Below are positions 1 through 64,000 of a stretch of DNA of 64,000 bases, in pieces. The stretch's first letter is position 1, and the number at the start of each line of letters is the position of its first letter. Source of the DNA: Rhodospirillales bacterium (GTDB lineage Bacteria > Pseudomonadota > Alphaproteobacteria > SP197); NCBI GenBank assembly GCA_014323865.1, contig JACONG010000014.1, positions 1 to 64,000 on the forward strand. Direction: 5' to 3'. A program made the translations under genes and the position numbers. The notes beneath the pieces were generated by a model, which saw only the letters and a program-made list of their open reading frames with translations, had not been told where the DNA came from and ran no database searches.

Positions 1-2
1 TC

Positions 3-260
3 CCCGACCTCGCGACCCAGCGTCGGATTGCCGGGTTTCTGGACCGGGAGACCGCAAGGCTGGACCTTCTGATGGCGAAGATCGACGCTTCCATCGACCT
101 TCTCAGGGAACGTCGCGCCGCCCTGATCACCGCCGCAGTCACGGGGCAGATCGACGTGCCGACCTCTGCCAAATCCGACACCCCCGGCACCCCCGACCAC
201 CCCCCGACGGACCCCCCGACGGACACCATGAACGCCCCTCAGGAGGAGACGAGCGCATGA
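3..260 (+). CDS. hsdS: HsdS, type I restriction specificity subunit (3' end only)
   Basis: This is the last 85 codons of a gene that begins before the window; the frame is open from base 3. The peptide has the usual end of a type I specificity subunit: a coiled-coil helix containing a LLRERRAALITAAVTGQIDV-type motif, which follows the second target-recognition domain. HsdS picks the DNA sequence methylated and cut by the HsdMSR complex. A Pro/Thr-rich tail of about 30 residues follows the motif. Its TGA overlaps the hsdR ATG (ATGA), so the two genes are translationally coupled. The call rests on this C-terminal motif and on hsdR lying next to it. Confidence 0.85.
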   Translation, partial: PDLATQRRIAGFLDRETARLDLLMAKIDASIDLLRERRAALITAAVTGQIDVPTSAKSDTPGTPDHPPTDPPTDTMNAPQEETSA

Positions 261-3200
261 CGGAGAAACCCCACACCACCGCCGACATTCATCGCGAGGC
301 GGTCTTCGAGGAACATATCGTCGCCCGCCTGACCGCCGATCAGGGATATATCGAACGCGCTCCGTCCCATTATGACGTCGCCCGTGCCCTCGATACCGGC
401 TTGCTGTTTCGCTTTCTGAAGGCCACGCAACCCGACGCATGGAAGGCGCTGGAAGCGCACTATCCCGCGCAGGCAGAGGCCGAGGTTCTGAAACGTCTCG
501 AAAAGGCGTGGAAGCGGAATCCGACCCATGTCGTGCTGCGCGAGGGCCTCAGACTGGTGCCGAATATCGAGCTCGGGCTCTGCTTCTTCAAACCCGCGTC
601 GAACCTGAACCCCGACCTGACCCGTCGCTACGAGGCGAACATCCTCTCCGTCATGCGGCAGGTGAGCTATTCGGCGAGGAACGGGAACACCATCGATCTC
701 GTGATCTTCGTCAACGGCATTCCGGTTGCCACCCTCGAAGTGAAGAACCTGCTGACGAACCAGAACGTCAGTCACGCCGAGAAGCAGTATCGGGAAGACC
801 GCTCCCCCGCCGGCGAACCGCTGCTGACCTTCAAACGCGGTGCCATCGCACATTTTGCGGTGGATCAGGACAACCTGTCCGTGACAACCCGTCTGAGAAA
901 CGGCAAGACGCGCTTCCTGCCCTTCAACCGCGGGCGCGATGGCGGGGCCGGAAACCCCGATATCCCCGGCGAGAACCGGGTTGCCTGGCTCTACAGCGAT
1001 CCGCCCGACGGCAAGGCGGTCTTCTCGCGCGATGTGCTGCTCGACCTGATCGGGCGCTTCGTTCGCCTCGAACGCCCGGACGGAAAAGACGGAAATGAGG
1101 CGCTGATCTTCCCCCGCTTCCAGCAGCTCGACGCCGTGCGCAAGGTTCTCGCCGACGCCCGATCAAGGGGCGCAGGACAAAACTACCTGATCCAGCACAG
1201 TGCCGGCTCCGGCAAGTCCGCCACCATCGCCTGGATCGCCCACGGCATCGTCAACCTGCACGACACGGACGACCGACCGCGCTTCGATACAGCAATCGTC
1301 GTGACCGATCGCCTGGTTCTGGACCGGCAGTTGCAGAACACCATCGGCGGCTTCGCCCGGACAGAAGGCGTGGTCAGGAAGATCGACGGCACATCCCGCG
1401 ATCTGAAAGCGGCGATCCTTGAGGGCGCGCGGATCATCGTCACGACGATCCAGAAGTTCGGCACCGAACACCTCGCCACCGTCTCGGGCCAGTCCGACAG
1501 GAACTTCGCGGTCATTATCGACGAGGCCCATTCCTCGCAATCGGGCAAGGCGGCACAGGCCATGAGCGGCGCGCTGACCCGCCAGACAACCGGTTCCGCC
1601 ACCGATTCCGCCACCGGTTCCGCCACCGATTCCGAGCATATCGAGGATATCGTTCTGGCCTTCCAGAAGGCGCGGGGACCGCAGAAGAACATCTCCTTCC
1701 TCGCCTTCACCGCAACACCCCGCAACGTCACACTGGAACGCTTCGGCCACCCCGGTTCCGACGGCAAACCCCACCCCTTCCACCTCTATTCCATGCGTCA
1801 GGCAATCGAGGAAGGCTTCATTCTGGACGTGCTCCGGAACTACACGACCTATGAGGCCTATTACCGGCTCGAAAAGACCATCGAGGACGATCCGGAGTTT
1901 CGCGGACGCAAGGCCGGGGCCCGTGTCGCCCGTTATGCCTCGCTGCACCCGACCGCCATCGAACGGAAGGTCGAGGTGATCGTCGAACACTTCCGTCGCC
2001 ACGTCGCCGGGGAACTCGACGGTCAGGCAAAGGCGATGATCGTGACCCGGTCTCGCGAACACGCCCTGCGCTACTGGCAAGGCCTGAACCGATACATCGC
2101 GGATAGGGAATACACCGACATCAGGGCCCTGGTCGCCTTCTCCGGCGATCTCGACGTCGACGGCCACACATGGACCGAGGCGAGCGCGAACGGCTTCGCC
2201 GCGACCGAACTGCCCCGCAGGTTCGACAGCGCGGAATACCAAATCCTTGTCGTCGCCGAGAAATACCAGACCGGGTTCGACCAGCCGAAACTCGTCGCCA
2301 TGTATGTCGACAAGGAACTCGCAGGCCTCCATGCGGTGCAGACACTCTCCCGCCTGAACCGCACCCGGCCGGGCAAGCAGAACACCTTCGTTCTCGACTT
2401 CTGCAACACGACCGAAGACATCAGGGAGGCCTTCGCGCCCTTCTTCGAGGCCACGGAGCTTGAGGACCGCACCGACCCCAACCAGCTCTACGACCTCGAA
2501 CAGCGCATTCACCATGCAACCTACATCGACAGGCGCGAGGTTGAACGCTTCGCCGACCGTTTCTTCTCCGGCAACCTCACCGAAGCGGATCGCCCGCCCC
2601 TCGAAGGCATCGTCCGCCTCGCGCGGGAGAGGTTCGTTCTTGACGAGGACGAGGCACAACAGGAAGAGTTCCGCCAGCTCTTGAGGAGTTTCCAGCGCTT
2701 CTATGCCTTCATCGCCCAGGTCGTCACGCTGAACGATTCGTCGCTGGAAAAACTTTTTGTCTATACATCCTGGCTCTCGCGCCTGCTGCCGTCCCGCAAT
2801 ATCCCTGCCGATATCTCTGTCACCGACGACATGCTGTCCCTCTCCGCCTTCAGACTGGAAGCGAAGGACGAGGGCGATGCCTCGCTGAACCCCGGCGAAA
2901 CCGCAACCCTGCAACCCATCGGCAAGTTCGGTGCCAACCCTCCCACAGAGGAGGAGAAAAGATCGCTCTCGGAGATCGTCGAGGCCTTCAACGAACGTTA
3001 TGGCACCAGCATTGGCGAAGAGGATTTTCTGGTGGTTTATCAGGTGGCGGACAGGACAAACGACGCCGAAATGAGGCAGATGATCGACAGGAACCCCGCC
3101 GATGTCGTGGAAAGCTTCTGGAACAGGGCCATGCGGAACAACCTGATCCAGACGATTATGCGGAACAACGAGCTCAACAATGCCCTGATGAGCGATGACG

Positions 3201-3994
3201 ACCTCATGGCAAAGGTGATCGCCCATTCGTTCCAGCGCGCCCTGCGCCAGGCCAGGGACGTCCGGCCCAATCCGGCCCAATCCGGCCCAATCCGGCTGAA
3301 TACCAATAAAAAACCCTGTAACCCGCAAAGAACGCATCATGGCACGCATTGCCGTCGGCGGCTTTCAGCACGAAACCAACACCTTCGCCTCGACCGAAGC
3401 CACCTTCGCCGATTTCGCCACCCACGACGCCTGGCCCGCCCTCACCCGCGGCCCCGCCCTCTTCGAAGCCGTCTCCGGCCTCAACCTCGGGTTGGAAGGG
3501 TTCATCCAGGCGGCCCTTGCCGACGGCCACGACCTGGTGCCCCTGCTGTGGGCCTCGGCAGAACCCTCTTCCTTCGTCACCGGGGATGCCTTCGAGCGCA
3601 TCACCGGCATGATGGCCGAGGACCTCCGGGCGAAGGGTCCGTTCGATGCCGTGTTTCTCGATCTGCATGGTGCCATGGTCGCGCAGCACTGCCAGGACGG
3701 CGAGGGCGAAACCCTCGGGCGCGTCCGAAAGATCGTCGGCCACGGCATACCGGTGGTGAACACGCTGGACCTGCACGCCAACATCACCGAACGCATGGTC
3801 GCCATGTCGTCGGCAATGACGATCTGTCGCACCTATCCCCATATCGACATGGAGGCCACGGGCGAGCGTTGTTATCGGCTTCTGATGCGCCTTGCTTGCG
3901 GCGAAACCCTGCACAAGGGCTTCGCCAGGGCGCCGTTTCTGGTTCCGCTCTCCGCCCAATGGACCGATGCCCGGCCCAACCGGGGCTTCTATGA
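257..3994 (+). CDS. hsdR: HsdR, type I restriction endonuclease R subunit, with read-through C-terminus
   Basis: DNA-translocating and cleaving subunit of a type I restriction system. An N-terminal PD-(D/E)xK nuclease is visible (D147, E161-V-K163), then a superfamily 2 motor with Walker A (A316-G-S-G-K320-S) and DEAH at 422-425. The start is set by the AGGAGGAG ribosome site at 241-248 and the ATGA overlap with hsdS. Family members are about 1000-1080 residues. Here the frame runs to 1245 because three 10-bp repeats at 3261-3290 carry it past the expected stop. The last 235 residues or so are Arg/Pro/His-rich and simply read the next gene in another frame, so they are probably not native. 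One repeat fewer would end the protein at 1010 residues, one more at 1020. A short S-A-T-D/G repeat sits near residues 445-460. Confidence 0.9.
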   Translation: MTEKPHTTADIHREAVFEEHIVARLTADQGYIERAPSHYDVARALDTGLLFRFLKATQPDAWKALEAHYPAQAEAEVLKRLEKAWKRNPTHVVLREGLRLVPNIELGLCFFKPASNLNPDLTRRYEANILSVMRQVSYSARNGNTIDLVIFVNGIPVATLEVKNLLTNQNVSHAEKQYREDRSPAGEPLLTFKRGAIAHFAVDQDNLSVTTRLRNGKTRFLPFNRGRDGGAGNPDIPGENRVAWLYSDPPDGKAVFSRDVLLDLIGRFVRLERPDGKDGNEALIFPRFQQLDAVRKVLADARSRGAGQNYLIQHSAGSGKSATIAWIAHGIVNLHDTDDRPRFDTAIVVTDRLVLDRQLQNTIGGFARTEGVVRKIDGTSRDLKAAILEGARIIVTTIQKFGTEHLATVSGQSDRNFAVIIDEAHSSQSGKAAQAMSGALTRQTTGSATDSATGSATDSEHIEDIVLAFQKARGPQKNISFLAFTATPRNVTLERFGHPGSDGKPHPFHLYSMRQAIEEGFILDVLRNYTTYEAYYRLEKTIEDDPEFRGRKAGARVARYASLHPTAIERKVEVIVEHFRRHVAGELDGQAKAMIVTRSREHALRYWQGLNRYIADREYTDIRALVAFSGDLDVDGHTWTEASANGFAATELPRRFDSAEYQILVVAEKYQTGFDQPKLVAMYVDKELAGLHAVQTLSRLNRTRPGKQNTFVLDFCNTTEDIREAFAPFFEATELEDRTDPNQLYDLEQRIHHATYIDRREVERFADRFFSGNLTEADRPPLEGIVRLARERFVLDEDEAQQEEFRQLLRSFQRFYAFIAQVVTLNDSSLEKLFVYTSWLSRLLPSRNIPADISVTDDMLSLSAFRLEAKDEGDASLNPGETATLQPIGKFGANPPTEEEKRSLSEIVEAFNERYGTSIGEEDFLVVYQVADRTNDAEMRQMIDRNPADVVESFWNRAMRNNLIQTIMRNNELNNALMSDDDLMAKVIAHSFQRALRQARDVRPNPAQSGPIRLNTNKKPCNPQRTHHGTHCRRRLSARNQHLRLDRSHLRRFRHPRRLARPHPRPRPLRSRLRPQPRVGRVHPGGPCRRPRPGAPAVGLGRTLFLRHRGCLRAHHRHDGRGPPGEGSVRCRVSRSAWCHGRAALPGRRGRNPRARPKDRRPRHTGGEHAGPARQHHRTHGRHVVGNDDLSHLSPYRHGGHGRALLSASDAPCLRRNPAQGLRQGAVSGSALRPMDRCPAQPGLL
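1589..1636 (+). repeat. In-frame 24-bp tandem repeat inside hsdR
   Basis: Two copies of a 24-bp unit, itself two related 12-bp halves, encode a Ser-Ala-Thr-Asp/Gly linker just after the DEAH motif. The length is a multiple of three, so copy changes would not break the frame. Confidence 0.8.
3261..3300 (+). repeat. 10-bp tandem repeat (tccggcccaa x3 plus one degenerate copy) at the hsdR 3' end
   Basis: Three perfect copies at 3261-3270, 3271-3280 and 3281-3290 are followed by tccggctgaa. Because the unit is 10 bp, each gain or loss shifts the hsdR frame. Removing one copy brings the TGA at 3297-3299 into frame; adding one brings the TAA at 3307-3309 into frame. Only the copy number seen here reads on into the next gene. 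Confidence 0.9.
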
Positions 3995-4856
3995 CCGCAT
4001 AGCGAACCAGGAGCGGGAAGGGCTTGCGAGCAGCGACCTGGCACTTGCCTTCCCGCTGGCCGACATTCCGGAGTGTGGGCCTGCCGCCGTGGCCTACGAT
4101 CCCGATCCCGAACGCGCGCGCGCGGCGGCGGGCGCGATCGGTGAGGCGTTCTGCGCCGCCGAGGGAGACTTCCGCAACACGCTGCTGACGCCCGACGACG
4201 CGGTGCGGCAGGCCATGGCGGAGCCGCGCGGGCCCGTTGTTCTGGCTGACGTCCAGGACAATCCCGGTGCCGGTGCCCGATCCGACACCGTCGGCGTGCT
4301 GGAGGCGCTGGTGCGCAACCATGCCGAACGGGCTGCGCTCGGCCTGCTGTGGGATCCGGACGTGGCGCGCGAAGCCCATGCGCAGGGTGAGGGGGCCGCG
4401 TTCGACGCCCTGCTGGGCGGCAAGTCCGGCCGGCCCGGCCAGACACCCTTCCCAGCCCGCTTCCATGTCGAACGCCTCGGCAACGGCGTGTTCGCTTGCA
4501 CAGGCGAGATGTATCGGGGCACCGTGACCGACCTCGGGCCGCTGGCACTGCTCTCGGTCGCGGACGCCGATTGCGATGTCAGGGTGGTTGTCTCAAGCCG
4601 TCGGTTCCAGAACCTCGACCGGGCCTGTTTCCGTCACATCGGTGTTGAACCCGCCGAACAGCACATCCTCGTCGTCAAGAGCACGGTGCATTTCCGCGCC
4701 GACTACGATCCCATTGCCGCGCGCACGATTCTGGTCGAGGCTCCGGGCGAGAACGCCTGTCGCCTGGTTGGGCTCGACTACCGCAATCTGCGTGAGGGCG
4801 TAAGGCTTGAGCCCTTGGGCCCGGAACACCGGCACCCCTCGGGCAGGAAGCCATGA
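3339..4856 (+). CDS. M81 family metallopeptidase (MlrC-like)
   Basis: A 505-residue protein of the MlrC family, named after the enzyme acting on linearised microcystin in sphingomonads; most homologues have unknown substrates. The family pattern is clear: GGFQHETNTF at 7-16, DLHGAMV at 108-114, DGEGE at 120-124 and DLHANI at 144-149, which supply the metal-binding His/Asp residues of the N-terminal domain, followed by the MlrC C-terminal domain. No signal peptide is seen, so it is probably cytoplasmic. The start ATG has no strong ribosome site. It begins just after hsdR and is overlapped in another frame by the hsdR read-through. It is more likely a chance neighbour of the restriction operon than part of it. 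Confidence 0.85.
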   Translation: MARIAVGGFQHETNTFASTEATFADFATHDAWPALTRGPALFEAVSGLNLGLEGFIQAALADGHDLVPLLWASAEPSSFVTGDAFERITGMMAEDLRAKGPFDAVFLDLHGAMVAQHCQDGEGETLGRVRKIVGHGIPVVNTLDLHANITERMVAMSSAMTICRTYPHIDMEATGERCYRLLMRLACGETLHKGFARAPFLVPLSAQWTDARPNRGFYDRIANQEREGLASSDLALAFPLADIPECGPAAVAYDPDPERARAAAGAIGEAFCAAEGDFRNTLLTPDDAVRQAMAEPRGPVVLADVQDNPGAGARSDTVGVLEALVRNHAERAALGLLWDPDVAREAHAQGEGAAFDALLGGKSGRPGQTPFPARFHVERLGNGVFACTGEMYRGTVTDLGPLALLSVADADCDVRVVVSSRRFQNLDRACFRHIGVEPAEQHILVVKSTVHFRADYDPIAARTILVEAPGENACRLVGLDYRNLREGVRLEPLGPEHRHPSGRKP

Positions 4857-5012
4857 GCAGGCGGGAGAATCTGACATCGCAAGCCGCTGCCGTGGTCCGG
4901 TGGCATCCTCGTGACACGGCCCGCCGTCGCCATTCCCGCCGCCCCCGCACTCTCGGCGCTGGCCCCCACCGGAACCCGGTCTTGCGGAACCCGGCGTCAA
5001 CCCGCTGCCCCA

Positions 5013-5038
5013 TACTGATGACCCTTACTGATGACCCG
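5013..5038. repeat. 13-bp tandem duplication between the M81 gene and msrB
   Basis: Unit tactgatgaccct occurs twice in a row; only the last base differs. Confidence 0.8.
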
Positions 5039-5044
5039 GACTGA

Positions 5045-5467
5045 CTATTCCGCCGCCTCGCTCCCGGCGGCTTCGTCCTCAAGACGCAAGGCCGCCGAGT
5101 TCATGCAGTAGCGCAGGCCGGTGGGCTGCGGCCCGTCGGGAAAGACATGGCCGAGATGGGCGTCGCAGCGTGCGCACAGCACCTCGGTGCGTGGCATGAA
5201 CAGGATGCTGCGGTCGGTCTCGGTCGCGACGGCCTCGTCGTCCACAGGCTGCCAGAAGCTCGGCCAGCCGGTGCCCGAGTCGAACTTCGTCGTCGAAGCG
5301 AACAGGGGCGCATTGCAGCAGATGCAACGGTAGGTGCCTGCCGTTTTGGCATCGTGATACTTGCCGGTGAAGGCGCGTTCGGTGCCCTTCTTGCGGGTGA
5401 TATGATACTGCTCGGGCGTCAGCTGTTCACGCCACGCCGCATCCGTCTTCACGACCTTGTCCGTCAT
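5045..5467 (-). CDS. msrB: Peptide-methionine (R)-S-oxide reductase
   Basis: Repairs methionine-R-sulfoxide in proteins using thioredoxin. The 140-residue length is typical of a stand-alone MsrB. Two CxxC zinc pairs are visible (C48/C51 and C98/C101), as are the GTGWPSFW segment and the catalytic Cys121 in R-Y-C-M-N-S. No signal peptide, so cytoplasmic. It ends in TAG and converges with the upstream M81 gene. An acidic/alanine-rich tail of about 12 residues follows the catalytic core. It appears to be transcribed alone. Confidence 0.95.
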
Positions 5468-5671
5468 CGAAACGCTCCGTTCGTTGCCCCCAGAATATGG
5501 TCCTCAGGATATGGTCTTGTCGGTCGCCCGGGGCAAGGCGGCACCAGGGTCGCGCGGGTGTTCTTCCCTTCGCCCGTCGGTCACGTTTCGGTCAGGTCAC
5601 CGAAAATGCGATCGCGGCAGGCGAACCGCTCGGCGGCCCGCGCCGGCATCGGTCTGCCCACCGACTGCGAG

Positions 5672-5706
5672 ACAAAAAAGAAAAGGACGCCGCAGACGCA
5701 GCGCCC
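5672..5706 (-). terminator. Rho-independent terminator of the binding-protein gene
   Basis: On the minus strand a 9-bp stem (GGGCGCTGC / GCGGCGTCC, two wobble pairs) with a 4-base loop is followed by TTTTCTTTTTT. It lies about 27 bases after the stop of the gene ending at 5733. Confidence 0.8.
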
Positions 5707-5732
5707 TTTCCCGAAAACGAGGGAAGTGAAAC

Positions 5733-7355
5733 TCAGGCGGTCGGATCCTGGAACCACCAGCGTTCCATCAGACGGGAGCCGTCCATGTTCCAGTTGCCGG
5801 CCACATGCGGGCCGTGCGCCAGGTTGGTCGAGGCCGCATCGACATTGTTGGCGTAGGCGAAGACCACCACGCCGCCCTCGGTCGAGACGATTTCCTGCAT
5901 TTCGCGATACATCTCGCGGCGCAGGCCCTCGTCGAGCTCGGCTCGGGCCTGAACCAGGAGTTCGTTGAAGCGGTCGTGCGACCATACCGTGTCGTTCCAC
6001 GGCGCATCCGCCGAGTAGGCCGTCGAGAACATCCAGTCCTCGGTCGGGCGCCCGCCCCAGTAGCAGGTGCACCAGGGCTTTTTATTCCAGACATCCGACC
6101 AGTAGCCGTCCGGCGTCTCGCGGACGACATTGATATCGATACCGGCAGGCGCAGCATGTTCCTTGTAGAGCACGGCCATGTCGACGGCACCGACGAAGGC
6201 GGCCTCCGAGGTCGAGAGATCGACCGAGAGGCTGTCGAGGCCCGACTGCTGCAGATACCACCTGGCCTTGTCGGGGTCGTAGGACGCGGCATCGATGTCG
6301 TCGGCGAAGAAGCGGTTGGCTGGCGTGATCGGCGAGTCCTGACCGGTAATACCGTGACCGCGCAGGATCTTGTCGACAATATCGTCACGGTCGATGGCAT
6401 ACTTCAGGGCCTGACGCACATTGTTGTCGTCGAACGGTGCCGTGTCGGTCCGCATCGGGGCCGTGTAGTGCAGCGTGCCCGTGGCTTCCACCAGGTTCAC
6501 CGACGGATGCTGGGCCAGCATATGCGCCGTCTTGGTGTCGACACGGTCGATCGCATCGACCTGGCCCGACATCAGCGCGTTCTGGCGCGCGGCGGGATCG
6601 GCAATGGTCGTCATCTCGACATCGTCGAACCAGGCATAGCCGTCCTTCCAGTAGTTCGGATGGCGCTTGAGGATCGCGCGCACACCGGGCTCGTACTCAA
6701 CCAGCATGTAGCTGCCGGCGCCTACGCCCGAGAGCGGATCGACGATCCTGCCCTCGGCCGTCGGCTGAATACCGAGGTGATAGTCGCTCATGATGTAAGG
6801 GAAGTCGGCGTTGCTCGCGTTGAGCGTGATCACCACCGTGTTGTCCCTGGCCCGGATGTCTTCGACCTGCTCCAACAGGCTCGAAATCGCCGAGACCGAG
6901 TCCTCGCCGCGGTGATAGTTCAGGCTGCCGACGATGTCCTCAGGGGTCACGTCCTTGCCGTTGTGGAAGGTCGGGCCCTTGCGAATCCTGAAGGTCCAGA
7001 CCTTGGCGTCCGGGCTGGCTTCCCACTCCTCGGCCAGTTCGGGCTCAAGCTGGTTCTGCTCGTCGACCGCGGTCAAGTAGTTGAACAGGCCGCCCATGCC
7101 CATGCCCGACGTGAAGCCGTTCTCATAGGTTGCGGGATCGAGCGAGTCGGTCGTCGAACCATGGCCGATACCCATGCGCAGCGTACCGCCGCGCTGCGGT
7201 TCGGCAGCCTTCGCCTCGTTGTGGCCTAGAACGGTCGGGCCCATGGCCGCCGCGGCGCCGGCCGCAGCCGCGCCACCGAGAACCGTACGGCGCGTTGCCC
7301 CGGGTTTATGGCTGTCGGGTTTACGGGTGTCGAATTTATGGATGTTGTCAGTCAC
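5733..7355 (-). CDS. ABC transporter substrate-binding protein, peptide/opine type (family 5)
   Basis: Periplasmic solute-binding protein of the DppA/OppA family, 540 residues. I chose the GTG at 7355 because GGGGAG lies 8 bases upstream; the longer open frame would start in repeat DNA. The N-terminus carries a twin-arginine-like signal (T-R-R-T-V-L-G-G, then an Ala-rich stretch ending A-K-A-A), so export by Tat is likely. The body has family features such as T-F-H-N-G-K-D-V-T-P and A-L-K-Y-A-I-D-R. No permease or ATPase genes adjoin it, so it is an orphan receptor whose ligand cannot be read from context. It is preceded by a promoter at 7483-7511 and a leader of about 120 nt made largely of short repeats, and followed by a terminator. 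Confidence 0.88.
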   Translation of the reverse strand: MTDNIHKFDTRKPDSHKPGATRRTVLGGAAAAGAAAAMGPTVLGHNEAKAAEPQRGGTLRMGIGHGSTTDSLDPATYENGFTSGMGMGGLFNYLTAVDEQNQLEPELAEEWEASPDAKVWTFRIRKGPTFHNGKDVTPEDIVGSLNYHRGEDSVSAISSLLEQVEDIRARDNTVVITLNASNADFPYIMSDYHLGIQPTAEGRIVDPLSGVGAGSYMLVEYEPGVRAILKRHPNYWKDGYAWFDDVEMTTIADPAARQNALMSGQVDAIDRVDTKTAHMLAQHPSVNLVEATGTLHYTAPMRTDTAPFDDNNVRQALKYAIDRDDIVDKILRGHGITGQDSPITPANRFFADDIDAASYDPDKARWYLQQSGLDSLSVDLSTSEAAFVGAVDMAVLYKEHAAPAGIDINVVRETPDGYWSDVWNKKPWCTCYWGGRPTEDWMFSTAYSADAPWNDTVWSHDRFNELLVQARAELDEGLRREMYREMQEIVSTEGGVVVFAYANNVDAASTNLAHGPHVAGNWNMDGSRLMERWWFQDPTA

Positions 7356-7374
7356 GTCGGTGTCTCCCCAAGAG

Positions 7375-7416
7375 GTGTTCCTGATTCGGTGTTCCTGATT
7401 CGGTGTTCTCGATTCC
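7375..7416. repeat. 14-bp tandem repeat in the leader of the binding-protein gene
   Basis: gtgttcctgattcg occurs twice exactly (7375-7388, 7389-7402) and a third time with three mismatches (7403-7416). Confidence 0.85.
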
Positions 7417-7437
7417 GGATGCGCGTTGGAAGGCGCA

Positions 7438-7465
7438 TGTCCGGTGTTTCGTGTCCGGTGTTTCG
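7438..7465. repeat. Second 14-bp tandem duplication in the same leader
   Basis: tgtccggtgtttcg occurs twice exactly, between the predicted promoter and the start codon of the binding-protein gene. Confidence 0.85.
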
Positions 7466-7482
7466 TTGCACCGGACCAATTT

Positions 7483-7511
7483 ATTGTAGCGATGATGCAC
7501 GAAACGGACAA
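7483..7511 (-). promoter_or_regulatory. Sigma-70-type promoter for the binding-protein gene
   Basis: Minus-strand TTGTCC (7511-7506), a 17-base spacer and TACAAT (7488-7483). Transcription would start near 7475, giving a leader of about 120 nt. Confidence 0.55.
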
Positions 7512-7610
7512 CGGAAACAACGGAATTCGACAAGCCTACGTCATGCCTCCCCGCTCCCGCTGTAAGTCCCGCTATGATGACAGGCAATTTGAGGTCGGGG
7601 AGTATCGCCC

Positions 7611-8118
7611 ATGCGTGAGGTCCGTGTCCAGTTTCCGCTCGAGGGCGGGTGCCAGTGTGGAACCTGCCGCTACGCGGTCCATCGGCCGCCGCTGACGTTG
7701 TACTGCTGCCACTGCACGGAATGTCAGGCGCAGACGTCCTCGGCCTTCGGCATGTCGATGCTGGTGCGGCGCAGGGATCTCGCGACCGACTGGGACCGGC
7801 TCGGGGTCTGGTCGCGGGGGACTGACAGCGGCAACCGGATAAACGGCCATTTCTGTCCGCAGTGCGGTCTGTCCGCAGTGCGGCGTTCGTCTGTTCCATG
7901 TCGGCGGGAATGATCCCGACATCGTGTCGATCAAGGCCGGCTCGCTCGACGACCGGCGCGTGCTCCAGCCGATTGGCCATATCTGGACCGGCAGTGCCCA
8001 ACCCTGGTTCCGCGCGCCGGACGATTCCGTGCTGTCTGCCGGTCAGCCCGACGATATGTCGGACTATATCGAGCGCTGGCGTAAGGTGACGGCGGACTGG
8101 TTCGTCGAAGCCGGTTGA
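7611..8118 (+). pseudogene. GFA-family (glutathione-dependent formaldehyde-activating-like) gene broken by a 16-bp tandem duplication
   Basis: The first part reads a normal GFA/CENP-V domain with its zinc cysteines: C-Q-C-G, C-H-C-T-E-C, then F-C-P-Q-C-G. Immediately after, the frame is lost and a stop appears at 7911-7913. The rest of the family sequence (V-S-I-K-A-G-S-L-D-D through the C-terminus) resumes in another frame to 8118. The break is at two adjacent copies of ctgtccgcagtgcgg (7853-7884). Deleting one 16-bp copy restores a single 163-codon frame. Start ATG at 7611 has GGGGAG upstream. GFA proteins bind zinc but few have a proven reaction. It could be a recent mutation, a reversible switch or an assembly error. 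Confidence 0.85.
7853..7884 (+). repeat. 16-bp tandem duplication causing the GFA frameshift
   Basis: Copies at 7853-7868 and 7869-7884 differ only at the last base. Sixteen is not a multiple of three, so the duplication shifts the frame. Confidence 0.9.
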
Positions 8119-8187
8119 TGCATCGCAGGAACGATCGTTCATCCCGCAAAAACCCGAAAAAACCCGGAAAGTCTCACCGGAACGAAA

Positions 8188-8215
8188 GGGGCCGCAGCGT
8201 CGCCACCGCGGCCCC
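8188..8215 (-). terminator. Likely terminator of groES-groEL
   Basis: Minus-strand stem GGGGCCGC / GCGGCCCC with a 12-base loop, followed by CTTTCGTT, 25 bases after the groEL stop. The T-run is weak. Confidence 0.55.
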
Positions 8216-8239
8216 CTCGTGACGTCTGACAGTCTGCGA

Positions 8240-10190
<1,951 letters not shown>

Positions 10191-10276
10191 TCTTCAACCT
10201 CCTGATTCTGGGGTGTTTCCTGTTTGAGATGCCGGATGTTTCCTGTTGGAGATGTTTTCCTGTCGGGACATCCGGG

Positions 10277-10303
10277 TTGGCACTCGTTTCGGGTGAGTGC
10301 TAC
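10277..10303 (-). promoter_or_regulatory. CIRCE operator for HrcA
   Basis: Inverted repeat TTGGCACTC-N9-GAGTGCTAC, one mismatch per arm from the consensus TTAGCACTC-N9-GAGTGCTAA. It sits about 90 bases upstream of groES. HrcA binds this site and represses the operon without heat stress; no hrcA gene lies in the window. Confidence 0.93.
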
Positions 10304-10386
10304 CGGCGATATGGTCGCGCTCCCTGACAGTTCAAGGGGAATCATACCCGAAAAGTTGATTCTGCCGGCGCGCGCCGCGGCGCCAT

Positions 10387-10417
10387 GACTCTCGACAGGA
10401 CAGGACTCTCGACAGGG
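10387..10417. repeat. 17-bp-period tandem duplication downstream of the his operon
   Basis: gactctcgacagg recurs with a period of 17 bases. Confidence 0.7.
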
Positions 10418-10453
10418 TTCGCCTCGGCGGCGCTGGCGTCCTGAGCGATCCGA

Positions 10454-11707
10454 CTATTTCGCGTCGCCCTTGCGGCGGGTCACCCTGAGACTGCGGCGGT
10501 CGAGTTCGCGCGCGATGGTGTCGAGGTCGACCCCGGCGCGTGCGGCGGCGGTGAGGGCGAAATAGATGACGTCGGCGGCTTCGTGGGCCACGTCGTCGGG
10601 CTCGCTTGCCCTGGCCAGCTCGCGCGCCTCTTCCAGGAGCTTGGCGTCGAGCAGGCCGGGCTCCTCGAACAGACGGCGCGTGTACGCGCCTTCGGGCGCG
10701 GTCTCGCGGCGCTCGGCGATCGTGCGGGCGAGCGCGGGAAGGCCGCGATCCTCGCCCCAGCATGTCCAGGTGTGGAGGTGGCAGAAGCCCTTGCCCGTCT
10801 GGCGCACCACGAAGCGCAGGGCATCGCGGTCGCAGTCGAGGTCGATCCTGAGCAGCTCCTGGGTGGCACCGGAGGTCTCGCCCTTCACCCAGAGACCGCG
10901 CCTGCGTGAGTGATAGGCGCCAACCCGACGCTCGACTGCAGTGCGCAGGCTTTCGGCATCGGAATAGGCCATGCCCAGGGCGCGGTCGTGTTCGTCGCAG
11001 ACCACCGTGGGCCAGAGACCGTCGGACCGGTCGCTGACGAGCGGCGCGGCGATGGCATCGCCCAGATGCAGCGCGCCGGAGTAGAGCGCCATGCCGACCT
11101 GGGCGTCTGCCCCGGCCTTGTCGGCGGTCGCAATGTCCCCGGCGGTCGTGAAGCCGCCCGCAACCGTCAGGGTGCAGGGGCCTGCCGCGTTTTTCAGGCG
11201 GCGTGTGGCGTCGGGATCGGTGCCCTGCATGCGGCCTTCGCGTTCGACGAAGGTCACGAGGAAGCCGCCGACGTATTCGTGCAGCTCCGCCATGCGGTCG
11301 TCGACCGAGGCGCCGGTCCTGGCGGTCCAGCCGTGGGTGACGACCTCGCCCTCGACCGCATCGAGCGCGGCGATCACCCGCTCTCGCGGCAACGCGCGCA
11401 GGATCCCGGGTTTCGCGGCGGTGCCGAGTATGACCTTGCGTGCACCGGCATCGAGCCAACGGATGGCGGTCCCGACATCGCGGATGCCGCCGCCGACGCG
11501 GCAGGGCGCGATCCCGATGAGGTCCTCGATCAATGCCCGGTTGTCGCCCTGGCCGAGTGCGGCGTCGAGGTCGATCACGGCGATCTCGCCGGCAAGGCGG
11601 AACTGTTCGGCGATCGGCCGGGGGTCGCCCGCCTCGATCGCCACCTCCTTGCCGCCGACAAGCTGAACCGCCTGGCCGCCCATGAGGTCGATCGAGGGAA
11701 CGATCAC
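10454..11707 (-). CDS. hisA/hisI/hisE: Three-domain HisA-HisI-HisE fusion protein
   Basis: A single uninterrupted 417-residue frame holds three consecutive histidine enzymes. Residues 1-225 are HisA (ProFAR isomerase, TIM barrel; catalytic D7 and probably D116). About 228-320 is HisI (PR-AMP cyclohydrolase; K275-G-E-T-S-G, D291-C-D-R-D295, C309 and C316 as metal ligands). About 322-405 is HisE (PR-ATP pyrophosphohydrolase; L-L-E-E-A-R-E and H-E-A-A-D-V helices). Together they perform steps 2, 3 and 4 of histidine synthesis. HisI-HisE fusions are common, but HisA in front of them is unusual to my knowledge. Start is GTG at 11707, overlapping the upstream stop as GTGA. It is the last gene of the operon and ends in TAG. 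Confidence 0.93.
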   Translation of the reverse strand: MIVPSIDLMGGQAVQLVGGKEVAIEAGDPRPIAEQFRLAGEIAVIDLDAALGQGDNRALIEDLIGIAPCRVGGGIRDVGTAIRWLDAGARKVILGTAAKPGILRALPRERVIAALDAVEGEVVTHGWTARTGASVDDRMAELHEYVGGFLVTFVEREGRMQGTDPDATRRLKNAAGPCTLTVAGGFTTAGDIATADKAGADAQVGMALYSGALHLGDAIAAPLVSDRSDGLWPTVVCDEHDRALGMAYSDAESLRTAVERRVGAYHSRRRGLWVKGETSGATQELLRIDLDCDRDALRFVVRQTGKGFCHLHTWTCWGEDRGLPALARTIAERRETAPEGAYTRRLFEEPGLLDAKLLEEARELARASEPDDVAHEAADVIYFALTAAARAGVDLDTIARELDRRSLRVTRRKGDAK

Positions 11708-12228
11708 TCCGCCGGCTCCGCCCGGATCCCGGGGAAGGCAAGCGCCGGGCCCGGCGCGAAGACCTCGGCCAGCGTGCAGCCCATGGCGTGGATGCCGAGC
11801 ACGCGGGCGCGCTGGCCGGGCATGGTCCGGGTCAGGGTTCCGGTCGCCAGCGGATGCCAGGCCGAGGTGCCCATACCCGCGATGGCCAGTATCAGCGTCA
11901 GGGTCCGGAAGTCGGGTGCCAGGCTCGCGAGCCCGTAGCCGACCACGACCCGGACGAATGTCGCCACGAACACCGGTCCGCGCCGGCGCGTGTGATCGCT
12001 GACCATGCCCGCGGGGATGAGGCTGAGCGTCGCGCCGATTGCGGTCACACCGATCATCATGCCGACATCGGAGGGCGAAAGGTCCATGGCGACGGCGCTT
12101 GCCGGGATCAGGATCCAGAGCGCACCATGGGGCCAGTCGACGGCCATGTGGCCGCCGCAGAAGGTCAGAATCGGCAGCCGCTTCGGGCCGTTGTTCAGGC
12201 GCTTTGCGCCATTGTCGTCGATGGCCAC
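11704..12228 (-). CDS. Truncated MFS transporter (N-terminal part) inside the his operon
   Basis: A 174-residue protein matching the first four to five helices of a major facilitator transporter. It has an MFS loop 2-3-like motif (S-D-H-T-R-R-R-G-P-V-F) and a helix-4-like segment A-G-M-G-T-S-A-W-H-P-L-A. A full MFS protein has about 400 residues and 12 helices; this stops after roughly 150 matching residues. Start is GTG at 12228, 8 bases after hisF. Its TGA overlaps the hisA GTG, so it is translationally coupled to the fusion gene. Either it is a remnant whose remaining role is coupling, or a short membrane protein. Known function cannot be claimed. Confidence 0.75.
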   Translation of the reverse strand: MAIDDNGAKRLNNGPKRLPILTFCGGHMAVDWPHGALWILIPASAVAMDLSPSDVGMMIGVTAIGATLSLIPAGMVSDHTRRRGPVFVATFVRVVVGYGLASLAPDFRTLTLILAIAGMGTSAWHPLATGTLTRTMPGQRARVLGIHAMGCTLAEVFAPGPALAFPGIRAEPAE

Positions 12229-12236
12229 CGGAGACC

Positions 12237-13010
12237 TCAGGGCGTGGCAGTGTCGAGGCGGGTCGGGATGCCGGCCTCGATCATCGCCCGCTTGATGTCG
12301 CCCACCCTGCAGTCGCCGTCGTGAAAGATCGAGGCCGCCAGCACCGCATCGGCACCGGCTTCCAGGGCCTCGACCAGATGCTCCGGTGCTGCTGCGCCGC
12401 CCGAGGCGATCGTCGGGACATGGACGGCCTGCGAGACGGCTGCGAGCAGGGCGGTGTCGTAGCCCGAGCGGGTGCCGTCGCGGTCCCAGCTCGTCAGCAG
12501 GATTTCCCCGGCACCGCGCTCGACCGCCTCGCGCGCCCAGCCCAATGCGTCGATGCCGGTGCGCTTCCTGCCCGACATCGTCACGACCTCCCAGCCGTCG
12601 CCGTTCTCACGGCGGGCTGCGTCGATTGCGACGATGGCGCACTGGCTGCCGAAGCGCTCGGCGATGTCGGTCAGCAAACCGGGCCGGGTCACGGCGGCCG
12701 TGTTGGCAGCGACCTTGTCGGCGCCCGCTTCCAGCAGGGTGGCGGCATCCTCAAGTTTGCGAACACCGCCGCCCACCGTGAGCGGTATGCCGAGGGCCTC
12801 ACGCACGGCCGCGACCGTGTGGTGTGCGTTGCTGCGGCCTTCGGGCGTGGCCGAGACATCGAGCATGACCAGTTCGTCCGCACCCTGCGCCTCGTAGGAT
12901 GTCGAGAGCTCCACGGGATCGCCGGCATCGCGCAGCCCTTGGAAGCGCACGCCTTTCACGACGCGGCCGGAGTCGACATCCAGGCAGGGAATGACGCGGG
13001 CGGTCAGCAT
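12237..13010 (-). CDS. hisF: Imidazole glycerol phosphate synthase subunit HisF
   Basis: Cyclase half of the IGP synthase, a TIM barrel of 257 residues, normal length. Catalytic D11 (V-I-P-C-L-D) and the second aspartate in A-I-V-A-I-D are present, with the phosphate-binding G-G-G-V-R and A-S-G-G-A loops. It takes ammonia from HisH and converts PRFAR to IGP and AICAR. The ATG at 13010 overlaps the hisH end by 7 bases, consistent with co-translation of the two subunits. Confidence 0.97.
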
Positions 13011-13609
13011 GGCAGGGCGATCCAGCGTGTCAGAAGCGCCCGGCCATAGGCACCCGAGAGCTCGGGATGGAACTGGCATGCCACCACCGCACCGCGCTCC
13101 ATGGCCGCGACAAAGGCACCGCCGTGATCGGCCATCGCGACGGACCAGCCCTCCGGCGGCGCGATCAGACGGTAGGAGTTGGCAAAATAGGCGTAACCGT
13201 CCTCAAGCGTGCGGCAACCGCCATCGACGCCGATCGGGTTCCAGCCGAATTGCGGCACCCGCACAGTCTCGGGGAAGCGCGTGAAGGCCGCATCGACAAC
13301 GCCGAGGCCTTCGGTGCCGGGCGACTCCTCGCTCGTCGTACCGAGCAGCTGGAGGCCGACGCAGATCGACAGCGTCGGCCTGCCGGAAGCCATGCGTTCG
13401 CGCAGCGGGTCGGCCATGTCGCTGTCGTTGAGACTGGCCATGGCCGCACCGAACGCGCCGACGCCCGGCAGCATGACATGACCGGCGTCGCGCACATCGT
13501 CGGGATGGTCCGCCATACGCGGCGTGCCGCCCGCCCGGCGCAGACCGGCGAAGACACTCGCCAGGTTTGCGGTTCCGGTGCGGCAGACAACGATCTCGCG
13601 GCCGCTCAC
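13004..13609 (-). CDS. hisH: Imidazole glycerol phosphate synthase glutaminase HisH
   Basis: Class I glutamine amidotransferase of 201 residues that feeds ammonia to HisF. Nucleophile Cys83 lies in S-I-C-V-G-L-Q (family usually G-I-C-L-G-M-Q), and the His-Glu pair is in F-H-P-E-L-S-G. The oxyanion P-G-V-G-A-F segment is intact. The start GTG at 13609 overlaps the hisB TGA as GTGA. Confidence 0.96.
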
Positions 13610-14193
13610 AGCACCCCCTTGGTGCTGGGGACCTCGCCATGGCCTGCGTCGGCGATTGCCATGCGCAGGGCAAGCGCCAGCGCCTTGAAGGCGGCCTCGG
13701 CCCGGTGATGGTCGTTCTGGCCGCGGATCAGCTCGACATGGAGCGTCATCTTCGCGGCCATGGCGAAGGACTGCAGGACATGCCCGATCATTTCGGTCGC
13801 GATATCGCCGACCTTCTCGCGGCGCAGGCCGAGGTCGACATAGGCATAGGCGCGCCCGGACAGATCGATCGCGGCGCGCGCCAGCGCCTCGTCGAGCGGA
13901 GCATGGCTCTCGCCGAAGCGGCGGATGCCGCGCTTGTCGCCGAGCGCCCGGTCGAAGGCCTCGCCCAGGGCCAGGGCGCAGTCCTCGGCCGTGTGATGGT
14001 CGTCGACGTCGAGATCGCCCTTGCAGGAAAGCGTCACATCCATGCGGCTGTGGCGGGTCAGGGCGTCGAACAGATGATCGAGGAAGCGCAGACCGGTGCC
14101 GATCTCGGCCTGGCCCGAACCGTCGAGGTTTACGGTGACCGCGATATCGGTCTCACGCGTCTTGCGGGTCACGCTGGCGTTGCGTTCGCTCAT
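13606..14193 (-). CDS. hisB: Imidazoleglycerol-phosphate dehydratase
   Basis: Monofunctional HisB, 195 residues, step 6 of histidine synthesis. The two metal-binding motifs are present: D-D-H-H-T-A-E-D and D-H-H-R-A-E-A-A-F-K. There is no phosphatase domain, as expected outside gammaproteobacteria. Start ATG at 14193 follows the hisG stop by 7 bases; a longer upstream frame is only read-through. Confidence 0.97.
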   Translation of the reverse strand: MSERNASVTRKTRETDIAVTVNLDGSGQAEIGTGLRFLDHLFDALTRHSRMDVTLSCKGDLDVDDHHTAEDCALALGEAFDRALGDKRGIRRFGESHAPLDEALARAAIDLSGRAYAYVDLGLRREKVGDIATEMIGHVLQSFAMAAKMTLHVELIRGQNDHHRAEAAFKALALALRMAIADAGHGEVPSTKGVL

Positions 14194-14200
14194 CCCGGCC

Positions 14201-15076
14201 TCACGACACGATGTTGCCGATGGGACTGACGACAATGTCGCTGCCGCCGCGTGCCTTGATCTGCGGGATGACCTGCGCCAGCAGGTCGCGCGGGACTGCC
14301 GACTTGATGGCAAAACCGCCGGTGCCGTGAAGCGGCGAGATTGTGGGCTCGCGCATGCTGGGCAACACGCCGATCACGGCTTCAAGCGCTTCTGCCGTGA
14401 CGTTGACCTCGACCATGACCCGCTTGCGGGCATCGAGCACCGAGCGGATCATCATGACGAAGCTGTCGATCGCGCCGCGCTTGTCGGCATCGTCAAGCGA
14501 GGCCGGATGGGCGTAGAGCCGGGTCGACGAGCGCATGACCTCGCCGACGATTTCGAGCCCGTTGGCCCGCAACGTCGCGCCGGTTGCCGAGTTGTCGACG
14601 ATGCAGTCGGCATCCTCCGGCGGAAACACCTCGGTCGCGCCGAAGGAGCGCACGAACGTGGTCCGGAGCCCGGCGCGCTCGATCCAGTCGCGGGTCAGTC
14701 GTTCGTATTCGCTCGCAACGACGATGTGGCGGTCCGGCAGCTTGCCGTCCTCAAGCAGCTTGAGCGGGGCAGCCGCTACCAGCCGCACGGGATCGAGCTC
14801 CGTGTCGATCAGCTCGACCGGATTGGCCTTCTTTTCCTCGACCCAGTCTTTCCCGACGAAGCCGAGGTCGCGGCTCCCGACATCGAGCATCTCGACGATG
14901 TTCTGGGCTTTCAGAAGCTTGGCGTCGAACCCGGGAAGCGACAGCTTCGGGCGGTAGTCACGCGCGCTGGAGCCGCCCGAGCGAATATGGATACCGGCGT
15001 CCTCCAGGAGGGCGAAGACATTGTCCTGCATGCGGCCCTTGGGCAGGCCTAGGCGTATGGTTGGCTCGGCACGCAT
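14201..15076 (-). CDS. hisG: ATP phosphoribosyltransferase, long form
   Basis: First and feedback-controlled step of histidine synthesis (ATP + PRPP). The 291-residue length and a C-terminal ACT-like domain (about 215-291) mark the long, homohexameric form that does not need HisZ. The start region R-L-G-L-P-K-G-R and the PRPP loop around A-D-C-I-V-D-N-S-A-T-G-A-T-L are clear. I chose the ATG at 15076 on homology; the ribosome site is weak. It heads the operon hisG-hisB-hisH-hisF-mfs'-hisAIE. No histidine leader peptide is evident upstream. Confidence 0.96.
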   Translation of the reverse strand: MRAEPTIRLGLPKGRMQDNVFALLEDAGIHIRSGGSSARDYRPKLSLPGFDAKLLKAQNIVEMLDVGSRDLGFVGKDWVEEKKANPVELIDTELDPVRLVAAAPLKLLEDGKLPDRHIVVASEYERLTRDWIERAGLRTTFVRSFGATEVFPPEDADCIVDNSATGATLRANGLEIVGEVMRSSTRLYAHPASLDDADKRGAIDSFVMMIRSVLDARKRVMVEVNVTAEALEAVIGVLPSMREPTISPLHGTGGFAIKSAVPRDLLAQVIPQIKARGGSDIVVSPIGNIVS

Positions 15077-15387
15077 GATGGTCGTGGTCCATGGCGGGAC
15101 GGCGGCTCCCGGAAATCGCCCCGGACCCTCTTCCATCGGGCCGGGCAAGTCAACCGTCTAGGCAGCCGTCGCGGCAGCCGACCCATCGCCCGAACTGCCG
15201 GACACGGCGTGTCGCCGACCTCGATGGCGGCCTGAATGGCGGCCTGGTGCCCGCGGTCGAGGCGCTCGCGAGGTTTGCGGACGACCGCCCGGCCCCATTC
15301 CCCATCAGACGATTCCCGATTAAATTGATCCCCCATTAAACCTGCGCCCTGAGGTGCAGGTTCAAAACGCCAACCGGGGAGACTGCC
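15077..15387. other. Divergent intergenic region between hisG and the decarboxylase-like gene
   Basis: The first half is GC-rich with no gene. The second half is AT-richer (15308-15342) and ends in a hairpin with AACCTGC / GCAGGTT arms at about 15340-15364 just before the ribosome site. Promoters for both directions should lie here; I could not assign boxes confidently. Confidence 0.4.
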
Positions 15388-15792
15388 ATGAGCAGCGGGA
15401 TGTACGAGAAGGGCCTCAGGAATCGCGGTGAGGTTCTGGGTCAGGAGTATGTCGACAAGGCCATCGACGGTGCCGACAGCTTCAACGGCGAGTTCCAGCG
15501 CATCCTGACGACCTATTGCTGGGGCGAGATCTGGAGCGGCGAGGGCCTCGACCGCAAGCAGAGGAGCCTCAACAACCTCTGCATGACCGCCGCCTCGGGT
15601 CGCAGCCACGAGTTCGAGCTGCACTTCAGGGGTGCCATCCGCAATGGCGTGAGTCTCGCCGCATTGCGCGACACGCTGATGCAGATCGCGGTCTATTGCG
15701 GCATGCCTGCGGGTGTCGAGAGCTTCAGGATCGCGCGCAGGGTGTTCGAGGAACTCGGCATCGATCCCGACGCCGACGAGAGCCTGCGCTGA
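15388..15792 (+). CDS. Carboxymuconolactone decarboxylase-like protein
   Basis: A 134-residue AhpD/PcaC-fold protein. The region Y-C-W-G-E-I-W near residue 45 and the C-G-M-P-A-G-V-E-S-F helix near residue 110 are typical of gamma-carboxymuconolactone decarboxylases, which open protocatechuate-derived lactones. No other protocatechuate genes are nearby, so another substrate is possible. ATG at 15388 has GGGGAG 8 bases upstream. It is followed after 8 bases by the HisD-like gene and then a dipeptidase-like gene, suggesting one catabolic operon. Confidence 0.85.
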   Translation: MSSGMYEKGLRNRGEVLGQEYVDKAIDGADSFNGEFQRILTTYCWGEIWSGEGLDRKQRSLNNLCMTAASGRSHEFELHFRGAIRNGVSLAALRDTLMQIAVYCGMPAGVESFRIARRVFEELGIDPDADESLR

Positions 15793-15800
15793 TCCCGACC

Positions 15801-17108
15801 GTGCGGCCCCGCATCCTCCATCTCGCCGACCTCGGTGACGACGAACGCGCGGCGCTTTCGGCGCGCGGCGCAATCGACAGCAGCGCTTTCGTCGCGCGCG
15901 CCCGTCCGATCGTCGAGGCCGTGCGCACCGGGGGCGACACGGCCCTCGTGCGGTTCGCCGCGCAGTTCGACAGGGTCGACATGAGCGCGGCGCAGATCCG
16001 CGTATCCGAAGCCGCCATGGATGCGGCTTACGAGACCGTGCCGCCCGCCGCCATCGCTGCGATTCGAGAGGCTGCCGGGAATGTGCGCAGGGTGCACGAA
16101 CGGCAGAAGCCGCCGCCTCTCGACATGATCGAGATACGACCGGGGGTGATGGCCGGCGACCGCTGTGTTCCGATCGAGGCGGTCGCCTGCTACGTGCCGC
16201 GCGGCAAGGGGGCGTTTCCCTCTGTCGCGCTCATGACCGCGGTGCCGGCGGTCGTGGCGGGTGTGCCGCGCGTTGTCGTGGTGACGCCGCCCGGACCCGG
16301 TGGCACCTGCGATGCCGGAACCCTGGTCGCCGCGCGTGAGGCCGGAGTCACGGACGTCTTTCTCGCCGGCGGTGCCCAGGGCGTGGCCGCGGTTGCCTAC
16401 GGCACCGAGACCATCCCGCGTTGTCGCAAGATCGTCGGCCCCGGTTCGCCCTGGGTCGGTGCGGCGATGGAACTCTGTGCCGACGCCATCGCGCCGGGGC
16501 CTCCGGCGGGGCCCAGCGAGAGCATGGTGCTGGCCGACGAGACGGCCGACATCGATCGCCTGGCACTCGATCTTCTGATCGAGGCGGAGCACGGCGACGA
16601 TTCCACCAGCTTCCTCGTGGTCTGGGATGCGGACATCGCGCAGGCTGTCGCCGACCGGACCGTCGACTGTCTCGGTCGTCTGTCCGAAGAGCGGCGGGCC
16701 TGTGCGTCGGCGGCGCTGGGTGTGAACGGCGGTCTCGTCGTCGCCCGCGACCGGAACGATGCGCTGGCCTTCGTCAACGAATTCGCCGCCGAGCATCTCC
16801 AGATCGCCAGCACCCGGGCCCGCGACTATCTCGACGCCATCGTCAACGCGGGCGAGGTCCTGCTGGGCCAGGACGCGCCGTTTTCGATGGCGAACTTCAT
16901 GATCGGCGTGAACGCCGTGCTGCCCACCGGGGGCAAGGCCGCGACCCATTCCGCGCTCGGCGTCATGGATTACATCAAGCGCCAGTCGATTGCCGAGCTC
17001 ACGGCCGAGGGCTATCGGGCGCTCGCCGATCAGACCGAAGCCTTCGCGCTCTACGAGGGTTTCGACGCACACGCGCTGGCGATTGCAGCGCGGAGGGATC
17101 TGCCATGA
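15801..17108 (+). CDS. Histidinol dehydrogenase family protein (HisD or paralogue)
   Basis: NAD-dependent zinc dehydrogenase of the HisD fold, 435 residues from the GTG at 15801. The general acid/base pair E-H (A-A-E-H-L-Q), the Asp of G-V-M-D-Y and the His of F-D-A-H match HisD metal and catalytic residues. The zinc-ligand Gln of the usual S-Q-A-E-H is Glu here (I-E-A-E-H-G). The family's I-V-G-P-G-N-A-Y is I-V-G-P-G-S-P-W. It lies beside but divergent to the his operon and is co-transcribed with decarboxylase-like and dipeptidase-like genes. It may be the true HisD or a relative for another alcohol, as the sulfopropanediol dehydrogenases are. Its TGA overlapped the original dipeptidase ATG at 17105. 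Confidence 0.85.
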   Translation: MRPRILHLADLGDDERAALSARGAIDSSAFVARARPIVEAVRTGGDTALVRFAAQFDRVDMSAAQIRVSEAAMDAAYETVPPAAIAAIREAAGNVRRVHERQKPPPLDMIEIRPGVMAGDRCVPIEAVACYVPRGKGAFPSVALMTAVPAVVAGVPRVVVVTPPGPGGTCDAGTLVAAREAGVTDVFLAGGAQGVAAVAYGTETIPRCRKIVGPGSPWVGAAMELCADAIAPGPPAGPSESMVLADETADIDRLALDLLIEAEHGDDSTSFLVVWDADIAQAVADRTVDCLGRLSEERRACASAALGVNGGLVVARDRNDALAFVNEFAAEHLQIASTRARDYLDAIVNAGEVLLGQDAPFSMANFMIGVNAVLPTGGKAATHSALGVMDYIKRQSIAELTAEGYRALADQTEAFALYEGFDAHALAIAARRDLP

Positions 17109-17200
17109 GCGACCGCAGTTTTCACGATGACCTCATCGTCATCGACGCGCTGGAGACAGCAACGTCAACCCCGGATACTTCCTGCCGAACGACGAAGTAA
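17105..17200 (+). pseudogene. 5' fragment of the M19 dipeptidase-like gene, cut by the phage insertion
   Basis: The first 16 codons are identical to the intact copy at 18985, in an exact match that continues to 17153. Then the sequence changes to inserted DNA and stops at TAA 17198-17200. Confidence 0.9.
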
Positions 17201-17201
17201 T

Positions 17202-17318
17202 CTATCTGATCTGCGTGGCCAATTTTGAGCAACAAGCCGTTCGCTTACAGGCATTTCCTGCGTCAAGCCCTTGCGTTGCGAATAGTCCCCTGCCAACGAC
17301 TTCAACGGGATACGGCAT
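17202..17318 (-). CDS. Small phage ORF downstream of the capsid gene
   Basis: 38 codons with a strong AAAGGAGG ribosome site 6 bases before the ATG and only 13 bases after the capsid stop. The product (begins M-P-Y-P-V-E-V-V-G-R-G-L) is not recognised. It contains three cysteines and a basic C-terminus. Confidence 0.5.
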   Translation of the reverse strand: MPYPVEVVGRGLFATQGLDAGNACKRTACCSKLATQIR

Positions 17319-17331
17319 AAGCTGCCTCCTT

Positions 17332-18405
17332 TTACGGCGTGCCAGTAGCGTAGATGACACCGCAACAACCCTTGGCGTGCTCGCGGATTTCAAGCCCCAT
17401 CGACTGAAACACCTTGAAGTGGTAGTTGTGCATCTCATCCAGGCGCGGGATGGCAATCGTGCTCACAGCCTGGCCGATCAGGGGGCGGATGTACTTCGAC
17501 ATGAGCGGGAAGGCAAAAAGCTCGTTGCCGCTCAGTTCGTAGGTCTTCTTGATCGAGGCGATAAACGGAAGCTCTTCGAGGAACTCCATAAGAGTGCCAG
17601 CTTTGAATCCTGCGGAGCGGCTGTAGGACTGCCCAAAACGCCGGTTGATCTCGGGAGAGATGTAAATGTTGATCGGATCCCTCACCAGATTATCGTGCAG
17701 AATCTTCTGAACATCCCGAACGAAGAACTGCTCGATGTTGTCCGAGGACGTAGAGTAACTGGTCAGGTCGATGTTGAGACCGGACGAATCCAGGTCGATC
17801 ATGTTCGTGGCCGGATGGTTCTTGATGCCGTAGCCGCGATAGTTCTTGACCTTGATCTTGTCATCGCCGTTTAGCACGTACTGCGCAACCTTTTGACGCA
17901 GGTTGGCGACCGCCTTCTCCTGCTTGTCGGCCAAGCCGTCGAAGTTCTCCGACTGTATTCCCATCCACTTACTGCAGGTAAAACGATATTTCTCTTCGAA
18001 GGGCGGCACAAGATCAACCTTATAGGAATAATCGGCCTCATCAATCCGCGGCGTGGTCTGGCCGGTCATCGTGATGTTGACGTTGCTGTTGACGGCGGTC
18101 GAGCGCCGGTAGACAGGGCCGTTCTTGCTGATGTCCACGCCACGGGCGAGAGGCATGAGATCGGCCATGTAAACCTGACCCTCGTCTTCGCGGAGAACGC
18201 GCATCGTGGCATCGTCCACCTCACGCCAGGCGTCCCGAGGCAGCAGCGCCGCGTTGTTGCTTATTTCACTTCGCAGCGCCGCCATGACGCGGTTGAAATA
18301 GAAACGACCCTCCAGCATCTCGTCGTACCGGTCACGCAGGTACTTACCACCGTTGATAGCGAACAGCTTCTTGTTCGGATAGGTGTGCAACGTTTCCTTG
18401 GGCAT
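17332..18405 (-). CDS. Phage major capsid protein-like (HK97-fold family)
   Basis: A 357-residue protein. The pattern of an extended N-terminal arm, a central domain with many Tyr/Asn/Asp turns, and a C-terminal stretch ending L-E-I-R-E-H-A-K-G-C-C-G-V-I-Y-A-T-G resembles phage major coat proteins of the type found in phiHAP-1/VP882-like phages. The AAGGAGGT site 7 bases before the ATG, the small ORF after it and the tail of another gene before it fit a phage head module. The frame is intact, unlike its neighbours. The coat assignment is by resemblance, not by a catalytic motif. Confidence 0.65.
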   Translation of the reverse strand: MPKETLHTYPNKKLFAINGGKYLRDRYDEMLEGRFYFNRVMAALRSEISNNAALLPRDAWREVDDATMRVLREDEGQVYMADLMPLARGVDISKNGPVYRRSTAVNSNVNITMTGQTTPRIDEADYSYKVDLVPPFEEKYRFTCSKWMGIQSENFDGLADKQEKAVANLRQKVAQYVLNGDDKIKVKNYRGYGIKNHPATNMIDLDSSGLNIDLTSYSTSSDNIEQFFVRDVQKILHDNLVRDPINIYISPEINRRFGQSYSRSAGFKAGTLMEFLEELPFIASIKKTYELSGNELFAFPLMSKYIRPLIGQAVSTIAIPRLDEMHNYHFKVFQSMGLEIREHAKGCCGVIYATGTP

Positions 18406-18419
18406 GTAAGACCTCCTTA

Positions 18420-18487
18420 TTAGGCCGCAGTGTCGGTGTAGGCGCGAACAGTCACAAGCTCGCTTGCATTCGCAGATAGCAGCTCAT
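18420..18487 (-). pseudogene. C-terminal tail of a phage gene upstream of the capsid gene
   Basis: The minus-strand frame reading A-S-E-L-V-T-V-R-A-Y-T-D-T-A-A ends at TAA-TAA just before the capsid ribosome site. This is where head decoration or scaffold genes sit in phage head modules. The rest of the gene is missing. Confidence 0.5.
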
Positions 18488-18743
18488 GAAGAACGAAACA
18501 AGCACTAATGGCCTTAAAGATTTTGAAGAACAAAAAGTTAACATGTCCGATGCCGACGTGATGCGATATTGGCTGAGGAAGGTGCATCGCGGGGATGCGG
18601 CAGAAACGATCAACAGGATGCCTGTCGAAAGCGTCGAGGTGGTGGTGACGCCTCCGCCCTACAACATCAGGAACCCGACTGGAAACGGGCTTGAGGACGC
18701 ATGTGGCGGCAAATGGCCGAAAGTCGCGTTGATCGAGGGCTGA
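18486..18743 (+). pseudogene. N-terminal fragment of a DNA (adenine/cytosine-N4) methyltransferase
   Basis: The 85 codons include L-R-K-V-H-R-G-D-A and the catalytic T-P-P-P-Y-N-I motif (D/N/S-PP-Y/F type; family usually T-S-P-P-Y-N) followed by G-K-W. The gene is cut at the junction with the duplicated hisD DNA, so cofactor-binding and target-recognition parts are absent. Many phages carry such orphan methyltransferases. Confidence 0.75.
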
Positions 18744-18988
18744 TGGGCCAGGGCGCGCCGTTTTCGATGGCGAACTTCATGATCGGCGTGAACGCCGTGC
18801 TGCCGACTGGCCGCAGGGCTACCGCCCACTCGGCACTGGGCGTTATGGATTACATCAAGCACTAGTCGATTGCCGAGCTCACGGCCGAGGGCTATTGGAC
18901 GCTCACCGATCACACCGAAGCCTTCGCGCTCTACGAGGGTTTCGACGCACACGCGCTGGCGATTGCAGCGCGGAGGGATCTGCCATGA
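18741..18988 (+). pseudogene. Diverged 3' remnant of hisD with an in-frame TAG
   Basis: Aligns with 16861-17108. The first 174 bp carry 22 substitutions, clustered around 18805-18845. One pair changes R-Q codons to CAC-TAG (TAG at 18864-18866). The last part is identical to the intact gene. It cannot be expressed as a dehydrogenase. Confidence 0.9.
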
Positions 18989-19983
18989 GCGACCGCAGTT
19001 TTCACGATGACCTCATCGTCATCGACGCGCTGGAGGCGAGCAACTGGGATCGCGAGCTTCTTGAGGAACTGCGGGCGGGCGGGGTCACCGCCGTCCATGT
19101 GACACTGGTGTTCTGGGAGGACGCGCGCACCACGCTCGACAACATTGGCCACTGGCATCGCATCTTCGAGACCCATGGCGATCTCGTCATGCCTGTGCGC
19201 ACGGCGGCCGACATCGAGGAGGCCAGGCGTATCGGCAAGACCGGTATCATCCTCGGCTTCCAGAACTGCTCGCCGATCGAGGACGATCTGGCGCTGGTGC
19301 AGGTGTTCCACGAGCTCGGCGTCAGGATCATGCAGCTCACCTACAACAACCAGAGCCTGATCGGCGCGGGCTGCTACGAGACGGTGGATGCCGGGATCAG
19401 TCGGTTCGGTCGTCAGGTGATCGCCGAGATGAACCGTGTCGGCATGGTGATCGACATGAGCCACTCTGCCGAACTGACGACGCTCCAGGCGATAGAGATC
19501 TCCGAGCGTCCCATCGCCATCACGCATGCGAACCCGCTGAGCTTTCATCATGGGCTGCGCAACAAGTCCGACACTGTGCTGAGGGCGCTGGCCGAATCGG
19601 GCGGTATGCTCGGCTTCTCGACCTATCCGTTCCACATCGGCGGCAGCGACACCACGCTCGACGCCTTCTGCGGCATGATCGCCGACACGGCCCAGCTGAT
19701 GGGTGTTGACCGCATCGGTCTCGGCACCGACATGTGCCGCAAGCTGACCTCGGGCTACCTCGACTGGATGCGTAGCGGTCGCTGGTCCAGGGAGATCGAC
19801 AGCGGCGAGGCCAGGACTGCCGGTGGCGGCTGGCCCGACTGGCCGAGCTGGTTCGAGACCCCGGCCGATTTCCCCACCATCACCCGAGGCCTGCGCGACA
19901 AGGGCTTCGCCGACGCCGAGGTTGCGAAAATCATGGGCGGCAACTGGCTCGCATTCTTCCGCGACGGGTTCGAGGGGCGATGA
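18985..19983 (+). CDS. M19 (renal dipeptidase) family protein
   Basis: A 332-residue TIM-barrel protein of the membrane-dipeptidase family. D-M-S-H-S and A-I-T-H-A-N-P supply two expected His ligands and G-L-G-T-D the late Asp. The usual first-site residues are missing: the H-x-D near the N-terminus reads I-D-A-L-E and the bridging Glu segment reads F-Q-N-C-S-P-I. This fits a distinct bacterial subgroup whose activity may not be dipeptide hydrolysis. No signal peptide or lipid anchor. The ATG is preceded by GGAGGG. It was the third gene of the operon with the HisD-like gene and is now separated from it by the phage insert; the insert may uncouple its expression. Confidence 0.82.
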   Translation: MSDRSFHDDLIVIDALEASNWDRELLEELRAGGVTAVHVTLVFWEDARTTLDNIGHWHRIFETHGDLVMPVRTAADIEEARRIGKTGIILGFQNCSPIEDDLALVQVFHELGVRIMQLTYNNQSLIGAGCYETVDAGISRFGRQVIAEMNRVGMVIDMSHSAELTTLQAIEISERPIAITHANPLSFHHGLRNKSDTVLRALAESGGMLGFSTYPFHIGGSDTTLDAFCGMIADTAQLMGVDRIGLGTDMCRKLTSGYLDWMRSGRWSREIDSGEARTAGGGWPDWPSWFETPADFPTITRGLRDKGFADAEVAKIMGGNWLAFFRDGFEGR

Positions 19984-20103
19984 TCGCCCGCTCCCGATCT
20001 CGCCGGTAGACCGCGAGCGGTCTTGCGGAGGTTGGCGGAAGATGACCGGCGCTTGGCCGGCGATTGGATTACATCGGGCGTCACCATAGATTTGCCTTTA
20101 TCC

Positions 20104-20153
20104 TGGGCGACTTGATGTTGGTCATGCTTGGGCAACTTGATGCTGGTCCTGGG
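20104..20153. repeat. Imperfect 25-bp tandem duplication before the OmpA-like gene
   Basis: The unit beginning tgggcgacttgatgttggtc recurs at 20129 with a few mismatches, in the 288-bp gap 19984-20271. I see no gene in that gap; an AGGGG-type ribosome site precedes the lipoprotein start. Confidence 0.7.
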
Positions 20154-20271
20154 CGTGTCCACAGCGTGCATGGTGCCCGGTTTTGCCGTGCCACATGAAG
20201 TCGAACGCAGCAGCCCGGGGTCGGGACAACCGTGAGTCCCGGAGAGGGCTGCGTTCCGGAGGGGAAAGCAG

Positions 20272-21210
20272 ATGAACGTTTTGATCAGGACTCTTGTTAC
20301 GGCTGCGGCGGCGGTCTCGCTGGCGGCCTGTACCACGGTCAGCTCCATCGACCGCGTGACCGGGATGGAGACCGGGGGCGATGCCTTCACGAGGGCCTTG
20401 CACACCGGATATGTCGATAACGCCTACAAGGAAGCCGGCTTCCACGACTGGGGCGACGCGGGTTTCTTCCGTGACAAGGCCGAGAAGGCCGGCATGGGTG
20501 AAGCGGTTCTGCCTGAGGATCCCGGCACATGGGACATTCAGGACGAGGCCATGCTCGCCGGGCTCAACAGCGAGCGTGCCCGCCTGATCGGTGTTCTCGA
20601 TGACGGCGGGCGCAGCGAAATGGCCGGGCTCGCCGGTTTCGCCCAGACCAGATACGACTGCTGGGTCGAGGAGGCCGAGGAGGGCCCCGAGAAGAACGCT
20701 CCGGTCGCGGCTCACCAGGTCGAGGAGCTGGGCCGCTGCCGTGCTGCCTACCTCGCGGCCATGGAAGAGCTGACGGCGATGGCTGTTGTCATGACAGGCG
20801 AGACGGGCGAGGCAGCAGAGACAGCCATGCCGGTCGAGACAATCGAGACGGTCGAGACAGCCATGCCGGTCGAGACGGTCAGCGAATTCGTCGTCTACTT
20901 CCGTTGGGATCGCTCGGCTCTCTCGCCGCTGGCGCAGAGCTTCCTGGACGACGTCGCGGCTGCCGAAGCTGCTTCCAACCCGTCCTCGGTTTCGGTTTCC
21001 GGTTACACCGACACCTCGGGTCCGGCTGATTACAACATGGCTCTCTCGCAGAGCCGTGCGAACACTGTCGCCAACTACCTCGTCGCTGCGGGTGTGAACC
21101 CGGACACCGTGAACATCGGTTGGTTCGGTCAGAACGACCTTGCGGTCGAGACGGCTGACGGTGTCCGCGAGCCGAACAACCGCCGTGTCGAGATCGTCTT
21201 CGCGTGGTGA
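20272..21210 (+). CDS. OmpA-family lipoprotein
   Basis: Outer-membrane lipoprotein of 312 residues. It has a signal peptide with lipobox L-A-A-C (Cys20), a middle domain of unknown type (about 25-180) and a peptidoglycan-binding OmpA C-terminal domain (about 205-312) with F-R-W-D-R-S, G-Y-T-D-T-S-G and N-R-R-V-E-I. A Glu/Thr-rich linker between them contains an A-M-P-V-E-T repeat encoded by a 33-bp duplication. It probably anchors the outer membrane to the cell wall. Transcribed alone or with the cupin gene that follows after 53 bases. Confidence 0.88.
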   Translation: MNVLIRTLVTAAAAVSLAACTTVSSIDRVTGMETGGDAFTRALHTGYVDNAYKEAGFHDWGDAGFFRDKAEKAGMGEAVLPEDPGTWDIQDEAMLAGLNSERARLIGVLDDGGRSEMAGLAGFAQTRYDCWVEEAEEGPEKNAPVAAHQVEELGRCRAAYLAAMEELTAMAVVMTGETGEAAETAMPVETIETVETAMPVETVSEFVVYFRWDRSALSPLAQSFLDDVAAAEAASNPSSVSVSGYTDTSGPADYNMALSQSRANTVANYLVAAGVNPDTVNIGWFGQNDLAVETADGVREPNNRRVEIVFAW

Positions 21211-21263
21211 TCCCATACGCTGCCACGCTGTCCGGACGCACCCGGCAAGGAGGAGACCGAGCC

Positions 21264-21653
21264 ATGACCGCCTCGACCCATCGCCGCATCGTGGTGCGGC
21301 CCGACGATGCCGCCTTCGTGCCCTACGACCGCTATGGCGAGCCGGTTCCGGGGATGTACTGGGTCAACATCAGCCTTGATCGCGATACCGGTTGCGGCAT
21401 GTTTCTGCTGCGCATGGACCCTGGCAGCCGATCGCTGCCGCATGAGCATGTCGACTATGAGGAGTTCCACGTTCTGAAGGGCGCGCTCGTGGATGACGAC
21501 GGTTCCGTTTTCGGACCCGGCGCCATCGTTTCGTTCCGTCCGGGAACCTGCCATTCCTCCACCGCGCCGGAGGGCTGCACACTTCTGGTTTCGCTGCGCT
21601 GCGGCAACCGCCTTCTGAGCGCCGAAGAGGCCGGAAAACTGCCGGAAGCGTGA
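21264..21653 (+). CDS. Cupin-domain protein
   Basis: A 129-residue single-domain cupin. Motif 1 is recognisable in L-P-H-E-H-V-D-Y-E-E-F-H-V-L-K-G and motif 2 in F-R-P-G-T-C-H-S-S-T, giving the usual His/Glu metal site. I chose the ATG at 21264 because AAGGAGGAG lies 8 bases upstream. It resembles the ChrR-type cupins used as small metal-dependent enzymes or anti-sigma parts, but no sigma factor adjoins. Function unknown. Confidence 0.8.
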   Translation: MTASTHRRIVVRPDDAAFVPYDRYGEPVPGMYWVNISLDRDTGCGMFLLRMDPGSRSLPHEHVDYEEFHVLKGALVDDDGSVFGPGAIVSFRPGTCHSSTAPEGCTLLVSLRCGNRLLSAEEAGKLPEA

Positions 21654-21761
21654 CCGCCCCGAACCGCATGACAGGCTTCACAGGCGGCACCGTCATCGAC
21701 AACGGCGGTGCGCTCCATGCCGTGGCCGACAACACGGCGTTGACGACACGGCGTTCTGGCC

Positions 21762-23183
21762 TCAGGCCTCGTCGAAGGCGACAACCTTGCCGGGATTGAG
21801 CAGGTGACAGGGGTCGAGTGCATCCTTCACGGCGATCATCAGATCGCGTTCGACGGATGATTTGTAGGCCGCCATCTGGCGCAGGCGTAACCGGCCGATG
21901 CCGTGTTCGGCGCTGAACGATCCCCCCATCCCGACCGCCAGGGATTCGACCGCATCGTTCACCGCGCGTTCCTTGCCGAGAAGTGCGGCGAGGCCGTCGG
22001 CATCGTGGGCGCACTGATTGAAGTGCAGGTTGCCGTCGCCGAGATGGCCGAATGCGACGATCCGGGCCTCGGGCACCATGGCGGCGACGGTTTCGCTGGC
22101 CCTCTCCAGAAACTCGGCGACCCGCGAGACCGGCACAGCGACATCGTGCTTGAGCCCACCCCCCTGAATCGCCTGGGCTTGCGGAATCTCCTCACGGATC
22201 CGCCATAGCGCGCGCGCCTGTCCCTCCGATTCCGCAACGACCGCATCGGCGACCAGACCGTCTTCGATGGCATCGGCCAGGATTTCCTCGATTGCCGTGC
22301 GCAGGCCATCGTCGGCCTGACCCGAGGACGCTTCGAGCAGAACGCAGGCGGGATGGTCGGCGGCCAGCGGCGAGCGGTGCACCGGAAGGTTCGCGAAGGT
22401 CAGCGCCAGGGCCTCGGCCACCATGTACTCGAAGCCGGAGACCTGGCCGCCGGTCGCCGCCTGGGCGCGCTGGAGCACCCCGATTGCGGCACGGGCATCC
22501 GGGACACCGAGCCAGGCCGTCACACTCTGGCGCGGCCGGGGCCAGAGCTTGAGCACAGCGGCCGTGATGATGCCGAGCGTGCCTTCGCTGCCGAGGAACA
22601 GCTGTTTCAGATCGTAACCGGTGTTGTCCTTGCGCAGACCCCTGAGACCGTCCCAGACGCGGCCATCCGCCAGGACCACTTCGAGACCCAGGACATGGTC
22701 CCGCGCATTGCCGTAGCGCAGAACGTTCGTGCCGCCGGCATTGGTTGAGAGATTGCCGCCGATCCGGCAGCTGCCCTCGGCGCTCAGGCTCAGGGGATAG
22801 AGACGATCGGCCTCGGCCGCGGCCTGCTGAACCTCGGCAAGGATACAGCCGGCCTCGACGGTGATCGTGTTGTTGACGGGATCGACCGCGCGGATCGCGG
22901 TCATGCGGTTGAGGCTCAGGACGACCTCGCGGCCATCCTCGCCGGGCCCGCTGCCTCCGACCAGCCCGGTGTTGCCGGCCTGCGGCACAACGGGGATGCG
23001 CTCACGCGAGCAGATCGCCATGATCCGCGCGACCTGCTCCGTGCTCGATGGACGCAGAACGAGGTCCGTCCTGCCGGGCCACCTGCGCCGCCAGTCCTGC
23101 ACATAGGGTTCGGTGTCGAGGGGCGAGGCGAGCCAGCCTTCGGGGCCGACCGCCTCCTTGAGCTCATCGAGGGCGCGATCCAT
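21762..23183 (-). CDS. FAD-linked D-2-hydroxyacid dehydrogenase (GlcD/D2HGDH family)
   Basis: A 473-residue flavoenzyme with a VAO-type FAD-binding half (P-Q-A-G-N-T-G-L-V-G-G-S; S-A-E-G-S-C-R-I-G-G-N-L-S-T-N-A-G-G) and a C-terminal substrate half with G-H-L-G-D-G-N-L-H-F-N and E-H-G-I-G. Such proteins oxidise D-lactate, glycolate or D-2-hydroxyglutarate; the opening Y-V-Q-D-W-R-R segment leans toward D-2-hydroxyglutarate dehydrogenase. The ATG at 23183 lies inside the cysQ end (20-base overlap), so the genes are co-transcribed. Confidence 0.9.
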   Translation of the reverse strand: MDRALDELKEAVGPEGWLASPLDTEPYVQDWRRRWPGRTDLVLRPSSTEQVARIMAICSRERIPVVPQAGNTGLVGGSGPGEDGREVVLSLNRMTAIRAVDPVNNTITVEAGCILAEVQQAAAEADRLYPLSLSAEGSCRIGGNLSTNAGGTNVLRYGNARDHVLGLEVVLADGRVWDGLRGLRKDNTGYDLKQLFLGSEGTLGIITAAVLKLWPRPRQSVTAWLGVPDARAAIGVLQRAQAATGGQVSGFEYMVAEALALTFANLPVHRSPLAADHPACVLLEASSGQADDGLRTAIEEILADAIEDGLVADAVVAESEGQARALWRIREEIPQAQAIQGGGLKHDVAVPVSRVAEFLERASETVAAMVPEARIVAFGHLGDGNLHFNQCAHDADGLAALLGKERAVNDAVESLAVGMGGSFSAEHGIGRLRLRQMAAYKSSVERDLMIAVKDALDPCHLLNPGKVVAFDEA

Positions 23184-24000
23184 GCCCGATCCTGGCACCG
23201 TGGCGGGCGTCCAGCCCCCAGGCGATGAACGAGGGGTTTTCGAAACCGGCCTTGCCATAGCCCAGTTCCGTGCCGTCGGTCTTTCTGACGCTGCCGCCGG
23301 CGGCGCGCAGCACACCGTGGCCGGCCGCCGTGTCCCATTCCATGGTCCGGCCGAAGCGTGGATAGACATCGGCTTTGCCCTCGGCGACCAGACAGAATTT
23401 CAGGGAGCTGCCGCCGACCTTCTCGCCGGCCACGGTCAGGCCCTTCAGAAAGGCATCCGTCTCCGAATCGCGATGCGAACGGCTGACCGCGGCGGTGACG
23501 CCTTCCGGGGGCCGCGCGCGGGCCGCGATGCTTTCCAGCCCGCTCTTGCCTCCGCCACCGCTCTTGCCCCCGCCTTTGCCACGGCGTCGGAACGCGGCCT
23601 CGCCGTCGGAAGCATAGAGCACGTCCATCGCCGGTGCGCCGACGACGGCGACGGTCGGGCATCCGTCTTCGATCAGAGCGATGTTCACCGTGAACTCGCC
23701 GTTCTTGCTGAGGAACTCCTTGGTGCCGTCGAGCGGATCGACGAGCCAGAACCGGGTCCCGACGGAGCCCGGCCCGGCTCCCTGGGAGACCTGCTCCTCC
23801 GCAACCACCGGAATCCCGGGGCTCAACGCTGCGAGATGACGCAGGATGATGACTTCGGCGGCCTCGTCGGCGTCTGTGACCGGCGACCGGTCATCCTTCC
23901 GGCGTGCATCCACCTTGCCATAGAGCGCCATGATGGCGTCTCCGGCCTCGTCGGCGGCCGCGATCAGTCCTTCGAAAAGGCTGTCTGGTTCGGTGCTCAT
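23164..24000 (-). CDS. cysQ: 3'(2'),5'-bisphosphate nucleotidase CysQ
   Basis: Inositol-monophosphatase-fold enzyme that hydrolyses PAP from sulfate assimilation. The metal and phosphate sites are visible: V-A-E-E (68-69), W-L-V-D-P-L-D-G-T-K (86-95) and E-W-D-T-A-A-G-H-G. Length 278. A Gly/Lys/Ser-rich insertion at 140-154 (G-K-G-G-G-K-S-G-G-G-G-K) is not part of the family core and looks like local repeat expansion. ATG at 24000 is chosen from the fit to the domain start. Confidence 0.9.
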   Translation of the reverse strand: MSTEPDSLFEGLIAAADEAGDAIMALYGKVDARRKDDRSPVTDADEAAEVIILRHLAALSPGIPVVAEEQVSQGAGPGSVGTRFWLVDPLDGTKEFLSKNGEFTVNIALIEDGCPTVAVVGAPAMDVLYASDGEAAFRRRGKGGGKSGGGGKSGLESIAARARPPEGVTAAVSRSHRDSETDAFLKGLTVAGEKVGGSSLKFCLVAEGKADVYPRFGRTMEWDTAAGHGVLRAAGGSVRKTDGTELGYGKAGFENPSFIAWGLDARHGARIGHGSRPR

Positions 24001-24100
24001 TCTGCATCCCCGTTTTGGCGCGCCCTGATAGCAGTGGCCCGCCGGACTGGCAACCATGACGCCGGTTTCGGGATTGCCGCTTCTGCACTAGTTTCGTGCC

Positions 24101-24826
24101 ATGGATTGTTGCAGACCGATTGTCGTCGGCCTTGTTCTGGCCCTGACTCCCGCAGCCTGGGCGCAAACCGACACGACCGAGGCGCAACGGGTCCTTGAGA
24201 TCGTGGAATCCGGTTATGGTGTGCTGATTCCGCTCGAAGGCGCGCTGGCGCCGCCGGAGTCAGAGTCGGCAGCCGATCCGCTGCTCGATCAGTTCGAAGA
24301 GGCTGAAGAGATCACGTCCTCCGAAGAGATGGTCGAGACCGAAGACGAGATGTCGGACGACGTCTCGGCGATGGTGGAAACGGCTGATGCTGACGATGCC
24401 GAGACAATGGCTGAAATGGTCGTCGACGACGTCGATACTACGGTTGTAGAGGTGATCAATGAGGCCGCGGTCACCGAGGAGATGGCGTCGGTCGAGACAA
24501 CCACGCTGCCCGAGCCCCCCGCCGCCGACGCGGTCGACAGCCGCACCGTCGAACTGGGCGATCCCGAATTGATCGGCCCCTATCTCTTGTGGCTGGGGTC
24601 GTTCCGCAACATGAGCGAGGCGCAGGAGGGCTGGGACCAACTCGCCAAGGACCATCCCGACATCTTGGGAAGTCTTGTCCCGATCCTTGTTTTCAAGTAT
24701 CTGGGCACGGAGGAGGGCACGTTCTTCCGGTTCCAGGCTGGTCCGCTTCAGTCCGAAGGCGAAGCGAACGACACCTGCGCTGCGCTTCAGGCCGCCCCAT
24801 CCTTTTGCACTGTCCTGGGTCCGTGA
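24101..24826 (+). CDS. Secreted acidic protein with a C-terminal SPOR domain
   Basis: 241 residues. A signal peptide ends at A-W-A (about residue 21). Residues 50-150 are very rich in Glu, Asp, Thr and Val and probably unstructured. The end (about 165-241) fits a SPOR domain (L-W-L-G-S-F-R-N-M-S-E-A), which binds denuded glycan strands at septa. It may be a periplasmic division-associated protein. The acidic middle is much longer than in most short SPOR proteins. It stands alone between cysQ (divergent) and DUF924 (convergent). Confidence 0.75.
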   Translation: MDCCRPIVVGLVLALTPAAWAQTDTTEAQRVLEIVESGYGVLIPLEGALAPPESESAADPLLDQFEEAEEITSSEEMVETEDEMSDDVSAMVETADADDAETMAEMVVDDVDTTVVEVINEAAVTEEMASVETTTLPEPPAADAVDSRTVELGDPELIGPYLLWLGSFRNMSEAQEGWDQLAKDHPDILGSLVPILVFKYLGTEEGTFFRFQAGPLQSEGEANDTCAALQAAPSFCTVLGP

Positions 24827-24832
24827 ACCGGC

Positions 24833-25387
24833 TCAGAAGCCGGCATCGGGCTGCGCAAGATAGTCGTTCTCATCTGCGGTCGACGATCGCCCGAGGATGG
24901 CGTTGCGGTGGGGAAACCGCCCGAACCTGTCTATGACATCCTTGTGCGCCTGGGCGAAAGCCAAGGTCCGCTCATCGCCGAGCTCCCGGAAGAGGGCGAT
25001 GCATTCCGCCTGCACGGCGGCGTCCTCGGCATGCTGGTAAGGCATGTAGAGGAACTTTCTCTCGACCTCGCTGAGCTGGCGATCCAGTTCCAGCGCGAGC
25101 GTCTCGCGCGCCAAAGCAAGTGCCGCCGCGTCGGTGGCAAAGGCCTCCGGTCTGTCGCGGTGTATGTTGCGGGGAAACTGATCGAGCACGATCACCGCGG
25201 CAAGGCGATTCCGGGCCGTGTCGAGCCAGGATGACGGCACGCCGTCGCTGGAGAATGCGTCGAGCAGCGACCCGAATCGCCCGCGTATAGTTGCATCGAG
25301 CGCCTCGTCCTTGATGAACCACTGTCCGGGCTGGAGTTCGCCGAACCAGAAATCCAGCACAACCTGCGGGGCGGGCAGCGTTTCCAC
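24833..25387 (-). CDS. DUF924 family protein
   Basis: A 184-residue protein of a widespread family without proven function. Family marks are L-D-F-W-F-G near the start, V-I-V-L-D-Q-F-P-R-N in the middle and F-L-Y-M-P-Y-Q-H-A-E-D after it; the fold is TPR-like. The start GTG at 25387 shares its G with the TAG of the upstream oxidoreductase (TAGTG), a tight translational coupling that rules out the longer frame. Confidence 0.88.
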   Translation of the reverse strand: METLPAPQVVLDFWFGELQPGQWFIKDEALDATIRGRFGSLLDAFSSDGVPSSWLDTARNRLAAVIVLDQFPRNIHRDRPEAFATDAAALALARETLALELDRQLSEVERKFLYMPYQHAEDAAVQAECIALFRELGDERTLAFAQAHKDVIDRFGRFPHRNAILGRSSTADENDYLAQPDAGF

Positions 25388-25388
25388 A

Positions 25389-27350
25389 CTAAAGCTCCGC
25401 CGACACCTTGAGCCCCTCCAGCACCGCCTCCTCAGCGGTGCGGGGCGCAAGACAGTCACCGATCATGTGGATCTCGCCGGGCCAGTCTTCGAGCTTATCT
25501 GCAAGCGTGGTGACCGAGTGATGCCCGAGTGCGGTCACCAGCGTGTCGACCTGCTCGATGATGATCGCCTCGCCGCTGGTGACATGTTGCAGATAGACGC
25601 TGTCGGCATCGGCACCGAACACACGGGCGTAGGGAATCACCTTCACGCCGAGCCTGTGGAGCGTTGCGGCCCAATGGTCGCGGACATACATCTGGATGGT
25701 CTGGCCGGGCATGTAGCCGTCAACCGCCAGAGTGACGTTGCAGCCGTTGCGCGCGAGGTGTTCGGCGAGTCCCATGCCGATCCAGTCGCAACGCCAGTCG
25801 GCGATCACCACATTGCCGCCGACGTTCGCTTCGCCTTTAACGACCGACCAGGCCTCCACGACATGGGCCTCTTCCATGCCCTCGATGTCGACCGGCGCCG
25901 GCGTGGCGCCCGTGGCGACAATCACGGCATCGGGAGCCTGGGTCTCGATGAAGGCACGGTCGACGGCCTGGTTCTTCACGACGGTCACGCCGGTTAGCTC
26001 CATCTCGCGGGTCAGGTTGGTGACGATACCACCGAACTCGGCGCGGCCGGGGAGTGCCTGGGCCAGAAGCGTCTGACCGCCGAGCTGGCCTGAGGCCTCG
26101 TAGAGCGTGACGTCATGACCGCGCTCGGCGGCGACGGCGGCAGCCTTCATGCCTGCAGGGCCGCCGCCGGCGACAAGGACGTTCTTCTTATCGCCCAGCG
26201 GCTTGCGCGCCCCGTAGGCGAGTTCCCGGCCGGTCTCCGGGTGCTGAATGCAGGAGATCCCGACACCCATATGCATGTGGCCGATACAGGCCTGATTGCA
26301 GCCGATACAGGCGCGAATGTCGTCGACCCGACCGGCTTCCGCCTTGCCGGCCATCGCGGGATCGCAGATCTGGGCGCGTGTCATGCCGACCAGGTCAGCC
26401 TGCCCCGTGGCGACGATCTCCTCGGCCAGCTGCGGCTGGTTGACGCGTCCGGCCACGAATACCGGCACGTCGACCTTCTGCTTCACGCTGGCGGCGTAGG
26501 GCGCGATGTAGCCGTGTTCGATGAACATCGGAGGGACGATGTGGATTGAGCCGCCCAGCGAGGCCGACGAGCCCGCGATGACACTGAAGTAGTCGAGTCC
26601 GCCACCCTGATCGAGCAGTTCGATCGCCGCGGTCACCGTGTCCATGCCGGTCTGGTCGTGGGACTGCTCGTCGCCTGAGATACGCAGGCCGACGATGTAG
26701 TCGTCACCGACCTTCGATCGAATGTTGTCGGTGACCTCGCGCAGGAAACGGACGCGATTCTCGAGGCTGCCGCCGTACTCATCCTCGCGCAGGTTGACGT
26801 TTGGATTGAGGAACTGCGAGGGGAGATAACCGTGGCTCGCCACGATCTCCACCCCGTCCAGGCCACCTTCGCGCAAGCGCCCCGCCGCGTCGCCATAGCC
26901 GTCGATGACATCGTGGATCAGCTGCCGCGACATCGGCCGGGGCATGACGTGGAACCGTTCGTTGGGCACAGCCGACGGCGCATAGGCGACCGGCGCGCTG
27001 CCATCCATCGACTCCATGTTCTCGCGTCCGGGATGGAAGACCTGTCCGAACACCTTGCAGTCATGCTTGTTCACAGCGCGCGCAATGCGCTTGTAGCCCG
27101 GGATGCAGTCATCGTTGTAGGCTGAGATGGTGTGGGAGGTGTACACCGCCGATTCGTGGACCAGCGCCACCTCCACCACGACCAGTCCGGCACCACCGGC
27201 CGCACGCGCCTCGTGATAGGCCGCGAGATCCTCGCCGGGCAGGTAACCCGAAACAAGTGTCGTCATGTGACCGGTCGAGAAAATCCGGTTCTTGATCGTG
27301 ACGTCCTTGATCGTGAGTGGCGAAAACAGGTGCGGAAACATCTCCGACAT
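25389..27350 (-). CDS. FMN/FAD/[4Fe-4S] NADH:flavin oxidoreductase (dienoyl-CoA reductase / N-demethylase type)
   Basis: A 653-residue protein with three parts: an Old Yellow Enzyme FMN barrel (1-335), a 4Fe-4S site C-I-G-C-N-Q-A-C with a fourth Cys 12 residues on (about 343-362), and a FAD/NAD(P) half from about 385 (V-A-G-G-G-P-A-G-M-K). This is the architecture of 2,4-dienoyl-CoA reductase, trimethylamine dehydrogenase and the dimethylglycine or N-methylproline demethylases. The active-site segment V-A-S-H-G-Y-L and lack of fatty-acid genes nearby favour an amine demethylase, but substrate is not settled. It is the first gene of a pair with DUF924. Confidence 0.88.
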   Translation of the reverse strand: MSEMFPHLFSPLTIKDVTIKNRIFSTGHMTTLVSGYLPGEDLAAYHEARAAGGAGLVVVEVALVHESAVYTSHTISAYNDDCIPGYKRIARAVNKHDCKVFGQVFHPGRENMESMDGSAPVAYAPSAVPNERFHVMPRPMSRQLIHDVIDGYGDAAGRLREGGLDGVEIVASHGYLPSQFLNPNVNLREDEYGGSLENRVRFLREVTDNIRSKVGDDYIVGLRISGDEQSHDQTGMDTVTAAIELLDQGGGLDYFSVIAGSSASLGGSIHIVPPMFIEHGYIAPYAASVKQKVDVPVFVAGRVNQPQLAEEIVATGQADLVGMTRAQICDPAMAGKAEAGRVDDIRACIGCNQACIGHMHMGVGISCIQHPETGRELAYGARKPLGDKKNVLVAGGGPAGMKAAAVAAERGHDVTLYEASGQLGGQTLLAQALPGRAEFGGIVTNLTREMELTGVTVVKNQAVDRAFIETQAPDAVIVATGATPAPVDIEGMEEAHVVEAWSVVKGEANVGGNVVIADWRCDWIGMGLAEHLARNGCNVTLAVDGYMPGQTIQMYVRDHWAATLHRLGVKVIPYARVFGADADSVYLQHVTSGEAIIIEQVDTLVTALGHHSVTTLADKLEDWPGEIHMIGDCLAPRTAEEAVLEGLKVSAEL

Positions 27351-27394
27351 GGCGTGTCCCGGCCTCTGTTATGGCTATGCGGCGTGACGGTCCG

Positions 27395-28639
27395 TCATCC
27401 CTCGCACGGTTCACGCCCGGCTTCAACTTGAAGCCTGCGCCGTTCCAGCCAGGGAATCAGGGCCGCTGCGACCAGTCCCAGGGACGAAGCAAGCAGCATC
27501 ATGGCCAGAAGTCCAGACGCCGCATCCGCGGGGACGAGAAGGGCGCCGGTCAGGGCCGAGAAGACCGCGCCGCCTGCAACCGCGAGCGCGCCGGAAAGCC
27601 CGGCAGCGCTGCCCGCCAGCTCCGGTCTGACGGACATGGCACCGGCATTGGCGCTTGGCATGGTGACGCCGTTGCCGACACCGACGAAGGCGCAGGCGGC
27701 AAAGAACAGGACCACATCCATGAGGCCTGCGAAGAGCAGGGCGAGCCCCGTCAGCAGACCCGTACAGGCGATCAGGCGTCCGGCGATCACCATCGTCGCC
27801 AGCGCTCGTCCCGCCGCCAGACGGCCCGAGAGGAAGCTGCCGAGGATGAAGCCTGCCGTGATCGTCCCCATCAGGACGCCCAGCATGGAGGTCTCCATGC
27901 CGAATGCGGCCGCGGCGACTAGTGGAACGCCTGCAAGGAAGGCATAGAAGGCGCCGATCGAGAACGCCATGCAGCCGGCATAGGCCCAGAACACGCCCGA
28001 CCCCAAAAGGGCAGGGTAAGAACGAAACTGCTGGGTGAGGCTTTCGCTCCGCCTAGTGTTGGTTTCGCCAAGGTCGGCCCAGCAGAGCGCCAGGACACTC
28101 AGCCCGAGCAGAAGGAAGGCGACGAAGCTGGCGCGCCAGCCGAAGGCGCTGTGGAGCGCGCCTCCCAGCATCGGGCCCATCATGGGTGCGAGCGCCCAGG
28201 CCATGGCGAGGTAGCCAATCAGGCTCGCTGCACGGTCCGGGGACCGTGCATCGCGGATCACGGCCATCGAGACGGTGTGTCCGGCGATGATGGCGCCCTG
28301 GACCAGGCGGCAGGCCAGAAACATCCAGATGTCGGTGGCCAGCATGCAGCCGAGTGAGGCTGCGCAGAACATCGCGAGTCCGACTAGGATCACGGGCCGG
28401 CGACCAAAGCAGTCCGACAGCGGACCCATGATGACCTGCAGGACCGCCGTGACCGTGGCATATCCGGCGATCGAGAGGTTCGCCAGGGCGTAGTCGACCC
28501 GAAAGTCGTCCGCGATCTGCGGCAGCGATGGCAGGAACATGTTCAGCGACATGATCGAGAGGCCGCTCAGCACGATCAGGGTCGCGAGGTGAGGTGGGGT
28601 CTCCGCTCCGCGAAGGAGGTTGTCTTGTTGCTTGGTCAT
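27395..28639 (-). CDS. MFS drug-efflux transporter, Bcr/CflA family
   Basis: A 414-residue, 12-helix drug:proton antiporter of the inner membrane. Family features are F-L-P-S-L-P-Q-I-A in helix 1, the loop motif G-P-L-S-D-C-F-G-R-R-P and R-L-V-Q-G in helix 4. Members export bicyclomycin, chloramphenicol or sulfonamides. I chose the ATG at 28639; the longer frame runs back through a terminator hairpin. Upstream lie a promoter, a 15-codon leader ORF and two hairpins, the second a rho-independent terminator, so expression is probably controlled by attenuation (see 28665-28818). Confidence 0.9.
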   Translation of the reverse strand: MTKQQDNLLRGAETPPHLATLIVLSGLSIMSLNMFLPSLPQIADDFRVDYALANLSIAGYATVTAVLQVIMGPLSDCFGRRPVILVGLAMFCAASLGCMLATDIWMFLACRLVQGAIIAGHTVSMAVIRDARSPDRAASLIGYLAMAWALAPMMGPMLGGALHSAFGWRASFVAFLLLGLSVLALCWADLGETNTRRSESLTQQFRSYPALLGSGVFWAYAGCMAFSIGAFYAFLAGVPLVAAAAFGMETSMLGVLMGTITAGFILGSFLSGRLAAGRALATMVIAGRLIACTGLLTGLALLFAGLMDVVLFFAACAFVGVGNGVTMPSANAGAMSVRPELAGSAAGLSGALAVAGGAVFSALTGALLVPADAASGLLAMMLLASSLGLVAAALIPWLERRRLQVEAGREPCEG

Positions 28640-28664
28640 CGTTCGCTTCGCTGAACTCGGGCAC

Positions 28665-28691
28665 AAAAAAGCCCCCGACGGTGTCGAGGGC
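28665..28691 (-). terminator. Attenuator terminator upstream of the efflux gene
   Basis: Minus-strand GCCCTCGAC-acc-GTCGGGGGC, a 9-bp stem with a 3-base loop, followed by TTTTTT. It sits in the leader, 26 bases before the efflux start codon, not after a gene. A weaker hairpin (GGTTCTC-taac-GAGAGCC, 28726-28709) precedes it, with the leader ORF stop in its loop. Confidence 0.85.
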
Positions 28692-28716
28692 GCATACGAA
28701 TCGGTAACGGCTCTCG

Positions 28717-28764
28717 TTAGAGAACCGCGCGCCATACGTACTGCGATACGATCCGAATCGACAT
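28717..28764 (-). CDS. Candidate regulatory leader peptide (15 codons)
   Basis: ATG at 28764 to TAA at 28719-28717 reads M-S-I-R-I-V-S-Q-Y-V-W-R-A-V-L. It lies about 20 bases after the predicted transcription start, its stop codon is in the loop of the first leader hairpin, and the terminator follows within 30 bases. This is the layout of ribosome-dependent attenuators. Translation or stalling on it is inferred. Confidence 0.5.
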   Translation of the reverse strand: MSIRIVSQYVWRAVL

Positions 28765-28789
28765 GGCTGTCCCGTGCGAACGCGGCCGG

Positions 28790-28818
28790 ACGCTAGGCGT
28801 CACGATCCAGGGTGTCAA
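28790..28818 (-). promoter_or_regulatory. Promoter of the efflux gene leader
   Basis: Minus-strand consensus TTGACA (28818-28813), 17-base spacer, TAGCGT (28795-28790). Confidence 0.65.
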
Positions 28819-28901
28819 TCGGCGCGGTGGTTTGGAAAGGTCGTTAGAGTGTGGTGTGTCCTGGGGCTAGACTTTGGGAAAAGAAGCCGCAGGGAAACAC
28901 C

Positions 28902-30227
28902 ATGGCCACGCTGGGCAACGTCGCGCTGGAAGCCGATCTTCGGGAAGCGCTCGGGAAGGCCGTCGCCGATTTCGTTGCGGCCAACCCGAAGAGTCGGACG
29001 GAGGACGAGAGGGCCGCGGGCTCCATGCCGGGCGGGAACACGCGAACCGTGCTGTTCCACCCGCCGTTCCCGCTCACCATCGAGCGCGGCGAAGGCCAGT
29101 ACGTCCGGGACATTGACGGTCACAGCTACACCGACTTCGTGGGCGAGTTCGGTGCCGGCCTGTTCGGCCACTCCAATCCGCAGATCGTCGAGGCCATGAC
29201 CCGCGCCATCGGCGACGGTGTCGTGCTTGGCGGACCGAACCGCTACGAACGTATTCTCGCCGCCGAACTGGTCAACCGCTTCCCTTCGCTCGACAAGGTG
29301 CGCTTCACCAACTCCGGCACCGAAGCCAACATGATGGCGATTGCGACTGCCCGTGTCGTCTCCGGCAAGTCGAAGGTCATGGTGTTCGCAGGCAGCTATC
29401 ACGGCGGCGTCTTCATGTTTGCCCACGGCGGATCGCCCGTCAACGCGCCCTTCGACTATGTCATGGCACCGTTCAACAGGACCGACGAAACCGTTTCTCT
29501 CGTCGCGCAGCACGCCGGCGATCTGGCCTGTGTCGTGATCGAGCCGATGCAGGGCGCGGGCGGCATGATCCCGGCCGACAAGGACTTCCTGCAGGCCCTG
29601 CGGGACGTCACGGCAAGGCACGACATCATCCTCATCTTCGATGAAGTGGTGACAAGCCGCCTGTCCGGCGGCGGTCGGCAGAAGCTGCTGGGGATCACGC
29701 CCGACATGACGACGCTGGGCAAGTATATCGGCGGCGGCGCAACCTTCGGTGCCTTCGGCGGCCGGGAAGACATCATGAACCGCTATGACCCCCGTTCGGA
29801 GAATCCGATCGAGCACCCGGGCACCTTCAACAACAACGTCATCACCCACGCCGCGGGATCGACGGGCATGACGCAGATCTACACGCCCGGGAAGGCTGAC
29901 AGCTTCAATGCCTGGGGCCAGGCCTTCCGGGACGGCCTCAACGAGACCATCCGCAAGCACAGCCTGCCGCTGCATGTTTCGGGCCTGGGTTCCATCATGC
30001 AGCTCCACTGCTGCGAAGGTCCGCTCAAAGACGTGCACGACAGCGAGAAGGGCAACAGGCTCAAGAGCGGGCTGGTGTTCTACGACCTGCTGGCGCGCGG
30101 TCAGCGCATGACCTGGCGCAACTCCATGCTGCTCTGCCTGCCGATGACCGATGAGGACCTCGATGGCTATGTGGCGGCCTTCGACGACGTCCTGTCGTCG
30201 CGCAGTCATCTTCTGGCGGCAGAGTGA
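28902..30227 (+). CDS. Class III aminotransferase, glutamate-1-semialdehyde aminomutase-like
   Basis: PLP enzyme of 441 residues. S-M-P-G-G-N-T-R matches the start of HemL-like enzymes, N-S-G-T-E-A-N-M the cofactor phosphate site, I-F-D-E-V-V-T-S-R the Asp contact, and K274 (L-G-K-Y-I-G-G-G) is the Schiff-base lysine. Such paralogues of HemL often act on amino acids or amines in catabolic clusters rather than in haem synthesis. ATG at 28902 has CAGGGA upstream; the open frame beginning earlier lacks a ribosome site. Transcribed alone, divergent from the efflux gene. Confidence 0.87.
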   Translation: MATLGNVALEADLREALGKAVADFVAANPKSRTEDERAAGSMPGGNTRTVLFHPPFPLTIERGEGQYVRDIDGHSYTDFVGEFGAGLFGHSNPQIVEAMTRAIGDGVVLGGPNRYERILAAELVNRFPSLDKVRFTNSGTEANMMAIATARVVSGKSKVMVFAGSYHGGVFMFAHGGSPVNAPFDYVMAPFNRTDETVSLVAQHAGDLACVVIEPMQGAGGMIPADKDFLQALRDVTARHDIILIFDEVVTSRLSGGGRQKLLGITPDMTTLGKYIGGGATFGAFGGREDIMNRYDPRSENPIEHPGTFNNNVITHAAGSTGMTQIYTPGKADSFNAWGQAFRDGLNETIRKHSLPLHVSGLGSIMQLHCCEGPLKDVHDSEKGNRLKSGLVFYDLLARGQRMTWRNSMLLCLPMTDEDLDGYVAAFDDVLSSRSHLLAAE

Positions 30228-30554
30228 AGCAGGAACCGTAACGCGCCCACGACAACGCGTTGTTGTCGCGTGCGCTGGTTGTCGTTCGATGCGGTTATGG
30301 CTCATCATCCGGCGAAAAATCACGATGAAGGCACGTCGAACCGATCATGATTGCGGGCCATGATATCGACCCGGCGCATGAAGAATGAGTTATGGACCTT
30401 CTGTATCCAATCCCTTCCGTATCCAGTCCCTGAGCCAGCGCCCTGCGGGGGCGGAGCCTGGGCTCATCGGTCGATGGCCCCTCCTCTGTCGGCATGACCC
30501 GACATCCCCGGTGGAACATCTACAGTGGAACATCCACAGTGGATGTTTCTTGCC
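30228..30554. other. Intergenic region after the aminotransferase
   Basis: No gene seen. A hairpin with CGACAAC / GTTGTCG arms (about 30250-30270) could end the aminotransferase transcript. At the other end, aacatcc-acagt-ggatgtt (30529-30547) forms a hairpin that could end the Ltp-like gene on the minus strand; neither has a T-run. Two short tandem repeats lie between them. Confidence 0.5.
30511..30538. repeat. 14-bp tandem duplication after the Ltp-like gene
   Basis: gtggaacatctaca and gtggaacatccaca are adjacent, with one mismatch. Confidence 0.8.
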
Positions 30555-30917
30555 TTAGCAAGCCCCTGTCTTGTGAGCACCGTGCTCGGCCTGACTGCGC
30601 GTGTAACCGTCGAAAGCCAGCTGATCGATCAGTCCTCTGCATGAAAATCCCATGACCGACAGGTAATTGTTTGCTGATTTTACCGCCTGCTCGTTCCAGT
30701 CTACCGACATGCTATCCACGGCCACCGCCGCGTCATGTCGCGCATAACCCTCGAATGACAATTGATCGATCAACCCACTCCGGGAGAATCCCATGACGCT
30801 GATGTAGCTGTGAGCTGAACGAACCGCATTTTGTTGCGGCCCTGTCAAACTTTGAGCCGACGCTGCAGAAAATCCGATCAGCAGCGAAATCGTGACAACG
30901 AGAACAGCTTTTTTCAT
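30555..30917 (-). CDS. Secreted protein with two Ltp-type repeats
   Basis: A 120-residue protein with a Sec signal peptide (M-K-K-A-V-L-V-V... A-S-A, about 1-21). The mature part is two copies of a repeat with A-V-R/K-S-A, Y-x-S-V-M-G-F-S and R-G-L-I-D-Q-L-x-F-x-G-Y. This is the pattern of the Ltp family (host cell surface-exposed lipoprotein), known mainly from Gram-positives, where the streptococcal phage TP-J34 member blocks DNA entry of other phages. No lipobox Cys follows this signal peptide, so it would be periplasmic. Start at 30917 has GGAGGA 7 bases upstream. Flanks show no phage genes. Role here is unknown. Confidence 0.8.
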   Translation of the reverse strand: MKKAVLVVTISLLIGFSAASAQSLTGPQQNAVRSAHSYISVMGFSRSGLIDQLSFEGYARHDAAVAVDSMSVDWNEQAVKSANNYLSVMGFSCRGLIDQLAFDGYTRSQAEHGAHKTGAC

Positions 30918-31063
30918 GTCCAGTTCCTCCATGCCGCGCCGTTTTACATGAACGGCTGTGTTTGTCGCCATTCCTGTTTGTTTCACACATCTGGTTGAAA
31001 CCGCAAGCGGTTCCGGCCAGATGCGCTCCGCGGAACAGATTTGGGCCGCGCCGGGCCGCTGCG

Positions 31064-32686
31064 TCAACGCAGATAGGCGGAGTCCTCGTGGACTTCGATC
31101 AGCGTCGGGCCCCTGGTCCTGAAGGCCTCCCTGACGGCACCGGTCAGGCCCTTGAGCGACTTCGGTTTCCGCGTGTTGGCACCGAACGCCTTGCCGAGCG
31201 CCATGAAGTCGGGATTGCGTCCGGGCACGACGCCGCATTCGGCGATATCGCGTTCGATCATGCCGTCGCGGATCTGGCTCAACGCATCGTTGTTCCAGAT
31301 GACGATCGGCAGGCTCACCGCCTCGTCGACCGCGGTCGCGAGTTCCGTCGCGGTGAACAGGAAGCCGGCGTCGCCGGTCAGCACCACGCCGTCGCGTTCG
31401 GGCACGCCGAGCCTGGCACCGATGCCCGACGGCATCGACGAACCCAGCGTGCAATAGCCATTGGGATGGGTATAGCTGCGCGGGTGCGAGGTCGCCCAGT
31501 ACGCGTTGGCGAAATAGGCGATCTGCGTCGCATCGGTGATCATCCAGCCGTCGTGCGGGAGCGCCGTGCGCAGGGCGTCGAGCACCTTCACGAACTTCGG
31601 CGCGCGCGGATCCTTCATCTGCAGCGCACGCGCCTTCCTGCGGATGTCGGCGATCGCCCTTGAGCCCGTGTAACCGGGCTTCCTGCCGCCCGAAGGCAGC
31701 GCGTCCGTGAGCATCTCCATGGCAAGGCCGGCATCGCCCAGGATCGCGGCATCGGGCACGTAGTCGCGGCTGAGGTTGGCGGGGTCGATGTCGATCCGCA
31801 CCAGCTTGCCCTTCAGGTCGAGCCAGTCATTGGGCGCCCAGACGTCGGACTCGGCGAGCTCGGTGCCGATGGCGATCGTGACATCGGCGTTCTCGACCAG
31901 CCTGTGCCCAACGGACGAGGCCAGGATCGAGCCGCAATTCAACGGATGGTCGGCGGCGACCGTACCCTTTGAAGCATAGGTCAGGATGATCGCCGCGCCG
32001 AGCTTCTCGGCCAGCGCCTGCAGGGCCGCACCATGGTCCTGCGTGCCGCCACCGGCGACGATCACGGGCTTCCCGGCACCTCCGGCGACGGCTGCCGCGG
32101 CCTCGACCGAGGCCTCGTCCGGGCGCAGGGGGCCGGCGATCGGCGAGGTGCGCACCGCAAACTCGGCGACCTTGTCGATCTGGTCGATCGGCAGTTCGAT
32201 GTAGCAGGGGCGGGGCCGGCCAGCGGCGAAGATGTCGAACGCACGGTTCAGTGCGCCGGGAATCTGGCGGCCGTCGATGATGGTCTGGGCGAAGCTGCAA
32301 AGCGGCCTGATGGTCGCAAGCTGGTCGGTGATCTCGTGCAGCCGGCCGCGGCCCGCGCCGAGATCGCCGGTGCCGTTGGTGCTGGCGATCACCAGCATGG
32401 GCGAGCTGTCGGCATAGGCATTGCCCACGGCGGTCGCGATGTTGGTGACACCGGGGCCGGTGATGACGCAGCAGACCGCGGGCTTGCCCGAGATGCGGGC
32501 GCAGCCGTCGGCCATGAAGCCGCCGCCCTGTTCGTGACGGAACAGCACGTGCCTCATCCCGGCATCGGCGATTCCCCGATAGTACTCCAGCGTATGGACG
32601 CCGGGCATCCCGAAGACGGTGTCGATGCCATAGGCCTTCACAAGCTGCATCAGCGCCTGTCCGCGGGTGAGGTTGCCTGCCGCCAT
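31064..32686 (-). CDS. Thiamine-diphosphate-dependent decarboxylase/synthase (acetolactate-synthase-like)
   Basis: A 540-residue ThDP enzyme with the standard N, central and C domains. Catalytic Glu52 lies in F-R-H-E-Q-G-G-G; the ThDP/Mg motif runs from T-G-D-A-G-F-L-F to W-N-N-D. It is not a biosynthetic acetolactate synthase by context: no small subunit gene follows. The family includes AruI, the 5-guanidino-2-oxopentanoate decarboxylase of arginine transamination, and the divergent neighbour at 33083 belongs to the guanidine-modifying fold. A guanidino substrate is therefore plausible but unproven. ATG at 32686 is chosen over 32719 for the AAGGGG site. Confidence 0.82.
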   Translation of the reverse strand: MAAGNLTRGQALMQLVKAYGIDTVFGMPGVHTLEYYRGIADAGMRHVLFRHEQGGGFMADGCARISGKPAVCCVITGPGVTNIATAVGNAYADSSPMLVIASTNGTGDLGAGRGRLHEITDQLATIRPLCSFAQTIIDGRQIPGALNRAFDIFAAGRPRPCYIELPIDQIDKVAEFAVRTSPIAGPLRPDEASVEAAAAVAGGAGKPVIVAGGGTQDHGAALQALAEKLGAAIILTYASKGTVAADHPLNCGSILASSVGHRLVENADVTIAIGTELAESDVWAPNDWLDLKGKLVRIDIDPANLSRDYVPDAAILGDAGLAMEMLTDALPSGGRKPGYTGSRAIADIRRKARALQMKDPRAPKFVKVLDALRTALPHDGWMITDATQIAYFANAYWATSHPRSYTHPNGYCTLGSSMPSGIGARLGVPERDGVVLTGDAGFLFTATELATAVDEAVSLPIVIWNNDALSQIRDGMIERDIAECGVVPGRNPDFMALGKAFGANTRKPKSLKGLTGAVREAFRTRGPTLIEVHEDSAYLR

Positions 32687-33082
32687 GATCTGCCCCTTGT
32701 CCGGATGCGCGCGCATCATTCTGACGTGTATGGCAAGCTGTCAACACGCGTCGCTGTCAGGTCAGCCTTGCGGTCAGACGGTCGGTCAGCCGGGTCGCCA
32801 CGACATCCGTGCGTCGGTGCCGCGCGTCATTGCCACGCATCATTGCGGGGCGCATGGGGAAGCCGGTTGCGGGTGCCGCCCGGCGGCCGCCTCGAAGGCG
32901 CGCAGGGCGTTGCGTGTCGGGAGTCGGCCTGTCAGGAGTCGGCGTATGGGCGGCCACGTTGTTCATTCGGCGGTCCGGGTTCGTCCGACGCTCCGGCTAT
33001 CGGATGCGCGGAATTCTTTTCTCTTGTGCTCACGCGAACGAGACGCGACCTTACGGCCCGGACCCGCCCTCTGGAGACCGCC
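32687..33082. other. Divergent intergenic region with short repeats
   Basis: No gene seen in 396 bp. It contains several g-g-t-c-a-g repeats at 32755-32795 and a 15-bp tandem duplication (32915-32944, two mismatches). Promoters for both flanking genes should be here; an AT-richer stretch at 33010-33030 is the best site for the plus-strand one. Confidence 0.4.
32915..32944. repeat. 15-bp tandem duplication
   Basis: tgtcgggagtcggcc is followed directly by tgtcaggagtcggcg. Confidence 0.75.
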
Positions 33083-33988
33083 ATGAAACCGTTGCGTTGC
33101 CGTTCGCCGGAAGGAAACACGCCCGAACTCTCCGACTGGGGATGTAACTCCGAATACGGCACGCTGACCGATGTGCTGCTCGGCCCTGCCGACAACTACA
33201 GGTGGCTCGCCACGAGCTCGATTTCCAGGGCGACCCTGAAGCGCGGTGACGTCTTCGATCGCCAGCTCGCCATGAGGCAGCATCGCGAGATGGTCGGCGC
33301 GTATGAGGAAGCGGGCGTCAACGTGCACTGGCTCGAGCCCGACGAGGACCTGCCCTATCAGGTCTACGCCCGCGATTCGTCGTTCATGACGCCCTATGGC
33401 GCTGTGGTCACGCAGATGGCCCAGTGGTGGCGGCGCGGTGAGTACGGTCCCGTGATGCGCTTCTACATGGACAAGGGAATCCCGATCTACGACATGGTCA
33501 CCGCAGGCTCGTTCGAGGGCGGTGACTTCGACATCATCGAACCGGGCTGCGTGCTGATCGGCTGGTGCGGCGAGCGCACCCAGGAGCAGTCGGCCAATCA
33601 GGTCCGCCGCTGGTTCGAGAAGGAGGGCTGGGAGGTCCGCATCGCGCCGATCGCCGAGCACTACGTCCACATCGACCTCATGGTCTGCATGTTGGCCGAC
33701 AGGCTCTGCGCGGTCTGCCTCGATACGACCGATCCCGGAATCGTCGACTGGCTCAAGGCCAGGAACATCGAGATCGTGCCCGTGAACTATCGGGACACCA
33801 TGGCGCTTGCCTGCAACGTCATGGCGCTCGGCAACGACAGGGTGTTGGCACCCGCCCACGCCAGGGACCTGGTCTCGAAGCTGAAAGCGCTGGGCTTCAC
33901 CGTCTACGACCCCGACGTCGACGTCTTCACCCGCGGCGGCGGTGGCGTTCACTGCATGGCCCAGTCCCTGCGCCGGGAGCGGGTCTGA
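33083..33988 (+). CDS. Amidinotransferase/dimethylargininase-fold guanidino enzyme
   Basis: A 301-residue member of the guanidine-modifying superfamily (arginine deiminase, DDAH, amidinotransferase). The catalytic triad region is visible as E-G-G-D-F-D, H-Y-V-H-I-D-L and nucleophile Cys291 in G-G-G-V-H-C-M-A-Q-S-L. The family hydrolyses or transfers the guanidino carbon of arginine derivatives through a Cys adduct. Start ATG at 33083 has CTGGAG upstream; the long open frame before it is on intergenic DNA. It is divergent to the ThDP enzyme, suggesting a shared guanidino-compound pathway. Confidence 0.85.
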   Translation: MKPLRCRSPEGNTPELSDWGCNSEYGTLTDVLLGPADNYRWLATSSISRATLKRGDVFDRQLAMRQHREMVGAYEEAGVNVHWLEPDEDLPYQVYARDSSFMTPYGAVVTQMAQWWRRGEYGPVMRFYMDKGIPIYDMVTAGSFEGGDFDIIEPGCVLIGWCGERTQEQSANQVRRWFEKEGWEVRIAPIAEHYVHIDLMVCMLADRLCAVCLDTTDPGIVDWLKARNIEIVPVNYRDTMALACNVMALGNDRVLAPAHARDLVSKLKALGFTVYDPDVDVFTRGGGGVHCMAQSLRRERV

Positions 33989-34003
33989 CCCCTTCGGGAA
34001 TGC

Positions 34004-34024
34004 CATCCCGGACAAGGCCCGCAG
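34004..34024. repeat. Partial copy of the REP-like element seen at 58152
   Basis: A 21-bp stretch starting catcccggacaaggcccgc is identical to 58155-58175. The remainder of the element is missing here. Confidence 0.7.
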
Positions 34025-34096
34025 CGCGAGAGCCCCCCGCCGACGGCGCGCCGTTCAAGCCCTGTCCGGAGCCGCGCGCCGTTTGACAGCATCGCC

Positions 34097-35188
34097 ATGA
34101 CGGAACCACAGTCGCCCATGGTCGGCATCGTCAGGCGCGTTCTCCTGCTGCTCCTCGCTGTCACCGGTCCGTCCCTGGCCGACGGGACGGGTGACGATGT
34201 GGCCCTTGGCGTCATCCTCACGCTGACCGGTGACGGTGCGGAGCGCGATGCGGCGATTGCGCACGGCTATGTCGCGGCGGCCGAACACATCAACGCGGCC
34301 GGCGGTATCGTCATCGCCGGAGAACGGCGGTCGATCCGGCTCGAGTTCATGGATGACCGCGGCAGCCCCCGTCGGGCGGCTGCACTGGCAGACGTCCTGG
34401 TGCGCTGGCGAGGTGTGACGGTCTTCCTTGGCGGCGGCGATCCGGTACTGACTCAGGCCGTTGCGGCGGACGTCGCCGATGTCGGTTTTCCCGTGTTCGA
34501 TCCGCTGGGCGTGTCTCCGGCCGATACCGACGGTATCGTGCTCTCCGTCGTACCGCGTGCCCGCGACCGGCTTGTCGCCGTCCTGGCCGGTCTCTCCGTG
34601 GGCTACACGATTGCAGGCCAGGACACATCGCGCGTGGCGGTCTCGGTCGCGGCAGGGTCTGCCCGGACCGCGGACACCCTGGCGCAGGCGGCTGCCGACC
34701 TCGGGTTTGCTGTCGCCGGATTTGCTGTAGACGGGCACGGTGCGGGCAACCCGGGGATCCTGATCTACGGGCCGTCCCTGCCGGCGCAGCCGGCACGCGA
34801 CCGTCTCGTCGTGTCGCTGACCTGTGAGGCCGTCTCAGGGGACGCAGGCGCACGCATGTTGTGTGCCGATCATTGGCCGTCGCTGCGCGACACGGCGACA
34901 GTGCCGGACTGGCTCGCTGCGCTCGACGAGGCGGGCACCCGCGATGCCGCGCTGACCCTGGCCGCGCTCTCGACTGCGATGTCGTTCGGCCGGTCGGCCC
35001 ACGGTCCGGTGATTGCCGATGTCCTCCACGCCAACGAACTTGCGACACCGGGCGGACCGGTCCTGCTGTCGGATGGTGCCAACATTGCCGGCGGTACTGC
35101 CGTGTTTGCCGTGTCCGACGGTATTCCTGTCCCGTTTCGGGCCTCCGACCCCCTTGGCGACCCCCTTGGCCTCTCCGGAATCGAGTGA
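34097..35188 (+). CDS. Periplasmic binding protein, branched-chain amino acid (LivJ) type
   Basis: A 363-residue type 1 periplasmic binding protein with an N-terminal hydrophobic signal (R-R-V-L-L-L-L-L-A-V-T, cleavage near residue 28). The mature start V-A-L-G-V-I-L-T-L-T-G-D-G and the loops H-I-N-A-A-G-G-I and F-M-D-D-R-G-S-P are typical. The second lobe is shorter than usual and poorly conserved. No ABC transport genes adjoin. The end contains a 12-bp in-frame duplication giving D-P-L-G-D-P-L-G. The true start may be the ATG at 34118. Confidence 0.78.
   Translation: MTEPQSPMVGIVRRVLLLLLAVTGPSLADGTGDDVALGVILTLTGDGAERDAAIAHGYVAAAEHINAAGGIVIAGERRSIRLEFMDDRGSPRRAAALADVLVRWRGVTVFLGGGDPVLTQAVAADVADVGFPVFDPLGVSPADTDGIVLSVVPRARDRLVAVLAGLSVGYTIAGQDTSRVAVSVAAGSARTADTLAQAAADLGFAVAGFAVDGHGAGNPGILIYGPSLPAQPARDRLVVSLTCEAVSGDAGARMLCADHWPSLRDTATVPDWLAALDEAGTRDAALTLAALSTAMSFGRSAHGPVIADVLHANELATPGGPVLLSDGANIAGGTAVFAVSDGIPVPFRASDPLGDPLGLSGIE
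35147..35170 (+). repeat. 12-bp in-frame tandem duplication at the end of the binding-protein gene
   Basis: gacccccttggc occurs twice exactly, adding four residues to the C-terminus. Confidence 0.85.
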
Positions 35189-35288
35189 CGGCCGGCAGTG
35201 CGATGCGTGGACGTCTCATGCTCGCTGCGTTGGGCGCTGTGCCTGTCGCGCGGGCCGGGGGTCGCCGGCGGACCGGTTGGCGGGTCGC

Positions 35289-36557
35289 TCACAGGTGGCG
35301 GAACGTGTTGGCGGGATCGCTGTCCATCCGATTGCGCTGATTGCGCAATGCGGCATCGGCCATGATGCCCGACGTGCGCGGCATACGGACGAAGTCGCGC
35401 TGCTCCTCGGCCGGCACGGCCGAACGGCGCGTCATCCGGAAGATCGCAAAGCCCGCCAGGGCCAACATCGCGCCGGCCGGAAACCACAGAAAGCCCGGAG
35501 GGCCGAGAAGCTCCATGGCCGCACCCGCCATGGTCGGCCCGGCCATGCCGCCGATGCCGTTGGCAAGCAGCAGCCCGCTGGACGCGGCGACCATCTGGTT
35601 CGGGTGAAGATGGTCGTTGGTGTGGGCGACCGAGAGCGAATAGAGCGGCATGATGAAGCCGCCGACCACGGCGACGGCAAGGATCTGCAATGTCGGTGAG
35701 GGCACACCCAGCAGCACGATCCCCAGCGCCAGCGTGCCGCCCGCGAGCGCGGTTCCGGTCAGGACCAGGCGACGGTCGAACCGGTCGCTCAAGCGGCCCA
35801 GAGGCCAGACGAGGATCGTGCCACCCAGGATCGATGCCGAGGCGAGAAGAGCGATGTTGTCGATGCTCAGTCCGATCGCCTTGCCGTAGACCGCGACAAG
35901 AGAGACCAGGGCGCCGGCCGTGGCGCCGTTGACGAGGCACCCCGCCACACCCAGCGGGGATACCTCCATGAGCTGTCGGATGCTGAAACGGTCCTGCTCC
36001 TCGAAGCGCGGTGCGGCATAGGCCGTCAGGGACAGCGGGATGAAGGCGATCGACACGAGGACGGATGCCGCGACGAAAAGCTCGAATCCCGTCGTCCTGC
36101 CGATGTTCAGCAGCAGGGGGCCTGTCGCCATCGAACCGGTCATGACGATCATGTAGAGCGACAGAAGCCGACCGCGTGTCTCGTTGGTGGACCGGTCGTT
36201 GAGCCAGCTCTCGGCAACGATGAAGAGGCCGATGTAACAGAAGCCTGTCATCACACGCAGGAAGCCCCAGACGATGGGATCGACGAAGGTGGCGTGCAAC
36301 AGCGCGGTGATCGATGCGAGTGACGTCAGGGCACCGAAGACGCGAATATGCCCCACGCGGCGGATCAGGCGCGGCGTGGCCAGCGAGCCCAGGACGAAAC
36401 CCGCGAAATAGCTCGACATAACGAGGCCTGTGACGAGCACGGAGAAGCCCTCGGCCGAGGCTCGGATACCGAGCAGCGATCCCTGAAGCCCGCTCCCGAC
36501 CATGAGGAGGCCGATGCCGACGAGGAGGGCCCATACGGAAACAATAGCGGCGATCAT
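35289..36557 (-). CDS. MFS transporter (YcaD-like)
   Basis: A 422-residue major facilitator with 12 predicted helices. The loop motif reads G-S-L-A-T-P-R-L-I-R-R-V-G, helix 4 has R-V-M-T-G-F-C-Y-I-G-L-F-I-V-A-E-S-W-L-N-D, and the second loop motif is L-S-D-R-F-D-R-R. The A-E-S-W-L segment is characteristic of YcaD-type exporters of unknown substrate. ATG at 36557 is chosen because the first helix begins directly there; the longer frame is basic and repetitive. About 280 bp upstream, before tRNA-Gln, carry only short repeats. Confidence 0.85.
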   Translation of the reverse strand: MIAAIVSVWALLVGIGLLMVGSGLQGSLLGIRASAEGFSVLVTGLVMSSYFAGFVLGSLATPRLIRRVGHIRVFGALTSLASITALLHATFVDPIVWGFLRVMTGFCYIGLFIVAESWLNDRSTNETRGRLLSLYMIVMTGSMATGPLLLNIGRTTGFELFVAASVLVSIAFIPLSLTAYAAPRFEEQDRFSIRQLMEVSPLGVAGCLVNGATAGALVSLVAVYGKAIGLSIDNIALLASASILGGTILVWPLGRLSDRFDRRLVLTGTALAGGTLALGIVLLGVPSPTLQILAVAVVGGFIMPLYSLSVAHTNDHLHPNQMVAASSGLLLANGIGGMAGPTMAGAAMELLGPPGFLWFPAGAMLALAGFAIFRMTRRSAVPAEEQRDFVRMPRTSGIMADAALRNQRNRMDSDPANTFRHL

Positions 36558-36657
36558 GGCGTTCGATCCGGTGGCATATGCGCGCGCGCATATGCAGGAT
36601 AATGGAGTGGAGTTCCACCGCAATCGCCCGTGCGAACCATGCCGCATTTGCGGGCCA

Positions 36658-36743
36658 AAGGGGGGTATGAAGGGGGGTATGTTGCACGCCTTCCCGAACA
36701 GGCGCGGTTGCCGCCATGTCGGACGATCCTGTCGGACGATCCT
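36658..36743. repeat. Two short tandem duplications upstream of the MFS gene
   Basis: aaggggggtatg occurs twice exactly (36658-36669, 36670-36681), and gtcggacgatcct twice exactly (36718-36730, 36731-36743). Confidence 0.85.
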
Positions 36744-36840
36744 GCTTGGCGCGGCTGCGGTAACTGCCCCCCAACGTCTGATTCGGGAGCGCGGTTGCCC
36801 CTGCAACGCGGAAGCTCTGATGTGGGTGGGAAAGCAAGGG

Positions 36841-36911
36841 CTGGGGGACCTGGATTCGAACCAGGACTATTCGGGTCAGAGCCGAAGGTTCTACCGTTAA
36901 ACTATCCCCCA
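36841..36911 (-). tRNA. tRNA-Gln (anticodon CTG)
   Basis: Acceptor stem TGGGGGA / TCCCCCA, TTCGG-CTCTGAC-CCGAA anticodon arm with CTG at positions 34-36, and a CCTGG-TTCGAAT-CCAGG T arm. The discriminator base is G and the 3' CCA is not encoded. Confidence 0.96.
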
Positions 36912-36920
36912 GCAGGGGCA

Positions 36921-36946
36921 CCGAAGCCGTCGCCCGAAGCCGTCGC
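36921..36946. repeat. 13-bp tandem duplication just upstream of tRNA-Gln
   Basis: ccgaagccgtcgc occurs twice exactly. Confidence 0.85.
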
Positions 36947-37037
36947 CTAGGCGAGGGCAGCTTATGCCGAGGGTGGCTGATTCTGTCAACAGAGGCGGCC
37001 TTGCACGGGTCCGATCCCGGCCTATGGTCGCCCGACC

Positions 37038-38885
37038 GTGACCGACCTGCTCTCCGCCATCGCCGAACCTGAATCCCCGCCGCCCTGGCCGCGAGACAAA
37101 CATGCCGTGCTGCATGAAACCTTCGGCTTCGAGGCGTTCCGGCCGGGCCAGGAGCCGGTGGTCGACCGGCTGATCGCCGGCGGTCATTCGCTGGTGATCA
37201 TGCCCACGGGTGCCGGCAAGTCGCTCTGCTTCCAGGTTCCGGCGCTGGTGCGCGGCGGGCTCACGGTGGTGGTCTCGCCGCTCGTCGCGCTGATGCAGAA
37301 CCAGGTTGCCGCGCTCAGGCTCGCGGGTGTGGCGGCCGACACGATCAACGCGTCACGCCACCGCGAGGACAATGTGGCCGTCTGGCGCGACGTCGCCGCG
37401 GGCCGGGTCAACCTGCTCTACCTGTCGCCCGAGCGGCTGATGACCGGGCGGATGCTGGCGGCCCTCGCGAAGCTGCCGCTCTCGATGATCGTGATCGACG
37501 AGGCGCACTGCATCTCGCAATGGGGTCACAGTTTCCGGCCCGAGTACGAACAGCTCACGGGCCTCAAGGATGTCTTTCCCGGCGTGCCGCTTGCCGCCTT
37601 CACCGCGACGGCCGACACGGTGACCCGCGAGGACATCGCCCGCAGGCTCTTCCCCGACGATGCCAGGACCTTTGTGGCCGGATTCGACCGGCCCAACATC
37701 CGCCTTGCGGTCGCGCCCAAGGTGAACGTCAGGAAACAACTCCTCGATTTCGTCGCCGGGCGCGAGGGCCGCTGTGGCATCGTCTACTGCCTCTCGCGCA
37801 AGCGCACGGAAGAGATGGCGGCCACCCTGGCCGAGGCCGGTCACAAGGCGCTCGCCTATCACGCCGGGCTCGGGTCTTGCGCACGCAAGCAGCTTCTCGA
37901 TCGCTTCCTGACCGAACCCGACATCGTGATGACGGCGACCATCGCCTTCGGCATGGGGATCGACAAGCCGGACGTGTCCTACGTCGTGCATGTCGACCTG
38001 CCCGCGACGGTCGAGGCCTACTATCAGGAAATCGGTCGCGCCGGACGCGACGGCAAGGCAGCCGACGCCGCCATGTTCTTCGGCATCGAGGACATCCGCA
38101 TGCGCCGCCACTTCATCGAGGACAGCGATGCGTCGGAAGACCGCAAGCGGGTCGATCACCGCCGGCTTGATGCGCTGGTGGCGTTCTGCGAATCGTCGGA
38201 ATGCCGGCGCGTCGCGCTGTTGCGTTACTTCGGTGAGGAGGGAGAGGCCTGTGGCAACTGCGATGTCTGCCTCGATCCGCCGACCGTGATCGACGGCACG
38301 GACGCCGCCCGCCAGGCCGTCGAGGCGGTGATCCGGACGGGCGAGCGCTTCGGTGTGGCCCACATCGTCGACGTGCTGACCGGCAAGGCGACCGGCAAGG
38401 TGGTGCAGTTCCGTCACGAGACTCTCGCGGTCTATGGCGCGGGCAGCGATCGCAAGGGGCCGGTCTGGAGATCGATCATACGCCAGCTGGTCGCTGCCCA
38501 CGTGCTGGAGGTCGACGTTGGCGGCTACGGCGGCCTGCGTGCGACGAGGCGGGGCCGATCCATTCTCGACGGCGGGGAGACGATTGCGCTGCGCCAGGAA
38601 ACGCTTGCCAAAGCCCGTTCCGTCCGCAAGGCGCGCAGTGCTGTCGAACGCGAGATCGCCGTCGCCGATCCCGGCCTGTTGCAGGCGCTCAAGGATTTGC
38701 GGCTGGCGCTCGCGAAGGAGAGGGGTGTGCCGCCCTATGTGATCTTCCATGATGCGACCCTGATCGAACTTGCGGCGGCAAAGCCTGCCGATCGGAAGGC
38801 CTTCGCTGGCATCCACGGCGTCGGTGCCAGCAAGCTTGAGCGCTTCGCCGATGGGTTCCTTGCGGTCATCGCGCGTCATGGCTGA
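37038..38885 (+). CDS. recQ: ATP-dependent DNA helicase RecQ
   Basis: 3'-5' helicase used in recombination and fork repair, 615 residues. Walker A M-P-T-G-A-G-K-S (55-62), DEAH at 154-157 followed by C-I-S-Q-W-G-H, and motif VI Q-E-I-G-R-A-G-R-D-G are all present. The RecQ zinc cysteines (C-R-R-V... C-x2-C-x2-C near 395-415), winged helix and a C-terminal HRDC domain (about 545-615) complete the normal architecture. The start is GTG at 37038; no upstream ATG fits. Confidence 0.97.
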   Translation: MTDLLSAIAEPESPPPWPRDKHAVLHETFGFEAFRPGQEPVVDRLIAGGHSLVIMPTGAGKSLCFQVPALVRGGLTVVVSPLVALMQNQVAALRLAGVAADTINASRHREDNVAVWRDVAAGRVNLLYLSPERLMTGRMLAALAKLPLSMIVIDEAHCISQWGHSFRPEYEQLTGLKDVFPGVPLAAFTATADTVTREDIARRLFPDDARTFVAGFDRPNIRLAVAPKVNVRKQLLDFVAGREGRCGIVYCLSRKRTEEMAATLAEAGHKALAYHAGLGSCARKQLLDRFLTEPDIVMTATIAFGMGIDKPDVSYVVHVDLPATVEAYYQEIGRAGRDGKAADAAMFFGIEDIRMRRHFIEDSDASEDRKRVDHRRLDALVAFCESSECRRVALLRYFGEEGEACGNCDVCLDPPTVIDGTDAARQAVEAVIRTGERFGVAHIVDVLTGKATGKVVQFRHETLAVYGAGSDRKGPVWRSIIRQLVAAHVLEVDVGGYGGLRATRRGRSILDGGETIALRQETLAKARSVRKARSAVEREIAVADPGLLQALKDLRLALAKERGVPPYVIFHDATLIELAAAKPADRKAFAGIHGVGASKLERFADGFLAVIARHG

Positions 38886-39208
38886 TTACTGTTGCAATTA
38901 AGAATTATTCGCATATAAGATGCAGCGTCCTTCACAATTGGATTCTGCTCCCATGGTTGTTCGTTCAATAGGTCCGGAGATGCTTCTGCGACTGATGCGC
39001 TTGGACGCGTATTCCGAAGTGCTTCCGGAGACCATCATCCGGATCGAAATCGCTGTGCCCGAGACGGCTCTCGTGTGCGACGGATTGGCCCGTTGCGCTT
39101 GCGCTGGCCACACGCGAAAGCGCGACAACTGATCGCGGTTGCGCCGTTTCCCTTCCACTGCGTTTCGCGTTAGATAGAGAGGTTACGCTGTGCAGTGAGG
39201 ACAGGTTC
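38886..39208 (+). other. AT-rich intergenic region with a small possible ORF
   Basis: Starts with a good promoter-like pair, TTGCAA (38892-38897), 16 bases, TATAAG (38914-38919), in an unusually AT-rich stretch. An open frame of 59-70 codons follows (ATG at 38920 or 38953, stop 39132); it has no clear ribosome site and no recognised family. The promoter more likely serves the Ppx/GppA gene, with a leader of about 280 nt. Confidence 0.4.
38892..38919 (+). promoter_or_regulatory. Promoter upstream of the Ppx/GppA-rlmE pair
   Basis: TTGCAA, 16-base spacer, TATAAG. The most AT-rich spot in this part of the window. Confidence 0.55.
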
Positions 39209-40303
39209 GTGGTCGTGGGTATGTACGGAAGTGGGCGCAAGAGACAAAACGGGCGGGGAGCCCGGCGTCCGGCGCAGCACACGTATGCCGCCATCGACCT
39301 TGGCACGAACAACTGCCGGTTGCTGGTCGCCAGGCCCAGCCGTGACGGCTTCCGCGTGATTGACGCCTTCTCCCGCATCGTCCGTCTGGGCGAGGGGCTC
39401 CATGCCAGCGGCCGCCTGTCGGATGCGGCCATCGAACGGACGATCGATGCGCTTCACATCTGCGCCGGCAAGATGCGGCACCGTCACGTCGACCGGGCGC
39501 GTTGCATCGCCACCGAAGCCTGCCGGCGGGCGATCAACGGCAGCGGCTTCCTGGCTCGGGTCGCTGCGGAAACCGGCATGACCTTCGAGATCATCGGTCC
39601 CGACGAAGAGGTCCATCTGGCATCTGTCGGCTGTCAGCCCCTGATCGAGTCGTGGGCGCGCCACGTCGTGGTGCTCGACATCGGCGGCGGCAGCACGGAG
39701 ATCTCCTGGCTCACGATCGACGGTCAGGGCGAGAGCCGGATCGACGCCTGGGTTTCGCTGCCCTGCGGCGTCGTCTCCCTGACCGAATGCATCGGTGGGG
39801 ACGAGCGGGACGATCCGGGCCATGAGGCCATGGTCAGGCACGTCATCGACGAATTGGCGCCGTTCGAGGCGGCACATCGCCTCTCCGAACGGCTTGCCGG
39901 CGGCGACGTCCAGATGATCGGAACCTCCGGCACCGTAACCACGCTGGCCGGCATTCATCTCGACCTGCCGCACTACGACCGCCGCCAGGTCGACGGCATC
40001 GCCATCGATTTCGCCGACCTCGCCGTCGTCACGGCAAGCCTTCGTGCCATGACCGTGCCGGAACGCGCCGAGGTGCCGTGCGTCAGCAGGGACCGGGCCG
40101 ATCTGGTGGTGGCCGGTGCCGCGATCCTTGAGGCGGTGCGTCGCACCTGGCCGCTTGAGCGGCTGACGGTGGCCGACCGGGGACTCCGGGAAGGGATTCT
40201 GCTCGGCATGATGTCGCAGGATCGTCTGCATCGGCCCACGGATGCAGAGACCGGGCCATGCCTTCCCCACCCTGCCGCCCAAGCCGCCGAAGCCGCGCAG
40301 TGA
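39209..40303 (+). CDS. Ppx/GppA family phosphatase (exopolyphosphatase / pppGpp phosphohydrolase)
   Basis: A 364-residue actin-fold enzyme with the family's A-I-D-L-G-T-N-N-C-R-L phosphate-1 loop (about 28-38), the catalytic E-A-C-R-R-A segment, V-L-D-I-G-G-G-S-T-E phosphate-2 loop and G-T-S-G-T-V-T-T. It lacks the long C-terminal HD-like part of E. coli Ppx, as is usual in alphaproteobacteria. The start is taken as the GTG at 39209 because GAGGACAGG lies just upstream; an ATG at 39221 is possible. It overlaps rlmE by GTGA, a conserved pairing in this class. Confidence 0.9.
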   Translation: MVVGMYGSGRKRQNGRGARRPAQHTYAAIDLGTNNCRLLVARPSRDGFRVIDAFSRIVRLGEGLHASGRLSDAAIERTIDALHICAGKMRHRHVDRARCIATEACRRAINGSGFLARVAAETGMTFEIIGPDEEVHLASVGCQPLIESWARHVVVLDIGGGSTEISWLTIDGQGESRIDAWVSLPCGVVSLTECIGGDERDDPGHEAMVRHVIDELAPFEAAHRLSERLAGGDVQMIGTSGTVTTLAGIHLDLPHYDRRQVDGIAIDFADLAVVTASLRAMTVPERAEVPCVSRDRADLVVAGAAILEAVRRTWPLERLTVADRGLREGILLGMMSQDRLHRPTDAETGPCLPHPAAQAAEAAQ

Positions 40304-40992
40304 GCCGGGGCACCGGGCGCCCGCCGGGCCGCGGGCTGAAACAACGCGTCAGAACGGCCAGGCGGCGCAAATCGTCCTCGACCCGCTGGCTGCAGCGCCA
40401 GCTCAACGATCCCTATGTCGCAGGTGCCCGGGCGGAAGGTTATCGCTCGCGCGCTGCCTACAAGCTGATTCAGCTCGATGAACGTTTCTCGCTGCTGGGG
40501 AAGGGCGTGCGTGTCGTCGACCTCGGTGCGGCACCCGGCGGCTGGTCGCAGGTTGCCGCGGCCGTTGTCGATGATGCCCCTGTTGTCGCGATCGATCTGC
40601 TCGCGATGGAACCGATCGACGGCGTCGGGATCATCCGGGGCGACGCGACCGATCCCGGGATGCAGCAGGCCATCCGTCGTGCGCTGGCGGGGCCTGCGGA
40701 TCTTGTGCTGTCCGACATGGCATCGCCGGCCACCGGCCATCGTTCGACCGATCATCTGCGCACCATGGCGCTGGCCGAGGAGGCCTGTGCCATTGCTGCA
40801 CGCCTGCTCGCACCCGGTGGCGCGGTTGTCGCCAAGGTGTTGCGCGGCGGTGCCGACGAAACGCTTCTGGCAGCGCTCAGGACCGACTTCGCCAGGGTCG
40901 TTCACGCCAAACCCGACGCGAGCCGACAGGATTCGCGCGAGATCTACGTCGTGGCCACCGGTTTCCGCGGCGACGACCGACCCGCACTTTAA
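40300..40992 (+). CDS. rlmE: 23S rRNA (uridine-2'-O)-methyltransferase RlmE (FtsJ)
   Basis: SAM-dependent methyltransferase of 230 residues that modifies U2552 in the ribosome A-loop. The K-D-K-E tetrad is recognisable: Y-K-L (Lys), S-D-M-A (Asp), V-A-K-V-L-R-G (Lys) and S-R-E-I-Y (Glu). The SAM loop is D-L-G-A-A-P-G-G-W-S. A basic N-terminal extension of about 30 residues fits RNA binding. Start is the GTG at 40300 overlapping the Ppx stop. Confidence 0.95.
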   Translation: MSRGTGRPPGRGLKQRVRTARRRKSSSTRWLQRQLNDPYVAGARAEGYRSRAAYKLIQLDERFSLLGKGVRVVDLGAAPGGWSQVAAAVVDDAPVVAIDLLAMEPIDGVGIIRGDATDPGMQQAIRRALAGPADLVLSDMASPATGHRSTDHLRTMALAEEACAIAARLLAPGGAVVAKVLRGGADETLLAALRTDFARVVHAKPDASRQDSREIYVVATGFRGDDRPAL

Positions 40993-40995
40993 GTA

Positions 40996-41023
40996 TTGTC
41001 TGACCTGTTGCCTGGTCTATAGG
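40996..41023 (+). promoter_or_regulatory. Promoter of the potD-like gene
   Basis: TTGTCT, 16-base spacer, TATAGG, about 78 bases before the start codon. Confidence 0.5.
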
Positions 41024-41100
41024 TTTTCGCGCGAGGCGGTCCCGAGCGGGGAACGTCAGAGGTGCCTGCACCTCACTGTATGAACGAGGAGGGACAACGC

Positions 41101-42246
41101 ATGGAATCCCAACGCGATATCGAGCGATTTATCGACAACATGAAGATGGGACGCCTGTCGAAGCGTGATTTCCACGCCGGCCTGGCATCCGTCGGCCTTG
41201 GCATGACGCTGATGCCGTTTGCCTCGGGCAAGGGGCGTGCGCAGACCGGCGAGGACCCCGTGTGTTTCACCTGGGCCGGCTACGAAGTGCCCGAGATGCA
41301 CCTGGACTACATCGAAAAATACGGTAATTCGCCGAACTTCTCGCTCTGGGGCGACGAGGAAGAGGCCGAGGCCAGGATGATCGCCGGCTTCCGGCCCGAT
41401 CTGACCATGCCGTGTTCCTACAAGGTTCGGAAGTGGAACGACCTGGGCTTCCTGCAGGCGATCGACACCGACCGCCTCGAGAACTGGGACAACGTCATCC
41501 CCGCGCTGCAGGGCGTCCCCGACATGGTGGCCGATGGCAACCAGATGATGGTGTGCGCCTGGTGGGGCCTGACATCGGTCACCTTCCGGACCGATCTTGC
41601 ACCCGAATACGACGATCCCGCGAAGCACACATGGGGCATCCTCTGGGATCCGAAGTATGCCGGTCGCCTGTCGATGATCGACAGCCTGATCGACGGCGTC
41701 ATGGTGGCGGCGATCTACTCGGGTGCCGCCGATCCCTTCGACATGACACCCGAAGAGGTCCGGGTCACCAAGGACCTCATGGTCGAGCAGCGTCCGCTGC
41801 TGCGCTACTACACCAACGATGCGACGAGTTGGGAGCAGGCGCTGGCCTCGGGCGAGCTGATCGCTGCGGTTTCGTGGAACTCCACCCCGCTCAACCTGCT
41901 GGAGCAGGACATTCCGGTCGCCTTCATGAAACCCAAGGAAGGCCCGATGACCTGGACCTGCGGCATTTCGCTGATGTCGTTCGCCGACCCGGCGAGGATC
42001 GACCGCGCCTATGACCTGATCGACGCCTTCCTCGCGCCGAACACCGGGGAGTTCTGGGTCGGGAGCCATGGCATGGGTCACGCCAACATCAAGACCTATC
42101 AGTCGTTCTCGGCGGCCGAGCTCGAGATGCGCGGCCTGCCGCCCGAGGATGTCGAGGGCTACATCAGGTCCGGCATCTTCCAGGCGACCATCCGGAACGA
42201 GCCGGAACTTCAGGAGATGTACGAAGAGGTCAAGGCCGGCTTCTGA
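41101..42246 (+). CDS. Spermidine/putrescine-type ABC substrate-binding protein
   Basis: A 381-residue PotD-family periplasmic receptor. The start at 41101 follows GAGGAGGG by 7 bases. The N-terminus has a Tat-like signal (S-K-R-D-F-H-A-G-L then a hydrophobic stretch, cleavage near G-R-A-Q-T). The mature protein begins V-C-F-T-W-A-G-Y-E-V-P and keeps the family folds. No permease or ATPase follows; a terminator lies 42 bases after the stop, so it is monocistronic. Ligand (polyamine, betaine-like or other) cannot be fixed. Confidence 0.85.
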   Translation: MESQRDIERFIDNMKMGRLSKRDFHAGLASVGLGMTLMPFASGKGRAQTGEDPVCFTWAGYEVPEMHLDYIEKYGNSPNFSLWGDEEEAEARMIAGFRPDLTMPCSYKVRKWNDLGFLQAIDTDRLENWDNVIPALQGVPDMVADGNQMMVCAWWGLTSVTFRTDLAPEYDDPAKHTWGILWDPKYAGRLSMIDSLIDGVMVAAIYSGAADPFDMTPEEVRVTKDLMVEQRPLLRYYTNDATSWEQALASGELIAAVSWNSTPLNLLEQDIPVAFMKPKEGPMTWTCGISLMSFADPARIDRAYDLIDAFLAPNTGEFWVGSHGMGHANIKTYQSFSAAELEMRGLPPEDVEGYIRSGIFQATIRNEPELQEMYEEVKAGF

Positions 42247-42260
42247 TCGGTCCTCTCCAT

Positions 42261-42290
42261 CGACGCTTTGGCGGGCGACGCTTTGGCGGG
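42261..42290. repeat. 15-bp tandem duplication after the potD-like gene
   Basis: cgacgctttggcggg occurs twice exactly, between the stop codon and the terminator. Confidence 0.9.
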
Positions 42291-42318
42291 GCGGTCTTCG
42301 GGCCGCCCCCCTTTGTTT
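42288..42318 (+). terminator. Rho-independent terminator of the potD-like gene
   Basis: GGGGCGGTC-ttcg-GGCCGCCCC, 9-bp stem with a stable TTCG loop, followed by CCTTTGTTT. Confidence 0.85.
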
Positions 42319-42660
42319 CAGGGATTAGATGTTTTGGGGATTACATGTTTCAGGGATCGTATACTTGACGCCACAGGCTGGGCACCCTGTGCAGAATGCA
42401 CCGCACAGGACGTGGCGCACAGGGGGACCCGGCAAGGCACACCGCAAAGGCCTCACTCCGATAAAGCTGTTCGGGATGTTCCCGGACGAGAAGGCGGCGC
42501 GCTGAAGGGTCGCCGCCGAGCGATGGGCGTGCCCTGCCCATCGCACAACCCGTTCGTCGCACAACCCGACTATGCACATGCGTGCGTCGCTTGGTGCTTG
42601 GCCCTCCCGTTCGGTCGTGATAGAGGGCCGCGCTACGTCACACCTGACGAGGTAGCGCCG
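42319..42660 (+). other. Long leader region upstream of guaB
   Basis: No gene seen in 342 bp. A perfect 9-bp hairpin (gcgatgggc / gcccatcgc, 42521-42545) lies 116 bases before guaB but has no T-run. Just after it the 12-mer tcgcacaacccg recurs with a 16-base period (42541, 42557). I see no purine-riboswitch core. Confidence 0.5.
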
Positions 42661-44121
42661 ATGATCCGGGAAGCTCTGACATTCGACGACGTTTCCCTGG
42701 TTCCCGCCTACTCCCGGGTTCTCCCCAACACCGTTTCGACTGCCACCCGGCTCACCGACGCGATCGAGCTCCGTATCCCCCTGCTGTCGGCCGCCATGGA
42801 CACGGTGACCGAGGCGCCGATGGCAATCGCCATGGCGCAGAACGGCGGGCTGGGCGTGATCCACAAGAACATGACAATCGCCGCACAGGCCGGCGAGGTC
42901 GTCCGGGTGAAGAAGTTCGAATCCGGCATGGTGGTGAACCCGCTTACCATCGGTCCCGACGCGCCGCTCTCCGATGCGCTCGACCTCATGGCCGCCAACA
43001 GGATCTCGGGCGTTCCGGTGGTCGAGCCGGGTACCGAGAAGCTGCTCGGCATCCTGACCAACCGCGACGTGCGCTTCGCCAGCAATCGCTGCCAGCCGGT
43101 GCGCGAGCTGATGACGTCGGAGAACCTGATCACGGTGAAGGAGGGTGTCGAGCGCGACGAGGCCCGGCGCCTGCTGCATCGGCACCGGATCGAGAAGGTT
43201 CTTGTGGTCGACAACGCCCACCGCTGCATCGGGCTGATCACGGTCAAGGACATTGAGAAGGCCGAAGCGCATCCCAACGCCTGCAAGGACAGGCAGGGCC
43301 GCCTGCGCTGCGGCGCAGCGACCGGCGTTGGCGAGGACGGTTTCGCCCGCGCCGAGGCGATGATTGATGCCGGTGTCGACGTTGTTGTGGTCGACACGGC
43401 CCATGGCCACAGCCAGGGCGTGATCGACGTTGTCGCGGCGATCAGGAAACAGTCGAACGACACCCAGGTCATCGCCGGCAATGTTGCGACGTCCGAGGGT
43501 GCGCGCATCCTGATCGACCAGGGCGCCGACGCCATCAAGGTCGGCATCGGACCGGGTTCGATCTGCACTACCCGCGTCGTGGCCGGTGTCGGTGTGCCCC
43601 AGCTCACCGCCATCATGGACGTCGCCGAGGAAGCGGCAAGGTCGAACACGCCGGTCGTGGCCGACGGCGGCATCAGGTTCTCGGGCGATCTCGCCAAGGC
43701 TGTCGCCGGTGGTGCCGATATCGCAATGATCGGCTCCCTTCTGGCGGGAACGGACGAAGCGCCGGGCGAGGTCTTTCTGGTCGGCGGCCGATCCTACAAG
43801 CAGTATCGCGGCATGGGCTCGCTGGGCGCAATGGCGCGCGGTTCGGCCGACCGCTACTTCCAGCAGGACATTTCCGACGTCGTGAAGATGGTGCCCGAGG
43901 GTATCGAGGGTCGCGTCGCCTGCAAGGGGCCGATGCATCGCATCGTGCACCAGCTTGTCGGCGGCCTGCGCTCGTCCATGGGCTACACCGGTCACGCCGA
44001 TCTCGCGTCCATGCGGCAGAACTGCAATTTCGTCCGTCTGACCAACGCGGGCCTGCGCGAAAGCCATGTGCACGACGTGACGATGATGCACGACGCCCCG
44101 AACTATCAAACCGACAGGTAG
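42661..44121 (+). CDS. guaB: IMP dehydrogenase
   Basis: Oxidises IMP to XMP, the committed step to GMP. 486 residues, normal length. The catalytic loop G-I-G-P-G-S-I-C302-T-T-R is intact, with a CBS-domain pair inserted at about 95-205 and the flap G-S-A-D-R-Y-F-Q. It starts [11 protein letters not shown] at the ATG 42661, preceded by GAGGTAG. The long frame upstream is leader DNA. A GNAT gene and guaA follow on the same strand. Confidence 0.98.
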
Positions 44122-44141
44122 GCCAAACCGACAGGCAGGTC
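44108..44141 (+). repeat. 17-bp tandem duplication across the guaB stop codon
   Basis: aaaccgacaggtaggcc (containing the guaB TAG) is followed by aaaccgacaggcaggtc, two mismatches. The second copy supplies the ribosome-site region of the GNAT gene. Confidence 0.85.
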
Positions 44142-44669
44142 ATGGTCGAGTTACGCAACGCCCAGAGATCCGACGCCCCGGCGATTGCGCGCGTCCACGT
44201 CGAGAGCTGGCGCACGACCTATGCCGGCATGCTGCCCGACGCTCACCTGCTGAGCCTTTCGGTGCCCCGGCACACCGCCTTCTGGACCCGTCTGCTGACG
44301 CCCCGCGGCGACGCCATCGTCGTGGCCGATGATCCCGACGAGGGCGTCGTGGGTTTTGGAAGCTGCGGGCCGATTCGTCAGGCGGAACAGCCGCGCGGCG
44401 GCGACTGGTCGGGCGAGATCCGCACGCTCTACCTGCTCACGGACTGGCACGGTCGGGGCATCGGACGCCTGCTGCTGACCTGGCTGCTCGACCGGCTCCG
44501 TGCCCGTGGTTTCGATCGCGTCCTGCTCTGGGTCGTCGAAGCGAATCCGACCCGCTTCTTCTACGAGGCCATGGGCGCACGCCGGATCGCCCGCCGCAGC
44601 GAACCCTTTGCCGGCGTCATGCTCGACGAACTGGCCTATGGCTGGAGACCCGAATGGCAGACCCCGTGA
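44142..44669 (+). CDS. GNAT-family N-acetyltransferase
   Basis: A 175-residue acetyl-CoA-dependent acyltransferase. It opens V-E-L-R-N-A-Q-R-S-D-A-P-A-I-A-R-V-H-V-E-S-W, a common GNAT start, and the CoA loop is W-H-G-R-G-I-G-R-L-L-L (about 105-115). V-E-A-N-P-T-R-F-F-Y-E-A-M-G-A is the usual C-terminal part. Substrate unknown; it may ride on the guaB transcript. Confidence 0.88.
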   Translation: MVELRNAQRSDAPAIARVHVESWRTTYAGMLPDAHLLSLSVPRHTAFWTRLLTPRGDAIVVADDPDEGVVGFGSCGPIRQAEQPRGGDWSGEIRTLYLLTDWHGRGIGRLLLTWLLDRLRARGFDRVLLWVVEANPTRFFYEAMGARRIARRSEPFAGVMLDELAYGWRPEWQTP

Positions 44670-44687
44670 TCCGTTTCCGCAATCGAA

Positions 44688-44850
44688 ATCGCATCGTGCC
44701 GCGCGTCGCCGATATCGATTATTCTGGCGCAATGTGCCACGCTGCCTGCCGGACTGCGCCCTGCGGGAACCCGGCCTGACAGATGCCCGCCGGTGCGGCC
44801 CCTCGATCGACCTCACCGACCCCGATGGCAACACCATTGGATGCAAGGGT
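44688..44850 (+). pseudogene. Possible remnant of a glyoxalase/VOC-fold gene
   Basis: Between the GNAT gene and guaA, pieces resembling a VOC protein appear in two frames: V-P-R-V-A-D-I-D-Y-S near 44698, then R-C-L-P-D-C-A-L and [10 protein letters not shown] near 44740-44835. No complete frame exists. Confidence 0.35.
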
Positions 44851-44882
44851 CATCGAACGCGAGGACCATCGAACGCAAGGGC
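44851..44882. repeat. 16-bp-period tandem duplication before guaA
   Basis: catcgaacgc recurs at a 16-base spacing, with neighbours mostly matching. Confidence 0.65.
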
Positions 44883-44908
44883 TCGCCCGAAACCGCGACG
44901 GAGACCGG

Positions 44909-46471
44909 ATGACCGAAACGCCCCGTGCCGACAAGGTCCTGATTCTCGACTTCGGATCGCAGGTGACCCAGCTGATCGCCCGCCGCGTGCGCGAGGCCGG
45001 AGTCTATTGCGAAATCCTGCCGTGCACGGTGCCCGACACCCGCATTCGCGCGTTCGGTGCCCGGGCGATTATCCTGTCGGGCGGGCCGGCCTCGACCACG
45101 TGGGACACCGCGCCCGAGGCGCCACCCGCGGTGTTCGACCAGGGCGTACCGATCCTCGGCATCTGTTACGGCGAGCAGACCATCTGCGCCCGGATGGGCG
45201 GTGCCGTGGAGGTCTCCGACCGGCGCGAGTTCGGCCGCGCCTTCATCGACATCGAGGCCGATTGCGACCTCTTCCAAGGTCTCTGGTCACCCGGTGAACG
45301 CCACCAGGTGTGGATGAGCCACGGCGACAGGATCACGAGGATTCCCGAGGGCTTCAGGGTCGTCGCCACTTCGGAGGGGTCGCCCTATGCCGCGATTGCC
45401 GATGACGAACGCCGCATCTTCGCCGTGCAGTTTCATCCCGAAGTGGTGCACACGCCCGACGGCGGCCGCCTGCTGTCGAACTTCGTCCACAAGGTCGCAG
45501 GACTCTCCGGCGACTGGTCCATGGCCGCCTTCCGCGCCCAGGCGATCGAGGCAATCCGCGAGCAGGTCAGGGACGGCCGTGTCATCCTGGGCCTCTCGGG
45601 CGGGGTCGACAGCTCCGTTGCTGCCGTGCTGTTGCATGAGGCGATTGGCGACCGGCTGACCTGCGTCTTCGTCGACAACGGCCTTCTGCGCATGGACGAG
45701 GCGCGCCAGGTCGAGGAGCTCTTCCGCGGCCACTACAACATGCCGCTCGTGGTTCACGACGCTTCCGACCTCTTCCTGGGCAAGCTCGAGGGCGTCACCG
45801 ACCCCGAGCAGAAGCGCAGGATCGTCGGCGCCACCTTCATCGACGTTTTCGAGCACGAGGCGAACAGGATCGGCGGTGCCGGGTTCCTCGGCCAGGGCAC
45901 ACTCTACCCGGACGTGATCGAGAGCGTCAGCTTCCACGGCGGCCCCTCGGCCACCATCAAGTCGCACCACAACGTGGGCGGCCTGCCCGAGCGCATGAAC
46001 ATGCAGCTTGTCGAACCCCTGCGCGAGCTCTTCAAGGACGAGGTGCGCGCACTGGGTCGCGAGCTCGGCCTGCCCGAAACCATGGTTGGCCGCCATCCGT
46101 TCCCGGGCCCCGGTCTTGCCATCCGCATCCCCGGCGAGATCACCCGCGAGAAGATTGCCATCCTGCAGAAGGCCGACGCCATCTACATTGAGGAGATGCG
46201 CAACGCCGGCCTTTACGACGCCATCTGGCAGGCCTTTGCCGTGCTGCTGCCCGTCAGGACTGTCGGCGTCATGGGCGATGAACGCACCTACGACCACGTC
46301 TGCGCCCTGCGCGCGGTCACCGGCACCGACGGCATGACCGCCGACTGCTACCCTTTCGATCACATCTTCCTGGGACATGTCGCGAGCCGGATCGTCAACG
46401 AGGTCCGGGGCATCAACCGCGTGGTCTATGACGTCACATCGAAACCGCCCGGCACGATCGAGTGGGAGTAG
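44909..46471 (+). CDS. guaA: GMP synthase (glutamine-hydrolysing)
   Basis: Converts XMP to GMP using glutamine ammonia. 520 residues. The class I amidotransferase half has nucleophile Cys86 (L-G-I-C-Y-G-E-Q) and F-H-P-E-V-V-H; the ATP pyrophosphatase half has the P-loop L-S-G-G-V-D-S-S and the C-terminal dimer domain ending K-P-P-G-T-I-E-W-E. The ATG at 44909 fits the conserved start (V-L-I-L-D-F-G-S-Q). A longer frame from 44783 is spurious. Confidence 0.98.
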
Positions 46472-46822
46472 GGGGCACTCTGCGCGATCCAGCCACCGAC
46501 GCAGTGTTGGCTATTTCAACATCCTGTTGAATCCAGCCCCATCCAGCCCCATCCCACCAAAAATGCGCAACGAGTTTCGCATCAAGACACACCCCGTCTT
46601 TCCCATGCCTCCAGTGTTGTTCGTCGCAGCCTCCATACGCCGCCGCGACAACCGCGCCTCCGCCCTCTTGCCGCAGAACGAGAACCGGAACGGCAACTTT
46701 GCTGCCGATCCGACCACCGAGACCCTGCTTGATGCCGCGATGATTCCAGTCCAGGCACGCCTGACCGAAGAGTTGCTGGCCGTCGAATATACGGGTGCCG
46801 GTCCCGAAGCGCATGTGAAGCG
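46472..46822 (+). other. Intergenic region after guaA
   Basis: Contains a 10-bp tandem duplication (atccagcccc at 46531 and 46541). An 87-codon frame (ATG 46563 to TGA 46826) overlaps the next gene by ATGA but has no ribosome site and no recognisable family, so I do not call it a gene. Confidence 0.4.
46531..46550. repeat. 10-bp tandem duplication
   Basis: atccagcccc occurs twice exactly and is followed by a partial third copy. Confidence 0.8.
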
Positions 46823-47293
46823 ATGACAGGGCGTTGGCTGTTTCTTGTCGTGGTGGTCGGTCTTGCGTCTCATACCGCACAGGCGGAGACGCTGGGTCCT
46901 TACATTCACGGCGAGTTCCGCGAGAACGATGGCAAGCTGATCGTTTGCTACGACGAGGCAAGCGCCGTCAACGCGGCCCAGGCGGTCAATGCCGCGTTCA
47001 TGGCGCTGTTGCCGGAAATCGAGGCGGCGTCCGACGAACAGACGCTCCAGCTGCTCTATCAGACCGATCTTTATCCCTCGCCGGGATGGCAGGACCTGCT
47101 GAAAGCCATTCGTGAACTGCGTTGCGACCTCGTGGACGAGGCGAGCCACGTCTCTCGGTCGACCGTCTTCAGGGGACCTGCTGACCTCATCTCCTACGGT
47201 GCGTCCCACAGCGTCGTGCGCTCCGACTTCGTCTCGCAGTTCACCCAGGCCACAACCCGGGGCTGGGTGGTTACGACGGAAGAGGTGCCTTGA
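46823..47293 (+). CDS. Hypothetical secreted protein
   Basis: 156 residues with a clear Sec signal peptide (W-L-F-L-V-V-V-V-G-L-A-S-H-T-A-Q-A, cleavage about residue 22). The mature part has two cysteines (in I-V-C-Y-D and L-R-C-D-L) that could form a disulfide. No family recognised. Its 3' end overlaps by 23 bases the end of a decayed gene on the other strand, and it lies at the edge of an eroded region, so it may itself be a relic of a larger locus. Confidence 0.55.
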   Translation: MTGRWLFLVVVVGLASHTAQAETLGPYIHGEFRENDGKLIVCYDEASAVNAAQAVNAAFMALLPEIEAASDEQTLQLLYQTDLYPSPGWQDLLKAIRELRCDLVDEASHVSRSTVFRGPADLISYGASHSVVRSDFVSQFTQATTRGWVVTTEEVP

Positions 47294-48228
47294 CCACGAC
47301 CTCCTGCTGCAAGCCGACGATCTTCTCGAAGCCCTCGTCCGTCGGTTCTTCGAAGAAGTCGTCCTGGGCCTCCACCACACCGAACGTGACGCCGAGGTGC
47401 TTCCATACACTGGAATCCGTCTTGATTTGGCCCCGCATCGCGGTGTCGAGATCAGTGATTGTTGAGACGGCTTCCGAGAACGCTTCCTTGTCGACGTAGC
47501 CGGCGCCGGCGAAGGCACGGATGCACTCGCTCACCGGCAGGCTGTAATCGATTGCTGCCGAGAGATGCGTGTCTTCGCGTTTCCTGGTGGTTTCGATGCT
47601 GTCGGAGTCGTCGAAGCGGAACTCGCGCGCATCGAAGCTGAGCGCCAGGAAGCGCGATTCGTTTTCGACGCCGATCGCATCAATCGACGTGGTCTCGAAA
47701 CCCAATGCCAGATTCTAAAGTGCCCATGTTGTAGCTGAACTGGTCGTCAGTGGTGTTCGCCCTGGCGATGCTTCCGGTCAGGATAACATAGGCCGAATCG
47801 TTTGCAGGCTGGCAGATCTTCGCTCAGCGATAGCATGGTGGCCGTGCTGTCTGCGGGATCGGCATCGGCATCGGCGAAGTCCGTCAACGCCATGTCGACG
47901 CCGAACCGCGCGGAAGGGTACCGCTGTGGGATCGGTCATGCGGCCGCCAAAAAAGTACGAAGGAATCTCCCTGTGCAGCGCCAGTCCGAGTGACAGGCGC
48001 TCGTCGGTTTCGCGCCGGGGGCACAAACAGCAGATCGAACTGCGCGTCGCGTGCAATGCCGTCGATCCAGCCCGTGATCAGATCCCAGTTGGGATCATCC
48101 GCCTCGGCGTCGCGTTTCTCCGCCGATATCAGACCACGCCCGCTGTCGGCTAGGATATCGTTGGCCGCCGCTGCGTCGTCACTGGTCGATGCCAGAGCTT
48201 TGGCACGCCACGAGAGCGCACTTGCTCC
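47271..48228 (-). pseudogene. Decayed gene of unknown function with several frameshifts
   Basis: On the minus strand, consecutive stretches of protein-like sequence appear in alternating frames. A C-terminal open frame (47705-47271, 144 codons) contains D-T-H-L-S-A-A-I-D-Y-S-L-P and ends after E-V-V-V-K-A-P-L. Upstream are S-A-Y-V-I-L-T-G-S-I-A-R, then F-G-V-D-M-A-L-T-D-F-A-D, then D-P-N-W-D-L-I-T-G-W-I-D-G. At least three frameshifts separate them. The composition (acidic, Ala/Asp-rich) suggests a secreted or surface protein, but no family is recognised. Confidence 0.5.
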
Positions 48229-48422
48229 TCAATCCGGATCAAGGCCGCCGGTCGTCGTCTGGGTGCCGAGCGCCAACTCGCGCTGTCGCGGCGGGAAGGC
48301 ATGCGTCATCGTCGCAAAGCAGGCGGGGAAGATAATGGCCGTGCCCACTTTTTGCAGGGCGTGTCCGGCGATCAGCCAGGCCAGGTCGGATGCCGACCCC
48401 GCGAGGATGCGGCGTCTGATCT
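48229..48422 (-). pseudogene. Internal fragment of an MFS transporter
   Basis: A frame of about 63 codons bounded by stops on both sides includes L-A-W-L-I-A-G-H-A-L-Q-K-V-G-T-A and A-F-P-P-R-Q-R-E-L-A-L-G, typical of helices 4-5 of DHA2-type drug exporters. The rest of the gene is missing. Confidence 0.6.
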
Positions 48423-48474
48423 AGAGTTGTGCTAGTCGATGCGTGCTACGTGAGCGCACGATTGAGGACTGAAG

Positions 48475-48708
48475 ATGCCGAGACTCGCATCAAGCCGAGC
48501 TCTGGCTCTTTGTCTGTTAGCTTCGCCTTCGGCAGTTCAAGTTCATCTTCCAGAAAAAGCTGCTGACGATAATCCCATCGACTGCCAAGGATGGTTCGAT
48601 CAGCGAGACAGTCCTGGTGCCGCTCGGCTCCACCACGCCTTACAGTTGTGCCGCCGGAACGACATGATCAATGAAGCGTGCCTTCTCTACACGCTATTCG
48701 AGATTTGA
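48475..48708 (+). CDS. Small hypothetical ORF in the eroded region
   Basis: 77 codons with GAGGACTG before the ATG and a possible short signal sequence (A-L-A-L-C-L-L-A-S-P). Later residues D-C-Q-G-W-F-D-Q and five Cys in total could be real secreted-protein sequence, but the surroundings are decayed and no family is recognised. Confidence 0.3.
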   Translation: MPRLASSRALALCLLASPSAVQVHLPEKAADDNPIDCQGWFDQRDSPGAARLHHALQLCRRNDMINEACLLYTLFEI

Positions 48709-49015
48709 TCCTGGTCGGACCTTCGACTGTGCAAAGCGGTCACAGATGAGGGAAAGATGGGAACCATCATGATGGCAATGATGATGGTCGGAGCCGAGAG
48801 CCTCTACATACACAGAGGACGTCTTCTAGGACGGCGTCCGCCGTGGGGCCCTGTTCAACCGTCTCGAACAGTGGGATCCCACTGTTCTGCTGGCCTATGC
48901 ATTCAGCGGGGCGTGCGAAGACACGCCGGACGGCGATGTCTATGGGACCGACATTGAAGCAAATCGCCAGGACAAGCTGGAATTCTTCGAAGCCGAAGCA
49001 AGCACGCTTCAGTAA
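48709..49015 (+). pseudogene. Remnant of a second decayed gene
   Basis: The plus-strand frame ending at TAA 49013-49015 reads F-N-R-L-E-Q-W-D-P-T-V-L-L-A-Y and D-T-P-D-G-D-V-Y-G-T-D, with protein-like codon use. An in-frame TAG at 48827-48829 interrupts it and no start codon is found. Confidence 0.4.
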
Positions 49016-49045
49016 CAGGTGGAACCTGGTGCGCTGGTGCGGTAG

Positions 49046-49978
49046 TCAGTCGGATTGAGATGCGATCTTGCGCTCCCGGCTGAAGGCGTAGAGGCCGCCG
49101 GCGACCACGATGCCGATGCCGGTGATCGTCCAGGTATCCGGGAAGTCGTCGAACAGCAGGTAGCCCATCATCGTGGCCCACAGGACCATGGTGTAGCTGA
49201 ACGGCTGCAGCAGGGATGCAGGTGCCAACTGGAGGGCCCGGAATAGCACCAGATGGCCGGCGCTGCCCAGCGCACCGACCGCCAGCATCAGCAGCCATCC
49301 CTCGCGATCCAGCGGAGCCCACATGAAGGGCGCCACGCAGGCCAGGATGGCGACGGCGATGAAGGCCGTGTAGAGCGAGGTTGTCTCGACGCTGTCCCGG
49401 AGACCGACCTTGCGGATCAGCACCTGGAAGAGCGCCCAGAGGAAGGCCGCGGCGATCGCGACCAGGGCGGCCGACTCCATGACGCCGGAGCCGGGCCTGA
49501 CGATGATAAGTACACCGACGAAGCCGACGCCGACCGCGACCCAGCTGTGCCAGCCGATCCTCTCACCCAGCATCGGCACGGCGAGCGTTAAGGCGATCAG
49601 CGGTGAGACAGCCGCGATGCCATGCACATCGGCGAGTGGCAGCAGGCTGAAGGCCCAGATGAAGACGTAGATCTCGGCCAGCATGACAAGGCAGCGCAGG
49701 ACCTGAAGGCCGGGCCTGTCGGATTTCAGTGTGGCGACGAAACCCTTTCGTGCGGCAAGCGCGATCGCGACGACGAGGAAGAAACAGAACCGGATCAGCA
49801 GGATCTGGGCGATGGAATGGTCCTCGACGAGCCATTTGGCCGTCGCATCCATCGAGGCCATGAGGCACATGGCGAGCACCATGAGTGCGATGCCGAGGCC
49901 GTGGCGTGCGGTGCGCTCCTGAACGGCTGGATCGGTCAAGCGGTCAGGCCAGGTCGGCCAGCCGGGGCCCCTCGGCAT
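49046..49978 (-). CDS. DMT-superfamily (EamA) transporter
   Basis: A 310-residue inner-membrane protein with ten predicted helices in two EamA repeats (about 30-160 and 170-300). Marks include D-A-T-A-K-W-L-V in the first helix and L-L-P-L-A-D-V-H-G-I at the end of the third. Such proteins export amino acids or metabolites; the substrate is not evident. The first 20 residues are hydrophilic and the gene overlaps the preceding Mpo1-like gene by 35 bases, so translation may begin later than shown. Confidence 0.88.
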   Translation of the reverse strand: MPRGPGWPTWPDRLTDPAVQERTARHGLGIALMVLAMCLMASMDATAKWLVEDHSIAQILLIRFCFFLVVAIALAARKGFVATLKSDRPGLQVLRCLVMLAEIYVFIWAFSLLPLADVHGIAAVSPLIALTLAVPMLGERIGWHSWVAVGVGFVGVLIIVRPGSGVMESAALVAIAAAFLWALFQVLIRKVGLRDSVETTSLYTAFIAVAILACVAPFMWAPLDREGWLLMLAVGALGSAGHLVLFRALQLAPASLLQPFSYTMVLWATMMGYLLFDDFPDTWTITGIGIVVAGGLYAFSRERKIASQSD

Positions 49979-50291
49979 GCCGCGCAGCCTCGGCGTTCAT
50001 CCGGCCCGTCAGCATCAGGCCGAACATCTGGAAATCGCCGATCAGGCTCCAGACAGGATGGGTGAAGGTCGCCGGTTTATTGCGCTCGACGAAGGCGTGG
50101 CTGAGCCATGCGAAGCCGTAGCCGAAGACCGGGATGGCCGGCAGCAGCCAAGGGTCCGCCTTCACGATCGTCAGAATCGCGATCACGATGACGCCGGCGG
50201 TCCCGATGAAGTGGAGCCATCGGGTCGTGTTCTTCAGGTGCTCGCGCACATAAAAGGGCCAGAATTCACGGTAGGATTGGAGTCGAGCCAT
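49944..50291 (-). CDS. DUF962 / Mpo1-like membrane protein
   Basis: A 115-residue protein of the family that includes yeast Mpo1, an iron-dependent 2-hydroxy fatty acid dioxygenase. The conserved His motifs are present: H-F-I-G near residue 27 and S-H-A-F-V-E near residue 65, together with N-K-P-A-T-F and H-P-V-W-S-L. Two hydrophobic segments fit membrane association. Start ATG at 50291 is chosen on family length. Confidence 0.87.
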   Translation of the reverse strand: MARLQSYREFWPFYVREHLKNTTRWLHFIGTAGVIVIAILTIVKADPWLLPAIPVFGYGFAWLSHAFVERNKPATFTHPVWSLIGDFQMFGLMLTGRMNAEAARHAEGPRLADLA

Positions 50292-50404
50292 GAAAAAGAC
50301 ATAGGCTGTGGAGCCATTTACGCAAGAACGGCGGAGTTTTTTCCGGCGCATTGCTGCACCGACCGCAGATCGTTAAGTTTGCCGCCTGATTCGTCTCTGG
50401 CAGG

Positions 50405-51070
50405 ATGGTGAATATGGCCGATACCGGCGATCAATTGTTACGCGAAGTCAAGGAAGATCTTCAGCGGGAGCAGTGGCTCCGGCTGTGGAAGGCCTATGGC
50501 CGCTACGTAGTGGGTGCCATCACGCTGGTGGTCCTGATCGTGGCTGGCTACACCGGCTATACGAACTGGCGCAAAGGCCAGCTTGTCGAGAACGGCCATA
50601 CCTTCTGGTTGGCGGATCGCGCCGCCACGCTCGGCGACAACGACGAGGCGCAAGCCTATTTTAACGCATTGCTCGAGGATGGAAACGCCGGCTACCCCTA
50701 TCTTGCTGGCCTTCGCCAGGCGCAGATTCTGGCTCGCGACGGCGATCGCGAGGCCGCTGTGGCGATCTACGATCAACTCGCGGGCATGAATGCGGTCGAC
50801 GAACGCTATCGCCAGCTTGCCGCGCTCTATGCCGTCATCCTTCTTGTCGATGATGGCGACAGTACCGACGTCATGGCCAGGATAGAACCCCTGCTGGCCG
50901 GAGACTGGCGGCATTCAGCGATGGAAATGAAGGGGCTTCTGGAGATACGCGACGGCGAGACCGCCGCCGCAGCGGCGACCTTCGAAGCGATCATCGCGGA
51001 CCCCAACACGCCGATCACACTCCGGAACCGGGCCTCCGAACTGCTGGCGATTGCAGGCGGCCGCGCATGA
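50405..51070 (+). CDS. YfgM-like TPR membrane protein
   Basis: A 221-residue protein with one N-terminal transmembrane helix (about 32-52; V-V-G-A-I-T-L-V-V-L-I-V-A-G-Y) and a periplasmic TPR-like domain. This is the layout of YfgM, which links the SecYEG channel to periplasmic chaperones. The gene order yfgM-bamB-der is conserved in proteobacteria and strengthens the call. The start may be the ATG at 50405 or the one at 50414. It overlaps bamB by ATGA. Confidence 0.88.
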   Translation: MVNMADTGDQLLREVKEDLQREQWLRLWKAYGRYVVGAITLVVLIVAGYTGYTNWRKGQLVENGHTFWLADRAATLGDNDEAQAYFNALLEDGNAGYPYLAGLRQAQILARDGDREAAVAIYDQLAGMNAVDERYRQLAALYAVILLVDDGDSTDVMARIEPLLAGDWRHSAMEMKGLLEIRDGETAAAAATFEAIIADPNTPITLRNRASELLAIAGGRA

Positions 51071-52395
51071 TCATCCGCCGTCTCGGCATTGTAGCGCTCG
51101 GGCTTGTGCTGACAGGTTGCGGATCCGATGGCTTCGACTGGCTCGGTGAACCGCCACCCCCGCCGCTCAAGGGTGACCGCATCGCTGTGCTTGATCTCGA
51201 GACGGAGCTTCAGGCCGACGCCGGGGTTGAAAACACGCCGGTCATCCTGCCGCTGCCGACCGACACGCCCAACTGGCCACAGTACGGCGGTCGGCTTGAC
51301 AAGGCGATGCACCACGTTGCCGCGCCGGGTGCCTTGGAGGAGATCTGGTCCCGCAGCATCGGCGAGGGGCAGGGCCGCTTCCGCAAGCTGATTGCCCAGC
51401 CGGTAGTCGCACTCGGCCGCGTCTTCACGCTCGATGCTGACACCACGGTTCGGGCCTTCGATGCCGCCACAGGCGATTCGCTCTGGAGCTTCGACATTGA
51501 GCCCGAGGACGAGGACGAGGGCGGATGGGGCGGCGGCCTGGCGTTCTATCGTGACCGTCTCTACGTCACGACCGGTTATGGCGAGCTGATCATGCTCGAT
51601 CATGAGACGGGCGAGGAGTACTGGCGCGTCAGGATCGGTCCGCCCCTGCGCAAGCCGCCGACCGTGAGCCAGGGTCGCGTCTATCTCGTCACGTCCGACA
51701 ACGAGCTGGTCGCGCTCAATGCCGATACCGGCGATATCCTGTGGTCGCATCGGGGCCTTGACGAGATTGCCGGCCTGCTTGGCGGCGGCAGCCCGGCCGT
51801 TTCAGGCTCGGTCGTGATTGCCAGTTACCTGTCGGGCGAGCTCTATGCTCTGCGCGCCGAAAACGGGCGGGTTGTCTGGGTTGACACCTTGGCCTATGCC
51901 GCGCGCTTCGGCTCACTCGCTGCGCTCAACGACATCAACGGCAGCCCGGTCATCGACCGCGGGCTCGTCTTCGCCATCAGCCACAGCGGGCGTCTGGTGG
52001 CGATCGACCTCGCGAGCGGTGCGCGCGTCTGGGAACGTGACATCGCAGGCGTGCAGACACCCTGGGTCGCTGGTGATTATCTCTACGTCGTCACGATCGA
52101 CGGTCACGTCATCTGCCTCTTCCGTCTCGACGGGCGGATCCGCTGGGTCACGACGCTTCCGCAGTTCGAGAATCTGGAAGACCGTGAGGACCCGATCCAG
52201 TGGACCGGGCCGGTGCTGGCCGGCGACCGTTTGCTTGTGGCCGGCTCCGATGGCCGTGCTGCCTCGGTGTCGCCCTACACTGGCGTCGTGCTCGGTATGG
52301 TCGATCTGGGCAGCGGCCTGCCGCTTTCGCCCGTTGTCGCGAGCGAGATCGTCTACTTCGTCGAAGAGGCGGGCGAGCTCATCGCCCTGCGGTAG
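51067..52395 (+). CDS. bamB: Outer-membrane assembly lipoprotein BamB
   Basis: Eight-bladed PQQ-like beta-propeller of the BAM complex that folds outer-membrane proteins. 442 residues. Lipobox L-T-G-C with Cys18; the repeating blade pattern (A-x-D-x-x-T-G-x-x-x-W) occurs from about residue 105 on. A proline run (P-P-P-P-P-L) follows the anchor. Co-translated with the YfgM-like gene and followed by der after 7 bases. Confidence 0.95.
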   Translation: MIIRRLGIVALGLVLTGCGSDGFDWLGEPPPPPLKGDRIAVLDLETELQADAGVENTPVILPLPTDTPNWPQYGGRLDKAMHHVAAPGALEEIWSRSIGEGQGRFRKLIAQPVVALGRVFTLDADTTVRAFDAATGDSLWSFDIEPEDEDEGGWGGGLAFYRDRLYVTTGYGELIMLDHETGEEYWRVRIGPPLRKPPTVSQGRVYLVTSDNELVALNADTGDILWSHRGLDEIAGLLGGGSPAVSGSVVIASYLSGELYALRAENGRVVWVDTLAYAARFGSLAALNDINGSPVIDRGLVFAISHSGRLVAIDLASGARVWERDIAGVQTPWVAGDYLYVVTIDGHVICLFRLDGRIRWVTTLPQFENLEDREDPIQWTGPVLAGDRLLVAGSDGRAASVSPYTGVVLGMVDLGSGLPLSPVVASEIVYFVEEAGELIALR

Positions 52396-52402
52396 GTGCG
52401 CG

Positions 52403-53743
52403 ATGTCCTCCTTCACGGTCGCCATCGTCGGCCGGCCGAATGTCGGCAAGTCAACACTCTTCAACCGCCTGACTGGCAAACGTGTGGCCATTGTCGATCC
52501 CGCACCCGGCGTCACGCGTGATCGCCGCGAGGGCGAGGGTAGCATCGGCCCGCTGACCTTTCAGGTGGTCGACACCGCCGGTCTTGAGGAGGCCGAACCC
52601 GGCACGGTTGCCCACCGCATGCGCATTCAGACCGATCGCGCGCTCGATGAAGCCGATCTTCTTCTCTTCGTCATCGATGCCCGTGCTGGCGTGACACCCG
52701 ACGACGAACACTTCGCCCGTGAATTGCGCCGCACCGGGACACCCATCGTCTTGGTCGCCAACAAGGCCGAGGCGCGCGTCGCCGACGCAGGCTTCTATGA
52801 CGCATTTTCGCTCGGCACCGGCGATCCCGTTCCGTTCTCCGCCGAACACGGCGAGGGCATGGGCGATCTCTACCAGGCGGTCGCACCTTATGCGGAAGCG
52901 GCCGAGGAGGAGAGCGACGCCGCGGCCGAGGGACCGCTGCGGCTCGCGATCGTCGGCCGGCCGAATGTCGGCAAGTCGACGCTGGTCAATCATCTGCTGG
53001 GCGAGGACCGGATGATCACCGGCCCGGAACCGGGACTGACGCGCGATGCCATCGCCGCGCGCTGGTCGTTCGAGGGCCAGGCGATCGAGCTGGTCGATAC
53101 GGCAGGCATGCGGCGCAAGGCCAGGGTGCGGGAACAGGTCGAAAAGCTCTCCGTCTCCGATAGCCTCAACGCCATCCAGTTCGCCCACGTCGTCGTGGTC
53201 ATGCTCGACGCCGGTCAGGCCTTCGACAAACAGGATCTCGCCATTGCCGATCTGGTTGATCGTGAAGGCCGATCGATCGTCGTTGCGATCAACAAGTGGG
53301 ATCTCGTCAAGGACCAGGTCGCCATGCGGCGCGAGTTCGAACTCAGACTGGGTGAACTGCTGCCCCAGATCCGTGGCGTGCCGCTCGTGACGCTCTCCGC
53401 ACTGAACGGGCGCGGTACGAAGCGCTTGATGCCGGCCGTTGTGGAAAGCTATGGGCATTGGAACCGCCGCATCGGCACGGCCGATCTCAACCGCTGGCTC
53501 GAGGACGCCGTCTCGGCCCATCCGCCGCCTGTTGTTCGTGGCGGTCGCGTCAAACTGCGCTACGCCACACAGGGCAAGTCGCGCCCGCCGACCTTCACCG
53601 TCTTCGGGACGCGGGTGTCCGATCTGCCGGACTCCTATCGCCGCTATCTGATCAATCGCCTGCGCGACGACTTCGACCTGCCGGGAACCCCGCTCCGGCT
53701 GCGCTTCAAGGCCCCGAAAAACCCCTACGCCGAACGGTCCTGA
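52403..53743 (+). CDS. der: Ribosome-assembly GTPase Der (EngA)
   Basis: Essential double GTPase for 50S subunit maturation, 446 residues. Two G domains each start G-R-P-N-V-G-K-S-T (first at 10-18, second near 184), each with D-T-A-G and N-K-x-D/E motifs, followed by a KH-like domain. In the first domain the G4 motif reads N-K-A-E instead of N-K-x-D, as is common in this class. Start ATG at 52403 is set by homology. Confidence 0.97.
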   Translation: MSSFTVAIVGRPNVGKSTLFNRLTGKRVAIVDPAPGVTRDRREGEGSIGPLTFQVVDTAGLEEAEPGTVAHRMRIQTDRALDEADLLLFVIDARAGVTPDDEHFARELRRTGTPIVLVANKAEARVADAGFYDAFSLGTGDPVPFSAEHGEGMGDLYQAVAPYAEAAEEESDAAAEGPLRLAIVGRPNVGKSTLVNHLLGEDRMITGPEPGLTRDAIAARWSFEGQAIELVDTAGMRRKARVREQVEKLSVSDSLNAIQFAHVVVVMLDAGQAFDKQDLAIADLVDREGRSIVVAINKWDLVKDQVAMRREFELRLGELLPQIRGVPLVTLSALNGRGTKRLMPAVVESYGHWNRRIGTADLNRWLEDAVSAHPPPVVRGGRVKLRYATQGKSRPPTFTVFGTRVSDLPDSYRRYLINRLRDDFDLPGTPLRLRFKAPKNPYAERS

Positions 53744-53746
53744 CCC

Positions 53747-54472
53747 TCAGCAGAGTGTCTCGGCGTCGATCCGCGCCCCGTTCTCGGTCCAGTCCGGGAG
53801 CGCCATTCTGATGAAGGCTTCGGCAATGGTCTCGGGCAGGGGAAGCGTTTCCGGGTCTTCGCCCGGGAAGGCCCGGGCACGCATGGCGGTCCGCAGGATG
53901 CCGGGATCGAGCAGGTTGGCCTTGATATCGGTCTTGCCGAGCTCGCGCGACCAGCAGGTGACGAGCGCCTCCAACGCAGCCTTTGTCGCGGCATAGGTCG
54001 TCCAGTAGGGGCGCAGCGACTGTGCTGCACCCGAGGTGACGAAGATCGCGCGGCCGGCGTCGGACCGGCGCAGCAGCGGGTCCATGCTGCGGATCAGCCG
54101 CGCGTTCGCCGTGACGTTGATGTCGAAGGCCTGCTGCCAGATTTCGGGAACGATGTGATGGGTTGGTGTCAGCGTACTCAGCACTGCGGCGTTGGCCACC
54201 ATGATGTCGAGATGTCCGAAGCGCTCGTAGAGCGCAGCACCCATGCGGTCGATGCCGTCGAAGTCCGTCAGGTCGAGCGGTACTAGCACCGACGGTTTGC
54301 CGCCCGCCTGGCGTACGTCGTCATCGACCTCTTCGAGGCCGCCGACCGTGCGCGCCACCAGCACAAGCTGCACACCTTCCCGACCATAGGCCCGCGCCAC
54401 CGCCGCACCGATGCCGCGCGATGCGCCCGTGACGAGTGCGATACGGCCTTCGAGACGAGCTTCAGACATCAC
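53747..54472 (-). CDS. Short-chain dehydrogenase/reductase (SDR)
   Basis: A 241-residue classical SDR: T-G-A-S-R-G-I-G cofactor loop (about 15-22), N-A-A-V, catalytic Ser in V-T-S-G-A-A and Y-A-A-T-K (Tyr/Lys pair near 160). The adjacency to purF on the same strand recurs in alphaproteobacteria; the substrate is unknown. A REP-like element separates it from purF. Confidence 0.92.
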   Translation of the reverse strand: MMSEARLEGRIALVTGASRGIGAAVARAYGREGVQLVLVARTVGGLEEVDDDVRQAGGKPSVLVPLDLTDFDGIDRMGAALYERFGHLDIMVANAAVLSTLTPTHHIVPEIWQQAFDINVTANARLIRSMDPLLRRSDAGRAIFVTSGAAQSLRPYWTTYAATKAALEALVTCWSRELGKTDIKANLLDPGILRTAMRARAFPGEDPETLPLPETIAEAFIRMALPDWTENGARIDAETLC

Positions 54473-54482
54473 TCCACCTTTC

Positions 54483-54587
54483 TGTCATCCCGGGCGACTA
54501 CAGGAAGACGCCGGGACATCGAGAGGGTTTGCCCGTGCCTGTCGAGGTCCCGGCTCGGCGCGCCTGAGGCGCTTGGCCGGGATGACA
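54483..54587. repeat. REP-like palindromic intergenic element
   Basis: Outer inverted ends tgtcatcccgg / ccgggatgaca (54483 and 54577) enclose a GC-rich stem-forming middle with cggctcggcgcgcctgaggcg. A relative lies at 58152-58254. Confidence 0.8.
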
Positions 54588-54589
54588 TG

Positions 54590-56059
54590 TCAACAGTTGG
54601 GATCGTCCAGCAGGGACAGCTGTTGGGCTTCGATGCCGCCGTCGCGATCGACCAGCGGGACCGGATACTCGCCCGTCAGGCAGGCGTCGCAGTAATGCGG
54701 CTTTTCCTTCACTCGGCCTTCCGGCTTGCCGGTGGCCCGATAGAGACCGTCCACCGTCAGATAGGCCAGCGTGTCGACACCGATGAAATCGGCCATCTCG
54801 TCGATGTTCATGCGCGAAGCGAGCAGTTCCTCGCGGGACGGGGTGTCGACCCCGTAGAAGCAGGAGTGTGTGTTGGGTGGGCTCGCGATCCGCATGTGGA
54901 CCTCGGTCGCACCGGCATCGCGTACCATGGCGACGATCTTGGTCGAGGTTGTGCCGCGCACGATGGAGTCATCCAGCAGGATCACCCGCTTGCCTTCCAG
55001 CTCGGCGCGATTGGCGTTGTGCTTCAGCTTTACACCCAGGTGCCGGATGTTCTGGGTCGGCTGAATGAAGGTGCGGCCGACATAGTGGTTTCGGATGATC
55101 CCGAGAGTGAAGAGCAGGTTGGCTTCCTCGGCATAACCCAGCGCGGCCGGCACGCCGGAATCGGGCACGGGTACGACGACATCGGCGGCCACGCCGTTCT
55201 CGCGCGCAAGCTCCGCGCCCATCCGTTTGCGAACCTCATAGGCGTTGCGGCCGTCGACCAGGCTGTCGGGGCGGGCGAAGTAAATGTACTCGAAGACGCA
55301 GAAACGTTGTGCCTCGGCCTTGAAGGGCTTGAACGAACGAAGCCCGCCATGGTCGATGATAACCAGTTCGCCCGGTTCGATATCGCGCACGAAGGTCGCA
55401 CCCATGATGTCGAGCGCGCAGGTCTCGGACGTCAGGACATAGGCACCGTCAAGCTGGCCGAGCACCAGAGGCCTGACCCCGAGGGCATCACGAACACCAA
55501 TCATCGCGGTGTCGGTCAGGGCAACCAGCGAGTAGGCGCCGACGACCTGTTTGAGCGCATTGATCAGGCGGCCGGCCATGTCGTCCATGTCGCTGAGCGC
55601 GACGAGATGCACGATGATCTCGGTGTCCGAGGTCGACTGGAAGATCGCACCGCACTTTACCAGATCCTGACGCACGGTATGGGCGTTGGTCAGGTTGCCG
55701 TTGTGCGCCAACGCCAGCCCGCCCATGTCAGTCTCGACGAAGATGGGCTGCACGTTGCGCAAAACGGTGTCGCCGGTGGTGGCGTAGCGGTTGTGCCCGA
55801 TCGCGGCATGGCCCTTGAGACGATCCATGATCGCATCGCTGGCGAAGACGTCGGAAACCAGTCCGAGGTCTCGGTGAACGTGAAATTTCGTGCTGTCGAA
55901 GGCGACGATGCCGGCCGATTCCTGGCCGCGGTGCTGCAGGGCATGAAGACCGAGCACGGTGTGGGCGGCGGCATCTTCCGTGCCGAAAATGCCGAACACG
56001 CCGCACTCTTCGTGCAGACGGTCATCGTCGAAGGGGCGGCTAAACAGGAAACGCGTCAC
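54590..56059 (-). CDS. purF: Amidophosphoribosyltransferase
   Basis: First committed step of purine synthesis (PRPP + glutamine). 489 residues. The Ntn nucleophile is Cys19 in E-E-C-G-V-F-G, preceded by an 18-residue propeptide. The PRPP loop is V-I-L-L-D-D-S-I-V-R-G-T-T. Cysteines in R-F-C-V-F-E, S-C-F-Y-G-V-D and Y-C-D-A-C match the ligands of the [4Fe-4S] B. subtilis-type enzyme. It follows cvpA by 16 bases in an operon with radA. Confidence 0.98.
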   Translation of the reverse strand: MTRFLFSRPFDDDRLHEECGVFGIFGTEDAAAHTVLGLHALQHRGQESAGIVAFDSTKFHVHRDLGLVSDVFASDAIMDRLKGHAAIGHNRYATTGDTVLRNVQPIFVETDMGGLALAHNGNLTNAHTVRQDLVKCGAIFQSTSDTEIIVHLVALSDMDDMAGRLINALKQVVGAYSLVALTDTAMIGVRDALGVRPLVLGQLDGAYVLTSETCALDIMGATFVRDIEPGELVIIDHGGLRSFKPFKAEAQRFCVFEYIYFARPDSLVDGRNAYEVRKRMGAELARENGVAADVVVPVPDSGVPAALGYAEEANLLFTLGIIRNHYVGRTFIQPTQNIRHLGVKLKHNANRAELEGKRVILLDDSIVRGTTSTKIVAMVRDAGATEVHMRIASPPNTHSCFYGVDTPSREELLASRMNIDEMADFIGVDTLAYLTVDGLYRATGKPEGRVKEKPHYCDACLTGEYPVPLVDRDGGIEAQQLSLLDDPNC

Positions 56060-56075
56060 GCGGTGCGGCCTCGTT

Positions 56076-56756
56076 TCACTCTTCGGCTCCGATCATCTCG
56101 TCGAGCGCGGAACGGTCACCCTCATTATACCCGTCTTCCGGTGGATTGCCAGTTTCGCCCGCGCCCGGCTGGGGATCGATAAGGTCGTTGTAGTCGACGC
56201 CGAGCTCGTCGAGCGTCGATGACGTGTCCTTCAGTTGCTGGGCGACCCGGTTGCCGTGCAGGCCCCAGTCCTCGGGAACGAGCGCCAGCATGACCTCGGC
56301 GCCTTCGGCAACGGCCGGTGTCAGCTTGGCTTCCTGCAGCCACTGCGGGTGCTCCTCAATCGGTGCCATGAGCGTGTAGAGCAGGTAGATCAGGCAGACG
56401 ATCAACACACCGCGCACCAGCCCGAAGACAAAGCCGAGCGAGCGGTCGAGCACGTTGAGCTTGGAGTCTTCGGTCCGCTTCACGACGACCATCGAGATCA
56501 GCGTCATGGCCGTCAGCGCCAGGACGAAGAGGCCCGCCGCATTGGCCAGCGCCGAAATCAGCGGGTCGCCGCCGACCCATTCGGTCACAAAGGGCAGGGT
56601 GTAGCTGTAGAGGTAAACGGTTGCCGCGACCGCGCCGCCCCAGGTCGCAAGGAAGAAGAACTCACGCAACGCACCACGGAAATAGGCCAGGAATCCCGAA
56701 AGGAAGATGATTCCCAAGGCCACCAAGTCGGCGATAGAGAGTGGCAGATCGTTCAT
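56076..56756 (-). CDS. cvpA: CvpA family membrane protein
   Basis: A 226-residue inner-membrane protein with four helices (about 8-30, 35-55, 70-95, 105-130). It has the family's L-S-G-F-L-A-Y-F-R-G and D-R-S-L-G-F-V-F-G-L-V-R-G segments and an acidic C-terminal tail. CvpA is linked to colicin V production and envelope homeostasis. I use the ATG at 56756, which overlaps the radA stop as ATGA. The radA-cvpA-purF order is conserved. Confidence 0.93.
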   Translation of the reverse strand: MNDLPLSIADLVALGIIFLSGFLAYFRGALREFFFLATWGGAVAATVYLYSYTLPFVTEWVGGDPLISALANAAGLFVLALTAMTLISMVVVKRTEDSKLNVLDRSLGFVFGLVRGVLIVCLIYLLYTLMAPIEEHPQWLQEAKLTPAVAEGAEVMLALVPEDWGLHGNRVAQQLKDTSSTLDELGVDYNDLIDPQPGAGETGNPPEDGYNEGDRSALDEMIGAEE

Positions 56757-58129
56757 CGGCACCCGCTGTTGCCGTAGATCAAGTCCACGAGGGAGACCAG
56801 TTCCCCTATGGCACGTGTCTGCAAACTGCTTCCGACGGTGGCCTTGCCCTTTCGGTCTGGCATCACGGCCTTGGTGAAGCCGAGTTTGGCGGCTTCGCTC
56901 AGGCGCACCTCGGACTGGCTTACCGGCCGAATCTCGCCCGCCAGCCCGACTTCGCCGAAGACAATTCCATCGTGGGGCAGGGGCTTCGCTGCCATCGAGG
57001 AGATCAGCGCCGCTGCCACCGCCAAGTCTGCCGCCGGCTCACGAATGCTGAAGCCGCCAGCGACGTTGAGATAGACATCGTGAGCGCCCATCGCAAGGCC
57101 GCAGCTGGTATTGAGCACCGCGAGCACCATGGCGAGGCGGCCGGAATCCCAGCCGACCACGGCTCGGCGCGGTGTGCCGAGCGCCGAGGGCGCCACCAGC
57201 GCCTGAATCTCCATCAGCATCGGCCGACTGCCCTCGATCCCGGCGAACACCACGGTGCCGGCGACATCCTCGTCGCGTCGATCCAGAAACAGTGCGGAGG
57301 GGTTGGGAACCTCGTCGAGACCGTGATCGGTCATCTCGAAGACGCCGATCTCGTCGGTCGGCCCGAAGCGGTTCTTCACCGCACGCAGAATCCGGAACTG
57401 ATGGCCGCGCTCGCCCTCGAAGTAGAGGACGGTGTCGACCATGTGCTCCAACACCTTGGGCCCCGCGATCTGGCCTTCCTTGGTGACATGACCGATGAGC
57501 AGCAGGATCGTCCCGGTTTCCTTGGCGTGGCGGATCAGCTCCTGGCCCGCACCGCGCACTTGGCCAACCGTTCCGGGTGCCGAATCCAGGTTGTCGAGGT
57601 ACATCGTCTGGATCGAGTCGACGACCACCAGATCGGCGCGGTCTTCCGAGAGGCTCGTCACGATGTCGCGCACGTTCGTCGCGGCGGCCAGCCCCAGCGG
57701 TGCACTCTCGAGGCCCAGCCTGCGGGCGCGCAGCCGGACCTGATCGATCGCTTCCTCACCGGAGAGATAGATGCAGCGCGCCCCGGCGCGGCTCAGATTG
57801 GCCGCCGCCTGCAGCGCGATGGTCGACTTGCCGATACCGGGATCGCCGCCCAACAGCAACGCGGAGCCGGGGACGAGGCCCCCGCCGAAGACCCGGTCGA
57901 GCTCGGCGATGCCGCTGGTCATCCGGGGCGGCGGCTCCGAAGCGCCCGCCAGGCTTTCGAAGGTCAGGCGGCGCCCCTTATATTTGCCCTTGAGCCCGCC
58001 GGGAGCGCTCTTATCGACGGCTTCCTCGACGACCGTGTTCCACGCTCCGCAGCCCTCGCAGCGACCGACCCACTTCCTGTGTTCGGTGCCGCAGGACTGG
58101 CAGATGAAGCGTGACGCCGTTGCCGTCAT
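56753..58129 (-). CDS. radA: DNA repair protein RadA (Sms)
   Basis: Branch-migration ATPase in homologous recombination, 458 residues. It has an N-terminal zinc finger (C10, C13, C24, C27), Walker A G-G-D-P-G-I-G-K-S-T (about 93-102), the RadA-specific K-N-R-F-G motif and a Lon-like C-terminal domain. Standard in every respect. Confidence 0.97.
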   Translation of the reverse strand: MTATASRFICQSCGTEHRKWVGRCEGCGAWNTVVEEAVDKSAPGGLKGKYKGRRLTFESLAGASEPPPRMTSGIAELDRVFGGGLVPGSALLLGGDPGIGKSTIALQAAANLSRAGARCIYLSGEEAIDQVRLRARRLGLESAPLGLAAATNVRDIVTSLSEDRADLVVVDSIQTMYLDNLDSAPGTVGQVRGAGQELIRHAKETGTILLLIGHVTKEGQIAGPKVLEHMVDTVLYFEGERGHQFRILRAVKNRFGPTDEIGVFEMTDHGLDEVPNPSALFLDRRDEDVAGTVVFAGIEGSRPMLMEIQALVAPSALGTPRRAVVGWDSGRLAMVLAVLNTSCGLAMGAHDVYLNVAGGFSIREPAADLAVAAALISSMAAKPLPHDGIVFGEVGLAGEIRPVSQSEVRLSEAAKLGFTKAVMPDRKGKATVGSSLQTRAIGELVSLVDLIYGNSGCR

Positions 58130-58151
58130 GTCAGATCCGTTCCACCCGGGA

Positions 58152-58254
58152 TGTCATCCCGGACAAGGCCCGCAGGGCCGCCGATCCGGGCTCCCGGGCC
58201 GCGCCGCCCCTGCGTGACGGAATCCCGGCTCTCCCGTGGGGCGGCCGGGATGAC
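58152..58254. repeat. REP-like palindromic intergenic element, second copy
   Basis: Ends tgtcatcccgg (58152) and ccgggatgac (58245) match the element at 54483; the middle is different. Lies upstream of radA and downstream of mlaF. Confidence 0.8.
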
Positions 58255-58267
58255 GGTTTGATCTTGT

Positions 58268-59047
58268 TCACGGCCGTCGGACGTTCATGGCGATGGGGCC
58301 TTCGGCGCGGCCGTTGATGAACTGGTCGACGAAGGCGTTGCCGCTGGTGTCAATCTCGCTCACCGGACCGGTCCAGACGAGCTCACCGCCGTGCAGCATG
58401 GCGACCCGGTCGGCGATCTTGCGCACGCTCGCCATGTCATGAGTGATCGAGACCGTGGAGACGCCCAGCTTCTCGCGCACCGAGACGATCAGTTCGTTGA
58501 TCACGTCCCCGGTGATCGGGTCGAGCCCGGTGGTCGGTTCGTCGAAGAAGATGATCTCGGGCCGGGCCGCGATGGCGCGGGCCAGAGCGACACGTTTCAT
58601 CATGCCGCCGGAGAGCTCGGCAGGATGCAGGTTGGCGATGTCCTCGCCCAGCCCGACCATGCCGAGGTTCTCGATCGCACCCTCGCGCGCCTCGCGCCGG
58701 GTGTGCCCGCGTTCCTGAAGCAGGCGGAAGGCGACGTTCTCCCAGACCGAGAGGCTGTCGAAGTGCGCGCCGCCCTGGAACAGCATGCCGAACTTCGACA
58801 TCAGCGCATCGCGCTCGCGGCCGCGCAGGCCGACAGCGTTCTGACCGTCGATCAGAATCGTGCCCTCGTCGGGCTGGATCAGGCCCAGGATACACTTGAT
58901 GGTGACCGACTTTCCGGTGCCGGAGCCGCCGATGACGACAAGCGATTCGCCCTCGGCGACGTCGAAGTCGACGCCGTCCAACACGGTCTTGCGCCCGAAG
59001 CTCTTCTTCAGGCCGCGCACATGGATCTTGGCGATCGTTCCGGTCAT
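58268..59047 (-). CDS. mlaF: Mla-type lipid transport ATPase (MlaF-like)
   Basis: A 259-residue ABC ATPase of the MlaFEDB phospholipid transport system. Walker A G-G-S-G-T-G-K-S (40-47), signature L-S-G-G-M-M-K-R and Walker B I-I-F-F-D-E-P-T-T-G-L-D-P are present. Its ATG overlaps the mlaE end (ATGA). The longer frame upstream reads mlaE in another frame. No mlaD or mlaC gene is adjacent. Confidence 0.92.
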   Translation of the reverse strand: MTGTIAKIHVRGLKKSFGRKTVLDGVDFDVAEGESLVVIGGSGTGKSVTIKCILGLIQPDEGTILIDGQNAVGLRGRERDALMSKFGMLFQGGAHFDSLSVWENVAFRLLQERGHTRREAREGAIENLGMVGLGEDIANLHPAELSGGMMKRVALARAIAARPEIIFFDEPTTGLDPITGDVINELIVSVREKLGVSTVSITHDMASVRKIADRVAMLHGGELVWTGPVSEIDTSGNAFVDQFINGRAEGPIAMNVRRP

Positions 59048-59817
59048 TGTGCGAAGAAGATCTCGGTGACGACGTAGTTGAACGTCAGGATGAGGATTGA
59101 GCCCGAGACCACGGCGTATGTCGTCGCCTGGCCGACGCCTTGGGCACCCCGGCGCGAATGATAGCCGTGATAACAGCCCATCAGCGCGATCAGGAAGCCG
59201 AAGACGGCGGCCTTCACAAGGCCCGAGATCACGTCCATCGGCTCGAGGATGTCGAAGGTGTTGGCGAGATAAGTGGTCGGATTGAAACCCAGCTTGTGGA
59301 TCGAGATCACATAGCCGCCCATCACGCCGATGACGTCGGCCACCAGCACCAGCACCGGCAGGGTCATCGTGGCAGCCAGGACGCGGGGTGCGACGAGATA
59401 CTTGAAGGGATTGGTCGACAGCGTGGTCAGAGCGTCGATCTGCTCGGTCACACGCATGGTGCCGATCTCGGCGGCGATCGCCGCGCCGACTCGGCCCGCC
59501 ACCATCAGGCCGGCCAGCACGGGCCCGAGCTCGCGCGTGACCGACAGAACCACGATCCCGGCGATCGCACTTTCGGCCTCGAAGCGGGAAAACCCGGTGT
59601 AGCTCTGCAGTGCCAGCACCATGCCGGTGAAGACCGCTGTCAGGCCGACGACCGGCAGAGAGTAGTAGCCGATCTCCATCATCTGGCGCAGGACAAGGCG
59701 CGGGTACCAGGGCGGCAGAACACAGTGGATGACCCCTTGCGCAGCGAACAGCGCGACCCGTCCCGCTGCCGCAAGAAACGCCAGGAAGGTTCGTCCGATG
59801 GCCGCCAGAGGGTTCAC
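59044..59817 (-). CDS. mlaE: Mla-type lipid transport permease (MlaE-like)
   Basis: A 257-residue permease with five to six helices and the conserved E-L-G-P-V-L-A-G-L-M-V-A-G-R-V-G-A segment and E-I-G-T-M-R-V-T-E-Q-I-D-A-L. Works with MlaF to move phospholipids between membranes. Start GTG at 59817 overlaps the alr stop (GTGA). Confidence 0.94.
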   Translation of the reverse strand: MNPLAAIGRTFLAFLAAAGRVALFAAQGVIHCVLPPWYPRLVLRQMMEIGYYSLPVVGLTAVFTGMVLALQSYTGFSRFEAESAIAGIVVLSVTRELGPVLAGLMVAGRVGAAIAAEIGTMRVTEQIDALTTLSTNPFKYLVAPRVLAATMTLPVLVLVADVIGVMGGYVISIHKLGFNPTTYLANTFDILEPMDVISGLVKAAVFGFLIALMGCYHGYHSRRGAQGVGQATTYAVVSGSILILTFNYVVTEIFFAQ

Positions 59818-60971
59818 GCGGCGCCCTCTCCGACATAGATGCGCGCGTAGCGGCCGCCCAGGGCGGTCAGCAGCTCATATCCGATCGTGCCAGCCCGCAT
59901 CGCCAAGTCGTCCAGCATCTCGCCCCCCCAGATCAGGTCAACCCAGGTTCCCACGTGCGCCTTTTCCTCGCCAAGCGCGCCGATGTCCAGCGTTACGAGG
60001 TCCATCGAGACCCGCCCGATCACCGGGACCTCGGTGTCGCCGATCCGCGCGGTCGCGCACGAACTGAGGGTTCGGAGGTAACCGTCGGCATAACCCAGTG
60101 GGATCGTCGCCACGCGGGTCGGCCGATCGACCGTGTGGGTCGCGCCGTAGCCGACCGTCTGGCCCGGCTCCGCATCGCGCACCTGGATTATCTGGGCGGA
60201 GAGCCGCACCACCGGCGCCATCGGGTTCATTGCGTCGGGCGTCGGGTTGCCGCCATAGACGGCGTATCCGGGCCGGACGAGGTCATAGTGATAGTCCGGA
60301 CCAAGGAACACACCGGACGAATTCGCGAAGCTTGCCGGCATGTCAGGGAGCAGGCACCGGTAGTGATTGAAGGCGGTGAGCTGTTCGGTGTTCTGATTGC
60401 CGGCGCTGTTCTCGACGCTCGCTAGATGAGACATCAGGTACTTGACGTCGAGTGGTGCCAAGAGCTCCGGCCGTTCGGCCAGGCGATGGATTTCGGCATG
60501 CGGCAGGCCCAGTCGGCTCATGCCCGTGTCGGTGTGGATCACGGCCGGGAGTCGGCGCTCAAGCGTCGATCCCAGGGCCGACCAGCGTTCGATCTGTCCG
60601 AGATCGTTGAGCACAGGCGTCAGGCCCTGATCTACGTACTCTTCGGGCGTGCCAAGCAGGCCGTTGAGAACATGCACCTCGGCCTCGGGCAGCAGCCGCT
60701 TCACGGTCAGAGCACCGTCCGGATTGGCCGTGAAGAAACGCCGGCAGCCCGCGCTCCATAAAGCAGGCGCGACGCGATCCACGCCCAATCCATAGCCGTT
60801 GGCTTTCACGATGCCGGCACAGTCGGCGCCCGACGCGCGGGCCTTCAGGTCGCGCCAGTTCGAAACCAGGGCGTCGAGATCAATCGTCAGGCGGGTAGCG
60901 GCGCGCTCAATAGGGGCCGTCGCTGGGGGAATACCGGTTCTCCAGGTCCGTGTACTTGGTCGTGGCTGCAT
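59814..60971 (-). CDS. alr: Alanine racemase
   Basis: PLP enzyme making D-alanine for peptidoglycan. Lys56 (I-V-K-A-N-G-Y-G-L-G) is the Schiff-base lysine; T-V-G-Y-G carries the catalytic tyrosine region and S-M-D-L-V-T-L-D the C-terminal beta domain. 385 residues from the only ATG in frame (60971), which overlaps the end of dnaB by 65 bases. The first 25 residues are not conserved-looking, so a later non-ATG start is possible. Confidence 0.93.
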   Translation of the reverse strand: MQPRPSTRTWRTGIPPATAPIERAATRLTIDLDALVSNWRDLKARASGADCAGIVKANGYGLGVDRVAPALWSAGCRRFFTANPDGALTVKRLLPEAEVHVLNGLLGTPEEYVDQGLTPVLNDLGQIERWSALGSTLERRLPAVIHTDTGMSRLGLPHAEIHRLAERPELLAPLDVKYLMSHLASVENSAGNQNTEQLTAFNHYRCLLPDMPASFANSSGVFLGPDYHYDLVRPGYAVYGGNPTPDAMNPMAPVVRLSAQIIQVRDAEPGQTVGYGATHTVDRPTRVATIPLGYADGYLRTLSSCATARIGDTEVPVIGRVSMDLVTLDIGALGEEKAHVGTWVDLIWGGEMLDDLAMRAGTIGYELLTALGGRYARIYVGEGAA

Positions 60972-62430
60972 TGAAGTGGAGCTTCACGTCGCCGGTTGCA
61001 CCATGGCGGTTCTTGGCGACGATCACTTCGGTGATGCCGCGGACGTTGTCCATCCTCTGCTCCCAGTTTTCAAGCCGCTCGCGGTACTTGCCGCTTTCTT
61101 CGTTTTCGTCGGCCTTGGGCTGGGGCTGCTGGCGCTGGAGATAGTACTCTTCTCGATAGAGGAACATGACGATGTCGGCGTCCTGCTCGATCGAGCCCGA
61201 TTCACGCAGATCGGAGAGCAGGGGGCGTTTGTCCTCGCGCTGCTCGACAGCACGGCTGAGCTGGGAACAGGCGATCACCGGAACGTCGAGCTCCTTGGCC
61301 AGCGCCTTGAGGCCCTGGGTCACCTCCGAGACCTCCTGCACGCGGTTCTCGCCGCTGGAACGGCCGCTCGGCCGGACAAGCTGCAGGTAGTCGATGATGA
61401 CGAGCGACAGACCGTGACGGCGCTTCAATCGGCGCGCGCGTGTCCTGAGGCTCTGGATCGTGATCGCCGCCGTGTCGTCGATATAGAGCGGGATACGTGA
61501 GAGTTCCTGGCTTGCCTTGACGATGGCCTCGAAGTCACGCGCGTTGATATCACCGCGTCGCAGCATGTCGGACGGGATGCCCGAAGCCTCGGACAGCACG
61601 CGTGCAACGAGTTGCTCGGACGACATCTCAAGCGAGAAGATGCCCACGACCGCGCCGTCGACCACCCGGGCCGTGCCTGAATCGTCGACCTCGGTGTGGT
61701 AGCGCTTGGCCGCATCGAAGGCGATGTTGGTCACGATCGAGGTTTTGCCCATGGCGGGCCGCGCGGCGAGGATGATCAGGTCGGACTTGTGCATGCCGCC
61801 CAGCTGATCATCGAGATCGCGCAGGCCGGTTGCCACGCCGGCCATGCCCATATCCTTGCGGAAGGCGGCCTCCATGGTCTGCAGCGTGTCGATGGCGATA
61901 TCGCGGAAGTCGCGGAAGTCACTGTCGTTCTGGCCAGTCTCGGCGAGCTCGAAGAGCTGCTTTTCAGCGTGTTCGATCTGCTCTTCGGCGCTCTGGTCGA
62001 CCGTGTGCTCGAAGGCGTCGTTTACCATGTCCTCACCGATTCCGATGAGCTGGCGACGGACGTGGCTTTCGTGAATCTGCCGAGCGTACTCGGCGGCGTT
62101 GATGATGGTCGCCGCACTGGAGGCTAGACGCGCCAGATAGCCCGCACCGCCCATCTCGCTCAGCGCGTCGTCGTTCTCGAAGTAGGCCTTCAGGGTGATC
62201 GGATTGGCGATCTGGGCCTTCTCGACGATGCACTGGATCGCCTCGTAGATGCGGCCATGAACGGGAATGAAGAAATGCTCGGGCTGGAGGAAATCCTCGA
62301 TCCGGTTGAGCACGTCGTTGTTGACCAGCATCGCGCCGAGCAGCGCCTGTTCCGCCTCCTCGTTGTGCGGCATCGACCGGTACTCAGGCGTGTCGTCGGT
62401 AGGGAGTCCGGTGATGTCGGCGTGTACCAT
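60907..62430 (-). CDS. dnaB: Replicative DNA helicase DnaB
   Basis: Hexameric fork helicase, 507 residues. The N-terminal DnaG-interaction domain (H-N-E-E-A-E-Q-A-L-L-G-A-M-L) and RecA-like domain with Walker A A-R-P-A-M-G-K-T-S, V-I-I-D-Y-L-Q-L (Walker B) and S-Q-L-S-R are present. A Gln/Lys/Glu-rich loop lies near residues 435-450. No intein is present. It heads a dnaB-alr-mlaEF run on the minus strand. Confidence 0.98.
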   Translation of the reverse strand: MVHADITGLPTDDTPEYRSMPHNEEAEQALLGAMLVNNDVLNRIEDFLQPEHFFIPVHGRIYEAIQCIVEKAQIANPITLKAYFENDDALSEMGGAGYLARLASSAATIINAAEYARQIHESHVRRQLIGIGEDMVNDAFEHTVDQSAEEQIEHAEKQLFELAETGQNDSDFRDFRDIAIDTLQTMEAAFRKDMGMAGVATGLRDLDDQLGGMHKSDLIILAARPAMGKTSIVTNIAFDAAKRYHTEVDDSGTARVVDGAVVGIFSLEMSSEQLVARVLSEASGIPSDMLRRGDINARDFEAIVKASQELSRIPLYIDDTAAITIQSLRTRARRLKRRHGLSLVIIDYLQLVRPSGRSSGENRVQEVSEVTQGLKALAKELDVPVIACSQLSRAVEQREDKRPLLSDLRESGSIEQDADIVMFLYREEYYLQRQQPQPKADENEESGKYRERLENWEQRMDNVRGITEVIVAKNRHGATGDVKLHFNAATTKYTDLENRYSPSDGPY

Positions 62431-62623
62431 GATCGGGCGGGGCTTGTCGTTGCGTCAGTCCGGCGTGTGTAGTGGAACCGTCATCCGCATCCCATCGGGA
62501 ACTGTGTTGAATGCGGGGACAGCCTTCATCCTACACTACTATTGCGGCGACACGCGGGCGCGTGCATCGTCTTGACAGAGACATTCCTGCGTCGGTCTAT
62601 GCGCCCGAGCAAAGGGAGATGCC

Positions 62624-63211
62624 ATGACAGCCGAAATCCGCAAGATCGTCACCCACACCGACGAGACCTTCATCGAAGGCGGCAAGGTCACGTCCAGACC
62701 GTGGTAGATGACGGCCGTGGCCGCGGTGATCCGCAATCCCTGGACCGGGCAGGGTTTCGTCGAGGACCTGCGCACCAACATTCTCGCAATGACGCCGCCG
62801 CTGGGCGACGTGCTCGTGTCGCACATTATCGATGCCTGTGGTGGTAAGGACGCGATCGAGGCCTATGGCAAATCCGCCGTCGTCGGACTTGACGGCGAGA
62901 TCGAACACGGCTCGGGTTTCATCCACACGCTGCGCTTCGGCAACAAGTACCGCGAGGCCGTGGGCGGAACGTCCTGTCTCTCGTTCACCAACACGCGCTC
63001 GGGCCTGGGCCAGTCGATCCAGATTCCCATGATGCACAAGAACGACCCGGGCTTCTGCGACTACTACACCACGCTCGAGTTCACGATTCAGGATGCCCCG
63101 GGCCCCGATGGGATCGTCGTTGCCCTCGGTGCCGCGACCTCCGGCCGCCCGCATCACCGCATCGGCAACCGCTACTCCGACATGGAAGAGATGGGGATAG
63201 AACAACCGTGA
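62624..63211 (+). pseudogene. Amino acid synthesis family (DUF1185) gene with an in-frame TAG
   Basis: The ATG at 62624 with AAGGGAGA upstream begins a family-like start (E-I-R-K-I-V, then F-I-E-G-G-K). After 27 codons there is TAG (62705-62707), followed at once by ATG and the rest of the family sequence in the same frame (A-A-V-I-R-N-P-W-T-G-Q-G-F) to 63211. DUF1185 proteins are small alpha/beta proteins of unknown role named for weak links to amino acid synthesis. The stop lies within what should be a continuous domain. Re-initiation at 62708 could give a 167-residue protein lacking the first strand. Confidence 0.8.
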
Positions 63212-63600
63212 GCGATGACGCGGATCGGACGCGACAGGCGGTCTGCTGTTGCGGGCAGCTTGTCGTCACCTGCACCGGTGAACCGGCCAACGTGTCGCTC
63301 TGTCATTGCAGGTAGTGTCAGAAGCACACAGGGAGCACCTATGGCATCGCCGCCTTCCATGCGCGTGATCATGTGTCGGTCGATGGAGCCTTCGAGGATT
63401 TCTGGTGCACCGCCGAGAGCGGGTTCGACGTCACGTTCCACTTCTGCCCAGCCTGTAGATCGACAGTCTTCTGGGAACCGGAGCGCAAACCGGACATGGT
63501 GGCGGTTGCCGTCGGGTCCTTTGCGGACCCTGGCTTTCCTGCACCGATGACATCGGTCTGGCACGAGTCGAAGCACGATTGGGTGGTCGATCCATGTTGA
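63208..63600 (+). pseudogene. Second GFA-family gene, with an in-frame TAG
   Basis: The frame starts with GTG at 63208, overlapping the DUF1185 stop (GTGA). It reads the zinc motifs C-C-C-G and C-H-C-R, then TAG (63313-63315), then C-Q-K-H-T-G-S-T-Y-G and F-C-P-A-C to the end. The stop replaces a variable residue between the second pair of zinc ligands (C-H-C-x-x-C), so a truncated product would lack the metal site. It ends inside the next gene's start (ATGTTGA). Confidence 0.82.
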
Positions 63601-64000
63601 TCGGCGACACCAGAGTCCGGATCGACGGTCAGGGACCGGATGTCGTTCTGGTCCATGGCGTTGGCTGTGACCTCCACATGTGGGACGATCTCTTTCCAGC
63701 CCTCGCCGAACGCTATCGCATCATCCGCTACGACACGCTCGGCCACGGCGCGACGCCAATGCCCTCGACCGATATCACCCTGCGCGACTATGCCGATCAG
63801 CTGGAGTCCGTAAGGTCCGGGCTTGGCCTAGAACGGTTTGCACTCATCGGGTTCTCGATGGGCGTGCCGATTTCGCAGCTCTTCGCGATCGAATACAATA
63901 CGGATCTCGCGGGTCTCGTCCTGATGAGCGGCGTCTATGACCGTGAGCCCGATCAGCTCCAGGCGATCCTGGACCGCATCCGACTGGCGCGCAAGGAGGG
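63594..64000 (+). CDS. Alpha/beta hydrolase, N-terminal part (runs off the window)
   Basis: An uninterrupted frame from ATG 63594 to the window end, about 135 codons. V-L-V-H-G-V-G-C-D-L-H-M-W is the oxyanion-hole region, R-Y-D-T-L-G-H-G the following strand, and G-F-S-M-G the nucleophile elbow. It resembles 3-oxoadipate enol-lactonase (PcaD)-like hydrolases, but many family members share this start. It overlaps the end of the GFA gene by 7 bases, so the three genes form one operon. Confidence 0.85.
   Translation, partial: MLIGDTRVRIDGQGPDVVLVHGVGCDLHMWDDLFPALAERYRIIRYDTLGHGATPMPSTDITLRDYADQLESVRSGLGLERFALIGFSMGVPISQLFAIEYNTDLAGLVLMSGVYDREPDQLQAILDRIRLARKE

Follow-up and report, generated by a model that had tools for sequence, protein, structure and literature searches.

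The window analysed here, a stretch of 64,000 nucleotides from a Rhodospirillales bacterium (contig JACONG010000014.1), contains on its minus strand a transporter gene preceded by what looks like a transcription attenuator, which raises the question of what this leader senses and whether the gene behind it serves drug export at all. A preliminary description had placed a promoter, a 15-codon ORF, a hairpin with the ORF stop codon in its loop, a terminator and the start of an efflux gene in that order on the minus strand, and all of these were found at the places it gave (Table 1). It had also reported no obvious antiterminator; folding and alignment revealed one, formed by a strand within the leader ORF and a strand at the foot of the terminator.

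Table 1. Features of the transporter leader and gene in the window, in order of transcription
Feature	Position	Strand	Basis
Promoter, TTGACA-17-TAGCGT	-35 28818-28813; -10 28795-28790	minus	read from sequence; boxes in relatives
Leader ORF, 15 codons, MSIRIVSQYVWRAVL + TAA	28764-28717	minus	sequence; comparison with relatives
Antiterminator 5' strand, GGCGC, within codons Trp11-Arg12 of the leader ORF	28733-28729	minus	folding; alignment
Hairpin P1, CGGTTCTC-TAAC-GAGAGCCG, TAA stop codon in loop	28727-28708	minus	folding; covariation
Antiterminator 3' strand, GCGCC, overlapping the foot (5' arm) of the terminator stem	28693-28689	minus	folding; alignment
Intrinsic terminator, GCCCTCGAC-ACC-GTCGGGGGC + T6	stem 28691-28671; T6 28670-28665	minus	folding; pairing in 22 leaders
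MFS transporter gene, annotated Bcr/CflA type, 414 aa	27395..28639 (ATG 28639)	minus	profile matches

The leader ORF reads ATG TCG ATT CGG ATC GTA TCG CAG TAC GTA TGG CGC GCG GTT CTC TAA. By folding, the 18-nt core of P1 has an energy of -9.1 kcal/mol, which none of 200 shuffled sequences equalled, and the terminator one of -15.5 kcal/mol. The complete 211-nt leader is unremarkable by folding energy alone (z = -0.93), and the case therefore rests on comparison and conservation. The promoter (28790..28818) was not listed by a generic sigma-70 scan because its -10 box is weak, and most relatives carry TTGAC-16/19-TA boxes at the equivalent place, many of them with the 17-nt spacing. An in-frame ATG at 28735 opens a 446-aa ORF (28735-27395, minus strand) that crosses the leader hairpins and the terminator, and gene callers may put the transporter start there, hiding the leader.

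When the window transcript was ended before the terminator 3' arm, GGCGC was predicted to pair with GCGCC, with P1 nested inside. This helix and the terminator overlap at the terminator foot and are mutually exclusive. Relatives have a longer antiterminator helix, GGCGC-ATGG with CCAT-GCGCC, and of these 9 nt the window keeps only the 5-bp core. The antiterminator cells are 88% paired in 22 aligned leaders and 91% in a second set, compared with 31-68% when the partner was slid. The helix is strongly conserved with little true covariation, its score being reached by 63 of 500 shuffles (22 leaders), because it varies little. P1 covaries, with 15 two-sided changes and a covariation score reached by none of 500 shuffles, and 96.6% of the terminator cells are paired (22 leaders in each case); both hairpins, whose conservation the preliminary description had proposed as a check, are conserved. 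Two further candidates were rejected: a pairing of the post-stop region with the terminator (2:3), for which no consistent case was seen by eye, and an internal start in the leader (an SD-like GGAAGG before ATG), where the ATG is often TTG, CTG, AGG or CCG.

The leader ORF, hairpins and terminator were read ahead of the transporter in 36 leaders. Orthologues of ∼45-67% identity from many families of the class share the layout, with leaders of ∼15-21 codons (for example MTTSIVVVGTWRMVR, MTATIVVLGAWRLDR, MITTIVTAGDWRLDR, MHLLNTVVVGARRPGR, and MKFVVVVAGDRRMDR) that typically follow the pattern M...(I/V)VVVG..RM(V/D)R and a stop codon. Relatives with a leader were also found on pTB1 of Roseobacter denitrificans (MTVKFVVVVSKRRMVR) and, among the beta-proteobacteria, in Burkholderia arboris and B. 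cenocepacia (MKTACFIVVVHRRRVR, MKTTCFIVVVHRRRVR). In the protein tree, a single Bcr/CflA transporter clade from Alphaproteobacteria and Burkholderia (support 84/96, and 98/95 when one more row was added) has the leader in 35 of its 42 rows; six of the remainder have none, and in one, from Agrobacterium pAt2, a TPP riboswitch stands where the leader would be. Paralogues at ∼31-38% identity gave no leader match. One genome (G007) has two paralogous transporters (L004 and L073) with a near-identical leader ahead of each.

A covariance model built from 28 other leaders, with the window excluded, matched the window at 28755-28665 with 51.7 bits (rough E 7.5e-13). Conservation of this kind is what marks the element as real, and the window carries a genuine, if divergent, copy of it. 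Ser-Gln-Tyr stands in place of the Val-Val-Gly of relatives, which leaves Ile5 and Val6 (and Ile3) as sensor codons, and the likely sister of the window copy (L002) also has a degenerate VVVG motif. The literal peptide IRIVSQYVWRAVL, whose conservation had been proposed as a check, is not conserved, whereas the family pattern is. The proposal of ribosome-sensing attenuation with a leader peptide and a terminator is well supported by this conservation.

The transporter-leader model was also run on whole genomes, whatever the gene downstream. In the G037 family (presumably Rhodobacterales-like) 162 of 198 genomes gave matches at E < 1e-6, and the next gene was ilvB, the acetolactate synthase large subunit as we infer from the gene sequence, at all 49 loci read (example leaders MHRLVVIVGKWRMGR, MKILVVVVGTTRMGR, and MADIVILVGKWRMGR). 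One covariance model unites transporter and ilvB leaders, the best ilvB matches scoring 63-88 bits; matches of model R1 below ∼32 bits were regarded as chance, and six such loci, when inspected, had no comparable leader. No such leader was found ahead of ilvB at 27 loci (L104-L130) from genomes with transporter leaders and from control genomes; a TTGAC-type promoter region is frequent at these loci, where an attenuator of the present kind is absent. A genome with two ilvB copies (G451; L142 and L160) has the attenuator leader ahead of each. An alpha-proteobacterial ilvB leader peptide is cited as previously described by Vitreschak et al. 2004 in Corbino et al. (PMC1273637), and the ilvB leaders found here are likely to be that leader. 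Leaders of the window type resemble the ilvB attenuator in their Val/Ile/Leu run, a P1 hairpin whose loop holds the stop codon, GCGC antiterminator and G+C-rich terminator; they differ in that an MFS transporter is controlled and that Val predominates among the sensor codons, Leu being infrequent, and the copy in the window is divergent.

Codon positions were counted relative to a conserved Arg codon, which is CGC in 64 of 68 leaders, a constancy expected from RNA pairing. In the ilvB leaders, 94-100% of the codons from -8 to -4 are Val, Ile or Leu, interchanged freely, as expected for codon sensing. In the transporter leaders the share is 61-83% from -7 to -4, mostly Val, and positions -7 to -3 hold 96 Val, 17 Ile, and 8 Leu codons. 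The rare codon GTA makes up 32% of leader Val codons in the transporter set and 47% in the ilvB set, compared with 8 and 7%, respectively, when the longest ORF of each locus is counted.

Stall geometry was computed per A-site codon on the assumption that the ribosome covers 15 nt past the first P-site base. Antiterminator pairing is ∼1.0 for A-site positions up to -5, falls to 0.4-0.5 at -4 and is 0 from -3 onward; the zero at late positions is a consequence of the masking itself, and the informative part is where the Val/Ile/Leu run ends. The run stops exactly where a stalled ribosome would start to mask the antiterminator. For the window leader, Arg4, Ile5, Val6 or Ser7 in the A site leaves the pairing free; earlier codons leave it partly free, and a ribosome at the stop codon masks it. 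Ile3, Ile5, and Val6 are thus stall codons that leave the antiterminator free or partly free, although their enrichment is weaker than in relatives.

Because the element is shared with ilvB, carries Val/Ile/Leu codons and has this stall geometry, we read it, with a probability of roughly 0.7, as a ribosome-mediated ilv-type attenuator that senses charged branched-chain tRNAs, chiefly that of Val, and controls the MFS transporter. When Val- and Ile-tRNA are charged, the ribosome would reach the stop codon and cover the leader GGCGC, whereupon the terminator would form and transcription would end. When they are uncharged, the ribosome would wait on the Ile and Val codons and leave GGCGC free to pair with GCGCC at the terminator foot, so that the stem beside the U-run could not close and RNA polymerase would read into the transporter. 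P1 probably serves as the pause hairpin and also competes for the antiterminator strand. The model predicts that a shortage of branched-chain amino acids would induce the transporter. Against the model stand its dependence on an uptake role of the transporter, the divergent window leader, the weak covariation of the antiterminator, the 27 ilvB loci that have no leader, and the helix geometry of a rhizobial branch described below.

The preliminary description had instead favored induction by a translation inhibitor, and a macrolide or other ribosome-binding antibiotic could indeed be imagined to stall the ribosome on an (I/V)VVVG leader and induce an efflux pump, as for ErmA and ErmC. The leader peptide resembles the IAVV and IFVI stalling motifs, is short and hydrophobic like the erm-type leaders (ErmA IAVV, ErmC IFVI), and precedes a gene annotated as a resistance gene with distant similarity to CmlA/FloR models. 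However, the erm systems act on translation with the drug as the cause of stalling, whereas here the ilvB context and the geometry point to tRNA charging. An element that precedes ilvB at every locus read is not confined to resistance genes, the free interchange of Val, Ile, and Leu in the ilvB leaders is what codon sensing would produce, and the window leader has no VVVG motif. Moreover, a ribosome halted by a macrolide with the last Val in the P site and Gly (-3) in the A site would cover the antiterminator, whereas stalls at earlier codons would leave it unmasked. Macrolide stalling was dropped for its conflict with the ilvB context and with a geometry that fits tRNA starvation, and induction by a translation inhibitor is not supported and seems unlikely. 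A quite different objection to the ilv-type attenuator is that the ancestral switch for branched-chain amino acids has decayed, leaving the window copy as a constitutive terminator or a general translation sensor. The degenerate VVVG motif of the window and its likely sister and the reduction of the antiterminator to its core fit such decay, but the window retains its promoter, P1, terminator, core antiterminator, and Ile5/Val6 and scores high with the model, and we consider decay improbable.

A further alternative retains the branched-chain amino acid attenuator and changes the cargo: the transporter would export a toxic analogue or an inhibitor of branched-chain amino acid synthesis or tRNA charging, sensed indirectly through uncharged tRNA. 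The protein family is annotated as efflux, and inhibitors of tRNA charging would be expected to trip the same switch. The annotation itself bears scrutiny. That the gene encodes an MFS transporter annotated as Bcr/CflA, as first described, stands, with a match to PF07690; the word efflux is doubtful, resting as it does on name and homology, and the window protein scores 195.7 bits against TIGR00710 (Bcr/CflA drug efflux), just below the curated cut-off of 200.9, which two relatives exceed (L005, 234.2 bits; L033, 210.0 bits). The models similar to the window protein include the named importers PunC and FslD. In Agrobacterium tumefaciens pAt2 a TPP riboswitch (RF00059; L171 2809-2925, 74.6 bits) lies directly ahead of a transporter nested in the same clade, which hints at thiamine or one of its precursors as the substrate of this relative; a NUDIX hydrolase follows the transporter. 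The riboswitch resembles the leader in being an RNA that senses shortage and in its position ahead of a transporter from this clade, although it is a different sensor with a different ligand. The riboswitch fits uptake of a needed compound better than export and, with the PunC and FslD similarity, would favor nutrient uptake as a working hypothesis, leaving export of an inhibitor or analogue unlikely. The ilv-type attenuator itself calls for an uptake role, because an exporter induced by amino acid shortage makes little sense; the transporter may thus take up a nutrient, for example valine or a related compound, rather than export drugs.

The window transporter is followed closely by an FMN/NAD oxidoreductase gene (25389-27350, minus strand) and is divergent from a class-III aminotransferase gene (28851-30227, plus strand). 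Further neighbors encode a TPP-dependent enzyme (31064-32719, minus strand) and a DDAH/arginine-deiminase-like protein (32033-33988, plus strand), and the genes around the transporter possibly form a cluster for the catabolism of amino acid derivatives.

Where these transporter genes occur in Rhizobium, Mesorhizobium, Devosia, and one additional family, their leaders match the Rfam entry RF02502 (Atu_C8) at 77-113 bits (loci L033, L034, L048, L058-L062, L172, and L174). The window locus gave no match to Rfam at the gathering threshold, RF02502 (cut-off 50 bits) included. The Atu_C8 RNA likewise contains a leader ORF and a terminator; it differs in that Rfam files it as an sRNA gene, whereas we read it as a 5' leader that encodes a peptide. 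In this branch 7-8 nt separate the end of the -10 box from the ATG, a spacing that suggests a leaderless ORF. Its long leader helix coexists with the terminator and does not overlap it; therefore, antitermination must differ here or the RNA has another role.

Extending the argument to the whole family, we tentatively propose that starvation-induced uptake of a branched-chain amino acid (valine or a relative) is the role of a widespread "multidrug efflux" clade governed by an ilv-type attenuator that ilvB also has, and that the rhizobial Atu_C8 branch represents a leaderless attenuator. In that branch the terminated leader RNA may have gained another, possibly trans-acting, role because its long helix has ceased to compete with the terminator; this combined proposal is speculative, and we think it somewhat more apt to fail than to hold in full. 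Literature searches that combined the transporter with a leader peptide yielded no relevant report. The attenuation mechanism is already known and, as far as the searched literature shows, the transporter target and the reinterpretation of the Rfam entry are new. Should the ilv-type reading hold, a drug-resistance interpretation would be replaced by a nutritional one for the whole transporter clade, giving a first clue to its physiological substrate. An Rfam "sRNA" would be explained as a leader-peptide attenuator, and one amino acid attenuator would be seen to serve both a gene for biosynthesis and a gene for transport in different lineages.
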